IMG/VR virus record: IMGVR_UViG_3300036851_000037
Location: 1-45,328 of that record
Strand: one strand, 5' to 3'
DNA from: a virus
Length of the DNA: 45,328 bases
This document shows positions 1-45,328 of the stretch, piece after piece; position 1 is the stretch's first letter; every line of letters starts with the position of its first letter. Made by a program: the position numbers and the translations under genes. Under the pieces are notes generated by a model that saw only the letters and a program-made list of their open reading frames with translations, had not been told where the DNA came from and searched no databases.

Positions 1-127
1 GTGTATCTATCGGCCAACTCAGGTCCGAGGGCTTCAAGGTATCGGACGACGAGCCGTCCTACGATGATCTTACGCAGGAAGCGACGACTCGGGCGCGGTT
101 TCAGGAGAACGATGTCTCTGAGGACAA
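1..127. repeat. Terminal direct repeat, left copy (contig overlap)
   Basis: Bases 1-127 are identical to 45202-45328. The repeat is exactly 127 bases, lies inside the portal coding frame and keeps that frame open across the join. A perfect overlap of 127 bases is what an assembler using a 127-base k-mer leaves on a circular path, so this is most likely an assembly overlap and not a biological terminal repeat. The unique genome would be 45,201 bp. Confidence 0.95.
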
Positions 128-1517
128 CACTCCTGACCCGTCGCGGAGGATTGTCCAGTTCAAGGACACCTACATGCGGATTGACCTTAGAGGCAAGGGC
201 ACTCCGCAGCTATGGCGCATAGCCTACTGCTCGGGTAGCAAGAAGCCGACGCTGTTGGAGGAGGCGGACATTATCCCGTTCGCGGCCTTCTCACCAATCA
301 TCTACCCGCATAGTCACGTTGGTTCGAGCATCTATGACCTGATTAACGATATAGGGCTGATTAAGACGCAGCTAACGCGGGAATACCTGGACAGCCTGTA
401 TCTGGCGACCCGTCCTAGGGTTGGCGTGGACATTAATCGGGCCACTAATCTGGACGACATCATGGTGTCCAGGCCCGGCGGGGTGATTCGGTTCGATGGC
501 GACCCGAACTCGGCTATGTCTGTGGTCATGTCGCCGGACATTGGTCCTGCTGCTCTAGCTGGACTGGAATACCTGGAAAGCATCAACGAGCGCCGTACGG
601 GCGTTACTCGTTATTCGGCCGGTCTTGATGCCAACACGCTGAACAAGACCGCGACAGGGGTACAGGCAATCCAGTCGGCGGCTAACCAGCGTATCGAGCT
701 GATCGCCCGCACGCTCGCCTCGGGCTTCAAAGACTTGTTCCTGATCGTCCATGCTCTAGCCCTTAAGCACAGCACGAAGCCTATCCAGCTCAAGCTTAAG
801 AACGAGTGGACGGTGGTTAATCCTCGGGAATGGAAGAAGCGCACCGACTTCTCGATTAGCGTAGGTCTGGGAACGGGAACGCCTGAGTCTCAAATTCAGA
901 AGCTACAACTGATGGGTCCGGGTATGCAGATGGCCGCGCAGATGGGCTTGGCGGGGCCGGAGGAGTGGTACAACTTCTTGGCTGAGTCTTGGAAGGCTGC
1001 GGGCTATAAGATACCCGACAGGTTCCTGCACGAGCCGCAGAAGCAGCCGAAGATGGGCCAAGATGGACAGCCCGAAGTCGGCCCTGATGGTCAGCCTGTC
1101 ATGGAAGCAGTTGCGCCTCCTCCGCCCAAAGACCCCGCGGTTCAGGTGGCCGAGATCAGGGCGCAGACGGATATGCAGGCCGCGCAGATCGAAGCTCAGA
1201 ACGACGTGCAGAAGTTTCACGCGGAACAGCAAATATCGGCGCAAAGGCTACAGGGTGAGCAGGCGCTACAGCAGCAGAACGACCAGCGACAGGCTGAGCT
1301 AGACGAGCGAAAGCTGGTCATGGAAGCGCAGAAGATGCAGATGGAGCACGCTCTGGAGATGGAGCGGATGAACCGCGAATATCAGTTCAAGATGCTTGAG
1401 CTGGAAAAGACGCTGGAAATGAAAGAGCGTGTGGCTATAAGCGCGGCCCATATGCAGGCCGAGTCCGCCAAGGAAGTGGCTAAGAGTAAGCCTAATGGGG
1501 CGCGTCGTGACGCCTGA
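1..1517 (+). CDS. Portal protein, C-terminal part (continues from 44532)
   Basis: Continuation of the portal gene that begins at 44532; the frame used here has codons starting at position 3 and runs to the TGA at 1515-1517. Joined, the protein is 728 residues, close to the 725 of the P22 portal, and would form the dodecameric ring at the DNA-packaging vertex. The N-terminal half (from the window end) contains the segment LGNEQEGRSQVV and IEWIMPSL, typical of podovirus portals of the BPP-1/epsilon15 sort. This part holds the core and then a long Gln/Glu/Met-rich coiled coil (about bases 1130-1480) after a Pro-rich linker, matching the helical barrel of such portals. The ATG at 174 is internal, not the start. 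Function from family resemblance; no search was run. Confidence 0.9.
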   Translation, partial: VSIGQLRSEGFKVSDDEPSYDDLTQEATTRARFQENDVSEDNTPDPSRRIVQFKDTYMRIDLRGKGTPQLWRIAYCSGSKKPTLLEEADIIPFAAFSPIIYPHSHVGSSIYDLINDIGLIKTQLTREYLDSLYLATRPRVGVDINRATNLDDIMVSRPGGVIRFDGDPNSAMSVVMSPDIGPAALAGLEYLESINERRTGVTRYSAGLDANTLNKTATGVQAIQSAANQRIELIARTLASGFKDLFLIVHALALKHSTKPIQLKLKNEWTVVNPREWKKRTDFSISVGLGTGTPESQIQKLQLMGPGMQMAAQMGLAGPEEWYNFLAESWKAAGYKIPDRFLHEPQKQPKMGQDGQPEVGPDGQPVMEAVAPPPPKDPAVQVAEIRAQTDMQAAQIEAQNDVQKFHAEQQISAQRLQGEQALQQQNDQRQAELDERKLVMEAQKMQMEHALEMERMNREYQFKMLELEKTLEMKERVAISAAHMQAESAKEVAKSKPNGARRDA

Positions 1518-1797
1518 GGAAGAAGAACGCAGGGGCCACGAAGCGCAGCAGATTCTTAGCAATCCGATCTACCGCGAGTCGTGGGAGGCGATCAAGGACC
1601 GGATCGTGCAGCAGCTAACCTCTGCTGACCTGCCCGATGACAAGCGCAAGCGGTTGAACGATCTCCTTGTGTCACACGCCAAGGCCAAGCAGTACATGGA
1701 ACAGGTTGTAGTAAGCGGCAAGATGGCTGTGCAGGAGATTGAAAAGCAGCGCGGGCTTGTCGAGAGAATGACAGAGCGCGCCCGTCGCTGGGCGTAG
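1495..1797 (+). CDS. Small head-associated protein downstream of portal
   Basis: 100-residue, highly charged, predominantly helical protein overlapping the portal end by 23 bases. A GTG at 1507 (N-terminus VTPEEEERRG) is an equally good start and would give the 11-base overlap seen elsewhere in this genome. Small helical proteins of this kind regularly sit between portal and scaffold in BPP-1-like podoviruses. No catalytic motif or membrane segment is visible and I do not know its function. Confidence 0.75.
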   Translation: MGRVVTPEEEERRGHEAQQILSNPIYRESWEAIKDRIVQQLTSADLPDDKRKRLNDLLVSHAKAKQYMEQVVVSGKMAVQEIEKQRGLVERMTERARRWA

Positions 1798-1808
1798 ACA
1801 GTTTCACA

Positions 1809-1822
1809 ACGCCGTGAGGCGT
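1809..1822 (+). other. GNRA-capped hairpin ACGCC-GTGA-GGCGT, copy 1
   Basis: Perfect 5-bp stem with a GTGA (GNRA) loop in the 131-base untranslated gap before the scaffold gene. The same hairpin recurs at 2925-2938 and, with a compensating base-pair change, at 8694-8707, always upstream of a structural gene. This copy is about 107 bases before the scaffold start, whereas the other two sit directly next to the ribosome site. Nothing else recognisable lies in 1798-1928. Confidence 0.6.
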
Positions 1823-1928
1823 CAACACACGAGCGGACTAGTGCGCGGTAACCAATCCGTAAGGGCATCGCCCGCGAGGTCATCCGAAGTTGCCGGTGGC
1901 CGGCCGCTCGTTCCTTTAGGGAGAAGTA

Positions 1929-2921
1929 ATGGCAGAGGCAGCCAACCCGGAAACGGGAGCTAGTCAGGAGCCGCCGAGTATCGAGCAGCGGATGCAGAAT
2001 TTCCTCACTCAGTTTGATGAGGAACAAACTGCTACGCCCGAGACGGAGCAACCGACCGCACCGCAAGCGGAGGTAGTTGCGGAACAGCCAGAAGGCCAAG
2101 CGTCAGACGAGCTAACGCCGGAAGATATTCCGGCCGACCCTGTCGAAGCGCAGCCAGCGGTTGACGCGTTTGAGATCGTGCATGACGGGAAACAGCGCAA
2201 GCTATCCCGCGAAGAAACGATCAAGTACGCGCAACAGGGGTTTGACTATTCGCAGAAGATGCACGCGGTAGGCGAGAAGGATCGCCAAGCCACGGAGCGT
2301 GTGAAGCGGGCCGAGGAAATTGAGCAGCTAGCACCATTTGTTGCTCAAGAGTACGCGCAGGTCAAAGGCTTTGAAGAACAGCTAAAGCAATGGCAGGGCG
2401 TTAACTGGGTACAACTGGCGAACGATCAACCGCTGGAATACCCAAAGTACCGCGCCCAGTTCGACATGCTGCAGCAGGGCTACCAGCAGGCCATCGGGCA
2501 GTACAACGATAGGTACGGCAAGGTGGTCGAGGCCAAGAAACACCTTGATGAGCAGGACACGCGCGAGCAGGTAGAAAAGCTCCGCAGTCTGATTCCGGAA
2601 TGGCGTGATAACGCCAAGTTCGAAGCCGGGGCCAAAGAGGTACACGCTTTCTTGGTCAGAGAGGGACTGATGCCGAAAACATTAGCCCTCAAGGATGCAG
2701 CGATGGTCGCCGTGGCTCACAAGGCCATGCTGTACGACAAGCTGTTAAGAGCCAAGACCGACAAAGTCAGGCAACTGAGGACAGCGCCGCCGGTTACTAA
2801 GCCCGGAGCGTCCCAAGGCAATACGGCCCAAGCCGATAGAGCTAGGGACTTAGAGGGTCGTTTCCGCAAGAGCGGAGACATCAAGGACGCGGCGCAGATT
2901 CTACTCAATCGCTGGAAATAA
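1929..2921 (+). CDS. Head scaffolding protein
   Basis: 330-residue acidic protein between portal and capsid genes, the normal place for a scaffold. The first 80 residues are Glu/Pro/Thr-rich and look disordered. Residues about 85-270 are strongly helical and Gln/Glu/Lys-rich (coiled coil), and the C-terminus is basic and ends ILLNRWK, as expected of a scaffold whose C-terminus binds capsid subunits. The start ATG has a strong ribosome site (AGGGAG, 7 bases upstream). It would be an internal chaperone for procapsid assembly and leave before DNA packaging. Assignment rests on position, composition and length. Confidence 0.85.
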   Translation: MAEAANPETGASQEPPSIEQRMQNFLTQFDEEQTATPETEQPTAPQAEVVAEQPEGQASDELTPEDIPADPVEAQPAVDAFEIVHDGKQRKLSREETIKYAQQGFDYSQKMHAVGEKDRQATERVKRAEEIEQLAPFVAQEYAQVKGFEEQLKQWQGVNWVQLANDQPLEYPKYRAQFDMLQQGYQQAIGQYNDRYGKVVEAKKHLDEQDTREQVEKLRSLIPEWRDNAKFEAGAKEVHAFLVREGLMPKTLALKDAAMVAVAHKAMLYDKLLRAKTDKVRQLRTAPPVTKPGASQGNTAQADRARDLEGRFRKSGDIKDAAQILLNRWK

Positions 2922-2924
2922 CTA

Positions 2925-2938
2925 ACGCCGTGAGGCGT
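2925..2938 (+). other. GNRA-capped hairpin ACGCC-GTGA-GGCGT, copy 2
   Basis: Identical 14-base hairpin to copy 1, lying between the scaffold stop and the capsid start. Its 3' side runs directly into the capsid ribosome site (GAGGGAAT then ATG at 2947), so folding could stabilise the 5' end of the capsid mRNA or control access to its ribosome site. The flanks (AACTAA before, TGAGG after) are shared with copy 3 at 8694. Confidence 0.65.
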
Positions 2939-2946
2939 GAGGGAAT

Positions 2947-3912
2947 ATGGCTACTCCTACCGCAGTGTTTCAGACTGTCAACCAGATCGGCATTCGTGAA
3001 GACCTGGAAGACATCATTTACAACATCGCGCCCATGGACACGGTGTGCTTTAACCGTTTCGCCAAGGGTACGGCAAAGTCGGTCACTCACGAGTGGCAGA
3101 CGGATACGCTCGATGCGCCGGCAGACAACGCCTACATTGAAGGCGATGATTTCTCGGCGCAGGTTGTCAACCCGACGACTCGTCTCAAGAACTACACGCA
3201 AATTTCGCGTAAGGACTTCGTCCTGTCGCGTACCTCGAACGTCGTCAATACGGCCGGACGCAAAGAAGAACTGGCCTACCAGACGGTGCTTAAGGGCAAG
3301 GCGCTCAAGCGTGACGTAGAGCGCGCTCTGTGCCGTAACGCAGCGGCGACGATTGCTACCTCGGCGTCGGCTCGTGTTTCGGCCGGCGTGGAAACGTGGA
3401 TTTACACCACGAACCACGTTGCGGCGACGGGTCAGACCGCAGCCACGACTCCTGCTCCTGTTTCCGGTGTTGCCGGTACGGCGGGGACGGATGGTACGGC
3501 GACGGCGTTTGTCGAAGCTGACCTGAAGTCTGCGTTGCAGCAAGCGTGGTCGCAGGGCGGGGATACGGACGTGATCCTGCTTCCCCCGAACCTGAAGAAC
3601 AAGCTCGATAACTTTACGGGTATCGCTACGCGGTTCCGCAACGTCGAGTCGCGTTCGCAGGCTCAGATCATCGGCGCGGCGGATGTCTACGTCTCGTCGT
3701 ATGGTTCGCATCAGATTCAGCTCTCGCGGTACATGCGCGCCTCCGCGGTCTTGTGTCTCGACATGAGCACCTGGGCGGTCGCATGGCTGGACCCGATCCA
3801 CATGGAGAACATTGCCAAGTCGGGCGACAGCGAAAAGAGAATGTTGGTTGGCGAGTGGACGTTGGTGGCGAAGACGCCGACCGCGAATACGAAGCTTACG
3901 AACATCACGTAA
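2947..3912 (+). CDS. Major capsid protein (DUF5309/SU10-type)
   Basis: 321 residues. The N-terminal region (GIREDLEDIIYNIAP, then a small-residue loop and HEWQTDTL at about 49-56) is the hallmark of the DUF5309 major capsid family, which has the HK97 fold. A Thr/Ala/Gly-rich stretch at about residues 155-180 probably forms a surface loop. The C-terminal part (LDMSTWAVAWLDP, then GEWTLVAKTPTANTKL) is also family-like. The gene has its own leader hairpin and ribosome site, and is followed at once by a strong terminator, consistent with very high expression of this single gene. Position after scaffold agrees. Confidence 0.92.
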   Translation: MATPTAVFQTVNQIGIREDLEDIIYNIAPMDTVCFNRFAKGTAKSVTHEWQTDTLDAPADNAYIEGDDFSAQVVNPTTRLKNYTQISRKDFVLSRTSNVVNTAGRKEELAYQTVLKGKALKRDVERALCRNAAATIATSASARVSAGVETWIYTTNHVAATGQTAATTPAPVSGVAGTAGTDGTATAFVEADLKSALQQAWSQGGDTDVILLPPNLKNKLDNFTGIATRFRNVESRSQAQIIGAADVYVSSYGSHQIQLSRYMRASAVLCLDMSTWAVAWLDPIHMENIAKSGDSEKRMLVGEWTLVAKTPTANTKLTNIT

Positions 3913-3924
3913 TAGCAACCTTCG

Positions 3925-3948
3925 ACGGGGGCTTCGGCCCCCGTTTTT
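3925..3948 (+). terminator. Rho-independent terminator after capsid gene
   Basis: Perfect 8-bp stem ACGGGGGC / GCCCCCGT closed by a TTCG tetraloop and followed by a five-T run. It ends one base before the next start codon (3950). It probably lets capsid mRNA outnumber that of downstream genes, with partial read-through. Confidence 0.92.
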
Positions 3949-3949
3949 C

Positions 3950-4285
3950 ATGTCCAGACTACTAGACTACGACCCGTTTACCGGCGTGTCGATGACGTTC
4001 GATTACGACTACGCGTCGGATCAGACGATCATCGGCTACCACCAGGATGTAAAGCCCATTCTGGATTGGAACAAGTCACGAGCGGTCAACGTAGACAAGA
4101 ACAAGCTACAGGCGAAGCGCGAGCTTTTGCACTATGCCCGAGTGCCGATCATGGCGCAGATGGACATGCTGCAAAAGTACGGCGTCCGGTTTTGGGACAA
4201 GAACCACAGCAAGGAAGTCATGCGGTTACTGAACACTCGCGAATACGCGGATTGCCGGATTTCACACTGGAAGCATGATCGATAA
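3950..4285 (+). CDS. Conserved head-region protein, unknown function
   Basis: 111 residues starting MSRLLDYDPFTG and ending WKHDR. Proteins with this opening and a following Asp/Tyr-rich segment are common just after the capsid gene in podoviruses, but their role is not established to my knowledge. The middle is helical and charged. There is no obvious ribosome site in the terminator T-run just upstream. It overlaps the next gene by 11 bases within a 16-base sequence that recurs at the next junction. Confidence 0.8.
   Translation: MSRLLDYDPFTGVSMTFDYDYASDQTIIGYHQDVKPILDWNKSRAVNVDKNKLQAKRELLHYARVPIMAQMDMLQKYGVRFWDKNHSKEVMRLLNTREYADCRISHWKHDR
4269..4284 (+). repeat. 16-bp junction repeat, copy 1 (GGAAGCATGATCGATA)
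   Basis: This sequence forms a stop/start overlap: it ends one gene (KHDR, stop) and starts the next (MID). It is repeated exactly at 4465-4480, where it does the same thing for the next gene pair. Confidence 0.85.
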
Positions 4286-4481
4286 ACTCGGTATTGGGCA
4301 GCACGGAGAGCAAAGCGCATTCATTGAGCAAAGCACACACATCGAATTAGATGACAAAGACTTGGATGTGTGTGACGCGCTCTGGAACACGTTTGACGTT
4401 ATCTATACCAACGTCACAGATTTGCGCGCTGTGTACCGGGCGGGCATGCTGGCGGGCATGAATCGGAAGCATGATCGATAG
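4275..4481 (+). CDS. Small hypothetical protein
   Basis: 68-residue acidic protein with no recognised domain; the N-terminal half is polar and the C-terminal half helical (a VYRAGMLAGMNRKHDR ending). It is placed between two copies of the 16-bp junction repeat, so it looks like an insert between the head protein and the TPR-glycosyltransferase. Both overlaps are 11 bases and its translation is probably coupled to both neighbours. Confidence 0.65.
   Translation: MIDKLGIGQHGEQSAFIEQSTHIELDDKDLDVCDALWNTFDVIYTNVTDLRAVYRAGMLAGMNRKHDR
4465..4480 (+). repeat. 16-bp junction repeat, copy 2
   Basis: Exact copy of 4269-4284. It ends the 68-residue gene with KHDR-stop and starts the TPR-glycosyltransferase with MID. 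Confidence 0.85.
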
Positions 4482-5859
4482 TCTTCGTCACAAGAAGGCG
4501 CAGGCGCACATAGAGCGTGAGGAGTACGTACCGGCATGGCTCATGCTCTCGGAGATGCTGAATGAGCAACCGGACGATCCAAAGTCGCTGTACCTCGCTG
4601 GCTGCGTCCTCCGGGGCCAGGGTCACACTGGAATGGCGTTGCAGCTCTTTAGGCGCGCGCTTGCTTTTGCCTCGAATATCCCGAACGTTTGGATGCACTT
4701 CGGGGCGTGCCTGCACGATACGAACCAATATGATGAAGCGCGGGATTCTTTCAAGGTAGTGCTCAAGGCCCTGCCCGATGACCCCATGCCGCCGGCCAAC
4801 ATCGCGGCGGGATATGTACAGCAGGGCAATGCTCAACTCGCCCTCAAGTGGGCGGACAGGGCGCTAGCGCTGGACCCTCAGTGTCGCATCGCAAGAGTTG
4901 CCGCTGGCTTCGGCAATCTAGCCCTCGGACAATGGGCGAAGGGCTGGGAATACTCAGACTCCCTGTATGGCGAGACGTTGAGGATTCGCGTCTATCGTGA
5001 TCCAGAAGAACCGCAGTGGGACGGGACCAAGGGTCAGACGGTCATCGTCCAAGCCGATCAGGGATTAGGCGAGATGTTGATGTTCTCGCAGATGCTTCCC
5101 GAGATGGCGAAGGACTGCAAGAAGCTGGTTGTTGAGACGAATCCTCGGCTGCTAAACCTGTTCAAGCGCAACTTCCCCGAAGTCGATGTTTACGGGACGC
5201 TGAAAGAGCGTTCGGACTTGGATTGGCCGCTCAAGTACGACATTGACGCACACATGCACATCTCTGCTATTGGCCGGTTTTATCGGACGAAGGACGAAGA
5301 TTTTCCCCGTAAGGCGTATCTCACGGCGGACCCTGAAAAGCGGGCGAAATGGCGTGCGTGGCTTGAGCAATTTCCCAAGCCTTGGGTTGGGCTGGCGTGG
5401 CGCGGGGGCATCGCGCGCACGAACGAAGCGACGCGCAGTCTGGCGTTAGCTCAGTTCAAGCCGATCATGGAGCAGGGCGGCACGTTCATATCGCTGGCCT
5501 ATCAGGATGTTGGTCTGGAAATCGCGCGCTGGAACATCGACAACCGCGAGCAGGTCCATGTGCCCGACATCAACAACGAGGGCGACTTCGATGAATGGGT
5601 CGCGCTCATTGCTGAGCTGGATCACACGGTTTCTGTGCTGACGACCGCGGTCCATGTCTGTGGAGCGCTGGGTAAGCGTTGTCACGTCTTAGTGCCGTCT
5701 GTGTGTCAGTGGCAGCACGCTTATGGGGGTGACGGAATGGTCTGGTATCCGCCGAGCACGGTCAGGAACTACCGACAGCGAGAGGGCGAGAGTTGGAGTC
5801 GGGTAATTACCGAGATTGCCGGCGACTATCAGGCGTTCGTGATGCCTTTAGCCGCATGA
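4471..5859 (+). CDS. TPR-repeat glycosyltransferase
   Basis: 462 residues. Residues about 5-135 form three to four tetratricopeptide-like helical repeats (for example LYLAGCVLRGQGHTGMALQL, then VWMHFGACLHDTNQYDEA). The rest resembles the glycosyltransferase domain seen in bacterial TPR proteins: QADQGLGEMLMFSQML (about 190-206), VGLAWRGG (about 305-312) followed by SLAL, a late HVCGALGKRCHVLVP motif and WYPPSTVRNYRQ. The usual VDTAVAH of the family reads SVLTTAVH here, so the Asp is missing. TPR-linked transferases of this kind usually modify proteins or cell-surface sugars. It is the first gene of a four-gene overlapping cassette set inside the structural operon, so I infer virion glycosylation; host-surface modification is the main alternative. 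Confidence 0.8.
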   Translation: MIDSLRHKKAQAHIEREEYVPAWLMLSEMLNEQPDDPKSLYLAGCVLRGQGHTGMALQLFRRALAFASNIPNVWMHFGACLHDTNQYDEARDSFKVVLKALPDDPMPPANIAAGYVQQGNAQLALKWADRALALDPQCRIARVAAGFGNLALGQWAKGWEYSDSLYGETLRIRVYRDPEEPQWDGTKGQTVIVQADQGLGEMLMFSQMLPEMAKDCKKLVVETNPRLLNLFKRNFPEVDVYGTLKERSDLDWPLKYDIDAHMHISAIGRFYRTKDEDFPRKAYLTADPEKRAKWRAWLEQFPKPWVGLAWRGGIARTNEATRSLALAQFKPIMEQGGTFISLAYQDVGLEIARWNIDNREQVHVPDINNEGDFDEWVALIAELDHTVSVLTTAVHVCGALGKRCHVLVPSVCQWQHAYGGDGMVWYPPSTVRNYRQREGESWSRVITEIAGDYQAFVMPLAA

Positions 5860-6572
5860 GAGTCGTAACAACGTGTCACAAGCAAGGTTTCGAGGACTAC
5901 GGCCACAGGTTGTTATCCAGTTTTCACAAGTGGCCGGCTGCTGAACTCTATTGGTACACCGAGCGCTATGAGCTGCCGCCAACCATTGACCTAGAGCAAC
6001 CGTCGCATCCGGTTGTTAGTAAGAGCGTCGCGGACCTAACAGCTTTCCAAGAGTGGAAGCTGAAGCACGCGGCCTACATAGCTCCTAGCTGGCAGTGGGA
6101 TGTCGTCAGGTTCGCGCACAAGGTCTTTGCCATTGCCGGCGCCCTGTACGACTACACAGGAATCGGCGTCTGGATTGATGCGGACTGCGTCATCCACGAA
6201 GACGTGCCGGCGGGCCTGATTCAGTCCTACGTTAAAGACGACTACGTTGCATGCTTTCAACGTACCGGGATGCACACCGAGACGGGAATGATCGTCTTCG
6301 ACTGCGGGCACGAGAAGCATCAGGCGTTCATGGATGCGTGGCGCGAGTGGTATCACTCGGAGAACTTCAAGCGGCTCCCGATGTGGACCGATTGTCATAC
6401 CTTCGACATGACGATTAGGCGAACGGGTGTAACGGCTAACAACCTGTCGGGCGAGTTTGCCAAGACGATGCATCCGATGGCCCGCGCCGAGATCGCTAAG
6501 TACGTGGACCACTGCAAAGGGGCCCGCAAGGTCGCTGGCCGGTCCAAGGAGAACGTCTACCGTGCGGTATGA
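5856..6572 (+). CDS. Putative DxD glycosyltransferase
   Basis: 238 residues, starting at the ATG that overlaps the previous stop (ATGA). The chain looks like a GT-A fold: N-terminal VVTTCHKQGFEDYGHRLLSS, then VWIDADCVIHEDVP with a DAD motif at residues 108-110, the metal/sugar-nucleotide site in this class, and later TGMIVFDC. It is soluble with no signal peptide. Sugar donor and acceptor cannot be told from sequence. The ORF extends in frame upstream, but the ATG at 5856 is favoured by the overlap pattern. Confidence 0.75.
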   Translation: MRVVTTCHKQGFEDYGHRLLSSFHKWPAAELYWYTERYELPPTIDLEQPSHPVVSKSVADLTAFQEWKLKHAAYIAPSWQWDVVRFAHKVFAIAGALYDYTGIGVWIDADCVIHEDVPAGLIQSYVKDDYVACFQRTGMHTETGMIVFDCGHEKHQAFMDAWREWYHSENFKRLPMWTDCHTFDMTIRRTGVTANNLSGEFAKTMHPMARAEIAKYVDHCKGARKVAGRSKENVYRAV

Positions 6573-7107
6573 CTACGTGGCCGCTCTGGCCGCTAAGTAT
6601 CAGCCTGAGACGATCCTAGAGGTGGGAACGTGGAACGGACGCCGGGCGGTCGAGATGCTAACCGCGGCTCCTAAGGCTAGGTACTATGGATTCGACCTGT
6701 TCGAGGAAGCGACCGAAGAAACTGACGCGGCGGAAATGAACGTCAAGAAGCATCATAGTCTTCGGGGCGTTCACTCCTACCTGTTGGAAGCATTAGGCCC
6801 GGAACGGGAAATAACGCTGATTCGCGGCAATACCCGCAAGACGCTGGCCGAGTTCAACGAGTCCGTAGATTTTGCTTGGATTGACGGCGGGCACTCAGTC
6901 GAGACGATCCGGAGCGATTGGGACAACGTCAGGCGGGTAATCAAGCCGGGCGGTGTTGTCCTGTTCGACGACTACTACTCCGACGACATCGACACGAGCA
7001 AATTTGGCTGTAACTCCATCGTTAAGGATTGGGACCATGTGGTTGTGTGTGCGCCCGATCCGGTCCTGGGCGGCGGAACGGTGAGGATTGCTAGGGTGTA
7101 CGTGTGA
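6562..7107 (+). CDS. Class I SAM-dependent methyltransferase
   Basis: 181 residues if the GTG at 6562 is used (11-base overlap with the previous gene). The SAM-binding motif I is ILEVGTWNGR at about residues 18-27, followed by an acidic strand end (GFDLFEEA), FAWIDGGHSVETIRSDW and VIKPGGVVLFDDYY, the pattern of Methyltransf_24-type enzymes that often methylate sugars in glycan clusters. Neighbours on both sides are glycosyltransferases, so a sugar or glycan target is the likeliest. An ATG at 6457 is in frame, but the extra residues are an Arg/Pro-rich out-of-frame shadow. Confidence 0.85.
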   Translation: MRYDYVAALAAKYQPETILEVGTWNGRRAVEMLTAAPKARYYGFDLFEEATEETDAAEMNVKKHHSLRGVHSYLLEALGPEREITLIRGNTRKTLAEFNESVDFAWIDGGHSVETIRSDWDNVRRVIKPGGVVLFDDYYSDDIDTSKFGCNSIVKDWDHVVVCAPDPVLGGGTVRIARVYV

Positions 7108-7763
7108 CGTATCGCGTATTCGTTGGATTCGACCCGCGCCAAGCCATAGCCTACAACGTCCTACAGCACAGCATTCACAGACACGCATCGAAGCGGGTCA
7201 TAGTCGAACCGCTGATGCTGTCGAAGCTCCCGACGAGTCGGCGGGGGCTTACTGAATTTACCTTCTCCCGTTTTCTGGTTCCGTGGCTCTGTAACTACGA
7301 AGGGCCGGCTGTCTTCATGGACGCCGACATCGTAGTGAAGGGCGACATCGCCGAGCTATTCGAGCAGGCGAATCCCGAGTTTGCGGTTCAGGTCATGCAA
7401 CAGCAGCCCAAGTTCGAATGGGCGAGTGTGATGCTGTTCAACTGCGACAAATGCCACGTATTGCAGCCTGAGTATGTGGACAACCCCGAGAACCGTCTAC
7501 TAGACCTCGAATGGGGGCCGGTAGGCACGTTCTCGTGCGAATGGAATCACTGTGTCGGTTACGCAGAGCCCAAGGAAGCGAAGCTCTATCACTACACCCA
7601 AGGACTCCCTTGCTGGTACGAATCCAGCGGACTACCGGAGGACGAGGCATGGCACGAGGAACGAAAGCTCATGAATCACACAGTGTCATGGAAAGAATTG
7701 ATGGGGCGCTCGGTCCATGCCAAGCCGGTCCTCGAGCGGCTATTCCAACGCCTGACACGATGA
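7104..7763 (+). CDS. GT8-like glycosyltransferase
   Basis: 219 residues from a GTG overlapping the previous stop (GTGA). VFVGFDPRQAIAYNVLQHSI at residues 5-24 and VFMDADIVVKGDI with DAD at 73-75 are typical of GT8-like or related GT-A transferases that bind a nucleotide sugar with a divalent metal. The C-terminal half carries several His/Trp residues (LYHYTQGLPCW). It is the last enzyme of the cassette and overlaps a 35-residue gene before the adaptor. Confidence 0.8.
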   Translation: MTYRVFVGFDPRQAIAYNVLQHSIHRHASKRVIVEPLMLSKLPTSRRGLTEFTFSRFLVPWLCNYEGPAVFMDADIVVKGDIAELFEQANPEFAVQVMQQQPKFEWASVMLFNCDKCHVLQPEYVDNPENRLLDLEWGPVGTFSCEWNHCVGYAEPKEAKLYHYTQGLPCWYESSGLPEDEAWHEERKLMNHTVSWKELMGRSVHAKPVLERLFQRLTR

Positions 7764-7867
7764 ATGCCATTTTCGACGCTGCGTCCGATAGAGACTGTGT
7801 AGACCTAGTCCTGCGCGTTATCGCGTTCTATGCGGCGCGCGATGCCAAGATGGGATGGCGGGTCTAA
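7760..7867 (+). CDS. Tiny hypothetical protein (35 aa)
   Basis: ATG overlaps the preceding stop (ATGA) and the TAA directly abuts the adaptor ATG, so it fills an otherwise empty gap perfectly. The protein reads MNAIFDAASDRDCVDLVLRV and on to a GWRV end; one amphipathic helix. No function visible. Confidence 0.5.
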   Translation: MNAIFDAASDRDCVDLVLRVIAFYAARDAKMGWRV

Positions 7868-8470
7868 ATGGCTCTCGACAGCTACGCCAATCTTAAGACG
7901 GCCCTGCAAACATGGATGGCGCGGGCCGATCTGTCGAACGATGTTGACGACCTGATCGACATTTTCGAGGGCTGGTGCAATCGGAATCTAAGAGTTCCGC
8001 AGATGGAGCAGGAAGCCACTGCGTCAGCTACTGAGTACATGCCGCTACCTACTGATTTTGTGCAATTGCGTGACATTCAATGGCAGGGAAGCCCGCGCAG
8101 ACAGTTGGAGTATGTAACGCCGTCCTATGCGGATATTTACGACAACACCGGGACGGCTGGAACGCCAAAGTATTACACGGTTGTCGCAAATCAGCTCCGA
8201 CTAATCCCGGCGCCGGACTCGCCTACAAGCATCCGTATCGACTACTGGCAGAAGCTCCCCGCCTTGTCTGCTGAAACAGCGACCAATTGGCTCCTCGCCC
8301 TGTATCCCGACGCCTATCTCTATGGACCCATGGTTCATGGTCACGTCCGAATTCATAACCCACAGATGGCCACAACGATAGCGAGCGGCTGGGCGGGCGT
8401 CATGCGCGAAATAGATAAAGCAGGGCGTAACCAGAACTTCGGCAGTCTGTTGCAGATTAGACCCGCTTAA
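7868..8470 (+). CDS. Head-tail adaptor (P22 gp4-like)
   Basis: 200 residues. An N-terminal helical half (SYANLKTALQTWMARADLS and a following acidic helix) and a later PLPTDFVQLRDIQW, IDYWQKLPALS and LYPDAYLYGPM are typical of the podovirus adaptor that docks under the portal and extends the DNA channel. Size and place, between capsid and tail genes, agree. Confidence 0.8.
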   Translation: MALDSYANLKTALQTWMARADLSNDVDDLIDIFEGWCNRNLRVPQMEQEATASATEYMPLPTDFVQLRDIQWQGSPRRQLEYVTPSYADIYDNTGTAGTPKYYTVVANQLRLIPAPDSPTSIRIDYWQKLPALSAETATNWLLALYPDAYLYGPMVHGHVRIHNPQMATTIASGWAGVMREIDKAGRNQNFGSLLQIRPA

Positions 8471-8488
8471 CTAACACGAAGGAAAAGG

Positions 8489-8674
8489 ATGGACTCGGTT
8501 TCCACCGCTAAAGGTGATCTTCCGCGCTCCGCTTTGGAGTACAGGGACTCGGTTACAGAGGATGGTGTCGCGGTCTACACGGCCCGCGAATGGTTCCACG
8601 ATGGCGAGATGGTGCGGCGCGATGCGTGGGTCGACATGAAGCGCGGCCAAGCCGCAGAAGCGCAGAAGGCGTAA
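8489..8674 (+). CDS. Small hypothetical protein
   Basis: 61 residues, charged, ribosome site GGAAAAGG just upstream of the ATG. It contains a YTAREWFHDGEMVRRDAW stretch that could form a small beta domain. No family recognised. It lies between adaptor and a decoration-like protein. Confidence 0.65.
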   Translation: MDSVSTAKGDLPRSALEYRDSVTEDGVAVYTAREWFHDGEMVRRDAWVDMKRGQAAEAQKA

Positions 8675-8693
8675 CTCGAACTTCGCTTAACTA

Positions 8694-8707
8694 ATGCCGT
8701 GAGGCAT
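8694..8707 (+). other. GNRA-capped hairpin ATGCC-GTGA-GGCAT, copy 3 (covarying)
   Basis: Same position relative to a structural gene, same loop and flanks as the copy at 2925, but the second stem pair is T-A in place of C-G on both sides. Matching changes on both arms mean selection keeps the fold, not the letters. It is followed immediately by a GAGGAAGGGA ribosome site and the ATG at 8725. An 11-base sequence just before it (CGCTTAACTAA) also occurs at 8464-8474. Confidence 0.7.
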
Positions 8708-8724
8708 GAGGAAGGGAAACTGAA

Positions 8725-9150
8725 ATGGCGAATTCCGCCGGTATTTGCACGTCGTTCAAGGTCGAAATCTTGGGCGCGACTCACAACCTGAATAACGGCG
8801 GACACTCGCTCAAGATGGCGCTGTATCTCACGTCAGCGACCGTCACTCCTGCTACGACCGCTTACTCGTCCACCAATGAAGTCACGTCGGCCAACTACAC
8901 GGCGGGCGGGGCTGCGGTAACGAACGTTGCGGTGTCGAGTTCGGGTACTACCGCGATATGGACTCCGGGCGCCAATATAACTTGGACGACGGTTACGTTT
9001 ACGACGGACTGCGCGTTCCTCTACAACACTTCAGCGGCTAACAAGTCCATCGCTGTGTTTACCTTCGGTTCGCAGACAGTCTCAGCGGGCAACTTCACGC
9101 TGACCATGCCAACCAACGATGCCAGCAATGCTCTTATCCGCATCGCCTGA
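8725..9150 (+). CDS. Small beta-rich virion protein (decoration-like)
   Basis: 141 residues, very rich in Thr/Ser/Ala/Asn with alternating hydrophobics, and nearly free of Lys and Arg after the start; reads as a small beta-sandwich. The gene has the same leader hairpin and strong ribosome site as the capsid gene, suggesting an abundant virion component. Head decoration or tail component fits; I cannot decide between them. Confidence 0.65.
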   Translation: MANSAGICTSFKVEILGATHNLNNGGHSLKMALYLTSATVTPATTAYSSTNEVTSANYTAGGAAVTNVAVSSSGTTAIWTPGANITWTTVTFTTDCAFLYNTSAANKSIAVFTFGSQTVSAGNFTLTMPTNDASNALIRIA

Positions 9151-11702
9151 TGGCGCGGCGGGTATACAAGAACCGCAACAAACCACTTCCGGCTTTAGGC
9201 GGGAGTAGGGCCTTGCCGGGGAAGCTGCGCCCTCTGATTAGCTTGGGGATGACAGGGCAGTCTCGCGCGGCGTCTGCGGGCACGATTGCCGGGGCGGGTG
9301 GCGGCGCGCCTCCGGTATCAGGGGACCGCGTCCTTATAGAGTTCCAAGGGGCGCCCGGCACACCGACAGAAGACGCCCGCACGACTTGGAATTACGCCAA
9401 CTCTGCTTTGAATACCTCGGGCGAATGGGAGGTCCAAGGCGGGGATTGGTTTGACGCGAACGAGACATTCAATGGTCCAAATCCATACGTCAACCAGTTT
9501 GTTTCGGCGAGCCCGGTAACGCACTTTATTGGGAACATTGACGGGGACATCAGGATAACCGGTGTCAATCACGTTAGTAGCGTGATGATTGATGGCTCGC
9601 CAGCAGAAGCGTTCTGGATTCACCCCACTTCTGGCTCTGCAATCGCATTAACCTCGTCCGATTTTTCACCTGTTCTCGTCCGCAATCCGACACGGGGCGA
9701 CAACATGCAAGTGTTCTGTGATGCCGGCGCGACCATGCGTATTGATAAGGTCGCGGGTCCGGTCATCAACGACTACACGACGCCCATAGGTCCGTCGAAC
9801 ACGCCTACGATCTGGCGGCAGGAGATGACGAGCCTTGCTGATCTGAATGCTAGGGCCGGGTACAACCTCGATGCTACGGGCACATGGGCGAATAACCCCG
9901 AATTCGGGGTTGACGCTGACGGTACTAAATACCTTCGGTTCTCAAGTTGGCCGAGCTTCGAGAAGCTCATCTCTTGGTTCCTCCCGTTCGGCGTTCTGAT
10001 GACATCCGGGAATGTCGGTTTCGGAATGCTGATTGAAGCCGACGTGGATGACTACATGAACGAGCACGGCATGAAATTGCCGGGGCCGACGAACGAATAC
10101 ACCGCGCACGGTCAGGTTGATTTGATCTCGCTTCGGATGTGGCATGGCCCGAAGTCTGCGAACAATCCCGATCTATTCGGCGCCAATAACTACTGGTACT
10201 ACGCGGGAATGCCGGCAGAGGGGGGTGGCTTCCCGTCGCATTTGCCCATGCCGTCTTGTTACCGCGCGGGCGTTCGTTATTGGGTCGAAATGCGCTGGCA
10301 GATGAATACGCAGGGCGTGGCCGATGGCTATGGCGCCGTGTGGATGAACGGCAACCTCGTGTGGGAATCAAACGCGATGATGTGGCAGAGCCTTGCGTCT
10401 AATGGCTCGATGTCTGATTTCTATCTCAATATCTACCACGGCGGAAACGGCCGGTATCCCACTGGGCTGATGCACTATCGTTTGTACGACCTATGCGTTT
10501 CAGACAACTACATCGGTCCGCCGGCGGCATGGGTCACTAACCTCCCCTCGTGGCGACCCGCGTCTGGTGTGCGGGCGAATCGCGGGTCTACGACGATGGC
10601 ATCTGTCGCGCCTTCAGACTCGTCTATTCAGGGCGTGTCTGGCATTGGCGGGGCGGTGTGGTATTCGGGCGGCGTGTTTGCTCCCGATCTCGGGCAGTGG
10701 GGATCGGTCATCAAGGGTGGCTCTGGTCACAACTCCTACTACGGGAATGAGATTTACCGCGGCGACCTCGAGGACGGCTTCTCGCTAGCGACGCAACCAC
10801 ATACGCAATTGTTCCTCGTGGATTCGCAGCCGGGCGCCCTCTACTCGCATAGCGACATCAATAACGCGCCTTTCGGTGCGGCTAATGGCGAGCACTGGGT
10901 GGACGGAACGGGCGCCGCTACGCTGCCTTCGCAGCCGGGCGCATTCCAGTGGTACGCGGGCGTTGTCGTGCTCCCTCCAGGGGTGGGCGGCGCAGGCGCC
11001 AATGGCGCGCTCGTCACGCCGATGCGCGACGCAATGACGCCTGATTCTGGCAAGGGCCGACGTTCGCACATCTTGCAATTGAACGATCCCGCAGCAGGAT
11101 GGGCGCGTTACAGCAACAATCTTTTGAGCACCGGAGGCTCGTTTGGTACGGCCGCTTGCGTGGCCGCGGCGCGGAACAAGATTTATCTCATACAGAACCT
11201 AGGTGTGGTGTCGCAGCTTGATCTGACCACTCGCCTGTGGAGCAACATTTCTAGCGACGTGGTGGGTGGCGGAGATTTCTCGACCATTCACTACATGGAA
11301 GCGCACGATTTGGTCGTGACGTTGCGAGTTAAAGACGGCACCACACAAATGTCTGTGCTGAATCCGAATACAAACGCAGTGGCGTATCCGACCATTACGG
11401 GGGCGGGGCCTACAGCAGCCAATGGCAATGCCGGCTCTACGGTGTGGGTTGAAGAACTCAACAAGTATTTTCACTATCAGCATAACGGGCATTCGAACAC
11501 GCTGTTTTCTCTTAACCTCCCAGCGAATCCATTTACCGGAACGTGGACGTGGACGAGCGAAACGCTTACCGGAGACACGCCGTTGAACGATAACTCGACT
11601 TCGCAGTACACGCGCCTGTTCTGGTCCACGCGAGCGCAAGTGCTGATTTGGCTCGGGGGTCCGTCCGTACCGTTGCAAGTCTGGACCCCTGCGGGGGTTT
11701 GA
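9150..11702 (+). CDS. Large tail fibre/spike-like protein with C-terminal propeller
   Basis: 850 residues, one-base overlap with the previous stop (TGATG). A basic, Gly-rich N-terminus of about 55 residues may anchor it. Residues about 60-480 are rich in Trp/Asn/Gly and contain YWVEMRWQMNTQGVADGYGA and VWMNGNLVW, the pattern of a polysaccharide-lyase or lectin-like jelly roll (PL14-like is possible). Residues about 490-850 show repeated blocks ending in aromatic/Asn motifs (such as LQLNDPAAGWARYSN, then NKIYLIQNLGV) typical of a kelch-like beta-propeller. It is probably the host-recognition protein or depolymerase. The catalytic residues cannot be named. Confidence 0.6.
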   Translation: MARRVYKNRNKPLPALGGSRALPGKLRPLISLGMTGQSRAASAGTIAGAGGGAPPVSGDRVLIEFQGAPGTPTEDARTTWNYANSALNTSGEWEVQGGDWFDANETFNGPNPYVNQFVSASPVTHFIGNIDGDIRITGVNHVSSVMIDGSPAEAFWIHPTSGSAIALTSSDFSPVLVRNPTRGDNMQVFCDAGATMRIDKVAGPVINDYTTPIGPSNTPTIWRQEMTSLADLNARAGYNLDATGTWANNPEFGVDADGTKYLRFSSWPSFEKLISWFLPFGVLMTSGNVGFGMLIEADVDDYMNEHGMKLPGPTNEYTAHGQVDLISLRMWHGPKSANNPDLFGANNYWYYAGMPAEGGGFPSHLPMPSCYRAGVRYWVEMRWQMNTQGVADGYGAVWMNGNLVWESNAMMWQSLASNGSMSDFYLNIYHGGNGRYPTGLMHYRLYDLCVSDNYIGPPAAWVTNLPSWRPASGVRANRGSTTMASVAPSDSSIQGVSGIGGAVWYSGGVFAPDLGQWGSVIKGGSGHNSYYGNEIYRGDLEDGFSLATQPHTQLFLVDSQPGALYSHSDINNAPFGAANGEHWVDGTGAATLPSQPGAFQWYAGVVVLPPGVGGAGANGALVTPMRDAMTPDSGKGRRSHILQLNDPAAGWARYSNNLLSTGGSFGTAACVAAARNKIYLIQNLGVVSQLDLTTRLWSNISSDVVGGGDFSTIHYMEAHDLVVTLRVKDGTTQMSVLNPNTNAVAYPTITGAGPTAANGNAGSTVWVEELNKYFHYQHNGHSNTLFSLNLPANPFTGTWTWTSETLTGDTPLNDNSTSQYTRLFWSTRAQVLIWLGGPSVPLQVWTPAGV
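11685..11700 (+). terminator. Possible weak terminator at end of fibre gene
   Basis: ACCCC-TGCG-GGGGT stem-loop followed by only TT and mixed bases, overlapping the last codons of the fibre gene. It would be weak or act in mRNA processing. Confidence 0.35.
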
Positions 11703-11724
11703 TTATGTTCAAAGGGATTAATCA

Positions 11725-12201
11725 ATGACTGCATTTCTGTGGAGCGAGCGAAGCGCGGTAACGCTCACTTCTGCCGGCTCAAGCCTTACCACTGGATCGG
11801 CCGGTTCTGCCGGGACAGACCTTGACGTAAGGACGACGGCGTCCGAAAACGCTAAGGGCGACTTCACGGCGGCGTTCCTGCTGATTTGTCAGTGGGGAAC
11901 GGTGACGGGCATCGTCGCGGGAACGATCATCGGAGACTTGTATCTCGTTCCGAAGATCGACGGCACGAATGCGCCGCAACTCGATACGACGGCAGGATCG
12001 AGTCGGCTTCCCTACGCAACTCGAGTGGGGTCTTTCGAGGCCACGAAGGCGCCTACGACATCGACGGACACTTACTTCATTGTCCCCGATGTTGACCTAC
12101 AGCCGTTGCTTTACACGGCATACCTGCTGAATCGTTCAGGGCAGACAATCTCTGCCAACTGGACGCTTAAGGTTGTTTCGGCGCAAGTCGAAGGCGTTTA
12201 A
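11725..12201 (+). CDS. Virion protein, beta-rich, unknown role
   Basis: 158 residues, Thr/Ser/Gly-rich with alternating hydrophobics; a YFIVPDVDLQPLLYTAYLLN segment suggests a compact beta domain. It is sandwiched between two fibre/lectin-like genes and ends in a TAATG overlap with the next one, so a tail or fibre accessory protein is likely. Confidence 0.6.
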   Translation: MTAFLWSERSAVTLTSAGSSLTTGSAGSAGTDLDVRTTASENAKGDFTAAFLLICQWGTVTGIVAGTIIGDLYLVPKIDGTNAPQLDTTAGSSRLPYATRVGSFEATKAPTTSTDTYFIVPDVDLQPLLYTAYLLNRSGQTISANWTLKVVSAQVEGV

Positions 12202-13373
12202 TGCTGATCGTTCCGCATCGCTGGAGGCGACCGCCTCCGGGCGCTGTCGGGATTGATTGGAGTCATCCGCTTGCGTCGGGCTTTGAGAATCCGCAGGCGT
12301 TCTTCTACGCATTCCAAGGAGACTATACAAGCCTTACCGGAGTAAATGACTGCGCGCCAACGAATAGCCCGACTTTTGTCGGCGTCCCCGATGGACAGGT
12401 TCTGCGGCTTGTAAGCGCAAGCCAGCAGATAGTCACGGCGGTTTCCCCAAGCGTTACATATTTCAATCCGCAAGGGACTTTCTACTGGCAGATGTCTCCG
12501 ACGTCGACCTACAACGACGGGACGCAGCGGGCAATTTTCGGCGCTGGAAATGTCACGCCGATGTTCTCGGGACAGAGCTTCACAGACAACAATCTATATA
12601 TCGGATGGGGTGATGCGTCAGATACGCGGGTCATCATTGCCAATTCCGCGTCGTATTGGTTACCCGGAAGGTTTGACTCGTGGGCGCTGACATGGGTAGA
12701 CGCGGGACTCTCAATTCTCTACGTCAACGGGGTAGAGGTCGGGCGCAACTCCGGGGGTACCGACACCTTTGACGCAAGCGCTGCCCCTTTGCGCATCGGG
12801 TCGCTGGGCGAATCCTTCGGAATCGCATTTGATGGCTATTTTAGCTACGCCGCTTTTACGGGTCGCGCCCATTCTGCGGCCGAAGTAAGAGAGTTCCACC
12901 AGAACCCTTGGCAGATATTCAAGCCGAGACAAAGGCGCACGTTCTTTTCTACCGGCCCGTCGCTCGTTATCTACAGGCCGGGCTCTGACATTGCGTCCGG
13001 CGGATGGACGAACAACGACGGGGCGGCCTCTCCTTTGTTCTCTCGGGTGGACGAGGTCGTAGAAGACGACGCCGACTATATTCAGAGCGCCGTTAACCCG
13101 TCTGCCGACATTGCTGAGATCCAATTTCAGAACGTTCAGCCGCCGAGCTTGAACACGAATCACACGATCAGCTACAAGATTAAGGGCGATGCGTCTACGC
13201 CATTAGTTGTAGACCTGATTGCTGGTAACGGAAGCACGATAGTCAAGACGTGGACGCACAATCCGGCGCCTTCGACTTACACGCGTTACGACCGAACGTT
13301 GACGACGGGAGAAGCTGACGCCTGGGCTGCCGCTGGGTATCCCGGTTCACGTCTACGCCTGACGGCGAACTGA
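12201..13373 (+). CDS. LamG/concanavalin-like fibre protein
   Basis: 390 residues. The first ~235 residues look like a LamG-type jelly roll: AFFYAFQGDYTSLTG, SWALTWVDAGLSILYVNGVE and PLRIGSLGESF are family-like strands, ending in AEVREFHQNPWQIFKPRQRR, a phrase that closes such modules in many phages of Burkholderia-type hosts. The remainder (residues ~245-390) is a second beta domain. Likely binds sugars on virion or host. It starts with ATG in TAATG. Confidence 0.65.
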   Translation: MLIVPHRWRRPPPGAVGIDWSHPLASGFENPQAFFYAFQGDYTSLTGVNDCAPTNSPTFVGVPDGQVLRLVSASQQIVTAVSPSVTYFNPQGTFYWQMSPTSTYNDGTQRAIFGAGNVTPMFSGQSFTDNNLYIGWGDASDTRVIIANSASYWLPGRFDSWALTWVDAGLSILYVNGVEVGRNSGGTDTFDASAAPLRIGSLGESFGIAFDGYFSYAAFTGRAHSAAEVREFHQNPWQIFKPRQRRTFFSTGPSLVIYRPGSDIASGGWTNNDGAASPLFSRVDEVVEDDADYIQSAVNPSADIAEIQFQNVQPPSLNTNHTISYKIKGDASTPLVVDLIAGNGSTIVKTWTHNPAPSTYTRYDRTLTTGEADAWAAAGYPGSRLRLTAN

Positions 13374-13374
13374 C

Positions 13375-14946
13375 GTGATTAAGACCTTCTACTGGAAAAA
13401 CACAGTAGCAGAGGGAGCGACCCTTCATAGGTCGTTGCAGGACAGCGGAACGGCCCCGCTAACGGCGACCACCGGAACGGGCTGGACCGCGGCGAATAAC
13501 GCTGCGGGTCAACAGCATTTGATGGTTGGTGGCAGTGAACAGTCGCGCACAAGCCCGGGATGGACGGCGACCAATCTACCGTCAACGTCTCCGGTTACGT
13601 CAGATTGCTGGCGCACTGATACGATCTACAACGGGTCGTTCGCCGCGGGCGACTGGTCTATCGTTTTCGGTATCAGGTCAGTTTCTAATGCGTGGACCGG
13701 ACGCGGCAGGCTCCGGGTTCGGGTATGGCGCTCTACGAATCCCGATGGGGCAAGCGCTACAGAGGTTACAGCCGCAACGCAGACGACTGATACGACGGTT
13801 GCGGACCTATCGACCACTTCAGACACGACGCTGACGGCGACGTGGTCTGCGTCGGGATTCTCGCTGACGAATGAATACCTGTTCTTTCAGGTCGCATTCG
13901 AGATCACGACGCAGGGCGGCATTGGGAATACTCGGGACGTTCTGTTCCGGGTTGGTTCTGCCTACTCTGTAGCGTCTACAGATTATTCGCAGGCGATAAC
14001 AGGGCTCGCGTTAACAGCGAGCAGTGGCGGTGCAGCGCTGCCGAGTCAAGTCTTGACAGGGCTGGCCGCGACTTTTGCGGGGGGCGTTTTCGCTGGCGGT
14101 ACGCAGCGCGCTTACCTGTCGTGGGCGCAGGCAGAGATTCCAGTAACGGCGGGGACGAATCAGGCCCTTACTGGGCAGGCCATGACATCGGCCTACGGGT
14201 CGTTTACTGCCGCCGGTTCGCAGAGAGCGTTCCTATCATGGACGCAAATACAGCTCCCGCCGACGAACGATGCGGGCCTGTCGTCATCTCCGATGACCGC
14301 ATCGGCGGGGACGCTGCTCCCGGTGTTCGGAACGATTCAGGATTTAACCGGGCTCTCGGTCACGGCCTCCGGCGGAACGATCATAGGCGCCAAGGGTGCG
14401 AACCTGACCGGGCTGTCGATGACAGCGTTGGCCGGAACGATACTTGGCAGTGACGAAACAATAGCGTTCTACGGAGTGATGACCCCGTGGAACCTGCCGA
14501 CGTTTACGAGTGCGGCGATTGCCGCTGTATCTGGATTTGTCGGCGTGCAGGTCAACGGCGGTATTCAAGTCCCGCTAGTTGGCTTAGTTGCTACTGGTGT
14601 TACTGGGTCGCATGTGTCGGCGATTGATGTTCGCGCGGTTTCTCCTGCGCTAACAATCTCGCGCGGCATGATCCAGCCAAGCACACAGAGCACGGTCCTT
14701 GTTGGGCTTACAGGTTTCACGATCACCACCAACACGGGGACTATTGAGGGCGGGCTCAAGCTCTCCGGACAGGCCGGAACATTTGCGGCGGGGACGCTTG
14801 TTCCTGCGCTCAGCGTGACGCTCGCCGGTCTTGCTGCAACCGCCGGCGCGGGGGCGCTAAGGCCCACTTACTGGAGGAACGAGACGGACGCTACCGGCGT
14901 ATGGACGCCAGTAGCTCCGCCCATTGGGACATGGACAGATGCCTAG
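13375..14946 (+). CDS. Repeat-rich tail protein
   Basis: 523 residues from a GTG. The first ~200 residues form a beta domain. The rest is a degenerate repeat of about 20-40 residues built on LTGLxxTAxxGT (for example LTGLAATFAGG, LTGLSVTASGGT, LTGLSMTALAGT, LAGLAATAGAG), at least eight copies, with an extra internal pair QRAYLSWAQ / QRAFLSWTQ. Such repeats are common in phage fibre and decoration proteins and often change copy number. It ends YWRNETDATGVW and a short tail. Unknown function; fibre or tail-associated is an inference from context. Confidence 0.65.
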   Translation: MIKTFYWKNTVAEGATLHRSLQDSGTAPLTATTGTGWTAANNAAGQQHLMVGGSEQSRTSPGWTATNLPSTSPVTSDCWRTDTIYNGSFAAGDWSIVFGIRSVSNAWTGRGRLRVRVWRSTNPDGASATEVTAATQTTDTTVADLSTTSDTTLTATWSASGFSLTNEYLFFQVAFEITTQGGIGNTRDVLFRVGSAYSVASTDYSQAITGLALTASSGGAALPSQVLTGLAATFAGGVFAGGTQRAYLSWAQAEIPVTAGTNQALTGQAMTSAYGSFTAAGSQRAFLSWTQIQLPPTNDAGLSSSPMTASAGTLLPVFGTIQDLTGLSVTASGGTIIGAKGANLTGLSMTALAGTILGSDETIAFYGVMTPWNLPTFTSAAIAAVSGFVGVQVNGGIQVPLVGLVATGVTGSHVSAIDVRAVSPALTISRGMIQPSTQSTVLVGLTGFTITTNTGTIEGGLKLSGQAGTFAAGTLVPALSVTLAGLAATAGAGALRPTYWRNETDATGVWTPVAPPIGTWTDA

Positions 14947-14965
14947 CAATTGATGCCTAGCAATT
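14938..14965 (+). repeat. Tandem 14-bp duplication at the tail-hub start
   Basis: GATGCCTAGCAATT occurs twice head to tail. The first copy holds an ATG that reads MPSN and then stops (TGA); the second holds the real start, MPSNYFP. The previous gene ends in the first copy (TAG at 14944). Confidence 0.9.
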
Positions 14966-16452
14966 ATTTCCCCGTCTACTTCATGCCGGACGTAGACCCG
15001 GCTTGGTCAGTGAATCCGGGCGTCTTAGTCGATGTCTCAAACGCAATCCCAAGCAAGCGCAAAACACTCAAGACGTACAACTGCGATCCAGACAACGCTT
15101 TCAAGTTCAATGCGGCAACTCTTGGAACTCCGCTGTATGGTGAGATTCGCAAGAATACCGATGGAGGGGTGAGACTCCTAGTCGGAACCAATACAAAACT
15201 CCTTGAGCACATTAATAACTTCGGTTGGGCGGACCGCTCTTTTGCGTCGGGCTCGTATCCCACGAGCAGCAATTGGACCTTTACGACATTCGGCAATAAC
15301 TACATTGCATGTAGCAAAGCAGTCGTCCCGCAAGTCTCCGTTTTAGATGAATTCTCAGCATTAAGTGGTAGCCCTCCGAAGGCCGCTTGCTGTACGACGC
15401 AAAAGAACTTCGTCTTGCTAGGCGATACGAATGACGGGACCAATCTCCCGGACCGTATCTGGTGGTCTGCGCTGGGGGATCATACGAGCTGGACACCGAG
15501 CGCTGCGACGCAAGCCGGAAACTATCGGCTACTTGACACACCGGGGCCAGTACGCTGCCTTGCAAATCTCCGCGATTCGGTGGTTGCGTATAAGGATGAC
15601 TCGTTGTATCTAGGGCAGTACGAAGGCTCGCCTTTACTATGGACATGGCGGCTCATTAGTGATCGAGTTGGTTGTGCGTCTCCTCAGGGCGTTGCTTCTG
15701 TAGACGGCGCACATTACTTCCTGCACAAGACCGGCGTGTACCGTTTTGACGGCGCGTCTGTGTCGTTGGTTGGTTCAGGAGCCAATCGCTATCTGTTAGC
15801 GAAGATGGGCGCAGATAACTCGTTCTTTAGTGGCTTCGCTACGGTTCAGGCGGCGTATGACGAGCACGAGGGAACGATTTACTGGTACTTTCGAGACTCA
15901 GCGTCTCCCGTGTCGTTGGAGCGTCGCTATGCGCTCTGCTACAACGTTTACACTGGGCTGTTCGGGTTTGTCTCATCGGCATGGTCTGTAAGCGGGGCGT
16001 GCCACGGCATTGTAAGGGCGTCTGCGGGCGACTTGTCGTACTGGTCGTCTAGTCTCAATTCTGCGACTACTAACATCATGACGGTCGGTGTAGTCAACGT
16101 CGGTGACGCGAAGGACGGCAGTGTTCGGGTGCCGCGCTTCTCGTTCGACGCTGAGTCTCCGGGCGCCATGTCGATAACAACCGGCGCCATAGGTGACGAG
16201 GACAAGGTCAGGACAATTACTAGGGTCAAGCCTCGCTTTCTGGCGATCACATCGCTTACAAGCGGGTCTGTGCTGGGGAAGATGTACGGCGGCGGCGCAT
16301 ACGATGCAGGAACTGCGTTTGCTGCTGACAACAATAGATTTCGTTACGACGGGATGAAGACGGGCCGCTGGCTAAGTTTTGTAGGGTCATGGCAGGACGC
16401 TGAGCTGCACGGCTTAAATATCCAGTTCACTGATACCGTGTCCGATGAGTAG
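14953..16452 (+). CDS. Tail hub / DNA-stabilisation protein (P22 gp10-like)
   Basis: 499 residues, beta-propeller-like: repeated blades rich in Trp, Gly and Asp, with LLGDTNDGTNLPDRIWWSAL, LRDSVVAYKDDSLYLGQYEG and GVYRFDGAS. This closely fits the packaged-DNA stabilisation or hub proteins of P22-like and related podoviruses (P22 gp10 is about 470 residues), which close the portal channel after packaging. An upstream TTG is in frame but the ATG at 14953 heads the duplicated start sequence. Confidence 0.75.
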   Translation: MPSNYFPVYFMPDVDPAWSVNPGVLVDVSNAIPSKRKTLKTYNCDPDNAFKFNAATLGTPLYGEIRKNTDGGVRLLVGTNTKLLEHINNFGWADRSFASGSYPTSSNWTFTTFGNNYIACSKAVVPQVSVLDEFSALSGSPPKAACCTTQKNFVLLGDTNDGTNLPDRIWWSALGDHTSWTPSAATQAGNYRLLDTPGPVRCLANLRDSVVAYKDDSLYLGQYEGSPLLWTWRLISDRVGCASPQGVASVDGAHYFLHKTGVYRFDGASVSLVGSGANRYLLAKMGADNSFFSGFATVQAAYDEHEGTIYWYFRDSASPVSLERRYALCYNVYTGLFGFVSSAWSVSGACHGIVRASAGDLSYWSSSLNSATTNIMTVGVVNVGDAKDGSVRVPRFSFDAESPGAMSITTGAIGDEDKVRTITRVKPRFLAITSLTSGSVLGKMYGGGAYDAGTAFAADNNRFRYDGMKTGRWLSFVGSWQDAELHGLNIQFTDTVSDE

Positions 16453-16900
16453 GGTACGCGTAGACCCGAATCTGCCAGACTATGGGCTGATCCTGAATGA
16501 CCCGGCCAAGTCTCTTTTCTATCCCAATAGCTACTTTGAACGTCTGTTGCGGCGGTTAAATGAGCTGTTCTACCGCTACAGCAACTTACCTGCAAACGAT
16601 GGCGGGGCGGAGTTGGGCGTCACGTCCAAGACGGGGAACTACACGGCGATAGCCGCGGATAGCCTGATCGTTTACACACTAAGCACGAATGCAACGCTGA
16701 CGCTTCCCGCCGCGAATGCGAGGGGTACGGCTTCTACGTGGCGGTTGGTAGTAGTTAGGGCCGATGCGACGGCTAATGTACTGACAGTGCAGCGGTCTGG
16801 CTCCGACACGTTGGACGCCGGCACCAGCACGACTATTGCTGCGTCGTCGAGTAAGGCCTTCATGTCGAACGGATCAACCGCGATCTACACGGTTACGTGA
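16445..16900 (+). CDS. Tail tip or fibre-like small protein
   Basis: 151 residues; overlaps the hub gene by 8 bases. Residues 1-60 are helical and polar (YFERLLRRLNELFYRYS), the rest is a Ser/Thr/Ala-rich beta domain with VYTLSTNATLTLPAA and GSDTLDAG motifs seen at fibre tips. Likely attaches to the hub by its N-terminus. Confidence 0.6.
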   Translation: MSRVRVDPNLPDYGLILNDPAKSLFYPNSYFERLLRRLNELFYRYSNLPANDGGAELGVTSKTGNYTAIAADSLIVYTLSTNATLTLPAANARGTASTWRLVVVRADATANVLTVQRSGSDTLDAGTSTTIAASSSKAFMSNGSTAIYTVT

Positions 16901-17325
16901 ACGAGGTAGTTCAGCGTCCGCCGATGATTGAGAAGATTGAGCGGCTAGAGCGGAGCATTCCCGCAGAGGCGCTCTTAGAGCTTCCGGTCAAGCACTACTT
17001 CTCTAAGGGCGTCTACGCCCGCGAGCTGTTCATCCCTAAAGGCACGGTATTGACGGGTAAGGTTCACAAGTACGAGAACCTTAACATCATGTCGCAGGGC
17101 GATCTGTCGGTGCTGACTGAGGACGGCATTAAGCGCGTGAAGGCCCCGTTCACCATCGTATCGCCTCCCGGTACTAAGCGCGTTGCCTACGCTCACGAGG
17201 ATACGATCTGGACGACGATCCACGGCACAGACGAAACGGACGTGGACAAGATTGAGGAGGTATTCATTGCGCAGGATTATGGGCAGTACCTAGAGTTTTG
17301 CCAATTACAACTGGAAGGTAAGTGA
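16897..17325 (+). CDS. Cupin-like small virion-region protein
   Basis: 142 residues from a GTG overlapping the previous stop (GTGA). After a helical N-terminus, YARELFIPKGTVLTGKVHKY and the following LNIMSQGDLSVLTEDG, then FTIVSPPGTKRVAYA, form the repeated short strands of a small cupin barrel; the paired His of metal cupins are largely absent apart from H57 in the first motif. Similar proteins are found in podovirus tail regions, role unclear. Confidence 0.65.
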   Translation: MNEVVQRPPMIEKIERLERSIPAEALLELPVKHYFSKGVYARELFIPKGTVLTGKVHKYENLNIMSQGDLSVLTEDGIKRVKAPFTIVSPPGTKRVAYAHEDTIWTTIHGTDETDVDKIEEVFIAQDYGQYLEFCQLQLEGK

Positions 17326-17326
17326 T

Positions 17327-18466
17327 ATGTCTTGGGCTGCGGTAGCTGGCGCGGGAATCGGTTTAGCCGGGTCGCTGTTCGGCGGTAGCGACGATCAGCA
17401 AACGTCGCAGAGCACTAGCACGTTCACGCCCCCGGAATGGCTCAATCCCTACTGGCAGAACTATGTTAATTCGGGGATGAGCCTTGCGAATCAGCCGACG
17501 CCCCAGTATGGCGGCATGACAGTTGCGCCCCCGAGTTCGCAGCAGTATCAGGGCACGGACATGCTCACCGGGATTGCTACTGAAGGGACGCCAACCTTTA
17601 ACGCGGGGCAGTCGGCGCTGGTTCATCACGCGACGGGCGGGGCGCCCGATCCCTATGCAACGATGATGAATCCTGTCATGGGCATGGGCAACCCGTACAT
17701 GGGAGCGGTCAATCCGTATCAAGGAGATAATCCGTATCTGCAAAGCGTCATTGATGCTAGTAACCAGGATATTACCGACGCGTACTCCACGGGAACAGCG
17801 GCACAAACGGACTCTGCTTTCAATCGTTCTAATGCTTTCGGCGGTTCAGCTTACCAGCAACAAACTGAGGCAAATCAGCGTGCTTTGGGGCGGGTATTGG
17901 CGCAGAACACCTCTGGGCTACGAAGCCAGAATTATTACAACTCTGCGAACCTTGCGGAATCTGGGCTAAATCGTAATACGAACACGGCTCAAGGGCTGCT
18001 CGGGCTGAATGCAGGGCTAGGCGAGGGCGCGCTTAACCGCGCGTCTGGCGCGTGGCAGCAAGGGCAGGGGCGCTCATTGACAGCGGCCGGCATGGCACCG
18101 CAGTACCAAACGTCCGACATCAACGCGATTAGCGCGATGATGAATGCAGGCGCCGGAAATCAGGCGTACCAGCAGCAATTGCTGGATCAGATGAGAAATT
18201 ACTTCAACACGAGTGCAAACGATCCGTACAACCGGCTTGGCTTCATGGGCGGACTGCTCGGCGGCGCTTCGGGAAATAGCGTGACGACGAACTCGACGGC
18301 GAACGTTCCGGGTCAATCTCCGTTTGCTAATGCCGCGGCCGGCGCAATGGCGGGATATGGAATGTTCGGAGGCGGCGGCGGAAGCCCGTACATGCCTTAT
18401 CTGCCCAACACGATTACGCCGTGGAATAACTCGTCACTTGCAACGCCTTCAATATGGGGTGGCTAA
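17327..18466 (+). CDS. Ejection / internal virion protein, N-terminal membrane-like
   Basis: 379 residues. Starts with AAVAGAGIGLAGSLFGGS, a Gly-zipper membrane-active helix, followed by Gln/Asn/Ser-rich repeats with long helices and MG-, GGG-rich stretches at the end. Proteins of this layout (short glycine helix plus Gln/Asn-rich helical body) are expelled with DNA in podoviruses. It is the first of four adjacent low-complexity virion genes. Confidence 0.6.
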   Translation: MSWAAVAGAGIGLAGSLFGGSDDQQTSQSTSTFTPPEWLNPYWQNYVNSGMSLANQPTPQYGGMTVAPPSSQQYQGTDMLTGIATEGTPTFNAGQSALVHHATGGAPDPYATMMNPVMGMGNPYMGAVNPYQGDNPYLQSVIDASNQDITDAYSTGTAAQTDSAFNRSNAFGGSAYQQQTEANQRALGRVLAQNTSGLRSQNYYNSANLAESGLNRNTNTAQGLLGLNAGLGEGALNRASGAWQQGQGRSLTAAGMAPQYQTSDINAISAMMNAGAGNQAYQQQLLDQMRNYFNTSANDPYNRLGFMGGLLGGASGNSVTTNSTANVPGQSPFANAAAGAMAGYGMFGGGGGSPYMPYLPNTITPWNNSSLATPSIWGG

Positions 18467-19492
18467 ATGATTGACCCGCGCCTACAAGCGATGCTGAGTA
18501 AGATGCAGTCTCCGCAGACCTATGGCACGACTGGAGGCGGCGGCATGACGCAAGCCCAATATCAGGCCGCGCTACAGCAGCCTACAGGGTACTGGGGCGG
18601 GGCTTCATCTGGCGGGCCGTATCCGAGCATGGGCACGGTTAGCGGCTACGGCAAGCCGATGCCAGGCAAAGAGGGCGCTAGCGGCGATTGGTTCACATCA
18701 CCGGGTATTGACGGTACGGGTGGGGCTCAAGGCGGTTCCTACGTTCCGCCCTCGACGAGTGGCGCGCCGCCCGGTTCTGCTCCCGGCGCGACTCCTCCGC
18801 AATCAAGCTTCACACCCTACGGTCCTTATGGTCCCGGCGGATCGAATGCGCCGAACTATGCGAGCTTCAACTTCGGGCAAGCGTTCTCCCCGTTCCCGAA
18901 CATGGACACGCAAGCGACGCAAGCTTTTCAACAGCGCCCCTACACGCCCCCGAGTTCATACGGTCGTTTTAATACCGGGACGTGGCCCGGTATGGGCGGC
19001 GGCTGGCCGTCTCAATTGTTCGGCAACAATTCCTTTGGCAATATGTTCGGCGGCGCGGGCCCCCCGATGCAAAGTGGCATGCCGCCCCCGGGTCCGCAGA
19101 TGGGCACGAGACCGGGGACAACTCAAAATATCGAGGGCATCGGTACTGCTGGTACGGGCGGCGCGCCCGCCTATGGTGGCGCTAATCCGTTCTCTCCTGG
19201 GGCTTCGCTGTCGCCGCAACAGTTGCAGATGATGTATCGCGCGCAAGCTGGTGATACCGCGGCAGCTGGAGGCTTTACGGCGAATCAGCTAAATCAGTAT
19301 GGCGTTGGCGGGACCAACTATAACCCAGCGGCAATTGCCGCCGCCCGCAGTAGTACTCCTGGGGCACAAGCCTATGCCGCTAACAGGCAGGCTCTTGTGG
19401 CGGGTGGCGCAACGCCGAATGCCGGCGGGCTATTGCAGCTCACGCCACAACAGGTACAGCAGAAGTTCGCGGGCATGGGCTTAGTGAGGTAA
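18467..19492 (+). CDS. Gly/Pro/Gln-rich disordered virion protein
   Basis: 341 residues, dominated by G, P, S, Q and Y: polyG runs, GPYGPGG, PPGPQMG, and Met-rich blocks; little secondary structure is expected except for a C-terminal helix (LTPQQVQQKFAGMGLV). Position between two ejection-type proteins suggests an internal virion component. No homologue recognised. Confidence 0.6.
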   Translation: MIDPRLQAMLSKMQSPQTYGTTGGGGMTQAQYQAALQQPTGYWGGASSGGPYPSMGTVSGYGKPMPGKEGASGDWFTSPGIDGTGGAQGGSYVPPSTSGAPPGSAPGATPPQSSFTPYGPYGPGGSNAPNYASFNFGQAFSPFPNMDTQATQAFQQRPYTPPSSYGRFNTGTWPGMGGGWPSQLFGNNSFGNMFGGAGPPMQSGMPPPGPQMGTRPGTTQNIEGIGTAGTGGAPAYGGANPFSPGASLSPQQLQMMYRAQAGDTAAAGGFTANQLNQYGVGGTNYNPAAIAAARSSTPGAQAYAANRQALVAGGATPNAGGLLQLTPQQVQQKFAGMGLVR

Positions 19493-19496
19493 ATAA

Positions 19497-20789
19497 ATGC
19501 CGAGCCTTCTTGATCTCCCGTCTATGCCGTCCGAGGACGAGCTGCTGCGCTATCAAATGCTCGTATCCGGTCTAGGACTGCTTGGTACGCGCAAGGGGCA
19601 GGAGGCGCAAGGCTTCGGCAACGCCGGGCTGCTCGGATTGCAGGCGCGCGAGCAGAAGGTAAACAGCGCGCAGAGGAACCGCAATCAGGCATTGCAGAAT
19701 CAAGCACTGACTGTCGGCATAGAGGAAAGGATGCGGGCCGCTCAAGAAGCACAGCGAGTTTCTGAGGCGATGAGTCGTTATACCCCGCAGCAAAATATGG
19801 CGCCTACAGCACAAAATGCGCAACGCCCGCAATCATCGCTCTATGAACAACTGTTGGATAAGGCGCGGTATTTCGAGCAAGCGGGCATCCCACAAGAGGC
19901 GCAGAAGTATTACTTGCTGGCCGAGAAGTATGCCCCGCAGTACGGCGACACGGAAACGGTGATGCAGGACGGTAAGCCGGTGCTGTTGCAGAAGTTCAAG
20001 AACAAGGCGCCGGAAACGCTGTCAGGCTATCAGCCGAAGCCTGACTACAAGGAAATTGGGACCGGTAGCCACAAGCTCCTGTATGACCCGCTGTCGCGAC
20101 AGACCGGTGCTACGTTTGAAATGTCGATGACGCCCGGCGAGGCCGATGCGAGTAAACGCGGCTGGGCGCAATATGAGCTGTCGGCTGATGCCAATGCTCG
20201 CGCTGCCGCATCCGAAGCCAAACCGCAATTCAATCCTGACAGCGGTATGTGGCTCACGCCACCGAAAGCCGGTGTGGCGCAGCCCGGTATTGCGCAGCCC
20301 GGTTACACGCCTCCGGACAAGACGCCGGCCTCGATCAAGACGCAGATTGCATCTAACAATGTCACGCTGAACAAGATCGGCCGCGCCCTGCAAGCCGCCG
20401 AGGGCAGTCCTGACGCTTTCGGTCTTAAGAATTACCTGCCGGATGCTGCTGTTCAACGCTATGACGAGGAGGGTGTAGAGCCTCGCGCCCTGGTAGCCGA
20501 CATCGCGGGGCAGAAAATCCATGACAGGTCGGGTGCTGCGGTGACAGTGGGCGAGGCGGAAAGACTGCGCCCGTACATCCCGAATAACACCGACGACCCG
20601 CAAACCGTCGTCAAGAAGCTCAAGTTGCTACAGCGCGAATACGTGCTGATGCAGGCCGAACTCACGGGCGGAAAGCTGCTGGCTGAGATGACGCCGTCTC
20701 GCGCTGCGGCCGGGCAGATCAAGCGCACCGGGACTCACAACGGTCGCAAGGTTGTTGAGTACGCGGACGGCAGGATCGAGTACCAGTGA
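19497..20789 (+). CDS. Internal virion / ejection protein
   Basis: 430 residues, polar with long Gln/Glu/Ala helices in the first 140 residues, a central YYLLAEKYAPQYGD segment and a C-terminal region with long charged helices. Overlaps the next gene by 4 bases (GTGA). Likely part of the DNA ejection apparatus by context and composition. Confidence 0.6.
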   Translation: MPSLLDLPSMPSEDELLRYQMLVSGLGLLGTRKGQEAQGFGNAGLLGLQAREQKVNSAQRNRNQALQNQALTVGIEERMRAAQEAQRVSEAMSRYTPQQNMAPTAQNAQRPQSSLYEQLLDKARYFEQAGIPQEAQKYYLLAEKYAPQYGDTETVMQDGKPVLLQKFKNKAPETLSGYQPKPDYKEIGTGSHKLLYDPLSRQTGATFEMSMTPGEADASKRGWAQYELSADANARAAASEAKPQFNPDSGMWLTPPKAGVAQPGIAQPGYTPPDKTPASIKTQIASNNVTLNKIGRALQAAEGSPDAFGLKNYLPDAAVQRYDEEGVEPRALVADIAGQKIHDRSGAAVTVGEAERLRPYIPNNTDDPQTVVKKLKLLQREYVLMQAELTGGKLLAEMTPSRAAAGQIKRTGTHNGRKVVEYADGRIEYQ

Positions 20790-22429
20790 TCGATGCGGCC
20801 CAAGTCAAATGGGACGACGAGAAGATCGACCCTGCACAAGTTAAGTGGGACGAGCCAAAGACAGACGCAAAGACGGGCTTCGCCTACACCGATGGACGCC
20901 CTCCGCGCGCGAGCCTAGCTGGTCCGCTTGAGCCGCGATCTTCGCTGTCCATCGGAAATACAGGCGGTGATTTACTGATGGGCGCGCGGCAGAATATCGA
21001 CGCCTTGGCTCAGATGGCGGCGCGCACCACTGGGCTAGGCGTAGAGGATACCGAGCGCGTCAACCGCGAGGCGTTGGCTGATTATCAGCAGCGATTCCGA
21101 CCCGATCTGCGTCCGGCCGCATCAGCCATTGGTAGAGGTGCAGGACAGGCCCTAGCAGCGGCGCCGTTGATGCCAGCGCTACCTGCTGGCGGAATGATCG
21201 CCGGGGCCGCTGGCGGGGCTGCTACGGGTGCCGCTGCTGGAGCCCTGACGCCCGTCTATGAGGTCGGAGACTTCTGGATGCAGAAGGGCCGACAGGCGGG
21301 CGAGAGCGCGGCCGTCGGAGGCGTTCTAGGGGCGGCTGGCGGCGCAGTGGGTAAGGCGCTGTCACCTAACCTTGCTCCTGGCGCTCAAGCCCTTCATGAC
21401 AAGGGAGTGAACCTGACGCCTGGGCAGGCTTTTGGCGGGATGACTAAGGGCGTGGAGGACCGGCTATCCGGGTTTCCCATCATCGGCGATCTGGTCCGCT
21501 CCGCGCAGTTTCGTAGCATCAAGGACTTTGACCGCGCGATCTACGCGAAAGCCGTAGAACCGTTCGGCGAGGAAGGCGCGAGGGTTGCCGCTCGTGCTGA
21601 GGCGGGGAATGCGGGCATTGCTCAGATCGGCGACTTCCTGTCATCCAAGTACCAGTCGGTCCTACCCAAGATGAGGGTAGGTATTGACGGGCAATTCGTG
21701 CAGGACATGGGCAAGCTCGCCACGATGGCGAAGGAACTACCCGAAGGACAACAAGCTCAGTTCGTCGCCATCCTGAAAAACCAGCTTGTTGAGCGAGGAT
21801 TACAGCCGGGCAAGGTTATTTCTGGCGAGACGATGAAGCTTGCCGATTCCGAGCTGGGGCGGATTGCTGCCGTGTATAAGAGTTCCAGCAACCCAGATCA
21901 TCGCCTGTTGAGCGATGCAGTCAGGCAGGCGCAGGAGAACTTGCGTAACCTCGTCGGCCGGCAAAATCCAGACACTAAGCCGATTGTGGACGCCGCTAAC
22001 GAGGGATGGCGGACGCTGGCTCAGATGGAGCGCGCCGGGGCTTTAGTGGGAGCAAAGGACGGCGTATTCACGCCAGCGCAGTTCCTAAGCGCCGGGGTGA
22101 AGCGCGGGGATAAGACGGTGCGTCATCGCGGATTTGCTCGGGGCGAGGCGTGGAATCAGGAAATCGCGCAGACCGCGGACCGGATACTGCCTAACAAGGT
22201 TCCAGACTCAGGAACGGCGGGGCGGGGGCTTCTCGGACTCGCGGCTACCGGGGCATTACACATGCCATCTGCGGCGGCTCTTAGTGCGGCTTCTGTGCCG
22301 TACCTGCCGGGGGTTGGTCCGCTGATGATGAATCTTCTGACGCAGCGCCCTCAGGCGATTCGGGATATGGGGGCGGGTGTTCGCTCTCTTGCTCCGTATC
22401 TTGGCCTGCTCGCTTCTCAGCAGCCTTAA
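20786..22429 (+). CDS. Large ejection protein with membrane-active glycine zippers
   Basis: 547 residues from a GTG. Two imperfect AQVKWDD/E repeats open the protein, then a Gly/Ala-rich block (about 115-200, GMIAGAAGGAATGAAAGAL and GGVLGAAGGAVGKAL) that could insert in a membrane, followed by a long helical body. The C-terminus again has Gly/Ala/Leu stretches. This is the typical plan of podovirus ejection proteins that bridge the cell envelope. A terminator follows within 80 bases. Confidence 0.65.
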   Translation: MIDAAQVKWDDEKIDPAQVKWDEPKTDAKTGFAYTDGRPPRASLAGPLEPRSSLSIGNTGGDLLMGARQNIDALAQMAARTTGLGVEDTERVNREALADYQQRFRPDLRPAASAIGRGAGQALAAAPLMPALPAGGMIAGAAGGAATGAAAGALTPVYEVGDFWMQKGRQAGESAAVGGVLGAAGGAVGKALSPNLAPGAQALHDKGVNLTPGQAFGGMTKGVEDRLSGFPIIGDLVRSAQFRSIKDFDRAIYAKAVEPFGEEGARVAARAEAGNAGIAQIGDFLSSKYQSVLPKMRVGIDGQFVQDMGKLATMAKELPEGQQAQFVAILKNQLVERGLQPGKVISGETMKLADSELGRIAAVYKSSSNPDHRLLSDAVRQAQENLRNLVGRQNPDTKPIVDAANEGWRTLAQMERAGALVGAKDGVFTPAQFLSAGVKRGDKTVRHRGFARGEAWNQEIAQTADRILPNKVPDSGTAGRGLLGLAATGALHMPSAAALSAASVPYLPGVGPLMMNLLTQRPQAIRDMGAGVRSLAPYLGLLASQQP

Positions 22430-22482
22430 GCCAGCCGATACCGACCAGCAGCACAAGAAAAGCAAGGCTTTGTAGGTCCATG

Positions 22483-22507
22483 TGCCCGCCCCTAAAGCGG
22501 GCATTTT
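22483..22507 (+). terminator. Rho-independent terminator after ejection genes
   Basis: 7-bp stem TGCCCGC / GCGGGCA with a 7-base loop followed by TTTT, 53 bases after the ejection gene stop. It separates the virion genes from the following module. Confidence 0.75.
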
Positions 22508-22527
22508 AACGCTAACCGGGGATTCGT

Positions 22528-22752
22528 GTGGATTGGCAAATTGTCTACAACTTTGGTGGGGCGTTAGTAGCCGGCTACCTGCTGTACCTCCTTAAGCGGT
22601 CCGATGCCAAGCGGGACAAGCAAATAGAGGACTTCATCCAGTTCCGGCTTGAGGTCGCTAAGGAATACGTGACGCATGCGGATTTGCGGGAGATCAGGGA
22701 CACCCTGATCCGAATAGAGGCGCGGCTTAACGCCCAAGCGGACAAGCACTAA
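22528..22752 (+). CDS. Small membrane protein with coiled coil
   Basis: 74 residues, GTG start. One N-terminal membrane helix (VYNFGGALVAGYLLYLL, residues 6-22) followed by a charged helix with HADLREIRDTLIRIEARL, a layout common near phage lysis genes. Could be a holin partner, spanin-like or anti-holin; not decidable here. TAATG overlap with the next gene. Confidence 0.6.
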   Translation: MDWQIVYNFGGALVAGYLLYLLKRSDAKRDKQIEDFIQFRLEVAKEYVTHADLREIRDTLIRIEARLNAQADKH

Positions 22753-23120
22753 TGGGCAAGCCGACATGGCCGTCGCATGTCGAGAAGCTACAGGTTCCCA
22801 TCTACGGCGGCAAGTTAGCAATCTGCCGCAGTCGTAAAGACTACAAACATTGCTGTGAAAGCTACGGCGATGATGATGATGCGTCTGGATACGCCGGCTG
22901 CGCACAGGAGTATGGCAATCCGCCAGTGTACATCGTAGGCGTTTTCTCAGGCGGGCTTCCTACGCTCGTCCACGAGCTTGCGCACGTCTGCTTCATGATT
23001 CTCCGTAGGTCAGGCGTAACGATTTCACAACGATCCGACGAGGCGTACTGCCATCTGTTGGACGCGCTGTTAGTAGTGGCAAGACAACCCCGCGCTAAGC
23101 GCAAACCGACTATTGACTAA
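22752..23120 (+). CDS. HExxH putative metalloprotease-like protein
   Basis: 122 residues. HELAH at positions 74-78 is a zinc-protease-like HExxH motif, followed by a conserved-looking SDEAYCHLLDAL helix about 17 residues later that may provide the third ligand. Five Cys in the first half (CRSRKDYKHCCES and so on) suggest a second metal site. Small HExxH proteins recur in phages; substrate is unknown. Confidence 0.65.
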   Translation: MGKPTWPSHVEKLQVPIYGGKLAICRSRKDYKHCCESYGDDDDASGYAGCAQEYGNPPVYIVGVFSGGLPTLVHELAHVCFMILRRSGVTISQRSDEAYCHLLDALLVVARQPRAKRKPTID

Positions 23121-24091
23121 TGGGTACTCCTGCCGCGTGCAGTGAAGCCGAGTTCATAGCCTTATTCAAGCAGCATCAGTCAGCAACAACAGTTGCCAAG
23201 ATTCTCGGCAAGTCGCCGAGGGCAGTACAGAAGCGCAGGAAGACACTGGAATCGCGCGGCGTATTTCTGCCGACGCTTGACCATCGGACGGTTTATAACA
23301 AGCCCGTAGTCGAACACAATCACGGCGTCATTCGTTACGACATCAGCGACGGGCAAATACTCGTAGGTTCAGACGCACATATCTGGCCCGGACCGCTGTC
23401 CACCATGCAGCGAGCGTTCCTGCAATTCGCTAGGACGCTCAAGCCCGCCGCTGTTGTTGCCAATGGCGACTTCTTCGATGGGGCCAGAAACTCCCGGCAC
23501 CCGTCGATTGGTTGGGAGCATAAGCCTGAGGTACACGAAGAGTTGGCGGCACTCCAGAACTACATGGGCGAGATCAAGAAGGTGTCGCCGAAGTCTCGCC
23601 GTATGTGGCCACTTGGGAACCACGACGCGCGCTATGAGAACAAGCTCGCCGCCCAGGTAGGTGAATACAAGAACATCAAAGGCGTTCACCTGAAGGACCA
23701 TTTTGACGAAGACTGGATTCCCTGTTGGCGCATCGATGTGAACAGGGGCGGTGATTACGCGGTCATCAGGCACAGGGAGCTTGGCGGCGAGCATGCGGAC
23801 TATCGCAACGTTGTCAACGGCGGCGCGCACATTGTTACGGGTCACGATCATCGTACCGGCGTTGTGCCTTATCGCAATTATGCTGGCCTTCGCTATGGTG
23901 TCCGCTGCGGTTTCATGGGCGATTCGCCGCTTGATCCGCAGTTCGTAAATTACCTTGAGGCGAAAGAGCCTAACTGGCATCCGGCGTTCGTGGTGCTGAC
24001 GTTCCTAGGCGGTCGTCTTCTGATGCCGGAACTCGTCACAAAGTGGGACGACAAGCACGTTCAGTTCCGCGGGGAGATCATCGCTGTATGA
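23120..24091 (+). CDS. Metallophosphoesterase with N-terminal HTH
   Basis: 323 residues. Residues about 10-45 form a helix-turn-helix-like region (TTVAKILGKSPRAVQKRRKT). The calcineurin-like core has DAH at 85-87, GDFFDG at about 116-121, GNHD at 166-169 and GHDH at 241-244, all four key motifs. Phage members of this family are linked to nucleic-acid or nucleotide hydrolysis. The overlap with its neighbours suggests one co-transcribed unit after the terminator. Role in the infection cycle cannot be read from the sequence. Confidence 0.85.
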   Translation: MGTPAACSEAEFIALFKQHQSATTVAKILGKSPRAVQKRRKTLESRGVFLPTLDHRTVYNKPVVEHNHGVIRYDISDGQILVGSDAHIWPGPLSTMQRAFLQFARTLKPAAVVANGDFFDGARNSRHPSIGWEHKPEVHEELAALQNYMGEIKKVSPKSRRMWPLGNHDARYENKLAAQVGEYKNIKGVHLKDHFDEDWIPCWRIDVNRGGDYAVIRHRELGGEHADYRNVVNGGAHIVTGHDHRTGVVPYRNYAGLRYGVRCGFMGDSPLDPQFVNYLEAKEPNWHPAFVVLTFLGGRLLMPELVTKWDDKHVQFRGEIIAV

Positions 24092-24285
24092 ACGTGAAAT
24101 CGGGCAGTAAGCCCACAAAGCGCTGTATCTGCGACACGCCGGACCCGGAGCCGATCAGCGACACGATTAGAACCGAAGTGTGCAGAAATTGTGATGGCTG
24201 GTTCTGCATGGTCGTTGGCTCTCTTGCTGAGTTGGAGCAAGTCAAGCAATACCTTGGGGGCAATGGTGGACAGGGTAACTCGTAA
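24088..24285 (+). CDS. Small Cys-rich protein
   Basis: 65 residues starting at ATG in ATGA. CICDTP and CRNCDGWFC hold four Cys in two pairs, a small zinc-ribbon-like layout. No function known. Confidence 0.65.
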   Translation: MNVKSGSKPTKRCICDTPDPEPISDTIRTEVCRNCDGWFCMVVGSLAELEQVKQYLGGNGGQGNS

Positions 24286-24481
24286 GACCAAATGCACGGC
24301 CTGCGGTTCCGACGAGGGCTACTTTGCCGACGCTCACTGGACCTCAGTAATACCTCACAACTGGGATGGGACGCTGAAGTACAACCCGCTCGCCAAGGGT
24401 AACGCTGTCTATACCGAGCAGAACTTCCGCTGTGCCTCTTGCAAGTTTCCCGCAACACGTCAACGCACTATTAAGGAGTGA
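24263..24481 (+). CDS. Small zinc-ribbon protein
   Basis: 72 residues, overlapping the previous gene by 23 bases. CTACGSDEGY and later CASCKFP give the CxxC...CxxC pattern of a zinc ribbon, with a basic N-terminus. The overlap is longer than usual here, so the start is a little uncertain. Confidence 0.6.
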   Translation: MVDRVTRKTKCTACGSDEGYFADAHWTSVIPHNWDGTLKYNPLAKGNAVYTEQNFRCASCKFPATRQRTIKE

Positions 24482-24483
24482 CA

Positions 24484-24586
24484 GCGGAAGCGGCGCGCGG
24501 TGCCGGGGTGTTTATCCCGATGATCTGTTATTCCGCGCCGCTCGGGACGCCCACTTCGTCTGGCGATGTGCTGCCGCCGCTTCCGA
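24484..24586 (+). ncRNA. Structured RNA element in gene gap (hairpin-closed)
   Basis: A perfect 11-bp stem joins CGGAAGCGGCG (24485-24495) to CGCCGCTTCCG (24575-24585), enclosing about 80 bases. Inside is another 6-bp pair, TCCCGA (24515-24520) with TCGGGA (24542-24547), and GGCGCG (24492-24497) could alternatively pair with the inner CGCGCC, giving a competing fold. It sits between two genes with no reading frame of its own. It is followed about 30 bases later by a clean AAGGAG ribosome site. Could be a non-coding RNA, a regulatory leader or a packaging/ori signal. Confidence 0.5.
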
Positions 24587-24615
24587 GTCAACCTGAATTA
24601 TAGCAAGGAGAAACC

Positions 24616-24804
24616 ATGTGGTACGTGTTCCTGTTCGTCGTCTATGTGGACGGAGCCGTGATGTCCGAAAGTGGATCGTATGCATCGCAGGTCGATTGCA
24701 TGGAAGCGAACATGGCGGTGCGACAAGTGATCCTGCGCGATGACCGTGTGCGCGAGTTCTACGTCTCCGACTGTCGCAAGATCAAGCTAGGGCCTAAAGC
24801 GTAA
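24616..24804 (+). CDS. Small hypothetical membrane-associated protein
   Basis: 62 residues with ribosome site AAGGAG and a hydrophobic N-terminus (MWYVFLFVVYVDGAVMS) that may be a signal or membrane segment, followed by two Cys and a basic end. TAATG overlap with the next gene. Confidence 0.6.
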   Translation: MWYVFLFVVYVDGAVMSESGSYASQVDCMEANMAVRQVILRDDRVREFYVSDCRKIKLGPKA

Positions 24805-24998
24805 TGGGCTACCGCGTAGACAAGATCAAGGTACACATGGCGGTCTATGTCGAATTCGGAGGTAGTCATGAGATCGAATTCGAGTATTCCCCTGAGACCG
24901 ATGATCCGCTGGTGAAGCTAGCGCTCGCAAAGAATAACGCTCTTAACATGGAAGCGGCGAAGCAGGACCGCTCCAACATGACGTGGCCGTTCCTATAA
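24804..24998 (+). CDS. Small hypothetical protein
   Basis: 64 residues; a VHMAVYVEFGGSHEIEFEY beta stretch and a basic/helical end. Its last 16 bases overlap the lysin start (24983) in another frame. Likely coupled to lysis genes; unknown function. Confidence 0.6.
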   Translation: MGYRVDKIKVHMAVYVEFGGSHEIEFEYSPETDDPLVKLALAKNNALNMEAAKQDRSNMTWPFL

Positions 24999-26074
24999 CT
25001 CCGCGCGGCATTCGCAATCGCAATCCGGGAAATATCCGCTATGTCGAGGGAGTGACTTCGACATACATCGGTTGCGTCGGGTCTGATGGCTCTTTCTGCA
25101 TCTTTGATACTGACGAGCATGGTATCCGCGCGCTCGCCAAGCTGCTCTTGATCTATCAGGACAAGCACGGCTTGCGGACGGTACGCGGGATCATTGACCG
25201 ATGGGCGCCGCCTGTAGAAAACGATACTAGCGCTTACGTCACTCAGGTCGCCAAGCACATCAGCCGCGCCCCTGACGAAACACTAGACCTACATGACGCC
25301 GATACGCTGACGGCGCTTACGACTGCGATTATCAAGCACGAGAACGGCCAGCAACCCTACGGGGCGCTGGTGATTCACGCCGCAGTCCTAGCTGCGCTCG
25401 GACGTGCCGCAGAAGGTACACAGCCGCCCGCCCCCATTGAGGACCGTTCTACCCAATTACCGGAGCAACCAATGCCCGCAGTATCCCTAATCGCAAGTCT
25501 CCTGCCCGCGCTGCTTGAAGCCTTCTCCCCGCTCGCCAAGGAAAAGCTTGGCAAGGCTGTTGGTAGTCCTGAAGTCGGCGCAAAGCTCGTCGATACGCTA
25601 ATGGCTACTGCCACGGAAGCTACTGGCAAGGCAGACCCGGTTGCGGCTGTTGCAGCGGTACGGGCTGATCCGGTTATTGCTAAACAGGTGGAGGTATCAG
25701 CCCTTGCGCATCTTGCCGAAGCGGCCCCTTATCTTGATCGGATCGCGGCCCTGGAAGCGGCCGAACGGGCGGCTGATGAGGAATCAAAGGACGCAGCCTC
25801 CAAGCGAGCGCAGTCCGATGGATTCGATATGGCTTTGCCGCTCCTGTATGGCTCGATGGGCGGCGTCGGATTCCTCTTACTCATCATCTCCGCGGTCCTC
25901 GTCGCGCAACTCTACAAAGACGAGCCGGTGAGTACGGAGGTGTGGGCAGCCTTTACCGGAATCATCGGATGGTTAACAGCTAAGGCGGGGACGATCTTCG
26001 ACTATCGCTTTGGCACGTCAAGGACTTCTGCGGCTAAGGACATCGTGATTAGCGAAATGGCGAGGGGAAAATAA
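24983..26074 (+). CDS. Lysin fused to holin-like membrane domain
   Basis: 363 residues from a GTG. The N-terminal ~145 residues open with GIRNRNPGNIRY, the signature of small lysozyme/transglycosylase-like lysins (P5-type), with a likely catalytic acidic residue and a family-like helical core. From about residue 164 the chain is Ala/Leu-rich, then has two membrane segments at about 285-309 and 320-338, ending in a short basic tail. The second part resembles stand-alone phage holin-like proteins. An in-frame ATG at residue 164 has its own ribosome site, so the gene may give both a fused and a separate 200-residue product. Unusual, since lysin and holin are normally separate genes. Confidence 0.75.
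   Translation: MAVPITPRGIRNRNPGNIRYVEGVTSTYIGCVGSDGSFCIFDTDEHGIRALAKLLLIYQDKHGLRTVRGIIDRWAPPVENDTSAYVTQVAKHISRAPDETLDLHDADTLTALTTAIIKHENGQQPYGALVIHAAVLAALGRAAEGTQPPAPIEDRSTQLPEQPMPAVSLIASLLPALLEAFSPLAKEKLGKAVGSPEVGAKLVDTLMATATEATGKADPVAAVAAVRADPVIAKQVEVSALAHLAEAAPYLDRIAALEAAERAADEESKDAASKRAQSDGFDMALPLLYGSMGGVGFLLLIISAVLVAQLYKDEPVSTEVWAAFTGIIGWLTAKAGTIFDYRFGTSRTSAAKDIVISEMARGK
25462..25474 (+). promoter_or_regulatory. Internal ribosome site and start for holin-like domain
   Basis: GGAG at 25462-25465, 6 bases of spacing, then ATG at 25472, in frame with the lysin gene. Translation from here would give a 200-residue protein starting MPAVSLIASLLPALL and ending with two membrane helices. The position falls exactly at the domain boundary. 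Confidence 0.6.
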
Positions 26075-26532
26075 TGTGGGCCTTCGATGACGCATACCTG
26101 CAAGCCCTCGCAGCAGCGCTTAAGCCGCATCTTGCTACAACTGCACCGGATACAGGCTCATCGGGGCCGGATGTTGTATCGCCTCCACCTCCGCCGCCTC
26201 CTCCGGTTAATGGACTCGCCGACTTCTTCGCCCGCCCAGGACAGTGGGCGAAATACTCTCAGAGCGAAGGCTTCTGGAAAAGCGCGGAATTTGTCCCGTT
26301 GCAGAACTATCTAGTCCAGAAGTACGGCATGCATCCAGATGCGGCCTACGTTCGCATTAATCAGCAGATTCAAGCCTACAACTCGACGATCAAGGTCAGC
26401 GGGCGCCGCGTGGGTAACGTCTTTAGTTACTACAACTGGAAGATCGGCATGTTCCTGAGCGCGAATAACGGTGAGGCCGATTCGTTCATTGCGGAAACGC
26501 AGCCTACCGCAGTACCGAACGCTCTAGCCTAG
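26074..26532 (+). CDS. Pro-linker hypothetical protein
   Basis: 152 residues, TAATG overlap with the lysin. An N-terminal helix is joined by a polyproline run (eight Pro) to a C-terminal domain (FFARPGQWAKYSQSEGFWK and later YYNWKIGMFLSANNGE). No lysis motif is seen. A cargo or surface-linked protein together with the following lipoprotein is an inference. Confidence 0.55.
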   Translation: MWAFDDAYLQALAAALKPHLATTAPDTGSSGPDVVSPPPPPPPPVNGLADFFARPGQWAKYSQSEGFWKSAEFVPLQNYLVQKYGMHPDAAYVRINQQIQAYNSTIKVSGRRVGNVFSYYNWKIGMFLSANNGEADSFIAETQPTAVPNALA

Positions 26533-26533
26533 A

Positions 26534-27421
26534 TTGCGCTACCTCCCTCTGCTCCTGCTGCTAGCAGCATGCGGGGGAGGGGGAGGCTCGTCCGGCGAAA
26601 ACGTCGGCAGTCCCGTCCAGGCGCCGACAGTTCCGCCTGTTACTGGGGCCATGCCTGCCGCCGGCACCATCGTTGACTACTTCCCCGTTCTAGACCCGAG
26701 TGAACGCACGGCCAATGTTGCAGTGCGACTCTCTGATCGCGTGCAGCTCAGCGCTTGGCGGATTCGTGACGGGCGGGCCTTTTGGGGCAATGCTCCGGGC
26801 GATGCGGTCGAGTCGTGGCGGATAGCTGACTGCGGGTCGTTCGGGAAGTGGGCCTATGTCGATGGCTACTCTCGTAACGATTCCCCCATGTGGCAGACGG
26901 ATGCCCCATACCCGCATGCCGATTACCCGATTGAGGTCGTTAAGCAACTGGTTCGCTACAACGGCGGGCCGCTCGTGGACATCACACGGGCTTGTAACCC
27001 GGCTGACGGCAAGCCTCACGGCGGGGTGTATGTCCCGTATGACGTGCCGGCGTCTGGAACCTTCGATGTCTACCAGTGGTTTTGGGTGTGGTCAGGAACT
27101 GAGCGACGGGAACACTTCGGCTACTGGACATCGCATTTTGAGTACGGCGAGCAAGTCGTTAACCCATGCTGGCACGGCGACGCCCCTAATGTCCGCCCGA
27201 CGATCAAGCAGACAGAAGTGTGGTGGGACGGGGGCGGCGGATGGTTTCGTGGTTCCGGCCCTGATCCGTGGGCCAATGGAGCCCCAACCGAAGCCCCGCC
27301 GGTCGTCGTTAGTACGTGGGAGATATGGGCGGCGCGAGGCTTGGGGACGCTTTGGAAAGCGATAGATAGCGCGACTATGCCGGCTACGGTCTATTGCCTG
27401 GAATCAGTGACGCGGCAGTAG
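26534..27421 (+). CDS. Putative outer-membrane lipoprotein (moron candidate)
   Basis: 295 residues from a TTG. A signal peptide with lipobox (LLLLLAAC, Cys13) is followed by a Gly/Ser-rich linker and a mature part rich in Trp, Gly and Asp. Cysteines near residues 99, 152, 212 and 289 could form disulphides. It would be fixed in the periplasmic or outer-membrane face. Such lysis-adjacent lipoproteins in temperate phages are often lysogenic-conversion or superinfection-exclusion proteins, though no homologue is recognised. It has no visible ribosome site and converges directly on the leftward operon with no gap. Confidence 0.65.
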   Translation: MRYLPLLLLLAACGGGGGSSGENVGSPVQAPTVPPVTGAMPAAGTIVDYFPVLDPSERTANVAVRLSDRVQLSAWRIRDGRAFWGNAPGDAVESWRIADCGSFGKWAYVDGYSRNDSPMWQTDAPYPHADYPIEVVKQLVRYNGGPLVDITRACNPADGKPHGGVYVPYDVPASGTFDVYQWFWVWSGTERREHFGYWTSHFEYGEQVVNPCWHGDAPNVRPTIKQTEVWWDGGGGWFRGSGPDPWANGAPTEAPPVVVSTWEIWAARGLGTLWKAIDSATMPATVYCLESVTRQ

Positions 27422-27631
27422 CTATTCCTTAGCCGCCGACCGGATTAGGTCTACGAGGTAATGAATCGTAGTGTCGGGTCTAACGTCACCCATCTTCGCG
27501 CATCGCTCCATTCCCGCCCTTATTCCTGCGATATAGTATTCCTGTATCGTCGCCTCGCGGAACTCCCCCGCCCGCCACCGAGTAGAGCTTAGGTCGCGGA
27601 TTCTTTTCCTGTCCTCGTCTGATAGGTCCAT
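27422..27631 (-). CDS. Small hypothetical protein, leftward operon end
   Basis: 69 residues, helical and charged (SDEDRKRIRDLSS and so on). Last gene of the long leftward operon; its stop is adjacent, base for base, to the lipoprotein stop on the other strand, so there is no room for a terminator between them. Confidence 0.6.
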   Translation of the reverse strand: MDLSDEDRKRIRDLSSTRWRAGEFREATIQEYYIAGIRAGMERCAKMGDVRPDTTIHYLVDLIRSAAKE

Positions 27632-27632
27632 G

Positions 27633-28091
27633 CTATTCCTTTGCGGCGGCGTCGTACATGGCTCGCCATACCGCGCCCAACAGGCATCCGCTGCACATTA
27701 CTGTTTTGCCGCCCAGCCAGCTCGCCGCCCCGTTCTCGACATCGACTTGCAACATCGCCGTAGTCGGCTCTCGCGGGACCGCATCTACCTGTAGCGCTCT
27801 GATCTCGGCTTTTAGCCCATCTTGCATCGCGGCAACTGCTGCGTGTGGGATGCGTGCGTCCCGTTCAGACTGTAGCGCTCTTACTTGCTGACGCAACTCA
27901 GCTACACAGTCCGGGCATCCCCACGCCCTTGCGCCATCAATGGCTTGATGCGTCTTGCAATGTTGCCATGCGGTCTTCTTCTGTAGCGTTCTGATACAGG
28001 CGGCGGCGTCGCGTGCAATCTGTTCCTTGCCGAGCGCATTCAGGCAAATGAAGTCGTCCAGCCGCTCAAGTAGCTTTGCTACGTCGCTCAT
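27633..28091 (-). CDS. Conserved phage hypothetical with Cys pairs
   Basis: 152 residues with a long coiled coil (VAELRQQVRALQSERDA) between CxxC-type pairs (HCKTHQ, CPDC and later CSGC). Such accessory proteins are common in the early left operon of lambdoid-like phages of proteobacteria. No function. Confidence 0.65.
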   Translation of the reverse strand: MSDVAKLLERLDDFICLNALGKEQIARDAAACIRTLQKKTAWQHCKTHQAIDGARAWGCPDCVAELRQQVRALQSERDARIPHAAVAAMQDGLKAEIRALQVDAVPREPTTAMLQVDVENGAASWLGGKTVMCSGCLLGAVWRAMYDAAAKE

Positions 28092-28198
28092 CTGAGTCTC
28101 GCAATCTCGTCGCGCTCTCGCCTGACCTTGTTAAACGCCCATCGCATGACGGCGACAAAGACGACGATAATCAGCAGCGCACCTTCCGCCTTGGTCAT
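28088..28198 (-). CDS. 36-aa membrane mini-protein
   Basis: MTKAEGALLIIVVFVAVMRW and a basic end; one membrane helix. ATGA overlaps on both sides, so its translation is coupled. Second of two adjacent mini-membrane proteins. Confidence 0.6.
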   Translation of the reverse strand: MTKAEGALLIIVVFVAVMRWAFNKVRRERDEIARLR

Positions 28199-28296
28199 TT
28201 CAGGCCCCGCGCCATCATAATAACTAAGCCCAAAACAAAAATAACTGTTGAGACAGCAATCCCAGCGGCAAGCCAAGCTCCTGCATCGCACATCAT
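28195..28296 (-). CDS. 33-aa membrane mini-protein
   Basis: MMCDAGAWLAAGIAVSTVI and further hydrophobics then a basic end, one membrane helix. ATGA overlap with both neighbours. Too short for domain assignment. Confidence 0.55.
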   Translation of the reverse strand: MMCDAGAWLAAGIAVSTVIFVLGLVIMMARGLK

Positions 28297-28514
28297 TTCA
28301 GCCTCGCCACAATAAGCGGCAACTCTGGCCGCGGCTTGTCCGCTATATCGAAGCACCATTCAACAAAGTTCACTGTTTCTTGGTGGTCCACCAACCGGCC
28401 GCATGTTCGGGTCGCCAGTGCAAGCGTGTTCAGGAATTCGTCGGTTAGCTTTGGGCGTAGATTGGCCTCGGCCTCTGCTCTGCGGCGGTCGTATTCGTCG
28501 TCCTCGTCGCTCAT
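28293..28514 (-). CDS. Small hypothetical protein
   Basis: 73 residues, acidic N-terminus (MSDEDDEYDRRRAEAEA) with an amphipathic rest. ATGA overlap with the following mini-protein. No family recognised. Confidence 0.6.
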   Translation of the reverse strand: MSDEDDEYDRRRAEAEANLRPKLTDEFLNTLALATRTCGRLVDHQETVNFVEWCFDIADKPRPELPLIVARLK

Positions 28515-28515
28515 T

Positions 28516-28770
28516 TCATCCTCGCGTATCGGGAGGGGCGGATACTCGCACGGTCACTCTAACCGCCTTTGGCATGCGCCAGTTGAACGGCGGGCCGCGT
28601 AGGTCCGCGCGTTTGCGGATGTAGCCGAACTCTTGTTCTATATGGGCGCGGCATTCGGAACGGGTTTTGAAAAGCAGGCGCAGCGAGCCGTACAGATCGC
28701 CATTCCAGAACACGCCCCATCGACGATACTCCCTGGGCGCGTGCCCCATCTCTATCCCATCCATTTGCAT
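28516..28770 (-). CDS. Hypothetical protein next to tRNA fragment
   Basis: 84 residues with WGVFWNGDLYGSLRLLF and FGYIRKRADLRG; ribosome site AGGAG just before the ATG at 28770. The tRNA-like fragment lies immediately upstream, so its leader is at the putative integration site; after integration its expression would change. Confidence 0.6.
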   Translation of the reverse strand: MQMDGIEMGHAPREYRRWGVFWNGDLYGSLRLLFKTRSECRAHIEQEFGYIRKRADLRGPPFNWRMPKAVRVTVRVSAPPDTRG

Positions 28771-28790
28771 GATTCTCCTATGAGCGGCAA

Positions 28791-28833
28791 CAGATTATGA
28801 GTCGTCTGCTCTGACCGACTGAGCTACGGGCCC
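28791..28833 (-). other. tRNA-Met(CAU)-like 5' half; probable attP core
   Basis: Read on the minus strand from 28833: GGGCCCG acceptor strand, TA, a D-arm GCTCAGTCGGTCAGAGC and an anticodon arm with the loop CTCATAA (anticodon CAT). From there the sequence diverges: the 3' half of the anticodon stem (TCTGT) does not pair well with GACGA and no T-arm (GGTTCGA-like) follows. It therefore matches only the 5' half of a tRNA-Met-like gene. Location between the integrase operon end and the next gene makes it the best candidate attachment site. It could instead be a decayed tRNA. Confirmation needs the host attB. Confidence 0.65.
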
Positions 28834-29504
28834 GCTATGTCAGGTTCCGACTGATTGCCCCTAGATGCGCTACGAACTCCATCAGCATCCCATCCATTCC
28901 GCCAAATAATCGTTTTGCCGATGTTCAGCTTGGGCTTGAACATCTGGATGTAGATGCCTTCCCAGTAGTCGAGTCCGGAAATCGGCAGCGATAGCATGGC
29001 GATCTCGTCAAACTCCTTGGAGTGCCCTGCGATCCGTTTCGCCACGTTCCGCGACTTCCCTATGTAGACGATCTCGCCGCCGTTCGACAGGAAGTAAATG
29101 CCCGGTCCTGGCTCTACGGGGCGCAGGTGGAATAGCTGGCGCGATGATTTTACCCACGCCTCTGAGGGCTCGCCTTGCTCATATAGCCGGCGCCACTTAG
29201 AGGCTTCTGCAGCGTGGACATTGTTCATCGCGATGGCTTTGTCCAGCGTTTCCCGTATGTCCTTGGGTAGACGGTCTGCTAGCGACAGCAGTGTAACGGT
29301 CAGGCCGTCACGTATCGCCTCGCGCGCAATCGTTGCCCGCTCATAAATCCGATGCCCGTGGGGGTTGAGTAGGAACGGAACCGGATTGCCGGCGTAGCGC
29401 CTGCGCCCTATCCATGTCCCGAACTGCCACGACCCTATGCGGATCAGGTTCGTCCATTGACTCGTTGGGGCCTGATCCGGCGACTCTTTGAGCCAGTCTT
29501 TCAT
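28824..29504 (-). CDS. GIY-YIG nuclease-domain protein
   Basis: 226 residues. GIY at 135-137, YIG at 147-149, Arg157 and a Glu in WEGIYIQMFKPKLN (about 183) are the catalytic signatures of GIY-YIG nucleases. The N-terminal ~125 residues are a helical, basic extra domain. The gene starts in an ATGA overlap with the integrase end and its last codons (IAGP, stop) lie within the tRNA-like fragment. May act in homing, DNA repair or in integration; no linked substrate is visible. Confidence 0.85.
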   Translation of the reverse strand: MKDWLKESPDQAPTSQWTNLIRIGSWQFGTWIGRRRYAGNPVPFLLNPHGHRIYERATIAREAIRDGLTVTLLSLADRLPKDIRETLDKAIAMNNVHAAEASKWRRLYEQGEPSEAWVKSSRQLFHLRPVEPGPGIYFLSNGGEIVYIGKSRNVAKRIAGHSKEFDEIAMLSLPISGLDYWEGIYIQMFKPKLNIGKTIIWRNGWDADGVRSASRGNQSEPDIAGP

Positions 29505-30574
29505 CGCAATTTTGCCATTGCTCGTTTAAGCGTCCCGGTCGCAAGATGCGCGTACCGAGCCGTGGTCTGTGTGGATGTGTGGCCGAGGATAGCCCCGACC
29601 GTGTACAGGTCCACGCCCTCGTTTATCAGCCAAGAGGCTGCAGTATGGCGCAAGTCGTGGAAGTGGACGTGCAGCATGCCGGCCTTCTTAGCAGCAGTTA
29701 TAAATTGCTTGTGCAACTGCCAGTAGGATAAACCCAAGGGCAGCGCCCGCAAGTAGGGCCGCGCCGGTTCGGCTATGGGCACGACTCGGGGTTTGCCGGT
29801 CTTGCTCTTGAGTGAGGCGACAGTCAGCGTATCCGAGCGCGAAGGTATACGCGTCAGACTCAGACATTCCGTAGCTCTCAGCCCTGTGTAGGCCGCGATC
29901 CAGATAGCCGCGCGGCATTCTTCTGAAGGCGCCGCCTTTGCCAGAGACACAACCTGAGATTTCGTCAGATACACCTCCCGCGCGTTCCGCTCCTTGAGCA
30001 GCGTTATCCGACCCGACACGTTGTCCGGTATCAGGTTTTGCTTCCACGCCCACTTGGCTGCGGCTTTCAGGATGCACAGGCGGCGGTTTATCGTGCTCGG
30101 CTTGCATGGCGGCGACGCGGTGCGGCGCGGTGTAGTAGTACGGGCCGGGGCGGATGATCTTGTTGAGTCTCCAGCATCGATTATCCTCAAAGCATCCGCG
30201 CGGGCTTTGGCAGTCGCCGCAACCGTTGTAGAGATAAGTCTCGGCTTCGTCCACTCCCTTACCGCTTCCTCCGCCACTTCCGGCGCGTCCTTTAGCAGCT
30301 TTCCGCCTACCCACGGCTCCCACTGCTTCGCCTCGCTTACCGCTTGCTTGTGGTTTTTTCGGTGTGTGTTTTGCAGCCATAAACCTATCGCTCCCGCCAG
30401 TGTTAAATCTTCCTTGTGCCCTAACTCGTCGCGGTCGAAGATAGCTCTCCGCTCCCGCGTTTCCCATTCTTGCGCTTGCGCTTTGGTAATGCCGGCCGGC
30501 AGGCGTTTGAAAACACGGACTCCCCCTTGCTGGAATTCAACTGTCCAACGCCCGCGATCTTGCCTGACTGACAT
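29501..30574 (-). CDS. int: Tyrosine site-specific integrase
   Basis: 357 residues. C-terminal catalytic motifs: TGLRATECLSL (first Arg of the R-H-R-Y set), HDLRHT at about 306-311, H332 in LGHTS and the nucleophile Tyr341 (TTARYAHLA). The N-terminal part has an AMP-binding-like arm domain and a core-binding helix bundle with an unusual Thr/Ser/Pro-rich insertion (about residues 150-165). Expected to insert the phage at a host tRNA-Met-type gene via the nearby fragment. Overlaps the excisionase-like gene by 154 bases. Confidence 0.92.
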   Translation of the reverse strand: MSVRQDRGRWTVEFQQGGVRVFKRLPAGITKAQAQEWETRERRAIFDRDELGHKEDLTLAGAIGLWLQNTHRKNHKQAVSEAKQWEPWVGGKLLKDAPEVAEEAVREWTKPRLISTTVAATAKARADALRIIDAGDSTRSSAPARTTTPRRTASPPCKPSTINRRLCILKAAAKWAWKQNLIPDNVSGRITLLKERNAREVYLTKSQVVSLAKAAPSEECRAAIWIAAYTGLRATECLSLTRIPSRSDTLTVASLKSKTGKPRVVPIAEPARPYLRALPLGLSYWQLHKQFITAAKKAGMLHVHFHDLRHTAASWLINEGVDLYTVGAILGHTSTQTTARYAHLATGTLKRAMAKLR

Positions 30575-30729
30575 AGCTTCCCCCGGATAAAGGATTCCAG
30601 TGCCGTCCTCTCGATTCGGATAGCCCCGAGGATGCGAGCATAGGGGATTTCCCCCGCGGCTAGCAAACGCTCTACCGTCCTACGGGAGACGGCCATAGCC
30701 TCTGCGGCGTCGTTTATGCTAATCAGCAT
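30421..30729 (-). CDS. Excisionase-like HTH protein
   Basis: 102 residues. Residues 1-50 (SINDAAEAMAVSRRTVERLL then GEIPYARILGAIRI) form a HTH_17/MerR-type domain seen in phage excisionases. A basic Lys/Arg-rich tail follows. It shares 154 bases with the integrase in another frame, an unusually long overlap that may couple integrase and excisionase levels; a shorter real C-terminus cannot be excluded. Confidence 0.75.
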   Translation of the reverse strand: MLISINDAAEAMAVSRRTVERLLAAGEIPYARILGAIRIERTALESFIRGKLCQSGKIAGVGQLNSSKGESVFSNACRPALPKRKRKNGKRGSGELSSTATS

Positions 30730-30750
30730 CGCGTCTCGGCATGGCGTCGC

Positions 30751-30921
30751 TCATGGCTTTGGCTCGGCCTTTGATACCGGGAACCATGCGTCGCGCTTCA
30801 CTATCCGTTTGAGCATTCCATTCTCGAAATACTCGACCTCTAGGACAGCAGGACATTCCGCTGGGCTGTGAATCGGGATCGACCCACAGTAGGGACATAC
30901 ATGAAACGGGATAGCACTCAT
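30751..30921 (-). CDS. 56-aa zinc-ribbon mini-protein
   Basis: Starts in ATGA overlap with the gene upstream (30918). VCPYCGSIP and a later Cys (AECP) give the CxxC...C pattern of a small zinc ribbon, with a second half rich in Val/Lys. Function unknown. Confidence 0.65.
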   Translation of the reverse strand: MSAIPFHVCPYCGSIPIHSPAECPAVLEVEYFENGMLKRIVKRDAWFPVSKAEPKP

Positions 30922-31175
30922 GGCTTAGGTTCCGCCGCTGCGATGGCTTCGACTATAGGGCGCTCTTTTTCGTTGAGCGTGTTGGCGTAGGACAGATGCC
31001 CTCGCGTGTAGTCGGCCTTCATCCTTACAAATTTCTGATCGTTCCAGAGTGCCCATAGCGCATTTAGCCCGGCCAGCAGCGAGTCTCGCTCGGCGAGTAG
31101 GTCGGCTACCATCTTTATGGGAGGAATCATTTCCTCCGAGAGCGCGTATCGCAGCGCTGCATATCTATCGTTCAT
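30918..31175 (-). CDS. Small hypothetical protein
   Basis: 85 residues, helical, with IPPIKMVADLLAERDSLLAGL and a Trp-rich segment (LWALWNDQKFV). Common early-operon layout; no function assigned. Confidence 0.6.
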   Translation of the reverse strand: MNDRYAALRYALSEEMIPPIKMVADLLAERDSLLAGLNALWALWNDQKFVRMKADYTRGHLSYANTLNEKERPIVEAIAAAEPKP

Positions 31176-31178
31176 ATG

Positions 31179-32009
31179 TCATCCTCTTGGCGCGGCGAGG
31201 CAGTTGTCGGCGTGGCGCTCGGGGTCGTCTGGAATCCAACGTCCGCGACAGAGATTGCATACCATTGCGGGCTCAGTCCTGCCGCTGATATTTGGCGCAC
31301 GCTTGATCGCCTCATCTCGCAACGCCGCTTCCAGCGCTGCACAGCGGGCGCGGAAGTCAACGATTCGAGCAGCGGCCCATCCCGGATCGGCACATAGGGC
31401 GAGCAATTCGGCGCTCGGCAGCGCATCGTCAGAGATGGGCGACGCGGGGCCGGCCTCTGGCGAGGCTTGGCCTTCGGCTCGTTGCACAATTCGTCCGCCC
31501 GCGTCGTTGATTTGTTCTGTACTGGCCGCTTGCGCAGCCGGTGGCGCTGTTGTGCAGCATTCGCACGCGAGGTAAGGACCGCCGCAAATTGAGCATTTAG
31601 CTGGTGCTTGCGCAGCCGAACCGGCGAGGCGTTGGCACCCCCATGTGTAGCAAGCGCGGGATACCGATAAGCACGTTTGATACACGCCATCATCCCCCGC
31701 CGGTCGCGCCTGCTCGGGGGCGGATAGATAGGCGCAGGTGTTGCCGACAACCGCCGCGTCCATTTCATCAATCAACTGGCTCGGGACTTTTAGGCGAGAT
31801 ACGACCTTATCGCGCACTGCTGCCCATGCGATATGCACGCGCTGCTGGATTGGTGAGGGCTCCCGCGCTCCTGCCTGCTCTACGGGAGGGGTGGAGTCGT
31901 CGTGGTCATAGCACTGACAGTCACTGGCGTCGCGCCCGCAGTTGTCGCAAGTTTCGTCCTGGTCAAGTGGGCTCATCGGCGATCCGCCTCGCGTGTCATA
32001 GGTTCCCAT
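31179..32009 (-). CDS. Multi-zinc-ribbon protein with repeated PPxEQAR linker
   Basis: 276 residues with three Cys clusters: DNCGRDASDCQC (about 22-33), CSICGGPYLACECC (near 138-151) and CNLCRG with HADNC at the end. Between them are disordered Pro/Ala/Glu-rich stretches that carry the peptide EQAR or EQAG next to Pro, also found in the neighbouring gene at 34634-35254 and encoded there by the same DNA sequence. Large early-operon proteins of this mosaic kind have no known role. Confidence 0.65.
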   Translation of the reverse strand: MGTYDTRGGSPMSPLDQDETCDNCGRDASDCQCYDHDDSTPPVEQAGAREPSPIQQRVHIAWAAVRDKVVSRLKVPSQLIDEMDAAVVGNTCAYLSAPEQARPAGDDGVYQTCLSVSRACYTWGCQRLAGSAAQAPAKCSICGGPYLACECCTTAPPAAQAASTEQINDAGGRIVQRAEGQASPEAGPASPISDDALPSAELLALCADPGWAAARIVDFRARCAALEAALRDEAIKRAPNISGRTEPAMVCNLCRGRWIPDDPERHADNCLAAPRG

Positions 32010-32160
32010 TGCTATATTCCCATCCTATGCTATAGGGGTCGTCGTTGCTGCGGCGCAGTACATACTCAAGCCATACAAGATGCTCACCGATACGCACTGG
32101 ACGCCATGCGAACCAACTCTGCCAAGGGTTGCCCTGCTTGATTGGTCTATGCCATCGCAT
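31996..32160 (-). CDS. Trp-rich small hypothetical protein
   Basis: 54 residues starting MRWHRPIKQGNPWQSWFAWR; five Trp and many Arg, overlapping the neighbours by 14 bases. Compact basic protein, may bind nucleic acid; no family recognised. The longer in-frame extension upstream is a shadow. Confidence 0.55.
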   Translation of the reverse strand: MRWHRPIKQGNPWQSWFAWRPVRIGEHLVWLEYVLRRSNDDPYSIGWEYSNGNL

Positions 32161-32320
32161 TTTTAGCCTCGCGTCTCTGAAAGGCGGCATGCGCGAGTGC
32201 GGCGAGCATGGCTTCGCGGATGGCTTCGTCGATTCCATAGGTGATCGGATGGCAGATAGCACGCATTGCAATATCACGCGCCCTTTGCTCCAGGGCCGGC
32301 GGTAGCTTATCGGTGGTCAT
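32147..32320 (-). CDS. Small helical hypothetical protein
   Basis: 57 residues, MTTDKLPPALEQRARDIAMR and a further amphipathic helix. Start chosen because the ATG overlaps the previous stop (ATGA). Confidence 0.55.
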   Translation of the reverse strand: MTTDKLPPALEQRARDIAMRAICHPITYGIDEAIREAMLAALAHAAFQRREAKNAMA

Positions 32321-32640
32321 GCGGCAACCTTGATCCACCCATGCGACCAATAAAGGTCCATCGTTTTCATATGCGCCTGTGTCCACATAGCCTGTTTGTC
32401 CTCTCGCGTAGGCTCGTAACGTCCTGACGGGTCTAGTCCGCAAGCGCCGGAGTCATAGAAGCGATGACACGCATTACAAAGTGCCGCATGCCTGTTGTCG
32501 CCGGATTTGATGCTCTGACCCTTGCCCGCTGCAATACCGTTCTGATGCGCTGGCTCACAGCCTTCCGTGAACCTGTCGCAGTTCGTGCAGAGCTGTAGCT
32601 TGTGCGCGAGGTCCAAAAGCTTGCGGCTGCGGTTATTCAT
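32317..32640 (-). CDS. DUF1364-like Cys/His nuclease-associated protein
   Basis: 107 residues using the ATG at 32640. CTNCDRFTEGCEPAHQNG, then KGQSIKSGDNRHAALCNACH and YDSG are the signature of the DUF1364 phage family, which has Cys pairs and a His and sits near recombination or Holliday-junction genes in lambdoid phages. Likely a nuclease or nuclease-associated protein in the ERF/NinB recombination module. Confidence 0.8.
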   Translation of the reverse strand: MNNRSRKLLDLAHKLQLCTNCDRFTEGCEPAHQNGIAAGKGQSIKSGDNRHAALCNACHRFYDSGACGLDPSGRYEPTREDKQAMWTQAHMKTMDLYWSHGWIKVAA

Positions 32641-32875
32641 CCGGCCGCGCCCACTTCTGCACTGGCAGCGGAACTTCACAGAGCCATTCGCAGTACGTGC
32701 GTAGCTTGTCGGTGGCTTCCACATAGCAGCCGTACTGATTCGCTTCTACCAGCGCTTTCAAGAGCCCTTGGTGCACGAACTCGGCCTTAGTATCTGCGCG
32801 GATCGGCTCATCGCCTGGCGGTTCATCGCGGCATGCGTAGTAATGCAGCAGCAGTTTGATTTCGTAAGGTGTCAT
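32633..32875 (-). CDS. Conserved phage hypothetical (MTPYEIK family)
   Basis: 80 residues beginning MTPYEIKLLLHYYACRDEPP. Proteins with this opening recur in early operons of proteobacterial phages beside NinB-like genes; function unknown. Start picked by ATGA overlap with the NinB-like gene. Confidence 0.65.
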   Translation of the reverse strand: MTPYEIKLLLHYYACRDEPPGDEPIRADTKAEFVHQGLLKALVEANQYGCYVEATDKLRTYCEWLCEVPLPVQKWARPDE

Positions 32876-33216
32876 TCGTCTAACCAGCACCCATGTTCGC
32901 CAGCGAATGTCTCAACAGCAGTCATGTAGCCCCCGAAGGCATCGACATCCAGATCGGCCGTACTGTTTGGGATAGACAAAACCTTCCCGCCCGGCAGGTC
33001 GAAATCTGTAGCACCCAAAAAGCGCTGGCGGCAATACAAATGGAAGTGCTCCGGACTGTAGACCTTGCCATCCGGCCGCAGCTTGCAGGACATGGCGTTG
33101 TATAGCGCCCATAGCCTGCGGTTGGCGTCCGTGCTGCGCTTCTGTCGCCTGCCGCACGTCTCACACCGCTTACCAATCTTCGCGGGTGCGCGCGGCTGGC
33201 TTGCGTCCGCCATCAT
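32872..33216 (-). CDS. NinB-like recombination protein
   Basis: 114 residues. DANRRLWALYNAMSCKL and YSPEHFHLYCRQRFLG, then STADLDVDAFGGYMTAVETF match the pattern of phage lambda NinB-type proteins, which bind single-stranded DNA in recombination. An extra N-terminal CETCGRRQ motif is not in lambda NinB. The gene overlaps the SSB-like gene upstream by about 47 bases in another frame. Placed with ERF and DUF1364, forming a recombination module. Confidence 0.75.
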   Translation of the reverse strand: MMADASQPRAPAKIGKRCETCGRRQKRSTDANRRLWALYNAMSCKLRPDGKVYSPEHFHLYCRQRFLGATDFDLPGGKVLSIPNSTADLDVDAFGGYMTAVETFAGEHGCWLDE

Positions 33217-33409
33217 TGCCCTCTGTCTTGTCCTTCGCCTCGCATGAGAGTGACATCCACTTGCCCTTCTGCCCCTCCTTGATCCATCCCGAGATGCGGT
33301 AGATAGTTCCGCCGACGTTCAACTCGCCTCGATAGTCGGGGCGCTTCTCGTTGCCTTCCTTGTCGTTCTTGAAGAACGTTCCCTGCCCGTCTTTCAGTTC
33401 GAATGCCAT
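33170..33409 (-). CDS. Small conserved phage protein (FKNDKEGN-type)
   Basis: 79 residues opening MAFELKDGQGTFFKNDKEGN, then GGTIYRISGWIKEGQKGKW. It belongs to a group of small phage proteins with a beta-rich core (DUF736-like) next to ERF or single-strand annealing genes; may bind single-stranded DNA. Directly follows the ERF stop (adjacent, no gap). Confidence 0.65.
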   Translation of the reverse strand: MAFELKDGQGTFFKNDKEGNEKRPDYRGELNVGGTIYRISGWIKEGQKGKWMSLSCEAKDKTEGNDGGRKPAARTREDW

Positions 33410-34123
33410 CTAGGCTTGCTCCGGTATGCGGTTGGCGGTCTGCTGCTTCTTGTACGCAGTGCGGACATTGCTCGGCAGCAGTGACCAAAGCGCGAGCTTG
33501 TCCTCGTGGTCAAACTCTTGTTTGTCAACGTAGGCAACCATGTCCTGGTTCGCGGCGTAGAGTCTCTGAATTGTCTTTGCGTGCGATGACATGTAGTCTT
33601 TCGCCTCGTCAGTCATCTTGGCGAATATCTCCTGCCCTTCAATGTTTGCGGGGATGGCGTTAGGCAGCGTCTTGCCGTTTGTTTTTGTGTTCAACGGACT
33701 GATGCCGTCGTCGTCTGTTGCCCTCTTGCCGTCGTCGTCCTCGCTTGGCAGTCCTGTCATGGATTGCAGGCCGTACCGCTTGGCGTAGCTGATGCCAGAA
33801 CCGAAAGCTTGAGCGGTCGCGTAAGGGACGGGAACAAACGTGTCTCCGTCGATCCACTCCCCGCTGATATGCAGGAGTCTCGTCGTCACAGTCACGCCGC
33901 CCTCTCCGCGCTCCGGGGTCTGAATGAACACGATTCCGTTGTCGTTCAACGGGCCTTTGACATGCTCAATTACGGAGGCAAGGTCCGAGTATTTGTACTC
34001 GTACCCCTGCTTACCGTCCTTGCCTTGGATGCGGCCCGTCTTGTCCTTCACGACGGCCTTGATCGCCATTTGCGCCTTTACCAGCGCGCCGGCTATCTCT
34101 TTCACGCTCTCAGACGTTTTCAC
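33410..34123 (-). CDS. erf: ERF-family single-strand annealing protein
   Basis: 237 residues from a GTG. YEYKYSDLASVIEHVKGPLNDNGI and FVPVPYATAQAFGSGISYAKRYGLQ are hallmark stretches of the ERF recombination family (P22 Erf and relatives), followed by an acidic linker and a second domain, EEIF-like to the C-terminus. It would anneal single strands during phage recombination or genome circularisation, paired with NinB-like and DUF1364-like proteins downstream. Confidence 0.9.
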   Translation of the reverse strand: MKTSESVKEIAGALVKAQMAIKAVVKDKTGRIQGKDGKQGYEYKYSDLASVIEHVKGPLNDNGIVFIQTPERGEGGVTVTTRLLHISGEWIDGDTFVPVPYATAQAFGSGISYAKRYGLQSMTGLPSEDDDGKRATDDDGISPLNTKTNGKTLPNAIPANIEGQEIFAKMTDEAKDYMSSHAKTIQRLYAANQDMVAYVDKQEFDHEDKLALWSLLPSNVRTAYKKQQTANRIPEQA

Positions 34124-34283
34124 GTTCGCTCCTTTCGCGCGCCCTGCGTCGTCTCTGTCCCGCTGACCTTACGAGAAATTTCCGCCTAGTTGCGTCATCG
34201 CCTGCTAGGTACTCCGCGTGTCTGCGGTCTATGCGGGCATGAAGCCTGTTCCGCGCCGCATCAATCAGCTTGTTGATGTTCAT
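34110..34283 (-). CDS. Basic Arg-rich mini-protein
   Basis: 57 residues; MNINKLIDAARNRLHARIDR, then a dense Arg/Arg/Arg region before a REN-V end. Overlaps the ERF start by 14 bases. Could bind nucleic acid; unknown. Confidence 0.55.
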   Translation of the reverse strand: MNINKLIDAARNRLHARIDRRHAEYLAGDDATRRKFLVRSAGQRRRRARERSERENV

Positions 34284-34360
34284 GCGAGCAGGCCGGTTAT
34301 TGCGCAGACAATCACGCCTATGCTTAATGCAACAGCTATGCAGTCTGCTAGATCAGTCAT
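34280..34360 (-). CDS. 26-aa membrane mini-protein
   Basis: MTDLADCIAVALSIGVIVC and on to a GLLA end: one membrane helix, ATGA overlaps on both sides. Third of several tiny membrane proteins in this operon. Confidence 0.5.
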   Translation of the reverse strand: MTDLADCIAVALSIGVIVCAITGLLA

Positions 34361-34637
34361 CGCCGTCCTCCGGTTCGTAATCGCTCGCCTCTCGCGCAGC
34401 CTTCTCCGCATTCGTAGGCCGGCCCGGTCGCAGCATCTTTGCCGCGTAGTCGCCGGTATATCGCCAGAGGCTCGATTGATCGACGCTCCCGTTCCGGTGC
34501 CGATGCAGCGCTTGGGCGATGTCATCCGGGCTCGGCATGCTGGCGAGCTGGAGGATTACCGCGCTGCCGAGTCGCATCTCGTACAGATCGGGCATGCCGG
34601 GGCGGATGATGCGGACGGGGCCGATGAGTTGGGTCAT
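34353..34637 (-). CDS. Small conserved operon protein (QLIGPVRIIRP family, full copy)
   Basis: 94 residues. The N-terminus MTQLIGPVRIIRPGMPDLYE matches the 30-residue gene at 35612-35704, and 33 DNA bases (34600-34632) are identical to 35667-35699. The C-terminal part is a helical, charged domain. Possibly a duplicated gene; function unknown. Confidence 0.7.
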   Translation of the reverse strand: MTQLIGPVRIIRPGMPDLYEMRLGSAVILQLASMPSPDDIAQALHRHRNGSVDQSSLWRYTGDYAAKMLRPGRPTNAEKAAREASDYEPEDGDD

Positions 34638-35254
34638 AGAAGTGGTCCCCGAGGGTCAACCTCACCCTCCGCCGGTCGCGCCTGCTCGATAGGTGGCGGT
34701 GGCGGATCAAGCAGCGATAGGAACTCCGGGCTGTTGTCGCAGCGCTTGCATGGCTTCTGATGCGCGTCGTACAGGGACCAGGAGCCGTCCGGCTGCGCCT
34801 CTGATGGCGGATTCAGTCGCCAGAAGCAGCCGCATGCCGTGCAGCGGTATCGGTCGCGTGGTCGCGCCTGCTCTAAGGGCGGCGAGCCCGACACTCCTAC
34901 TTGTGGCGGCAATGGCCGCTGCGGCTCGTCCAGAAATACACTCCCCGACGAGCGCGAATACTGCGCCGCCTCACGCGGAGGGGCGGCGTGCGCGATGGCG
35001 GCGTCAAGCGTTGTGAATTTGTGCATGGAGTCGTGACCATCCCATCGTTGCGCGCGCAGGCAGAACCTGCCGTTGTCTTCAATGTGGAAGCATGGCGGGC
35101 CGCCATTGAGCACGACCTGTTGCCAATCGGCTTGCTCGGCGGCTGCGATGATCTCGCGCTGCTGCTCGCGCAGCATTAGCAATGTCTCGCGGGCTTCATC
35201 GCGGTGCCGACACGCTTCGACGAAGTATTCCTTCCAGCGCTGCGCTTCTGTCAT
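34634..35254 (-). CDS. Zinc-ribbon protein with EQARP linkers
   Basis: 206 residues from ATG at 35254 (overlap with the upstream gene). A helical N-terminus (MTEAQRWKEYFVEACRHRD) is followed by a middle domain and a zinc ribbon, YRCTACGCFWRL and CKRCDNS, with two EQARP-bearing Pro-rich linkers (PPLEQARPRDR and PPIEQARPAE). The linkers match those of 31179-32009. Confidence 0.65.
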   Translation of the reverse strand: MTEAQRWKEYFVEACRHRDEARETLLMLREQQREIIAAAEQADWQQVVLNGGPPCFHIEDNGRFCLRAQRWDGHDSMHKFTTLDAAIAHAAPPREAAQYSRSSGSVFLDEPQRPLPPQVGVSGSPPLEQARPRDRYRCTACGCFWRLNPPSEAQPDGSWSLYDAHQKPCKRCDNSPEFLSLLDPPPPPIEQARPAEGEVDPRGPLL

Positions 35255-35376
35255 TTGATCTCCAGTGCCGCCCACGCAAGAAGATAGACGGAGCCAAGCA
35301 TCCACGCCCACCACAACAACTGTACGATTACGATGAGCACCGCTGGTCTTTCAGGCGGTAGCCGATAAATTTTCAT
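35251..35376 (-). CDS. 41-aa membrane mini-protein
   Basis: MKIYRLPPERPAVLIVIVQL, then a Trp-rich hydrophobic stretch (WWAWMLGSVYLLAW). ATGA overlap at both ends. One or two membrane helices. Confidence 0.55.
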   Translation of the reverse strand: MKIYRLPPERPAVLIVIVQLLWWAWMLGSVYLLAWAALEIK

Positions 35377-35615
35377 CGCTTCTCCAGCAGCGCCCGCATT
35401 GCTTCCGGGCCAATGTCGCCGAGCGTTAATTCATCGGTTTGGCTTGAAGGCAGAGAGAGCAACGCATCCAAGCCAAACCTCGCTATGTAGCAGCGGCCGT
35501 GCATGCAATCCACCATGTGGCTGTTATCCCCCAAGCCATTGCATACGGCGCACGCCCGCAGGCGCCTAACGTCATGAGCCGTTCGCAGACTTATCGGCGC
35601 GTTGTACCGCTTCAC
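35373..35615 (-). CDS. Small Cys-rich hypothetical protein
   Basis: 80 residues from a GTG (GTGA overlap with the 30-residue gene). CAVCNG and CMHGRC hold two Cys pairs; the C-terminus is hydrophobic then charged. Unknown. Confidence 0.6.
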   Translation of the reverse strand: MKRYNAPISLRTAHDVRRLRACAVCNGLGDNSHMVDCMHGRCYIARFGLDALLSLPSSQTDELTLGDIGPEAMRALLEKR

Positions 35616-35704
35616 GCTGTCATCACCTCCGCGCCGAACCTGACTTCGTACAAGTCGGGCAGGTTCGGGCGGATGATGCGGACGGGGCCGATGAGTTGGC
35701 TCAT
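35612..35704 (-). CDS. 30-aa truncated paralogue (QLIGPVRIIRP)
   Basis: MSQLIGPVRIIRPNLPDLYE then a short end and TGA; matches the start of the 94-residue protein at 34353-34637 but lacks its C-terminal domain. Start in TAATG, end in GTGA overlap. It may be a remnant of a duplication or a real mini-protein. Confidence 0.55.
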   Translation of the reverse strand: MSQLIGPVRIIRPNLPDLYEVRFGAEVMTA

Positions 35705-35877
35705 TAGTCACGCTCCCCTAGCGGAACATATGGGTCAGCTATTCCAGACAGTAGGCTCGCGGCATAGCGCGAATACCCCTCTGCCCGCAGATCAAGGTAG
35801 CGCTGTGCTGCTTCGTAATCGCAGGCGAACACTTCCATCACTGCGCGTACCCGGCCGTCTACTGTATCTAGGCTCAT
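35704..35877 (-). CDS. Small helical hypothetical protein
   Basis: 57 residues, MSLDTVDGRVRAVMEVFACD and a YLDLRAEGYSRYAA stretch. ATG overlaps the previous stop (ATGA). Helical, no family recognised. Confidence 0.55.
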   Translation of the reverse strand: MSLDTVDGRVRAVMEVFACDYEAAQRYLDLRAEGYSRYAASLLSGIADPYVPLGERD

Positions 35878-36086
35878 GCTGTCTCTGCCTTGATAAGCGC
35901 AGCGCGCTGGTCGTGATAATTGCGCCATCCGGTGTTGTCGCACGTGTCGCATGGCGCGAAGTCAGCGGCAGACCATTCCGGCTTGCGCCCGCCGTAGAAA
36001 CGAAACCCGGTCCCGTTGCACTGAGGGCAGCAACGGTGTCCGGCGCAATATCCAGGCGCGTGTGGATGGATCGGTGTATGGCTCAT
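35874..36086 (-). CDS. Zinc-finger (DnaJ-like CxxCxG) mini-protein
   Basis: 70 residues. CCPQCNGTGFRFYGG and CDTCDNTGW resemble the CxxCxGxG modules of DnaJ zinc fingers. Start by ATGA overlap. No J domain, so an isolated zinc-binding protein. Confidence 0.65.
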   Translation of the reverse strand: MSHTPIHPHAPGYCAGHRCCPQCNGTGFRFYGGRKPEWSAADFAPCDTCDNTGWRNYHDQRAALIKAETA

Positions 36087-36268
36087 GCCGTCATCTCCTG
36101 CGCGCAGCCCTTGCACATGGCATAGCCGGGCGGATCAGGGTCATAGGTGGTGCAGCACTTCTCGCACACGTCCTCGTAGCACTCGCGGCAGATGACCGTG
36201 TGTGCGCAGTATTCCGGCCCGCGCTCGCCGCACTTGTCGCAGATAGTGGCGAATCGAACGTAGCTCAC
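36083..36268 (-). CDS. Cys-rich zinc-binding mini-protein
   Basis: 61 residues with nine or so Cys in CxxC pairs (CDKCG, CRECYEDVCEKCC, CKGC) likely holding two zinc ions. ATGA overlaps. Function unknown. Confidence 0.65.
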   Translation of the reverse strand: MSYVRFATICDKCGERGPEYCAHTVICRECYEDVCEKCCTTYDPDPPGYAMCKGCAQEMTA

Positions 36269-36609
36269 CTGTCACGCTCCATCGCGTCAATCATTTCGGT
36301 GATCTCGTCCTCTATCGCAGCGTCTACGATTTCCCATCGTTCCGCAGCGGTGAGGCCGATACCAGACTTTGCGCGGCGCAACGCCACCATGAGCGGCATG
36401 TACTGCTCGCCGTCCCACTTGGGCGCATCCGCAATCAACTTCCAATCGTTCGTGGGCCAGAATGGCCCCTCGCCTCGCCGCGCAATCGCAATCAGCGATT
36501 CACGCAACTGCTCGCGTAGTAGTTCGTCCTCGTCGGCGCTCGATAGGAATGTTTCGTCCGGCGGATCGAGCGTGCGCATGGCTATGAGGATGTCGGCGGG
36601 GGAGTTCAT
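36265..36609 (-). CDS. Hypothetical early protein (acidic)
   Basis: 114 residues, acidic N-terminal helix, central GEGPFWPTNDWKLIADAPKW and helical end. Proteins of this pattern (WxxIADAPxxG) recur in phage early operons (DUF551-like). No activity known. Confidence 0.6.
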   Translation of the reverse strand: MNSPADILIAMRTLDPPDETFLSSADEDELLREQLRESLIAIARRGEGPFWPTNDWKLIADAPKWDGEQYMPLMVALRRAKSGIGLTAAERWEIVDAAIEDEITEMIDAMERDR

Positions 36610-36872
36610 TTGCCCTCCGCTTTAGCGATAAGGGCGCGGGCTTCATTAACAGCGCCGATAGTGACCCGGTTTTCATCTATCGCGTCCGCGAGTTCTCGCA
36701 GCGCCGCGAGAAGATTAGGTGCGGCAGCGATAAGATACGCGTTGGCCTCGGCCTCTGAATCGCGACGGCCGTCAACGTTGACGATGCGGAATCGCCCAGC
36801 GAGCACAATCCAGTTTTGAAAGCTCGACTCGGGGGTTTCCTTGACCTCCCACGGTCCCGGTGTATGTGCCAT
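36606..36872 (-). CDS. Conserved phage HTPGPW protein
   Basis: 88 residues. The MAHTPGPWEV start and AYLIAAAPNLLAALRELAD stretch are the signature of a very common small phage protein of unknown function. Strong ribosome site CGGAGGTAGAG before the ATG. Confidence 0.75.
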   Translation of the reverse strand: MAHTPGPWEVKETPESSFQNWIVLAGRFRIVNVDGRRDSEAEANAYLIAAAPNLLAALRELADAIDENRVTIGAVNEARALIAKAEGK

Positions 36873-36874
36873 CT

Positions 36875-37045
36875 CTACCTCCGTTCGTTGCGTTTACTGA
36901 GCGCTGCGTACCGAGCGTGCTTCACAGACCACGGCACCGGAGTACCGGGAACGTGGGCGAATGGAATCTCGGCAGGCGATACCGACGGGGCCGACCCTAA
37001 CAACAGTCCGCCGCAGAGGTATCGCAAAAAGTTACGCCGGTTCAT
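36875..37045 (-). CDS. Exported-like mini-protein, Tat-type signal
   Basis: 56 residues, too short to be expected from size alone but with ATGA start overlap and placed before the HTPGPW gene. The N-terminus MNRRNFLRYLCGGLLLGSAP is a twin-arginine-like signal (RRNFL then a hydrophobic stretch). Probably exported or membrane-linked. Unknown. Confidence 0.6.
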   Translation of the reverse strand: MNRRNFLRYLCGGLLLGSAPSVSPAEIPFAHVPGTPVPWSVKHARYAALSKRNERR

Positions 37046-37251
37046 GTCTCACTCCGTTTGTGCGGTCGGTACCAGTACCGAGACGTTTGGCGGATACGCC
37101 GGCTTGTCTCGCGCCGCCACTTGGGACTCATGCGCTTGAGGTTTCGGCCTATCGGCTCGTCACTTCCGCATTTGCCGGGGCTCGGATCACGACTCCCGGC
37201 GTAGCCGTCCGGGGAATCCACGCCCCGAAACATCGACCCGATGTGAGACAT
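37042..37251 (-). CDS. First gene of leftward operon, start uncertain
   Basis: 69 residues if ATG 37251 is used, ending in an ATGA overlap. That ATG lies inside the -10 box of the leftward promoter, so a transcript starting near 37243 would miss it; an ATG at 37233 (MFRGVDSPD) would be used instead. The protein is basic, with SPKWRRETSRRIRQTSRYWY at the C-terminus, possibly DNA-binding. Confidence 0.55.
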   Translation of the reverse strand: MSHIGSMFRGVDSPDGYAGSRDPSPGKCGSDEPIGRNLKRMSPKWRRETSRRIRQTSRYWYRPHKRSET

Positions 37252-37261
37252 CCTACACGAT
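37243..37261 (-). repeat. 19-bp promoter element, leftward copy
   Basis: ATCGTGTAGGATGTCTCAC on the minus strand, 16 of 19 identical to the copy over the rightward promoter at 37870-37888. It holds the -10 box. Confidence 0.7.
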
Positions 37262-37278
37262 GTGAATAGGCATGTCAA
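37250..37278 (-). promoter_or_regulatory. Leftward early promoter (PL-like)
   Basis: -35 TTGACA (37278-37273), 17-base spacer, -10 TAGGAT (37255-37250). Fires the long leftward operon. Abuts the ACACATATTGTGT operator-like palindrome at 37278-37290. Confidence 0.75.
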
Positions 37279-37290
37279 CACATATTGTGT
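37278..37290. promoter_or_regulatory. Operator-like palindrome ACACATATTGTGT
   Basis: ACACA-TAT-TGTGT is an inverted repeat around a three-base centre, adjoining the -35 box of the leftward promoter. It fits a repressor site, but no repeats or footprints prove it. Confidence 0.5.
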
Positions 37291-37300
37291 GCAGTGTAGG

Positions 37301-37332
37301 CGAAAAGAAGCCGACCAGTGCTGCCGGTCGGC
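37301..37332 (-). terminator. Terminator of repressor transcript
   Basis: On the minus strand, a 7-bp perfect stem GCCGACC / GGTCGGC with a 9-base loop is followed by TTCTTTTCG. It lies between the repressor stop (37361) and the leftward promoter, so it isolates the two. Confidence 0.8.
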
Positions 37333-37360
37333 GTCAGGGTGGGGGTAGTACGGCCTTGTT

Positions 37361-37780
37361 TTACCGCTTGGGACGCTTGGGCGCGGGTGACGCCGGACCT
37401 TTGGGCGGTGCCCCGCTGGTCCGCGAGAGGCTTGTTACGAGCTTCTCGACTGTGTTTCTGTCCTCTAATGGAATCGCGCGATAGTTCTTGATGAGGGCCA
37501 CTTCCTCATCGCTCAAATGCACATCTTCTCCTTCTGCCAACAGTAGAAACGCAGGAGCGACCCCGAGTACTTTGCCGAACAGCGTGGCCTGTTGCAGCTT
37601 AAACATCCTGGTGCCCTGTTCGTAGTTGCCAATCGCGGATGGGGAAATACTCCCGTCTAGCTTCTTGACTTCCTCTGACAACTCGGCCTGTGATAACCCA
37701 TGCGCCTCTCGGGCCTCGCGCAGCCGAGCCCCAGCAAGTCGCATGATCGCCAACCGCGCCTCGTCGTCTTGTTTTCCCAT
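37361..37780 (-). CDS. XRE-family phage repressor (CI-like)
   Basis: 139 residues from the ATG at 37780 (an in-frame GTG lies 24 bases upstream). Residues about 14-70 form an XRE HTH: ARLREAREAHGLSQAELSEE, then ISPSAIGNYEQGTRMFKLQQ. The C-terminus is basic and Pro/Lys-rich; there is no S24 self-cleavage domain, so induction would not be by RecA-linked cleavage as in lambda. A TACAAT -10 box (37787-37792, minus) would start transcription about at the ATG, giving a leaderless mRNA as for lambda cI. Divergent from the cro-like gene at 37889. Confidence 0.85.
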   Translation of the reverse strand: MGKQDDEARLAIMRLAGARLREAREAHGLSQAELSEEVKKLDGSISPSAIGNYEQGTRMFKLQQATLFGKVLGVAPAFLLLAEGEDVHLSDEEVALIKNYRAIPLEDRNTVEKLVTSLSRTSGAPPKGPASPAPKRPKR

Positions 37781-37786
37781 GCCGTG

Positions 37787-37792
37787 ATTGTA
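37787..37792 (-). promoter_or_regulatory. -10 box of repressor promoter (PRM-like)
   Basis: TACAAT on the minus strand; transcription would start at about 37780, the ATG itself. No good -35 is seen (CACACA-type), as expected for a promoter that needs activation. Confidence 0.5.
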
Positions 37793-37820
37793 TTGGGTCT
37801 GCACGCAATGTGTGTGCCTA

Positions 37821-37841
37821 ACGTGCTGCGCTGCACTACGT
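37821..37841. promoter_or_regulatory. Imperfect palindrome, candidate operator
   Basis: ACGTGCTGC-GCT-GCACTACGT, arms matching in 7 of 9 positions, in the gap between repressor and cro-like genes. Confidence 0.4.
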
Positions 37842-37852
37842 GTAGATTGTGC

Positions 37853-37881
37853 TTGCGCTAGCCGCCCGTATCGTGTAGGCT
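37853..37881 (+). promoter_or_regulatory. Rightward early promoter (PR-like)
   Basis: -35 TTGCGC (37853-37858), 17-base spacer, -10 TAGGCT (37876-37881). Transcription would begin near 37888, one base before the cro-like ATG. Confidence 0.65.
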
Positions 37882-37888
37882 ATGTCAC
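37870..37888 (+). repeat. 19-bp promoter element, rightward copy
   Basis: ATCGTGTAGGCTATGTCAC on the plus strand, 16 of 19 bases identical to the minus-strand element at 37243-37261. Both cover the -10 box and start region of opposed early promoters, so one factor could control both. Confidence 0.7.
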
Positions 37889-38089
37889 ATGGAGTTCAAA
37901 CAATTCATCGTCCGTGAGGGCGAGGCAAAGGTAGCGAAGCTCTGCGGGATGAGCCCGCGAGCGGTCGCGGCATGGCGCTACGGCGCCCGTCGTCCTAGGC
38001 CGGACACGGCTCGGCTAATCATCGAGGGCAGCCGCGGCGAGCTGAGCTGGAACGACATTTATCCCGATTCTCGCAGCGCGCCGCCGTAG
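37889..38089 (+). CDS. Cro/YdaS-like HTH regulator
   Basis: 66 residues with a compact HTH (KVAKLCGMSPRAVAAWRYG, residues 14-32) followed by RPRPDTARLI; typical of Cro or YdaS-type regulators. Faces the repressor across a 108-base gap and would be made first from the rightward promoter. There is no clear ribosome site, and the ATG sits at the expected transcription start, so it may be leaderless. Confidence 0.8.
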   Translation: MEFKQFIVREGEAKVAKLCGMSPRAVAAWRYGARRPRPDTARLIIEGSRGELSWNDIYPDSRSAPP

Positions 38090-38144
38090 AGCGGCCGCAC
38101 TAAACCAAACGCCGGTTCTGAGGGAACGCCGGCAAGGAGTCGGC

Positions 38145-38372
38145 GTGAAGGAAGCGAAGGACGTACCCGTAACGGTGCTGTTGAGTCCAATGCAATTCCG
38201 CGCGTTCGTCATGTACCTAGAGCGGACGGGCGGGACACAGTCAGGAGTGGGGCGCATGGCTATCTTGGCGTTCATCGGATGGACGGGTAATTCTCAGGCG
38301 CACGAGGAACGCCGTCTATCCCCTGAACCTCTGACTTTCCCCGACCGGCGTTACAAGGCGGGCACGCAATGA
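38145..38372 (+). CDS. Small early protein, possible RHH-like DNA binder
   Basis: 75 residues from a GTG with ribosome site AAGGAG. VPVTVLLSPMQFRAFVMYLERT resembles the strand-helix of a ribbon-helix-helix fold. The rest is polar. ATGA overlap with the next gene. Confidence 0.6.
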   Translation: MKEAKDVPVTVLLSPMQFRAFVMYLERTGGTQSGVGRMAILAFIGWTGNSQAHEERRLSPEPLTFPDRRYKAGTQ

Positions 38373-38560
38373 AGCCGAATAAACCCCCTCGCACGTATAT
38401 CGTCGGACTGGGTGGGGGGCGGACGGATTTTGTCCTGCCGCCGTCTAATGGATTCATTCGAGTAGAGGACTGTGGGGCACTGACCGTGGCCGATGGCGAC
38501 GGCGACATAGTCGCAATATTTGCCGCCGGCACATGGCGCTCAGTCAGGGCGGACGAATGA
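38369..38560 (+). CDS. Small hypothetical protein
   Basis: 63 residues, beta-rich (TYIVGLGGGRTDFVLPP and VADGDGDIVAIFAAGTW). ATGA overlaps on both sides. Confidence 0.6.
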   Translation: MKPNKPPRTYIVGLGGGRTDFVLPPSNGFIRVEDCGALTVADGDGDIVAIFAAGTWRSVRADE

Positions 38561-38799
38561 AGCGCCTTGCTCGCCTACTCCGCGCGGCAGCGGACAAGCT
38601 GGACCCGCCGGATGTACAGAAGGCGTTGGATGCCATCTACGGCAACATCGAGCGCGCCCGCATTGCTATGGCACACGATCAAATCTATGGCGCGGGCGGT
38701 CGAACGGACCCGCTCGGCACACGACCAGCACCAGCTGCGTCCGCGCCGCCCAAATATCCGGCTGTCATTCGGCGCCGGAAGATCAAGGCAGTCAAGTAG
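38557..38799 (+). CDS. Small hypothetical early protein
   Basis: 80 residues starting MKRLARLLRAAADKLDPPDV, helical N-terminal half and Pro/Lys-rich tail. Start by ATGA overlap. No family. Confidence 0.6.
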   Translation: MKRLARLLRAAADKLDPPDVQKALDAIYGNIERARIAMAHDQIYGAGGRTDPLGTRPAPAASAPPKYPAVIRRRKIKAVK

Positions 38800-38808
38800 G
38801 AGGTTGCT

Positions 38809-39015
38809 ATGGGTGAGCAGGATTACGCGACAAGACTCAAGCTATCCGACTTACATCGCACGCGCCCCATTCTCCCAAGCACGAGGCCGTCTGTAAGTCA
38901 GACAAACGCTGATTTTGACGATGACGCGCCGTCCCTGTGGTTCGCAGCGCTCTGCGTCCTCATGATTACGACGTTCGTTCTCGCATGCGCTGCGGGCTAC
39001 ATCACGGCGTGGTGA
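38809..39015 (+). CDS. Small single-pass membrane protein
   Basis: 68 residues with a polar N-terminus and one C-terminal membrane helix (LWFAALCVLMITTFVLACAA). Possible holin-like or early membrane protein. Ends in TGATG with the RNA ligase gene. Confidence 0.65.
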   Translation: MGEQDYATRLKLSDLHRTRPILPSTRPSVSQTNADFDDDAPSLWFAALCVLMITTFVLACAAGYITAW

Positions 39016-39614
39016 TGACTGACTTCGTCGAATTCCCGAAAATTGCGCGGCTCTCGCGGTTGTGCGTCATCTCAGAAAAGATTGACGGCACGAATGCCCA
39101 AGTGAACATCCGTTTGGAATCGGAGGGGCCGTTCGAGGTCGGCGTAGACATCCGGTGTGTGGGGCCGGCCGATGAGACCGTCTATGTGCGCGCCGGATCG
39201 CGTGCGCGGTGGTTATCCATGCGGGACGATAACTACGGATTCGCAAGGTGGGTACATAACAACGCCCACGAACTCGCGCGGCTTGGACTCGGCGCGCATT
39301 TCGGCGAATGGTGGGGGCTTGGTATCCAGCGCAGCTATGGGCAGGACCGCAAACGATTCTCCTTATTCAATACGCACCGATGGGCCGATGCCTCTGTACG
39401 TCCGGCCTGTTGCGACGTAGTGCCGATCCTGTATTCCGGCATATTCGACACAAAAGTTGTTGAAATAGCGCTAGATCAACTTAGCGAACTCGGCAGCATG
39501 GCCGCGCCCGGCTTCATGAGACCGGAGGGTGTAATCGTATACCACGAGGCATCACGTACCTACTTCAAGAAAACGCTGCACAAGGATGAAGAATGGAAGG
39601 GCAAAGCAGCGTGA
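39015..39614 (+). CDS. RNA ligase (nucleotidyltransferase domain)
   Basis: 199 residues. Motif I is EKIDGTN with the AMP-accepting Lys at position 22; HFGEWWGLGIQRSYG (motif III-like), EGVIVY (IV) and FKKTL (V) follow. These match the RNA_ligase family (T4 Rnl2-like). Only the catalytic domain is present, without the usual C-terminal domain. It would re-join RNA ends, as T4 does to repair tRNA cut by host anticodon nucleases; no polynucleotide kinase is seen in the window. A long in-frame upstream extension is a shadow of the membrane gene. Confidence 0.85.
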   Translation: MTDFVEFPKIARLSRLCVISEKIDGTNAQVNIRLESEGPFEVGVDIRCVGPADETVYVRAGSRARWLSMRDDNYGFARWVHNNAHELARLGLGAHFGEWWGLGIQRSYGQDRKRFSLFNTHRWADASVRPACCDVVPILYSGIFDTKVVEIALDQLSELGSMAAPGFMRPEGVIVYHEASRTYFKKTLHKDEEWKGKAA

Positions 39615-40141
39615 GCGCTCGCGATGCATGGACACAGCTCATAGCAGAGCGTACCGCCCGCCAGGAGGCTAAGAAGGCGCAGGCACGAGAATGGAACGGC
39701 GACAAGATCAACGCCGGGGACAGGGAGAAACGGTTGCTAGCACCGCCTGCCCCGGCTCCTATCATCGACGCGGGCGCAGGTCACCGCAAGGCCCTGACGG
39801 CTCCTCCTCCGGGTTCGCCCGCGTCACCTATTGCAGAGACGGACACTTTTGTCCGCCTCTGCGAGTCCTCCGGCCTACCTGTTCCCGTGCGCGAGCTGCG
39901 ATTCGACAAGACGCGGCGGTTCCGCTTTGACTATGCGTGGCCTGAGCAACGTCTAGCGGTCGAGATTGACGGCGGCGCGTGGTCACAAGGCAGGCATACC
40001 CGAGGGAAAGGATTCATCGAGGACCAGCGCAAACGCAATCTAGCGCTGTTACTCGGCTGGCGAGTGCTGCACTACACCCCAGACAGGCTAGACGAGGCTG
40101 TGCGCGATCTGCGCGTGCTACTGACAGGAGATGCCGCATGA
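39593..40141 (+). CDS. PD-(D/E)XK-type nuclease (DUF559/Vsr-like)
   Basis: 182 residues (ATG 39593; a GTG at 39611 with GTGA overlap is an alternative). The N-terminal ~75 residues are basic and Pro/Ala-rich and look disordered. The C-terminus has FRFDYAWPEQRLAVEIDGG with D113, E124 and D126, then KRNLALLLGWRVLHYTPD, the core of DUF559/Vsr-like endonucleases. Overlaps the RNA ligase gene, suggesting joint expression. Could act in repair, recombination or host DNA breakdown. Confidence 0.75.
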   Translation: MEGQSSVSARDAWTQLIAERTARQEAKKAQAREWNGDKINAGDREKRLLAPPAPAPIIDAGAGHRKALTAPPPGSPASPIAETDTFVRLCESSGLPVPVRELRFDKTRRFRFDYAWPEQRLAVEIDGGAWSQGRHTRGKGFIEDQRKRNLALLLGWRVLHYTPDRLDEAVRDLRVLLTGDAA

Positions 40142-40374
40142 GTTCACCTATTCCTATCCACGGGCTTGGATTCGAGGTCGTATCGCCCAAGACGGTCAGC
40201 GGAATCGAGCGATTTGAGAAGCTGTCGCGCCGCTATGTGGTTAAAGCAGCCGCTGAAGAAATGGCAGCGCTGATGCGATCAAACGGCCATCCGAAGGCAT
40301 ACGTGCGCGAAGTCATGGGCACGGAAGGTATCAGGGGCGGCAAACGGTTTATGGCAAAGAGCGGCGCCCTGTGA
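40138..40374 (+). CDS. Small helical hypothetical protein
   Basis: 78 residues using ATG 40138 in ATGA overlap. KLSRRYVVKAAAEEMAALMR and basic C-terminus. Possible nucleic-acid binder; no family recognised. Confidence 0.6.
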   Translation: MSSPIPIHGLGFEVVSPKTVSGIERFEKLSRRYVVKAAAEEMAALMRSNGHPKAYVREVMGTEGIRGGKRFMAKSGAL

Positions 40375-40577
40375 TCGGCTCCTGGGACTACGACTACACG
40401 CCCAAAGCATGCGAGGACTGCGCTAACCGAGAGCGGCACATCTACAGCTCCGAATGCAGACGCTGTACTGCACGGATGTGGGCTCGGAGCCCTATCAAGA
40501 TCGTGCGCCATGCGATTGAGCGCATGAGCAAAGATATGCAGGACTTGATCCGAGAGGAACGAGAGGCAGACCAATGA
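40371..40577 (+). CDS. Cys-rich small protein
   Basis: 68 residues from a GTG (GTGA). CEDCANRERH and CRRCTARM form a zinc-ribbon-like pair; the rest is charged helix (ERMSKDMQDLIREE). Confidence 0.65.
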   Translation: MIGSWDYDYTPKACEDCANRERHIYSSECRRCTARMWARSPIKIVRHAIERMSKDMQDLIREEREADQ

Positions 40578-40669
40578 GATGGCAGTTCAAGATGGTTCGC
40601 GGGCCATGCGCTGGCGAATGCGGGGCTTTACAAGGCGATGGGCAATGGAGCCTAGGAAAGTGCAAGTAG
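40574..40669 (+). CDS. 31-aa Cys mini-protein (tentative)
   Basis: ATGA overlap with the previous gene; MRWQFKMVRGPCAGECGALQ and end GKCK. Three Cys in a short chain. Overlaps the next gene by 25 bases, so its reality is uncertain. Confidence 0.4.
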   Translation: MRWQFKMVRGPCAGECGALQGDGQWSLGKCK

Positions 40670-40824
40670 ACAAGCTTGTGATCGAGGTCATAGCTGGCCG
40701 GCAGACAGTGGTTGCTTCGCGTGGCGGCCAAGAGGTTGCGAGGGTTGAATACCCAGCGGGCGCTGAGAGAGTCAACTTTGAGTGGGGCAGCGCTTTTACG
40801 ATGGTAATGAGCGCCAAGGATTAA
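40645..40824 (+). CDS. Small beta-rich hypothetical protein
   Basis: 59 residues from the ATG at 40645, MEPRKVQVDKLVIEVIAGRQ, with alternating polar and hydrophobic residues, ending before the structured gap. A longer in-frame start at 40579 adds only basic shadow residues. Confidence 0.55.
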   Translation: MEPRKVQVDKLVIEVIAGRQTVVASRGGQEVARVEYPAGAERVNFEWGSAFTMVMSAKD

Positions 40825-41106
40825 ACGGTACTCCGCACCGAAAGAAAGGGCCGTAAGGCCACCGCGAATAGCCAGCGGCAGAGCAAGAAGGCAGAGCCGG
40901 GCAATAGGCCGCGTTAAATATATAGGCGCGGAGCCGGGGACGACACCCGCACAAGCCCGCCCAACTGGTCTATGCCAGCGGCGACAGCGTAGTTACGCGA
41001 TACGGCACATAGCTTTGTAAGCTACGGCGAAAGCCGTAGTGTTGGTCTATTTATAGAAGCTTAGATTCAAAGACGAAAAGTCAAAATCGGCTAGCAAGGA
41101 GCGTAC
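40825..41106 (+). ncRNA. Structured 282-base gap upstream of replication gene
   Basis: No reading frame of note. It contains GGCC-GTAA-GGCC (40849-40860), direct repeats of GGCAGAGC (40877-40884, 40890-40897), an A/T tract (about 40914-40925), GCGTA-GT-TACGC (40987-40998), AGCTT-TGT-AAGCT (41011-41023) and CTACGGC-GAAA-GCCGTAG (41022-41039), the last two sharing bases and so mutually exclusive. Two loops are GNRA type. Could be the replication origin, a regulatory RNA, or both. Ribosome site AAGGAG lies at the 3' end. Confidence 0.5.
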
Positions 41107-41487
41107 ATGTCGCAGTTACATTTGGTTGGAGAAGAACAGGAGCCAATCGCATGGATACCCGCGTTCGATGAGTTCTGGGATTTATGGCCGCGCGAGCGTC
41201 GGATATGCAAAAAGCTCGCAGTCGATCAATGGAAGACAAAGACGCCGACAGAGAGAGCGGCGGCGGTAACTGCGCTTATTAATTGGCGCGAAGTTTGGCT
41301 GAGACGCGGCGAAATGGATTATGTGCCACATCCTCACAGGTGGATCAGGGACGAACGATGGACGGACGAGTTGCCGAGCGGTTATCAGCATCAGAGTCAC
41401 GTACCGGCGAAGCTGCCGGAAGTAGGAGAGCGAACCGAGATGCCGCAGAAGGTGCGGGACGCTCTTGCAAAACTGCGCTCCCGTTGA
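41107..41487 (+). CDS. Replication initiator-like protein
   Basis: 126 residues. FDEFWDLWPRERRICKKLAV, then a W-rich helix block and HPHRWIRDERWTDELP resemble the C-terminal part of phage replisome organisers. Only this domain is present; the usual N-terminal origin-binding domain is absent. Start ATG with ribosome site AAGGAGCGTAC. Next to the structured gap, a likely origin. Confidence 0.65.
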   Translation: MSQLHLVGEEQEPIAWIPAFDEFWDLWPRERRICKKLAVDQWKTKTPTERAAAVTALINWREVWLRRGEMDYVPHPHRWIRDERWTDELPSGYQHQSHVPAKLPEVGERTEMPQKVRDALAKLRSR

Positions 41488-41942
41488 CCGAGATTGAGGC
41501 CTTGCTAGCGAACTGGGCCAAGTGGTGCCGGCAGGGGAATCGAATTACGGTTGGCTACCCGCCCGAGTCCTGCACGGAAATGCTGGACGCGATTCAGTAC
41601 AAAGGGGTCGGGGATACAGCCCAAGAGCATTTGGACCGTCAGGACCGGATCAGCCAAGCGGAAGAACTGCCGGCGCAGCGGATGGAATTGTGGGTATCGC
41701 AGCTTGAACTCCCGCAAAAGCTGGCAGTGCGGGCTCGGTACATCTGGCTATCTGAGGCTGAGCGGATCGACAAGGGCTTTACCTGGGAACAGGGGCAGAT
41801 TGAGAGAACGCGTCACATGGCCCGCTGGCTGCACGCATTGGGCGCGGGTAGGGCTGTACTAGTTGATGAATATGAAATCGCGCTGGATGACGGTCTGGTG
41901 CAGTTGGAGTGGATGCACATGACATGGGGCAGGGGCGTGTGA
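41484..41942 (+). CDS. Hypothetical protein in possible Q position
   Basis: 152 residues from a TTG that overlaps the previous stop (TTGA). WAKWCRQGNRITVGYPPESC and later LWVSQLELPQKLAVRARYIW. Its place at the end of the early operon and upstream of a terminator invites comparison with antiterminator Q, but no motif proves it. An ATG at 41283 in the same frame is internal to the replication gene. Confidence 0.6.
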   Translation: MTEIEALLANWAKWCRQGNRITVGYPPESCTEMLDAIQYKGVGDTAQEHLDRQDRISQAEELPAQRMELWVSQLELPQKLAVRARYIWLSEAERIDKGFTWEQGQIERTRHMARWLHALGAGRAVLVDEYEIALDDGLVQLEWMHMTWGRGV

Positions 41943-42310
41943 TGAGTAAGGCTGAGAAATTGTCAGTAGGACACCTGTCCGGCCGGCGTCCAATGCGGTT
42001 CCGAGTGCCCAAAGAGGACTTGGAGCGGGTTATCCGCAAACTCTACGCATTCGGGATTGGTCCGTACCATGCCGCGCGAATGACCGGCTACAGCCATACT
42101 CAACTGTGGAACTACGCTAATGATTGGGGGCTTAAGGTTGGCACAGAGCGCGACCTGACAGCATGGCTACAGTCATTATTGCCCGAGGACTTACAGGCTG
42201 ATCTGCGTCGAATTCGGATGCGTTCTGATGTTGCGCACGCACGAGCAACGAATCGAGTTACTCAATCTCAAGCAAGAGAGCAACATTTGATTGCGGCTGA
42301 TGGAGAGTGA
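41942..42310 (+). CDS. HTH-containing early protein
   Basis: 122 residues from ATG in TGATG. Residues about 37-63 (YAFGIGPYHAARMTGYSHTQ, then WNYANDWGL) look like a HTH, with basic regions either side. May bind DNA; late-gene regulator is one option. Confidence 0.6.
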   Translation: MSKAEKLSVGHLSGRRPMRFRVPKEDLERVIRKLYAFGIGPYHAARMTGYSHTQLWNYANDWGLKVGTERDLTAWLQSLLPEDLQADLRRIRMRSDVAHARATNRVTQSQAREQHLIAADGE

Positions 42311-42752
42311 TATCCGGTTCGAGCGTTACGTGCTCACAGCTATTCTGCAACTCGCTGTAGACGATTGCCTGACAGGCCGAGGACTGGAAGAATCTCCGGC
42401 GATTGCGTATCTGTGGATATTGCACAGCAAGGAATGTTCGCTCTACTGCGAACTGTTAGACATTGATTATCAACAGTTTTGCGGCCGAGTCATAAGGTTG
42501 GCCGGGGAGCGGTGCGAGAGAGCGGTAAGGTCCAGAAGGGAATACGCGGCCGAGCAGCTTGCTTACTGGCGCAAGACGGGAAGGGCTAAGCGTGAATGGT
42601 GGAGCGGAGTAAAACCGCAGAAGCATAGTCGCGCAAAGCCAAAGCAGGCGGTCAGACACGCTCTAGATACGGCTTGGCCGATGTCGAATCCGGAGAAAGA
42701 TGCGACAATTTCGGCGGGGCGGTGCGCCCAAAGCGAACGCGAAGCGGCTTAG
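42300..42752 (+). CDS. Hypothetical early protein
   Basis: 150 residues (ATG 42300), helical with ELLDIDYQQFCGRVIRLAGE in the middle and a strongly basic C-terminus rich in Lys/Arg. Its last codons lie in the terminator stem. Unknown. Confidence 0.6.
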   Translation: MESDIRFERYVLTAILQLAVDDCLTGRGLEESPAIAYLWILHSKECSLYCELLDIDYQQFCGRVIRLAGERCERAVRSRREYAAEQLAYWRKTGRAKREWWSGVKPQKHSRAKPKQAVRHALDTAWPMSNPEKDATISAGRCAQSEREAA

Positions 42753-42768
42753 ATGGCCGCTATTTTTT
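42743..42768 (+). terminator. Rho-independent terminator of early operon
   Basis: AGCGGC / GCCGCT stem with a 7-base loop, followed by six T. It includes the stop of the early gene at 42752 and lies just 5 bases before the next start (42773), so an antiterminator may be needed for late genes. Confidence 0.8.
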
Positions 42769-42772
42769 CGTC

Positions 42773-42970
42773 ATGAAATCCAGAACAGAAGCGGCTAAGT
42801 TCGCTGCGGCGCAGCTCCATTGGTCCTATGAGGTTCCTCGGGACAAGCCATATTGCCATCATTACGGGCTACAGGATTTGCGCGTGTTGCTGGACTTCAT
42901 CTACGGCGGACCGCCAGCAAATGCGGACGAGGAATTGTGGCCCGAGGACAAAGTGATTAAGCGGCCGTAA
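42773..42970 (+). CDS. Small hypothetical protein before terminase
   Basis: 65 residues from ATG just after the terminator T-run. AAAQLHWSYEVPRDKPYCHHYG and YGGPPANADEELW; no domain. Its start lacks a clear ribosome site. Confidence 0.55.
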   Translation: MKSRTEAAKFAAAQLHWSYEVPRDKPYCHHYGLQDLRVLLDFIYGGPPANADEELWPEDKVIKRP

Positions 42971-43012
42971 TGGGCCTAACCATTTTCAAACAACCGTTTA
43001 ACTATTAAGTCA

Positions 43013-43285
43013 ATGGCAGGCGCACCTACAGGTAATACCAACGCTAAGAGCGGCACGGAATGGCGCAACGCCCTGCGTAACGCTATGGCTAGGCGTGGTG
43101 ATGGCGACTACCGCAAGGTGCTGACGCAGATTGCTGATGGCGTAATAGCGAGGGCTCTAGAGGGCGACAAGGACGCGTGGAAAGAGGTTGGCGAGCGCGA
43201 GGACGGCAAGTCTACGCAAACTTTGGCCGGTGATCCTGATGCGCCGCTCATCAAGAGTTTGACCGTCGAACTCGTTAAGCCATAG
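43013..43285 (+). CDS. Terminase small-subunit-like protein
   Basis: 90 residues, opening MAGAPTGNTNAKSGTEWRNA, a pattern shared with phage small-terminase-like proteins next to TerL. The rest is helical and charged. Likely the DNA recognition part of packaging. Short AT-rich gap upstream (42971-43012) is empty of other features. Confidence 0.7.
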   Translation: MAGAPTGNTNAKSGTEWRNALRNAMARRGDGDYRKVLTQIADGVIARALEGDKDAWKEVGEREDGKSTQTLAGDPDAPLIKSLTVELVKP

Positions 43286-44535
43286 CAATTCAAGTTCCTG
43301 ACAAGCTCGGCGTCCTGTTCGAGCCCAAGCGGTACAAGATACTTTACGGCGGTCGTGGCGGGGCTAAGTCCTGGGGGATAGCTCGCGCACTGCTGATCGA
43401 TGGTGCCAGACAGCCCTTGCGTGTTCTATGCACGCGAGAGATTCAGAAGTCCATAGACGATTCGGTCCATCAGCTCCTAGAGGACCAAGTCTCGGCATTA
43501 GGGCTGGAATCGTTCTACACCGTACAGCGGCAGTCCATTAGCGGGGCCAACGGTACGAATTTCATATTCGCTGGGCTGCGCGATCAGAACATAACGAGCA
43601 TCAAGTCCTACGAGGGTGTAGACCGCTGCTGGGTGGAGGAAGCCCAAGCGGTGACTAAGAAAAGCTGGGATGTCCTGGTTCCGACGATCCGCAAGGAGGG
43701 CTCGGAAATATGGCTCAGCTTCAACCCTGAGCTGGACACAGACGAGACCTATCAGCGGTTCATTGTTCACCCGCCGGCAGACTCGTTCGTCGTCAACATC
43801 GGGTGGCGTGATAACCCTTGGTTTCCCGAGACGCTTAGGAAAGAGAAGGACGCCTTAGAAGCGCGGGACAAGGAAGCGTATGAAAACGTGTGGGAGGGCA
43901 AGCCTCGCACAGTTGTAGAGGGCGCGATATATCGTACTGAAGTTGTGGAGCTGTACGAGCAGCGGCGGGCTAGGAATGTCCCGTATGACCCGATGTTGAA
44001 GGTACATGCGGTTTGGGACTTGGGATGGAACGATCAGACATCGATCATCCTCGTGCAGCGCAAGCTTTCAGAGGTCGGAATCATCGACTATATCGAAGAC
44101 AGTCATCGGACGCTGGCGGACTATGCGGCCGAGTTGAGGAACAAGCCTTACAACTGGGGCGCAGACTGGCTCCCTCACGATGGCGAAGCTAAAGATTACA
44201 AGACAGGGCGTAGTGCACAAGAGATATTGCAGCAGCTTGGGCGCAAGGTACGGATTGTCCCCAAGCTTGATGTGGAGTCGGGCATCAAAGCGGCCCGTCT
44301 CATGTTCCCGCGGTGCTACTTCGACGCTGAACGATGCCGTAGGCTACTGGACTGCCTTAAACGCTATCGACGAGCCATTAACCAGAATACCAATGAGCCC
44401 GTCGCCCCTTTGCACGATGAACACAGCCATGGCGCCGATGCGTTCCGATACCTGGGCGTCATTGTGGACAAGCTTTTCAACGATGACATCAACCGCTCGG
44501 GGCCGCTCAAGTACGCCAATCAAGGGATCGTCTGA
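43282..44535 (+). CDS. terL: Terminase large subunit
   Basis: 417 residues if started at ATA 43282, which overlaps the previous stop (ATAG). Walker A is YGGRGGAKSWG at about residues 22-32, with the acidic DRCWVEEAQ of Walker B, then nuclease residues in VWDLGWNDQT, LPHDGEAKDY and HSHGADAFRYLG. The first ATG (43417) is inside the Walker A-downstream region, so the start must be upstream; only ATA 43282 or ATT 43288 and similar rare starts are available, because a stop in frame is at 43276-43278. It pumps DNA into the prohead. Confidence 0.92.
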   Translation: MAIQVPDKLGVLFEPKRYKILYGGRGGAKSWGIARALLIDGARQPLRVLCTREIQKSIDDSVHQLLEDQVSALGLESFYTVQRQSISGANGTNFIFAGLRDQNITSIKSYEGVDRCWVEEAQAVTKKSWDVLVPTIRKEGSEIWLSFNPELDTDETYQRFIVHPPADSFVVNIGWRDNPWFPETLRKEKDALEARDKEAYENVWEGKPRTVVEGAIYRTEVVELYEQRRARNVPYDPMLKVHAVWDLGWNDQTSIILVQRKLSEVGIIDYIEDSHRTLADYAAELRNKPYNWGADWLPHDGEAKDYKTGRSAQEILQQLGRKVRIVPKLDVESGIKAARLMFPRCYFDAERCRRLLDCLKRYRRAINQNTNEPVAPLHDEHSHGADAFRYLGVIVDKLFNDDINRSGPLKYANQGIV

Positions 44536-45328
44536 AGCTAACTAACGAAGAACTCATAGCGGCTATTGAATCCGAGGAAGCGCTCGCCCTCGATAACCGC
44601 TCAGGTGAGCTTCAGCAGCAGAGAGCAGATGCGCTAGCGCGATACCGGGGCGAGCCTTTAGGCAATGAACAGGAGGGGCGCTCCCAAGTAGTAGACAAAT
44701 CCGTCCTAGATACGATTGAGTGGATCATGCCGTCGCTCATCCGCATCTATCAGGGCGGCGACGAGATCGGGAAATTCGAGCCGCGCAGTCGAGAGGACGA
44801 GGAAGCGGCCGAGGTCGAGACTGACGTATGTAACTGGTATCTGGACGCCAAGAATGACCTGTTCTCTCACGTCAGTTCTACGCTAAGAGACGCACTGCTC
44901 CTGAAGAACGGCTACATGGTGTCGTACTGGAACAAACGGTACGACACGATGACCGAGACGTATGAGGGTCAGTCGGACGAAGAAGCGGCGATGCTCGCTT
45001 CTGATCCCGAAGTCGAGGTTCTAGAGCACTCGGAGGAAATCGATCCGGTTACGGGCCAGACCTTGCATTCGATGAAGGTCGAGGCTAAGCGCTGCGAGGA
45101 ATACCCTGCGGTCGAGTCTGTGCCGCCGGACGAGATGATTGTCTCTCGGCGTCATCGCTGGACATCCCTGCTAGACGCAGATTTTGTGCAGTGGCGCCGT
45201 CGTGTATCTATCGGCCAACTCAGGTCCGAGGGCTTCAAGGTATCGGACGACGAGCCGTCCTACGATGATCTTACGCAGGAAGCGACGACTCGGGCGCGGT
45301 TTCAGGAGAACGATGTCTCTGAGGACAA
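44532..45328 (+). CDS. Portal protein, N-terminal part (continues at 1)
   Basis: Reading frame begins after the terminase stop; the only position fitting an overlap is CTG 44532 in CTGA, with AAGGGA five bases upstream. The first ATG in frame would be more than 190 bases into the coding sequence, past conserved LGNEQEGRSQVV and IEWIMPSL. The frame runs off the window and matches bases 3 onwards at the start, giving 728 residues overall. See the entry for 1-1517. Confidence 0.9.
   Translation, partial: MKLTNEELIAAIESEEALALDNRSGELQQQRADALARYRGEPLGNEQEGRSQVVDKSVLDTIEWIMPSLIRIYQGGDEIGKFEPRSREDEEAAEVETDVCNWYLDAKNDLFSHVSSTLRDALLLKNGYMVSYWNKRYDTMTETYEGQSDEEAAMLASDPEVEVLEHSEEIDPVTGQTLHSMKVEAKRCEEYPAVESVPPDEMIVSRRHRWTSLLDADFVQWRRRVSIGQLRSEGFKVSDDEPSYDDLTQEATTRARFQENDVSED
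45202..45328. repeat. Terminal direct repeat, right copy (contig overlap)
   Basis: Identical to bases 1-127; see the left copy. Confidence 0.95.

Follow-up and report, generated by a model that had tools for sequence, protein, structure and literature searches.

We find that a predicted protein glycosyltransferase with tetratricopeptide repeats (TPR-GT) occupies the same junction of the head operon in nearly all of 187 related virus loci, and that in the virus studied here it opens a cassette with two further putative glycosyltransferases and a putative methyltransferase. The virus is IMG/VR record IMGVR_UViG_3300036851_000037, and "the window" denotes the whole 45,328-nucleotide stretch analyzed. 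Because TPR-GT keeps to this one spot, we think it probable that a methylated sugar decorates the capsids of these phages and that the phages attach it themselves. On balance, we favor reading the four genes as a unit of the head operon that serves to glycosylate virion proteins, with the major capsid protein (MCP) as the likeliest acceptor and with extension and methylation of the sugar.

The cassette and its slot in the head operon

A sequence-only reading had placed four overlapping genes inside the head operon between positions 4471 and 7763, and they are indeed there (Table 1), with the MCP and gp61-like genes upstream, the SU10 adaptor downstream, and successive overlaps of 4, 11, and 4 nt. 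The DAD motifs that it reported at residues 108 to 110 of P0002 and 73 to 75 of P0004 were found as claimed, and the SAM motif of P0003 (ILEVGTWNG) and the TPRs of P0001 (Pfam) are both real. Our results support its view that these head-operon genes make up a glycosylation cassette. None of the four proteins has a membrane segment (highest Kyte-Doolittle 19-residue mean, 1.27), and a nucleotide search of the cassette region against phages gave no match.

Table 1. Cassette genes, repeats, and head-operon neighbors in the window
Feature	Position	Strand	Remarks
SU10/LUZ24-type major capsid protein (MCP)	2947..3912	+	PF17236, 1e-82; likeliest acceptor (candidate)
Thr-rich MCP loop, residues 151-193, TT at 167-168	3397..3525	+	Candidate acceptor region
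gp61-like gene, fixed neighbor 5' of TPR-GT	3950..4285	+	phrog_3982, 1.6e-08
16-bp direct repeat, copy 1	4269..4284	+	
68-aa gene between gp61-like gene and TPR-GT	4275..4481	+	No relatives found (Pfam, PHROG, locus searches)
16-bp direct repeat, copy 2	4465..4480	+	
TPR-GT (P0001), TPR + GT-B glycosyltransferase	4471..5859	+	462 aa; proposed protein O-glycosyltransferase
GTB (P0002), GT-A fold glycosyltransferase, DxD D108/D110	5856..6572	+	238 aa
SAM-dependent methyltransferase (P0003), Methyltransf_24	6562..7107	+	181 aa; GTG start
GTD (P0004), GT8-family glycosyltransferase, DxD D73/D75	7104..7763	+	219 aa; GTG start
SU10-type head-tail adaptor, fixed downstream slot edge	7868..8470	+	PF24175, 2.4e-23

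The 187 loci fall into two lineages, one with an SU10-type capsid and one with a PF13252 capsid. The gp61-like gene lies directly upstream of TPR-GT in 91 of 110 loci, and the SU10 adaptor follows within 6 kb in 92 of 110. In relatives that lack TPR-GT, the gp61-like gene and the adaptor abut (45 of 50; -55 to +3 nt), and every TPR-GT-positive locus that has both genes holds 1.3 to 6.2 kb between them (67/67). In the second lineage, TPR-GT stands between a Ser/Thr-rich 146-aa gene and the adaptor; this arrangement is complete in 57 of 77 loci, with one clear exception. Across relatives, TPR-GT is genetically linked to virion genes. Matching virus loci numbered at least 560 in each of two scans, and a near-full-length relative of TPR-GT occurred in 1 of 50,697 phage records, that one coming from an environmental sample. 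Our literature search (TPR-GT with podovirus, head, or pilin) returned no earlier report of a TPR-GT locked into a head operon.

The 16-bp repeat GGAAGCATGATCGATA, which had been taken to mark one edge of the cassette, is exact, and no third copy was found even at 3 mismatches (0.36 such matches expected by chance). What it brackets is the 68-aa gene only. The nearest relative (L002) lacks that gene, and its gp61-like gene runs into TPR-GT over the homologous CATGATCGATAG; the repeat therefore marks an insertion of one gene that happened later at the cassette edge, and we rejected it as a trace of the cassette's own insertion.

Predicted folds and families of the four enzymes

The model of P0001 (pLDDT 93.9) has a TPR superhelix (helices 2-151) followed by a GT-B domain. 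Foldseek against the PDB placed SPINDLY (SPY) and XcOGT first (E = 2e-11), with OGT also among the best matches, and the best alignments of a profile search against the PDB ran through the TPR region. The modeled fold is O-GlcNAc-transferase-like, with the architecture of protein glycosyltransferases. It shares with the GT41 O-GlcNAc transferases and SPINDLY (XcOGT, human OGT, and plant SPY) the order of superhelix and GT-B catalytic domain, but identity is only 10 to 13%, the domains are arranged differently (TM-scores up to ~0.4), and P0001 has no Pfam GT41 match, its Pfam matches at E ≤ 1 all being to TPR-type families (TPR_2 at 4e-13). Some proteins of the slot match GT9 rather than GT41. 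Among relatives, the median dN/dS of TPR-GT is ~0.12, compared with 0.16 for the MCP, which indicates purifying selection.

P0002 (GTB) matched no Pfam family. Its model (pLDDT 90.9) is a GT-A transferase, for which Foldseek returned LARGE1 (E = 5e-08), glycogenin (5e-07), and UGGT; D108 and D110 are invariant in two alignments (A1 and A7). Motif I and the family profile (PF13578, Methyltransf_24; 4.7e-19, 69.7 bits against a cutoff of 26.3) identify P0003 as a putative class I SAM methyltransferase. P0004 (GTD) matches PF01501 (7.2e-06, 26.2 bits against a gathering score of 24.3), and D73 and D75 are invariant in 21 aligned sequences. Its C-terminal HxxGxxKPW motif was seen only in the variant HxTxGxP, with H163 and P169 invariant.

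GTD is present in 56 of the 76 complete slots of the SU10-capsid lineage and in 56 of 63 in the second lineage, and in two relatives (L083 and L108) GTB and the methyltransferase form one fused ORF. Among a further 148 slot proteins, methyltransferases predominate (Methyltransf_23 in 52, FkbM in 10), the other families being GT9, DegT aminotransferases, radical SAM, sulfotransferase, and NUDIX.

DNA glucosylation and serotype conversion are established roles of phage glycosyltransferases (reviewed in PMC12619734), and the cassette might instead act on the LPS or capsule of the host or in hypermodification of the phage DNA. We consider this very improbable. The cassette contains neither a membrane-spanning glycosyltransferase nor a flippase, none of 20 other window genes scanned with Pfam proved to be a nucleotide hydroxymethylase, thymidylate-synthase-like, or LPS gene, and the combination of TPR and GT-B domains is of the protein-glycosyltransferase type.

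Descent with the capsid and the candidate acceptor

In a capsid tree built with the loop columns left out, the presence of TPR-GT requires a single change (58 versus 49 rows; SH-aLRT 84), and TPR-GT was found in 12 of 12 capsid-selected loci of the positive clade that reach past gp61. Pairwise identities of TPR-GT follow those of the MCP (r = 0.87, n = 35), compared with 0.22 for GTD. With portal, scaffold, gp61, and adaptor controlled for, TPR-GT and the MCP have a partial rank correlation of 0.39; it is 0.31 with close pairs removed, the MCP then being the best partner in 30 of 30 jackknifes. In these comparisons, TPR-GT descends with the MCP, and the later enzymes, the GT8 protein GTD among them, are exchanged between phages. 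Much of this correlation is accounted for by common descent of the head operon, since the portal follows the capsid just as closely as TPR-GT. A coevolution of the TPR domain with the capsid was rejected because the signal sits in the GT domain, contrary to what co-adaptation of the TPR domain and its substrate would lead one to expect.

These results bear on the idea that the target is a protein on the host surface (type IV pilin or flagellin, for example), that its modification lets the infected or lysogenic cell exclude other phages, and that the place in the head operon is due to chance. In bacteria, relatives of TPR-GT form arrays together with a GT8, and ~13 of 80 such loci have type IV pilin genes nearby; the window phage encodes an integrase, which makes a benefit to a lysogen conceivable. 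Exclusion genes, however, are not usually part of the late structural operon and are subject to turnover, whereas TPR-GT holds a single head-operon junction in both lineages and shares the descent of the capsid. The cassette starts overlap head genes, which implies late expression alongside the virion proteins. We therefore think a host target unlikely and retain a virion target as the preferred reading.

Another protein of the virion could be decorated instead of the MCP: the gp61-like protein, the adaptor, a fiber, or, in the PF13252 lineage, the Ser/Thr-rich 146-aa cement-like protein. The first is encoded by the immediate overlapping gene upstream, the last has 22.7% Ser plus Thr against 14.7% in the capsid protein of its lineage, and the acceptor may differ between the two lineages. 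We nevertheless judge these acceptors rather unlikely, since divergence of TPR-GT follows the MCP and has partial correlations of about 0 with gp61 and the adaptor, and the fiber-region proteins and the 8725 protein of the window are not conserved among cassette phages.

The sequence-only reading had proposed that the phage decorates its own virion, on the capsid, on the Thr/Ser-rich protein at 8725, or on the fiber. A virion target stands as the best explanation of the fixed head-operon slot, the descent with the capsid, the OGT-like fold, the methyltransferase-rich slots, and the GTB-methyltransferase fusions. The last two targets were not supported: homologues of the 8725 protein occur in 3 of the 267 loci searched (L040, L041, and L128), for which reason it was rejected as a conserved substrate, and none of the 267 has a homologue of the 850-aa protein encoded at 9150. 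The MCP with its Thr-rich loop fits better as acceptor. A TT motif is present in 55 of 58 MCPs from TPR-GT-positive loci and in 4 of 49 from negative ones, and Thr density is 0.227 versus 0.172 within the loop and 0.090 in both outside it; since TPR-GT has a single origin in the SU10-capsid lineage, this association amounts to one independent contrast. Solved structural relatives of the MCP are 9ny2 and 7z45.

Two other candidates were discarded. The last 8 to 20 residues of the capsid protein hold fewer Ser/Thr in TPR-GT-positive capsids, and the C terminus was rejected as acceptor. Small genes between the MCP and gp61 in TPR-GT-negative relatives were rejected as decoration proteins because the contrast is confined to clades; those scanned gave no informative PHROG match, and some are HNH endonucleases.

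Proposed pathway and related systems

In the pathway that we propose, the acceptor would be a protein: in the cytosol, the TPR domain of P0001 would bind one of the head proteins, newly made MCP being the likeliest, and the GT-B domain would attach the first sugar to Ser/Thr, perhaps in the MCP loop. The two GT-A enzymes, P0002 and P0004, would add more sugars, and P0003 would methylate the glycan adjacent to the sugar added by GTB. We also count in favor of this pathway that, in bacteria, relatives of TPR-GT and of the GT8 enzyme both lie close to genes for type IV pilin. Any benefit might lie in an altered surface, in adsorption, or in resistance to capsid-directed defenses.

A wider proposal, to which we give slightly less than even credence, is that two large lineages of uncultivated podoviruses (SU10-type and PF13252-type capsids) count a TPR O-glycosyltransferase among their core head genes. 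Thr-rich capsid or cement surfaces would receive their first sugar from this fixed enzyme during assembly, and rapidly exchanged transferases and methyltransferases would vary the glycan, much as in serotype switching but on the virion. If so, a fixed priming enzyme with exchangeable finishing enzymes would let phages change their surface, which would in turn affect adsorption, host recognition, and capsid-sensing defenses. To our knowledge, virion glycosylation has been proven in few phages, mainly of mycobacteria; the number of matching loci in both scans implies that it may be routine in abundant uncultivated podoviruses. The Thr-rich loop offers a concrete acceptor hypothesis open to mass spectrometry.

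One of the closest known systems, as judged by architecture, is Caulobacter crescentus FlmG, a TPR and GT-B protein that glycosylates flagellins in the cytoplasm, its TPR domain binding them (eLife 2020, PMC7591256). FlmG and P0001 both have an N-terminal TPR and a C-terminal GT-B domain and are soluble, with no membrane segment, and the proposed target of each is a structural protein that assembles by itself and would be modified in the cytoplasm. P0001 differs in that its gene belongs to a phage head operon, where interchangeable genes for GT8, GT-A, and methyltransferase enzymes come after it, and in having a substrate that is only proposed. In mycobacteriophages Che8, Corndog, and Myrna, phage-encoded glycosyltransferases act on capsid and tail-tube proteins, as summarized in two later papers (Freeman et al. 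2023, cited in PMC12363180 and PMC12619734). These phages belong to other lineages and hosts, and the glycans reported in the latter summary are at capsid C termini, whereas the candidate here is an internal Thr-rich loop.

Pelagibacter phage Mosig EXVC030M has two methyltransferases and relatives of GTB and of the GT8 protein adjacent to one another, plus a sulfotransferase, but this cluster lies outside the head operon and TPR-GT was not found with it. The head operons of LUZ24 and of Sinorhizobium phage phiM5 have the gene order portal, scaffold, MCP, gp61, adaptor, as in the window. LUZ24 lacks the cassette, and phiM5 carries a GDSL/SGNH hydrolase, present in its particles, between the MCP and gp61.

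The head-operon cassette and its enzymes

The 45,328-base window carries a head operon of the LUZ24/phiM5-like podovirus type, with portal, scaffold, SU10-type major capsid protein (MCP), gp61-like gene, and adaptor, as well as genes for an integrase, an ERF recombinase, an RNA ligase, and terminase. Open frames at both ends, the left one a truncated portal frame, suggest that the record is one complete, circularly permuted genome. The four-gene cassette described in the sequence-only reading is indeed present between the gp61-like gene and the adaptor, with overlaps of 4, 11, and 4 nt. Virion glycosylation is the best-supported reading of this cassette and, as a kind of system, is already known in mycobacteriophages. 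As far as the literature searched goes, the apparently new aspects are a putative TPR O-glycosyltransferase fixed in the podovirus head operon of two lineages and the exchangeable finishing enzymes beside it; this system is nearly unrepresented among phage records.

P0001 (TPR-GT) is a TPR protein by Pfam, with no match to the Pfam GT41 model. Its predicted structure (pLDDT 93.9) joins a TPR superhelix to a GT-B domain, and its top PDB fold matches are SPINDLY and XcOGT, at 10-13% identity. P0002 (GTB) has no Pfam family but is modeled (pLDDT 90.9) as a GT-A transferase resembling LARGE1, glycogenin, and UGGT, with D108 and D110 invariant in alignments. P0003 belongs to Methyltransf_24, and P0004 is a GT8 enzyme with invariant D73 and D75. 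Low median dN/dS values (0.12 for TPR-GT, 0.18 for GT8, and 0.16 for MCP) indicate working genes.

The 68-aa gene, which has no known relatives, is an insertion. It left behind a direct repeat of 16 bp, which preserves a start/stop overlap at each of its ends; L002, a close relative, has the arrangement without it. At the other edge, a 35-aa frame shares an ATGA overlap with the GT8 stop and ends directly before the adaptor start. Several relatives also have small genes in this gap.

Coordinates and loci of features
Feature	Locus	Position
Truncated portal frame, left end	window	3-1517
MCP	window	2947-3912
68-aa gene with its 16-bp repeat, between gp61-like gene and TPR-GT	window	4269-4481
Four-gene cassette	window	4471-7763
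35-aa open reading frame	window	7760-7867
Open frame, right end	window	44727-45326
GTB homologue, WIDPAL	L032	11257-11964
GTB homologue, FIDPKF	L111	12560-13276
Long TPR-GT/GT8 overlaps	L007-L012, L021, L035, L037, L055, L063, L067, L082, L087, L098, L110	
TPR-GT/GT8 near pilin genes	L208, L212, L218, L232, L233, L235, L236, L242, L250, L256, L257, L266, L268	

Position and descent of the TPR-GT

Viral contigs were scanned with GT8, GTB, TPR-GT, and MCP, the best 80 of >560 matches per scan were taken, and genes were assigned with HMMs of the window genes. Within this sample, TPR-GT occurs in 110 loci, window included, which form 74 groups at 70% identity and are thus not a single clone; TPR-GTs more distant than these best matches may sit elsewhere. 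The gp61-like gene lies immediately 5' of TPR-GT in 91/110 loci and the adaptor ≤6 kb 3' in 92/110, the remainder being chiefly contig ends or a lineage with a PF13252 capsid. Among SU10-capsid relatives without TPR-GT, gp61 adjoins the adaptor in 45 of 50; all 67 positive loci with both genes have them 1.3-6.2 kb apart. In negative relatives (L117, L134, L147, L160, and similar), MCP and the gp61-like gene are often separated by two small genes (about 115 and 90 aa) that are mostly missing from positive phages, possibly a clade effect.

When the loop columns (MCP residues 151-193) are left out of the capsid tree, TPR-GT presence requires one change (58 positive, 49 negative; SH-aLRT 84). All 12 capsid-fetched loci of the positive clade that extend beyond gp61 carry TPR-GT, and the capsid-fetched loci that lack it either fall in the negative clade or break off just downstream of the capsid gene. 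TPR-GT identity correlates with that of MCP (r 0.87, 35 loci), versus 0.22 for GT8. Controlling for portal, scaffold, gp61, and adaptor gives a partial rank correlation of 0.39 with MCP and values near zero with gp61 and adaptor. After removal of close pairs the MCP value is 0.31 (permutation p 0.01), with MCP as TPR-GT's best partner in 30/30 jackknifes. Portal tracks the capsid as well as TPR-GT does, however, so the operon's shared descent is part of this correlation.

Candidate acceptors

We consider MCP the likeliest acceptor, rather than the fibre or the Thr/Ser-rich protein encoded at 8725; the latter, previously proposed as a target, lost ground because its homologues occur in only three loci. 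A stretch of MCP at residues 151-193, variable in length among relatives, is Thr-rich, with a Thr density of 0.227 in positive versus 0.172 in negative phages (0.090 outside it in both). The motif TT[PTAVISG][GAPVT], picked after inspecting the sequences, is found there in 55/58 positive versus 4/49 negative phages. Since TPR-GT arose once on the capsid tree, this amounts to one independent contrast, and the link between stretch and enzyme is only suggestive. The capsid C-terminal tail is reported to be glycosylated in mycobacteriophages (PMC12619734); the corresponding MCP tail was considered and set aside, as the pattern of the Thr-rich stretch is absent there.

Caulobacter FlmG, which like P0001 combines TPR and GT-B, glycosylates flagellins in the cytoplasm and uses its TPR domain to bind them (PMC7591256). 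By analogy, we infer that the substrate of the phage enzyme would be a virion protein that self-assembles, modified either beforehand or in the course of assembly. A genome scan with the window GT8 showed that its bacterial kin often adjoin TPR-GTs, sometimes several in tandem. In about 13 proteobacterial loci, mostly beta, TPR-GTs (often in tandem) and GT8 lie within several kilobases of major type IV pilin genes. The pair is thus associated with a filament-subunit gene in bacteria, possibly as an unrecognised locus for cytosolic pilin glycosylation.

A second scan, in which the queries were TPR-GTs from the PF13252 lineage and which likewise sampled the best 80 of >560 matches, added 77 loci, a few on contigs already in the set; here too, more distant TPR-GTs may have other positions. 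TPR-GT is flanked by a ~146-aa S/T-rich gene and the adaptor in 57 of them; another 19 are at contig edges or only partly resolved, and L286 alone lies outside that position. The ~146-aa gene, which lies directly 5' of TPR-GT in this lineage (loci L014-L026 and L269-L345), has almost no family match. Its product (22.7% S+T, versus 14.7% in that lineage's capsid) is a possible capsid cement protein and could serve as the acceptor in these phages.

Exchangeable, presumed finishing genes

Of the complete slots, 56/76 in the first set and 56/63 in the second contain GT8, and 9/76 in the first contain GTB; only the window, L013, and L025 hold all four families. Further slot genes are mostly methyltransferases (Methyltransf_23 in 52/148, FkbM in 10/148), alongside GT9, DegT aminotransferases, radical SAM, sulfotransferase, and NUDIX genes. 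GTB and methyltransferase are fused into a single reading frame in L083 and L108, so they probably work on a common product. The window GT8 falls within a 14-row phage clade (SH-aLRT 99), whereas those of its nearest phages, L002 and L025, come from another clade, with bacterial sequences in between. Window and L002 share 75% identity in MCP and 62% in TPR-GT but 34% in GT8, versus 65% in GT8 with L007, which argues that GT8 was exchanged while TPR-GT was kept with the capsid.

Two GTB homologues, in L032 and L111, have lost the DxD motif and are perhaps inactive or of another mechanism. In about 20 loci the frames of TPR-GT and GT8 have 86-158 nt in common; since these loci retain a conserved GT8 N-terminus, the TPR-GT tail looks like a run-on in the other frame.
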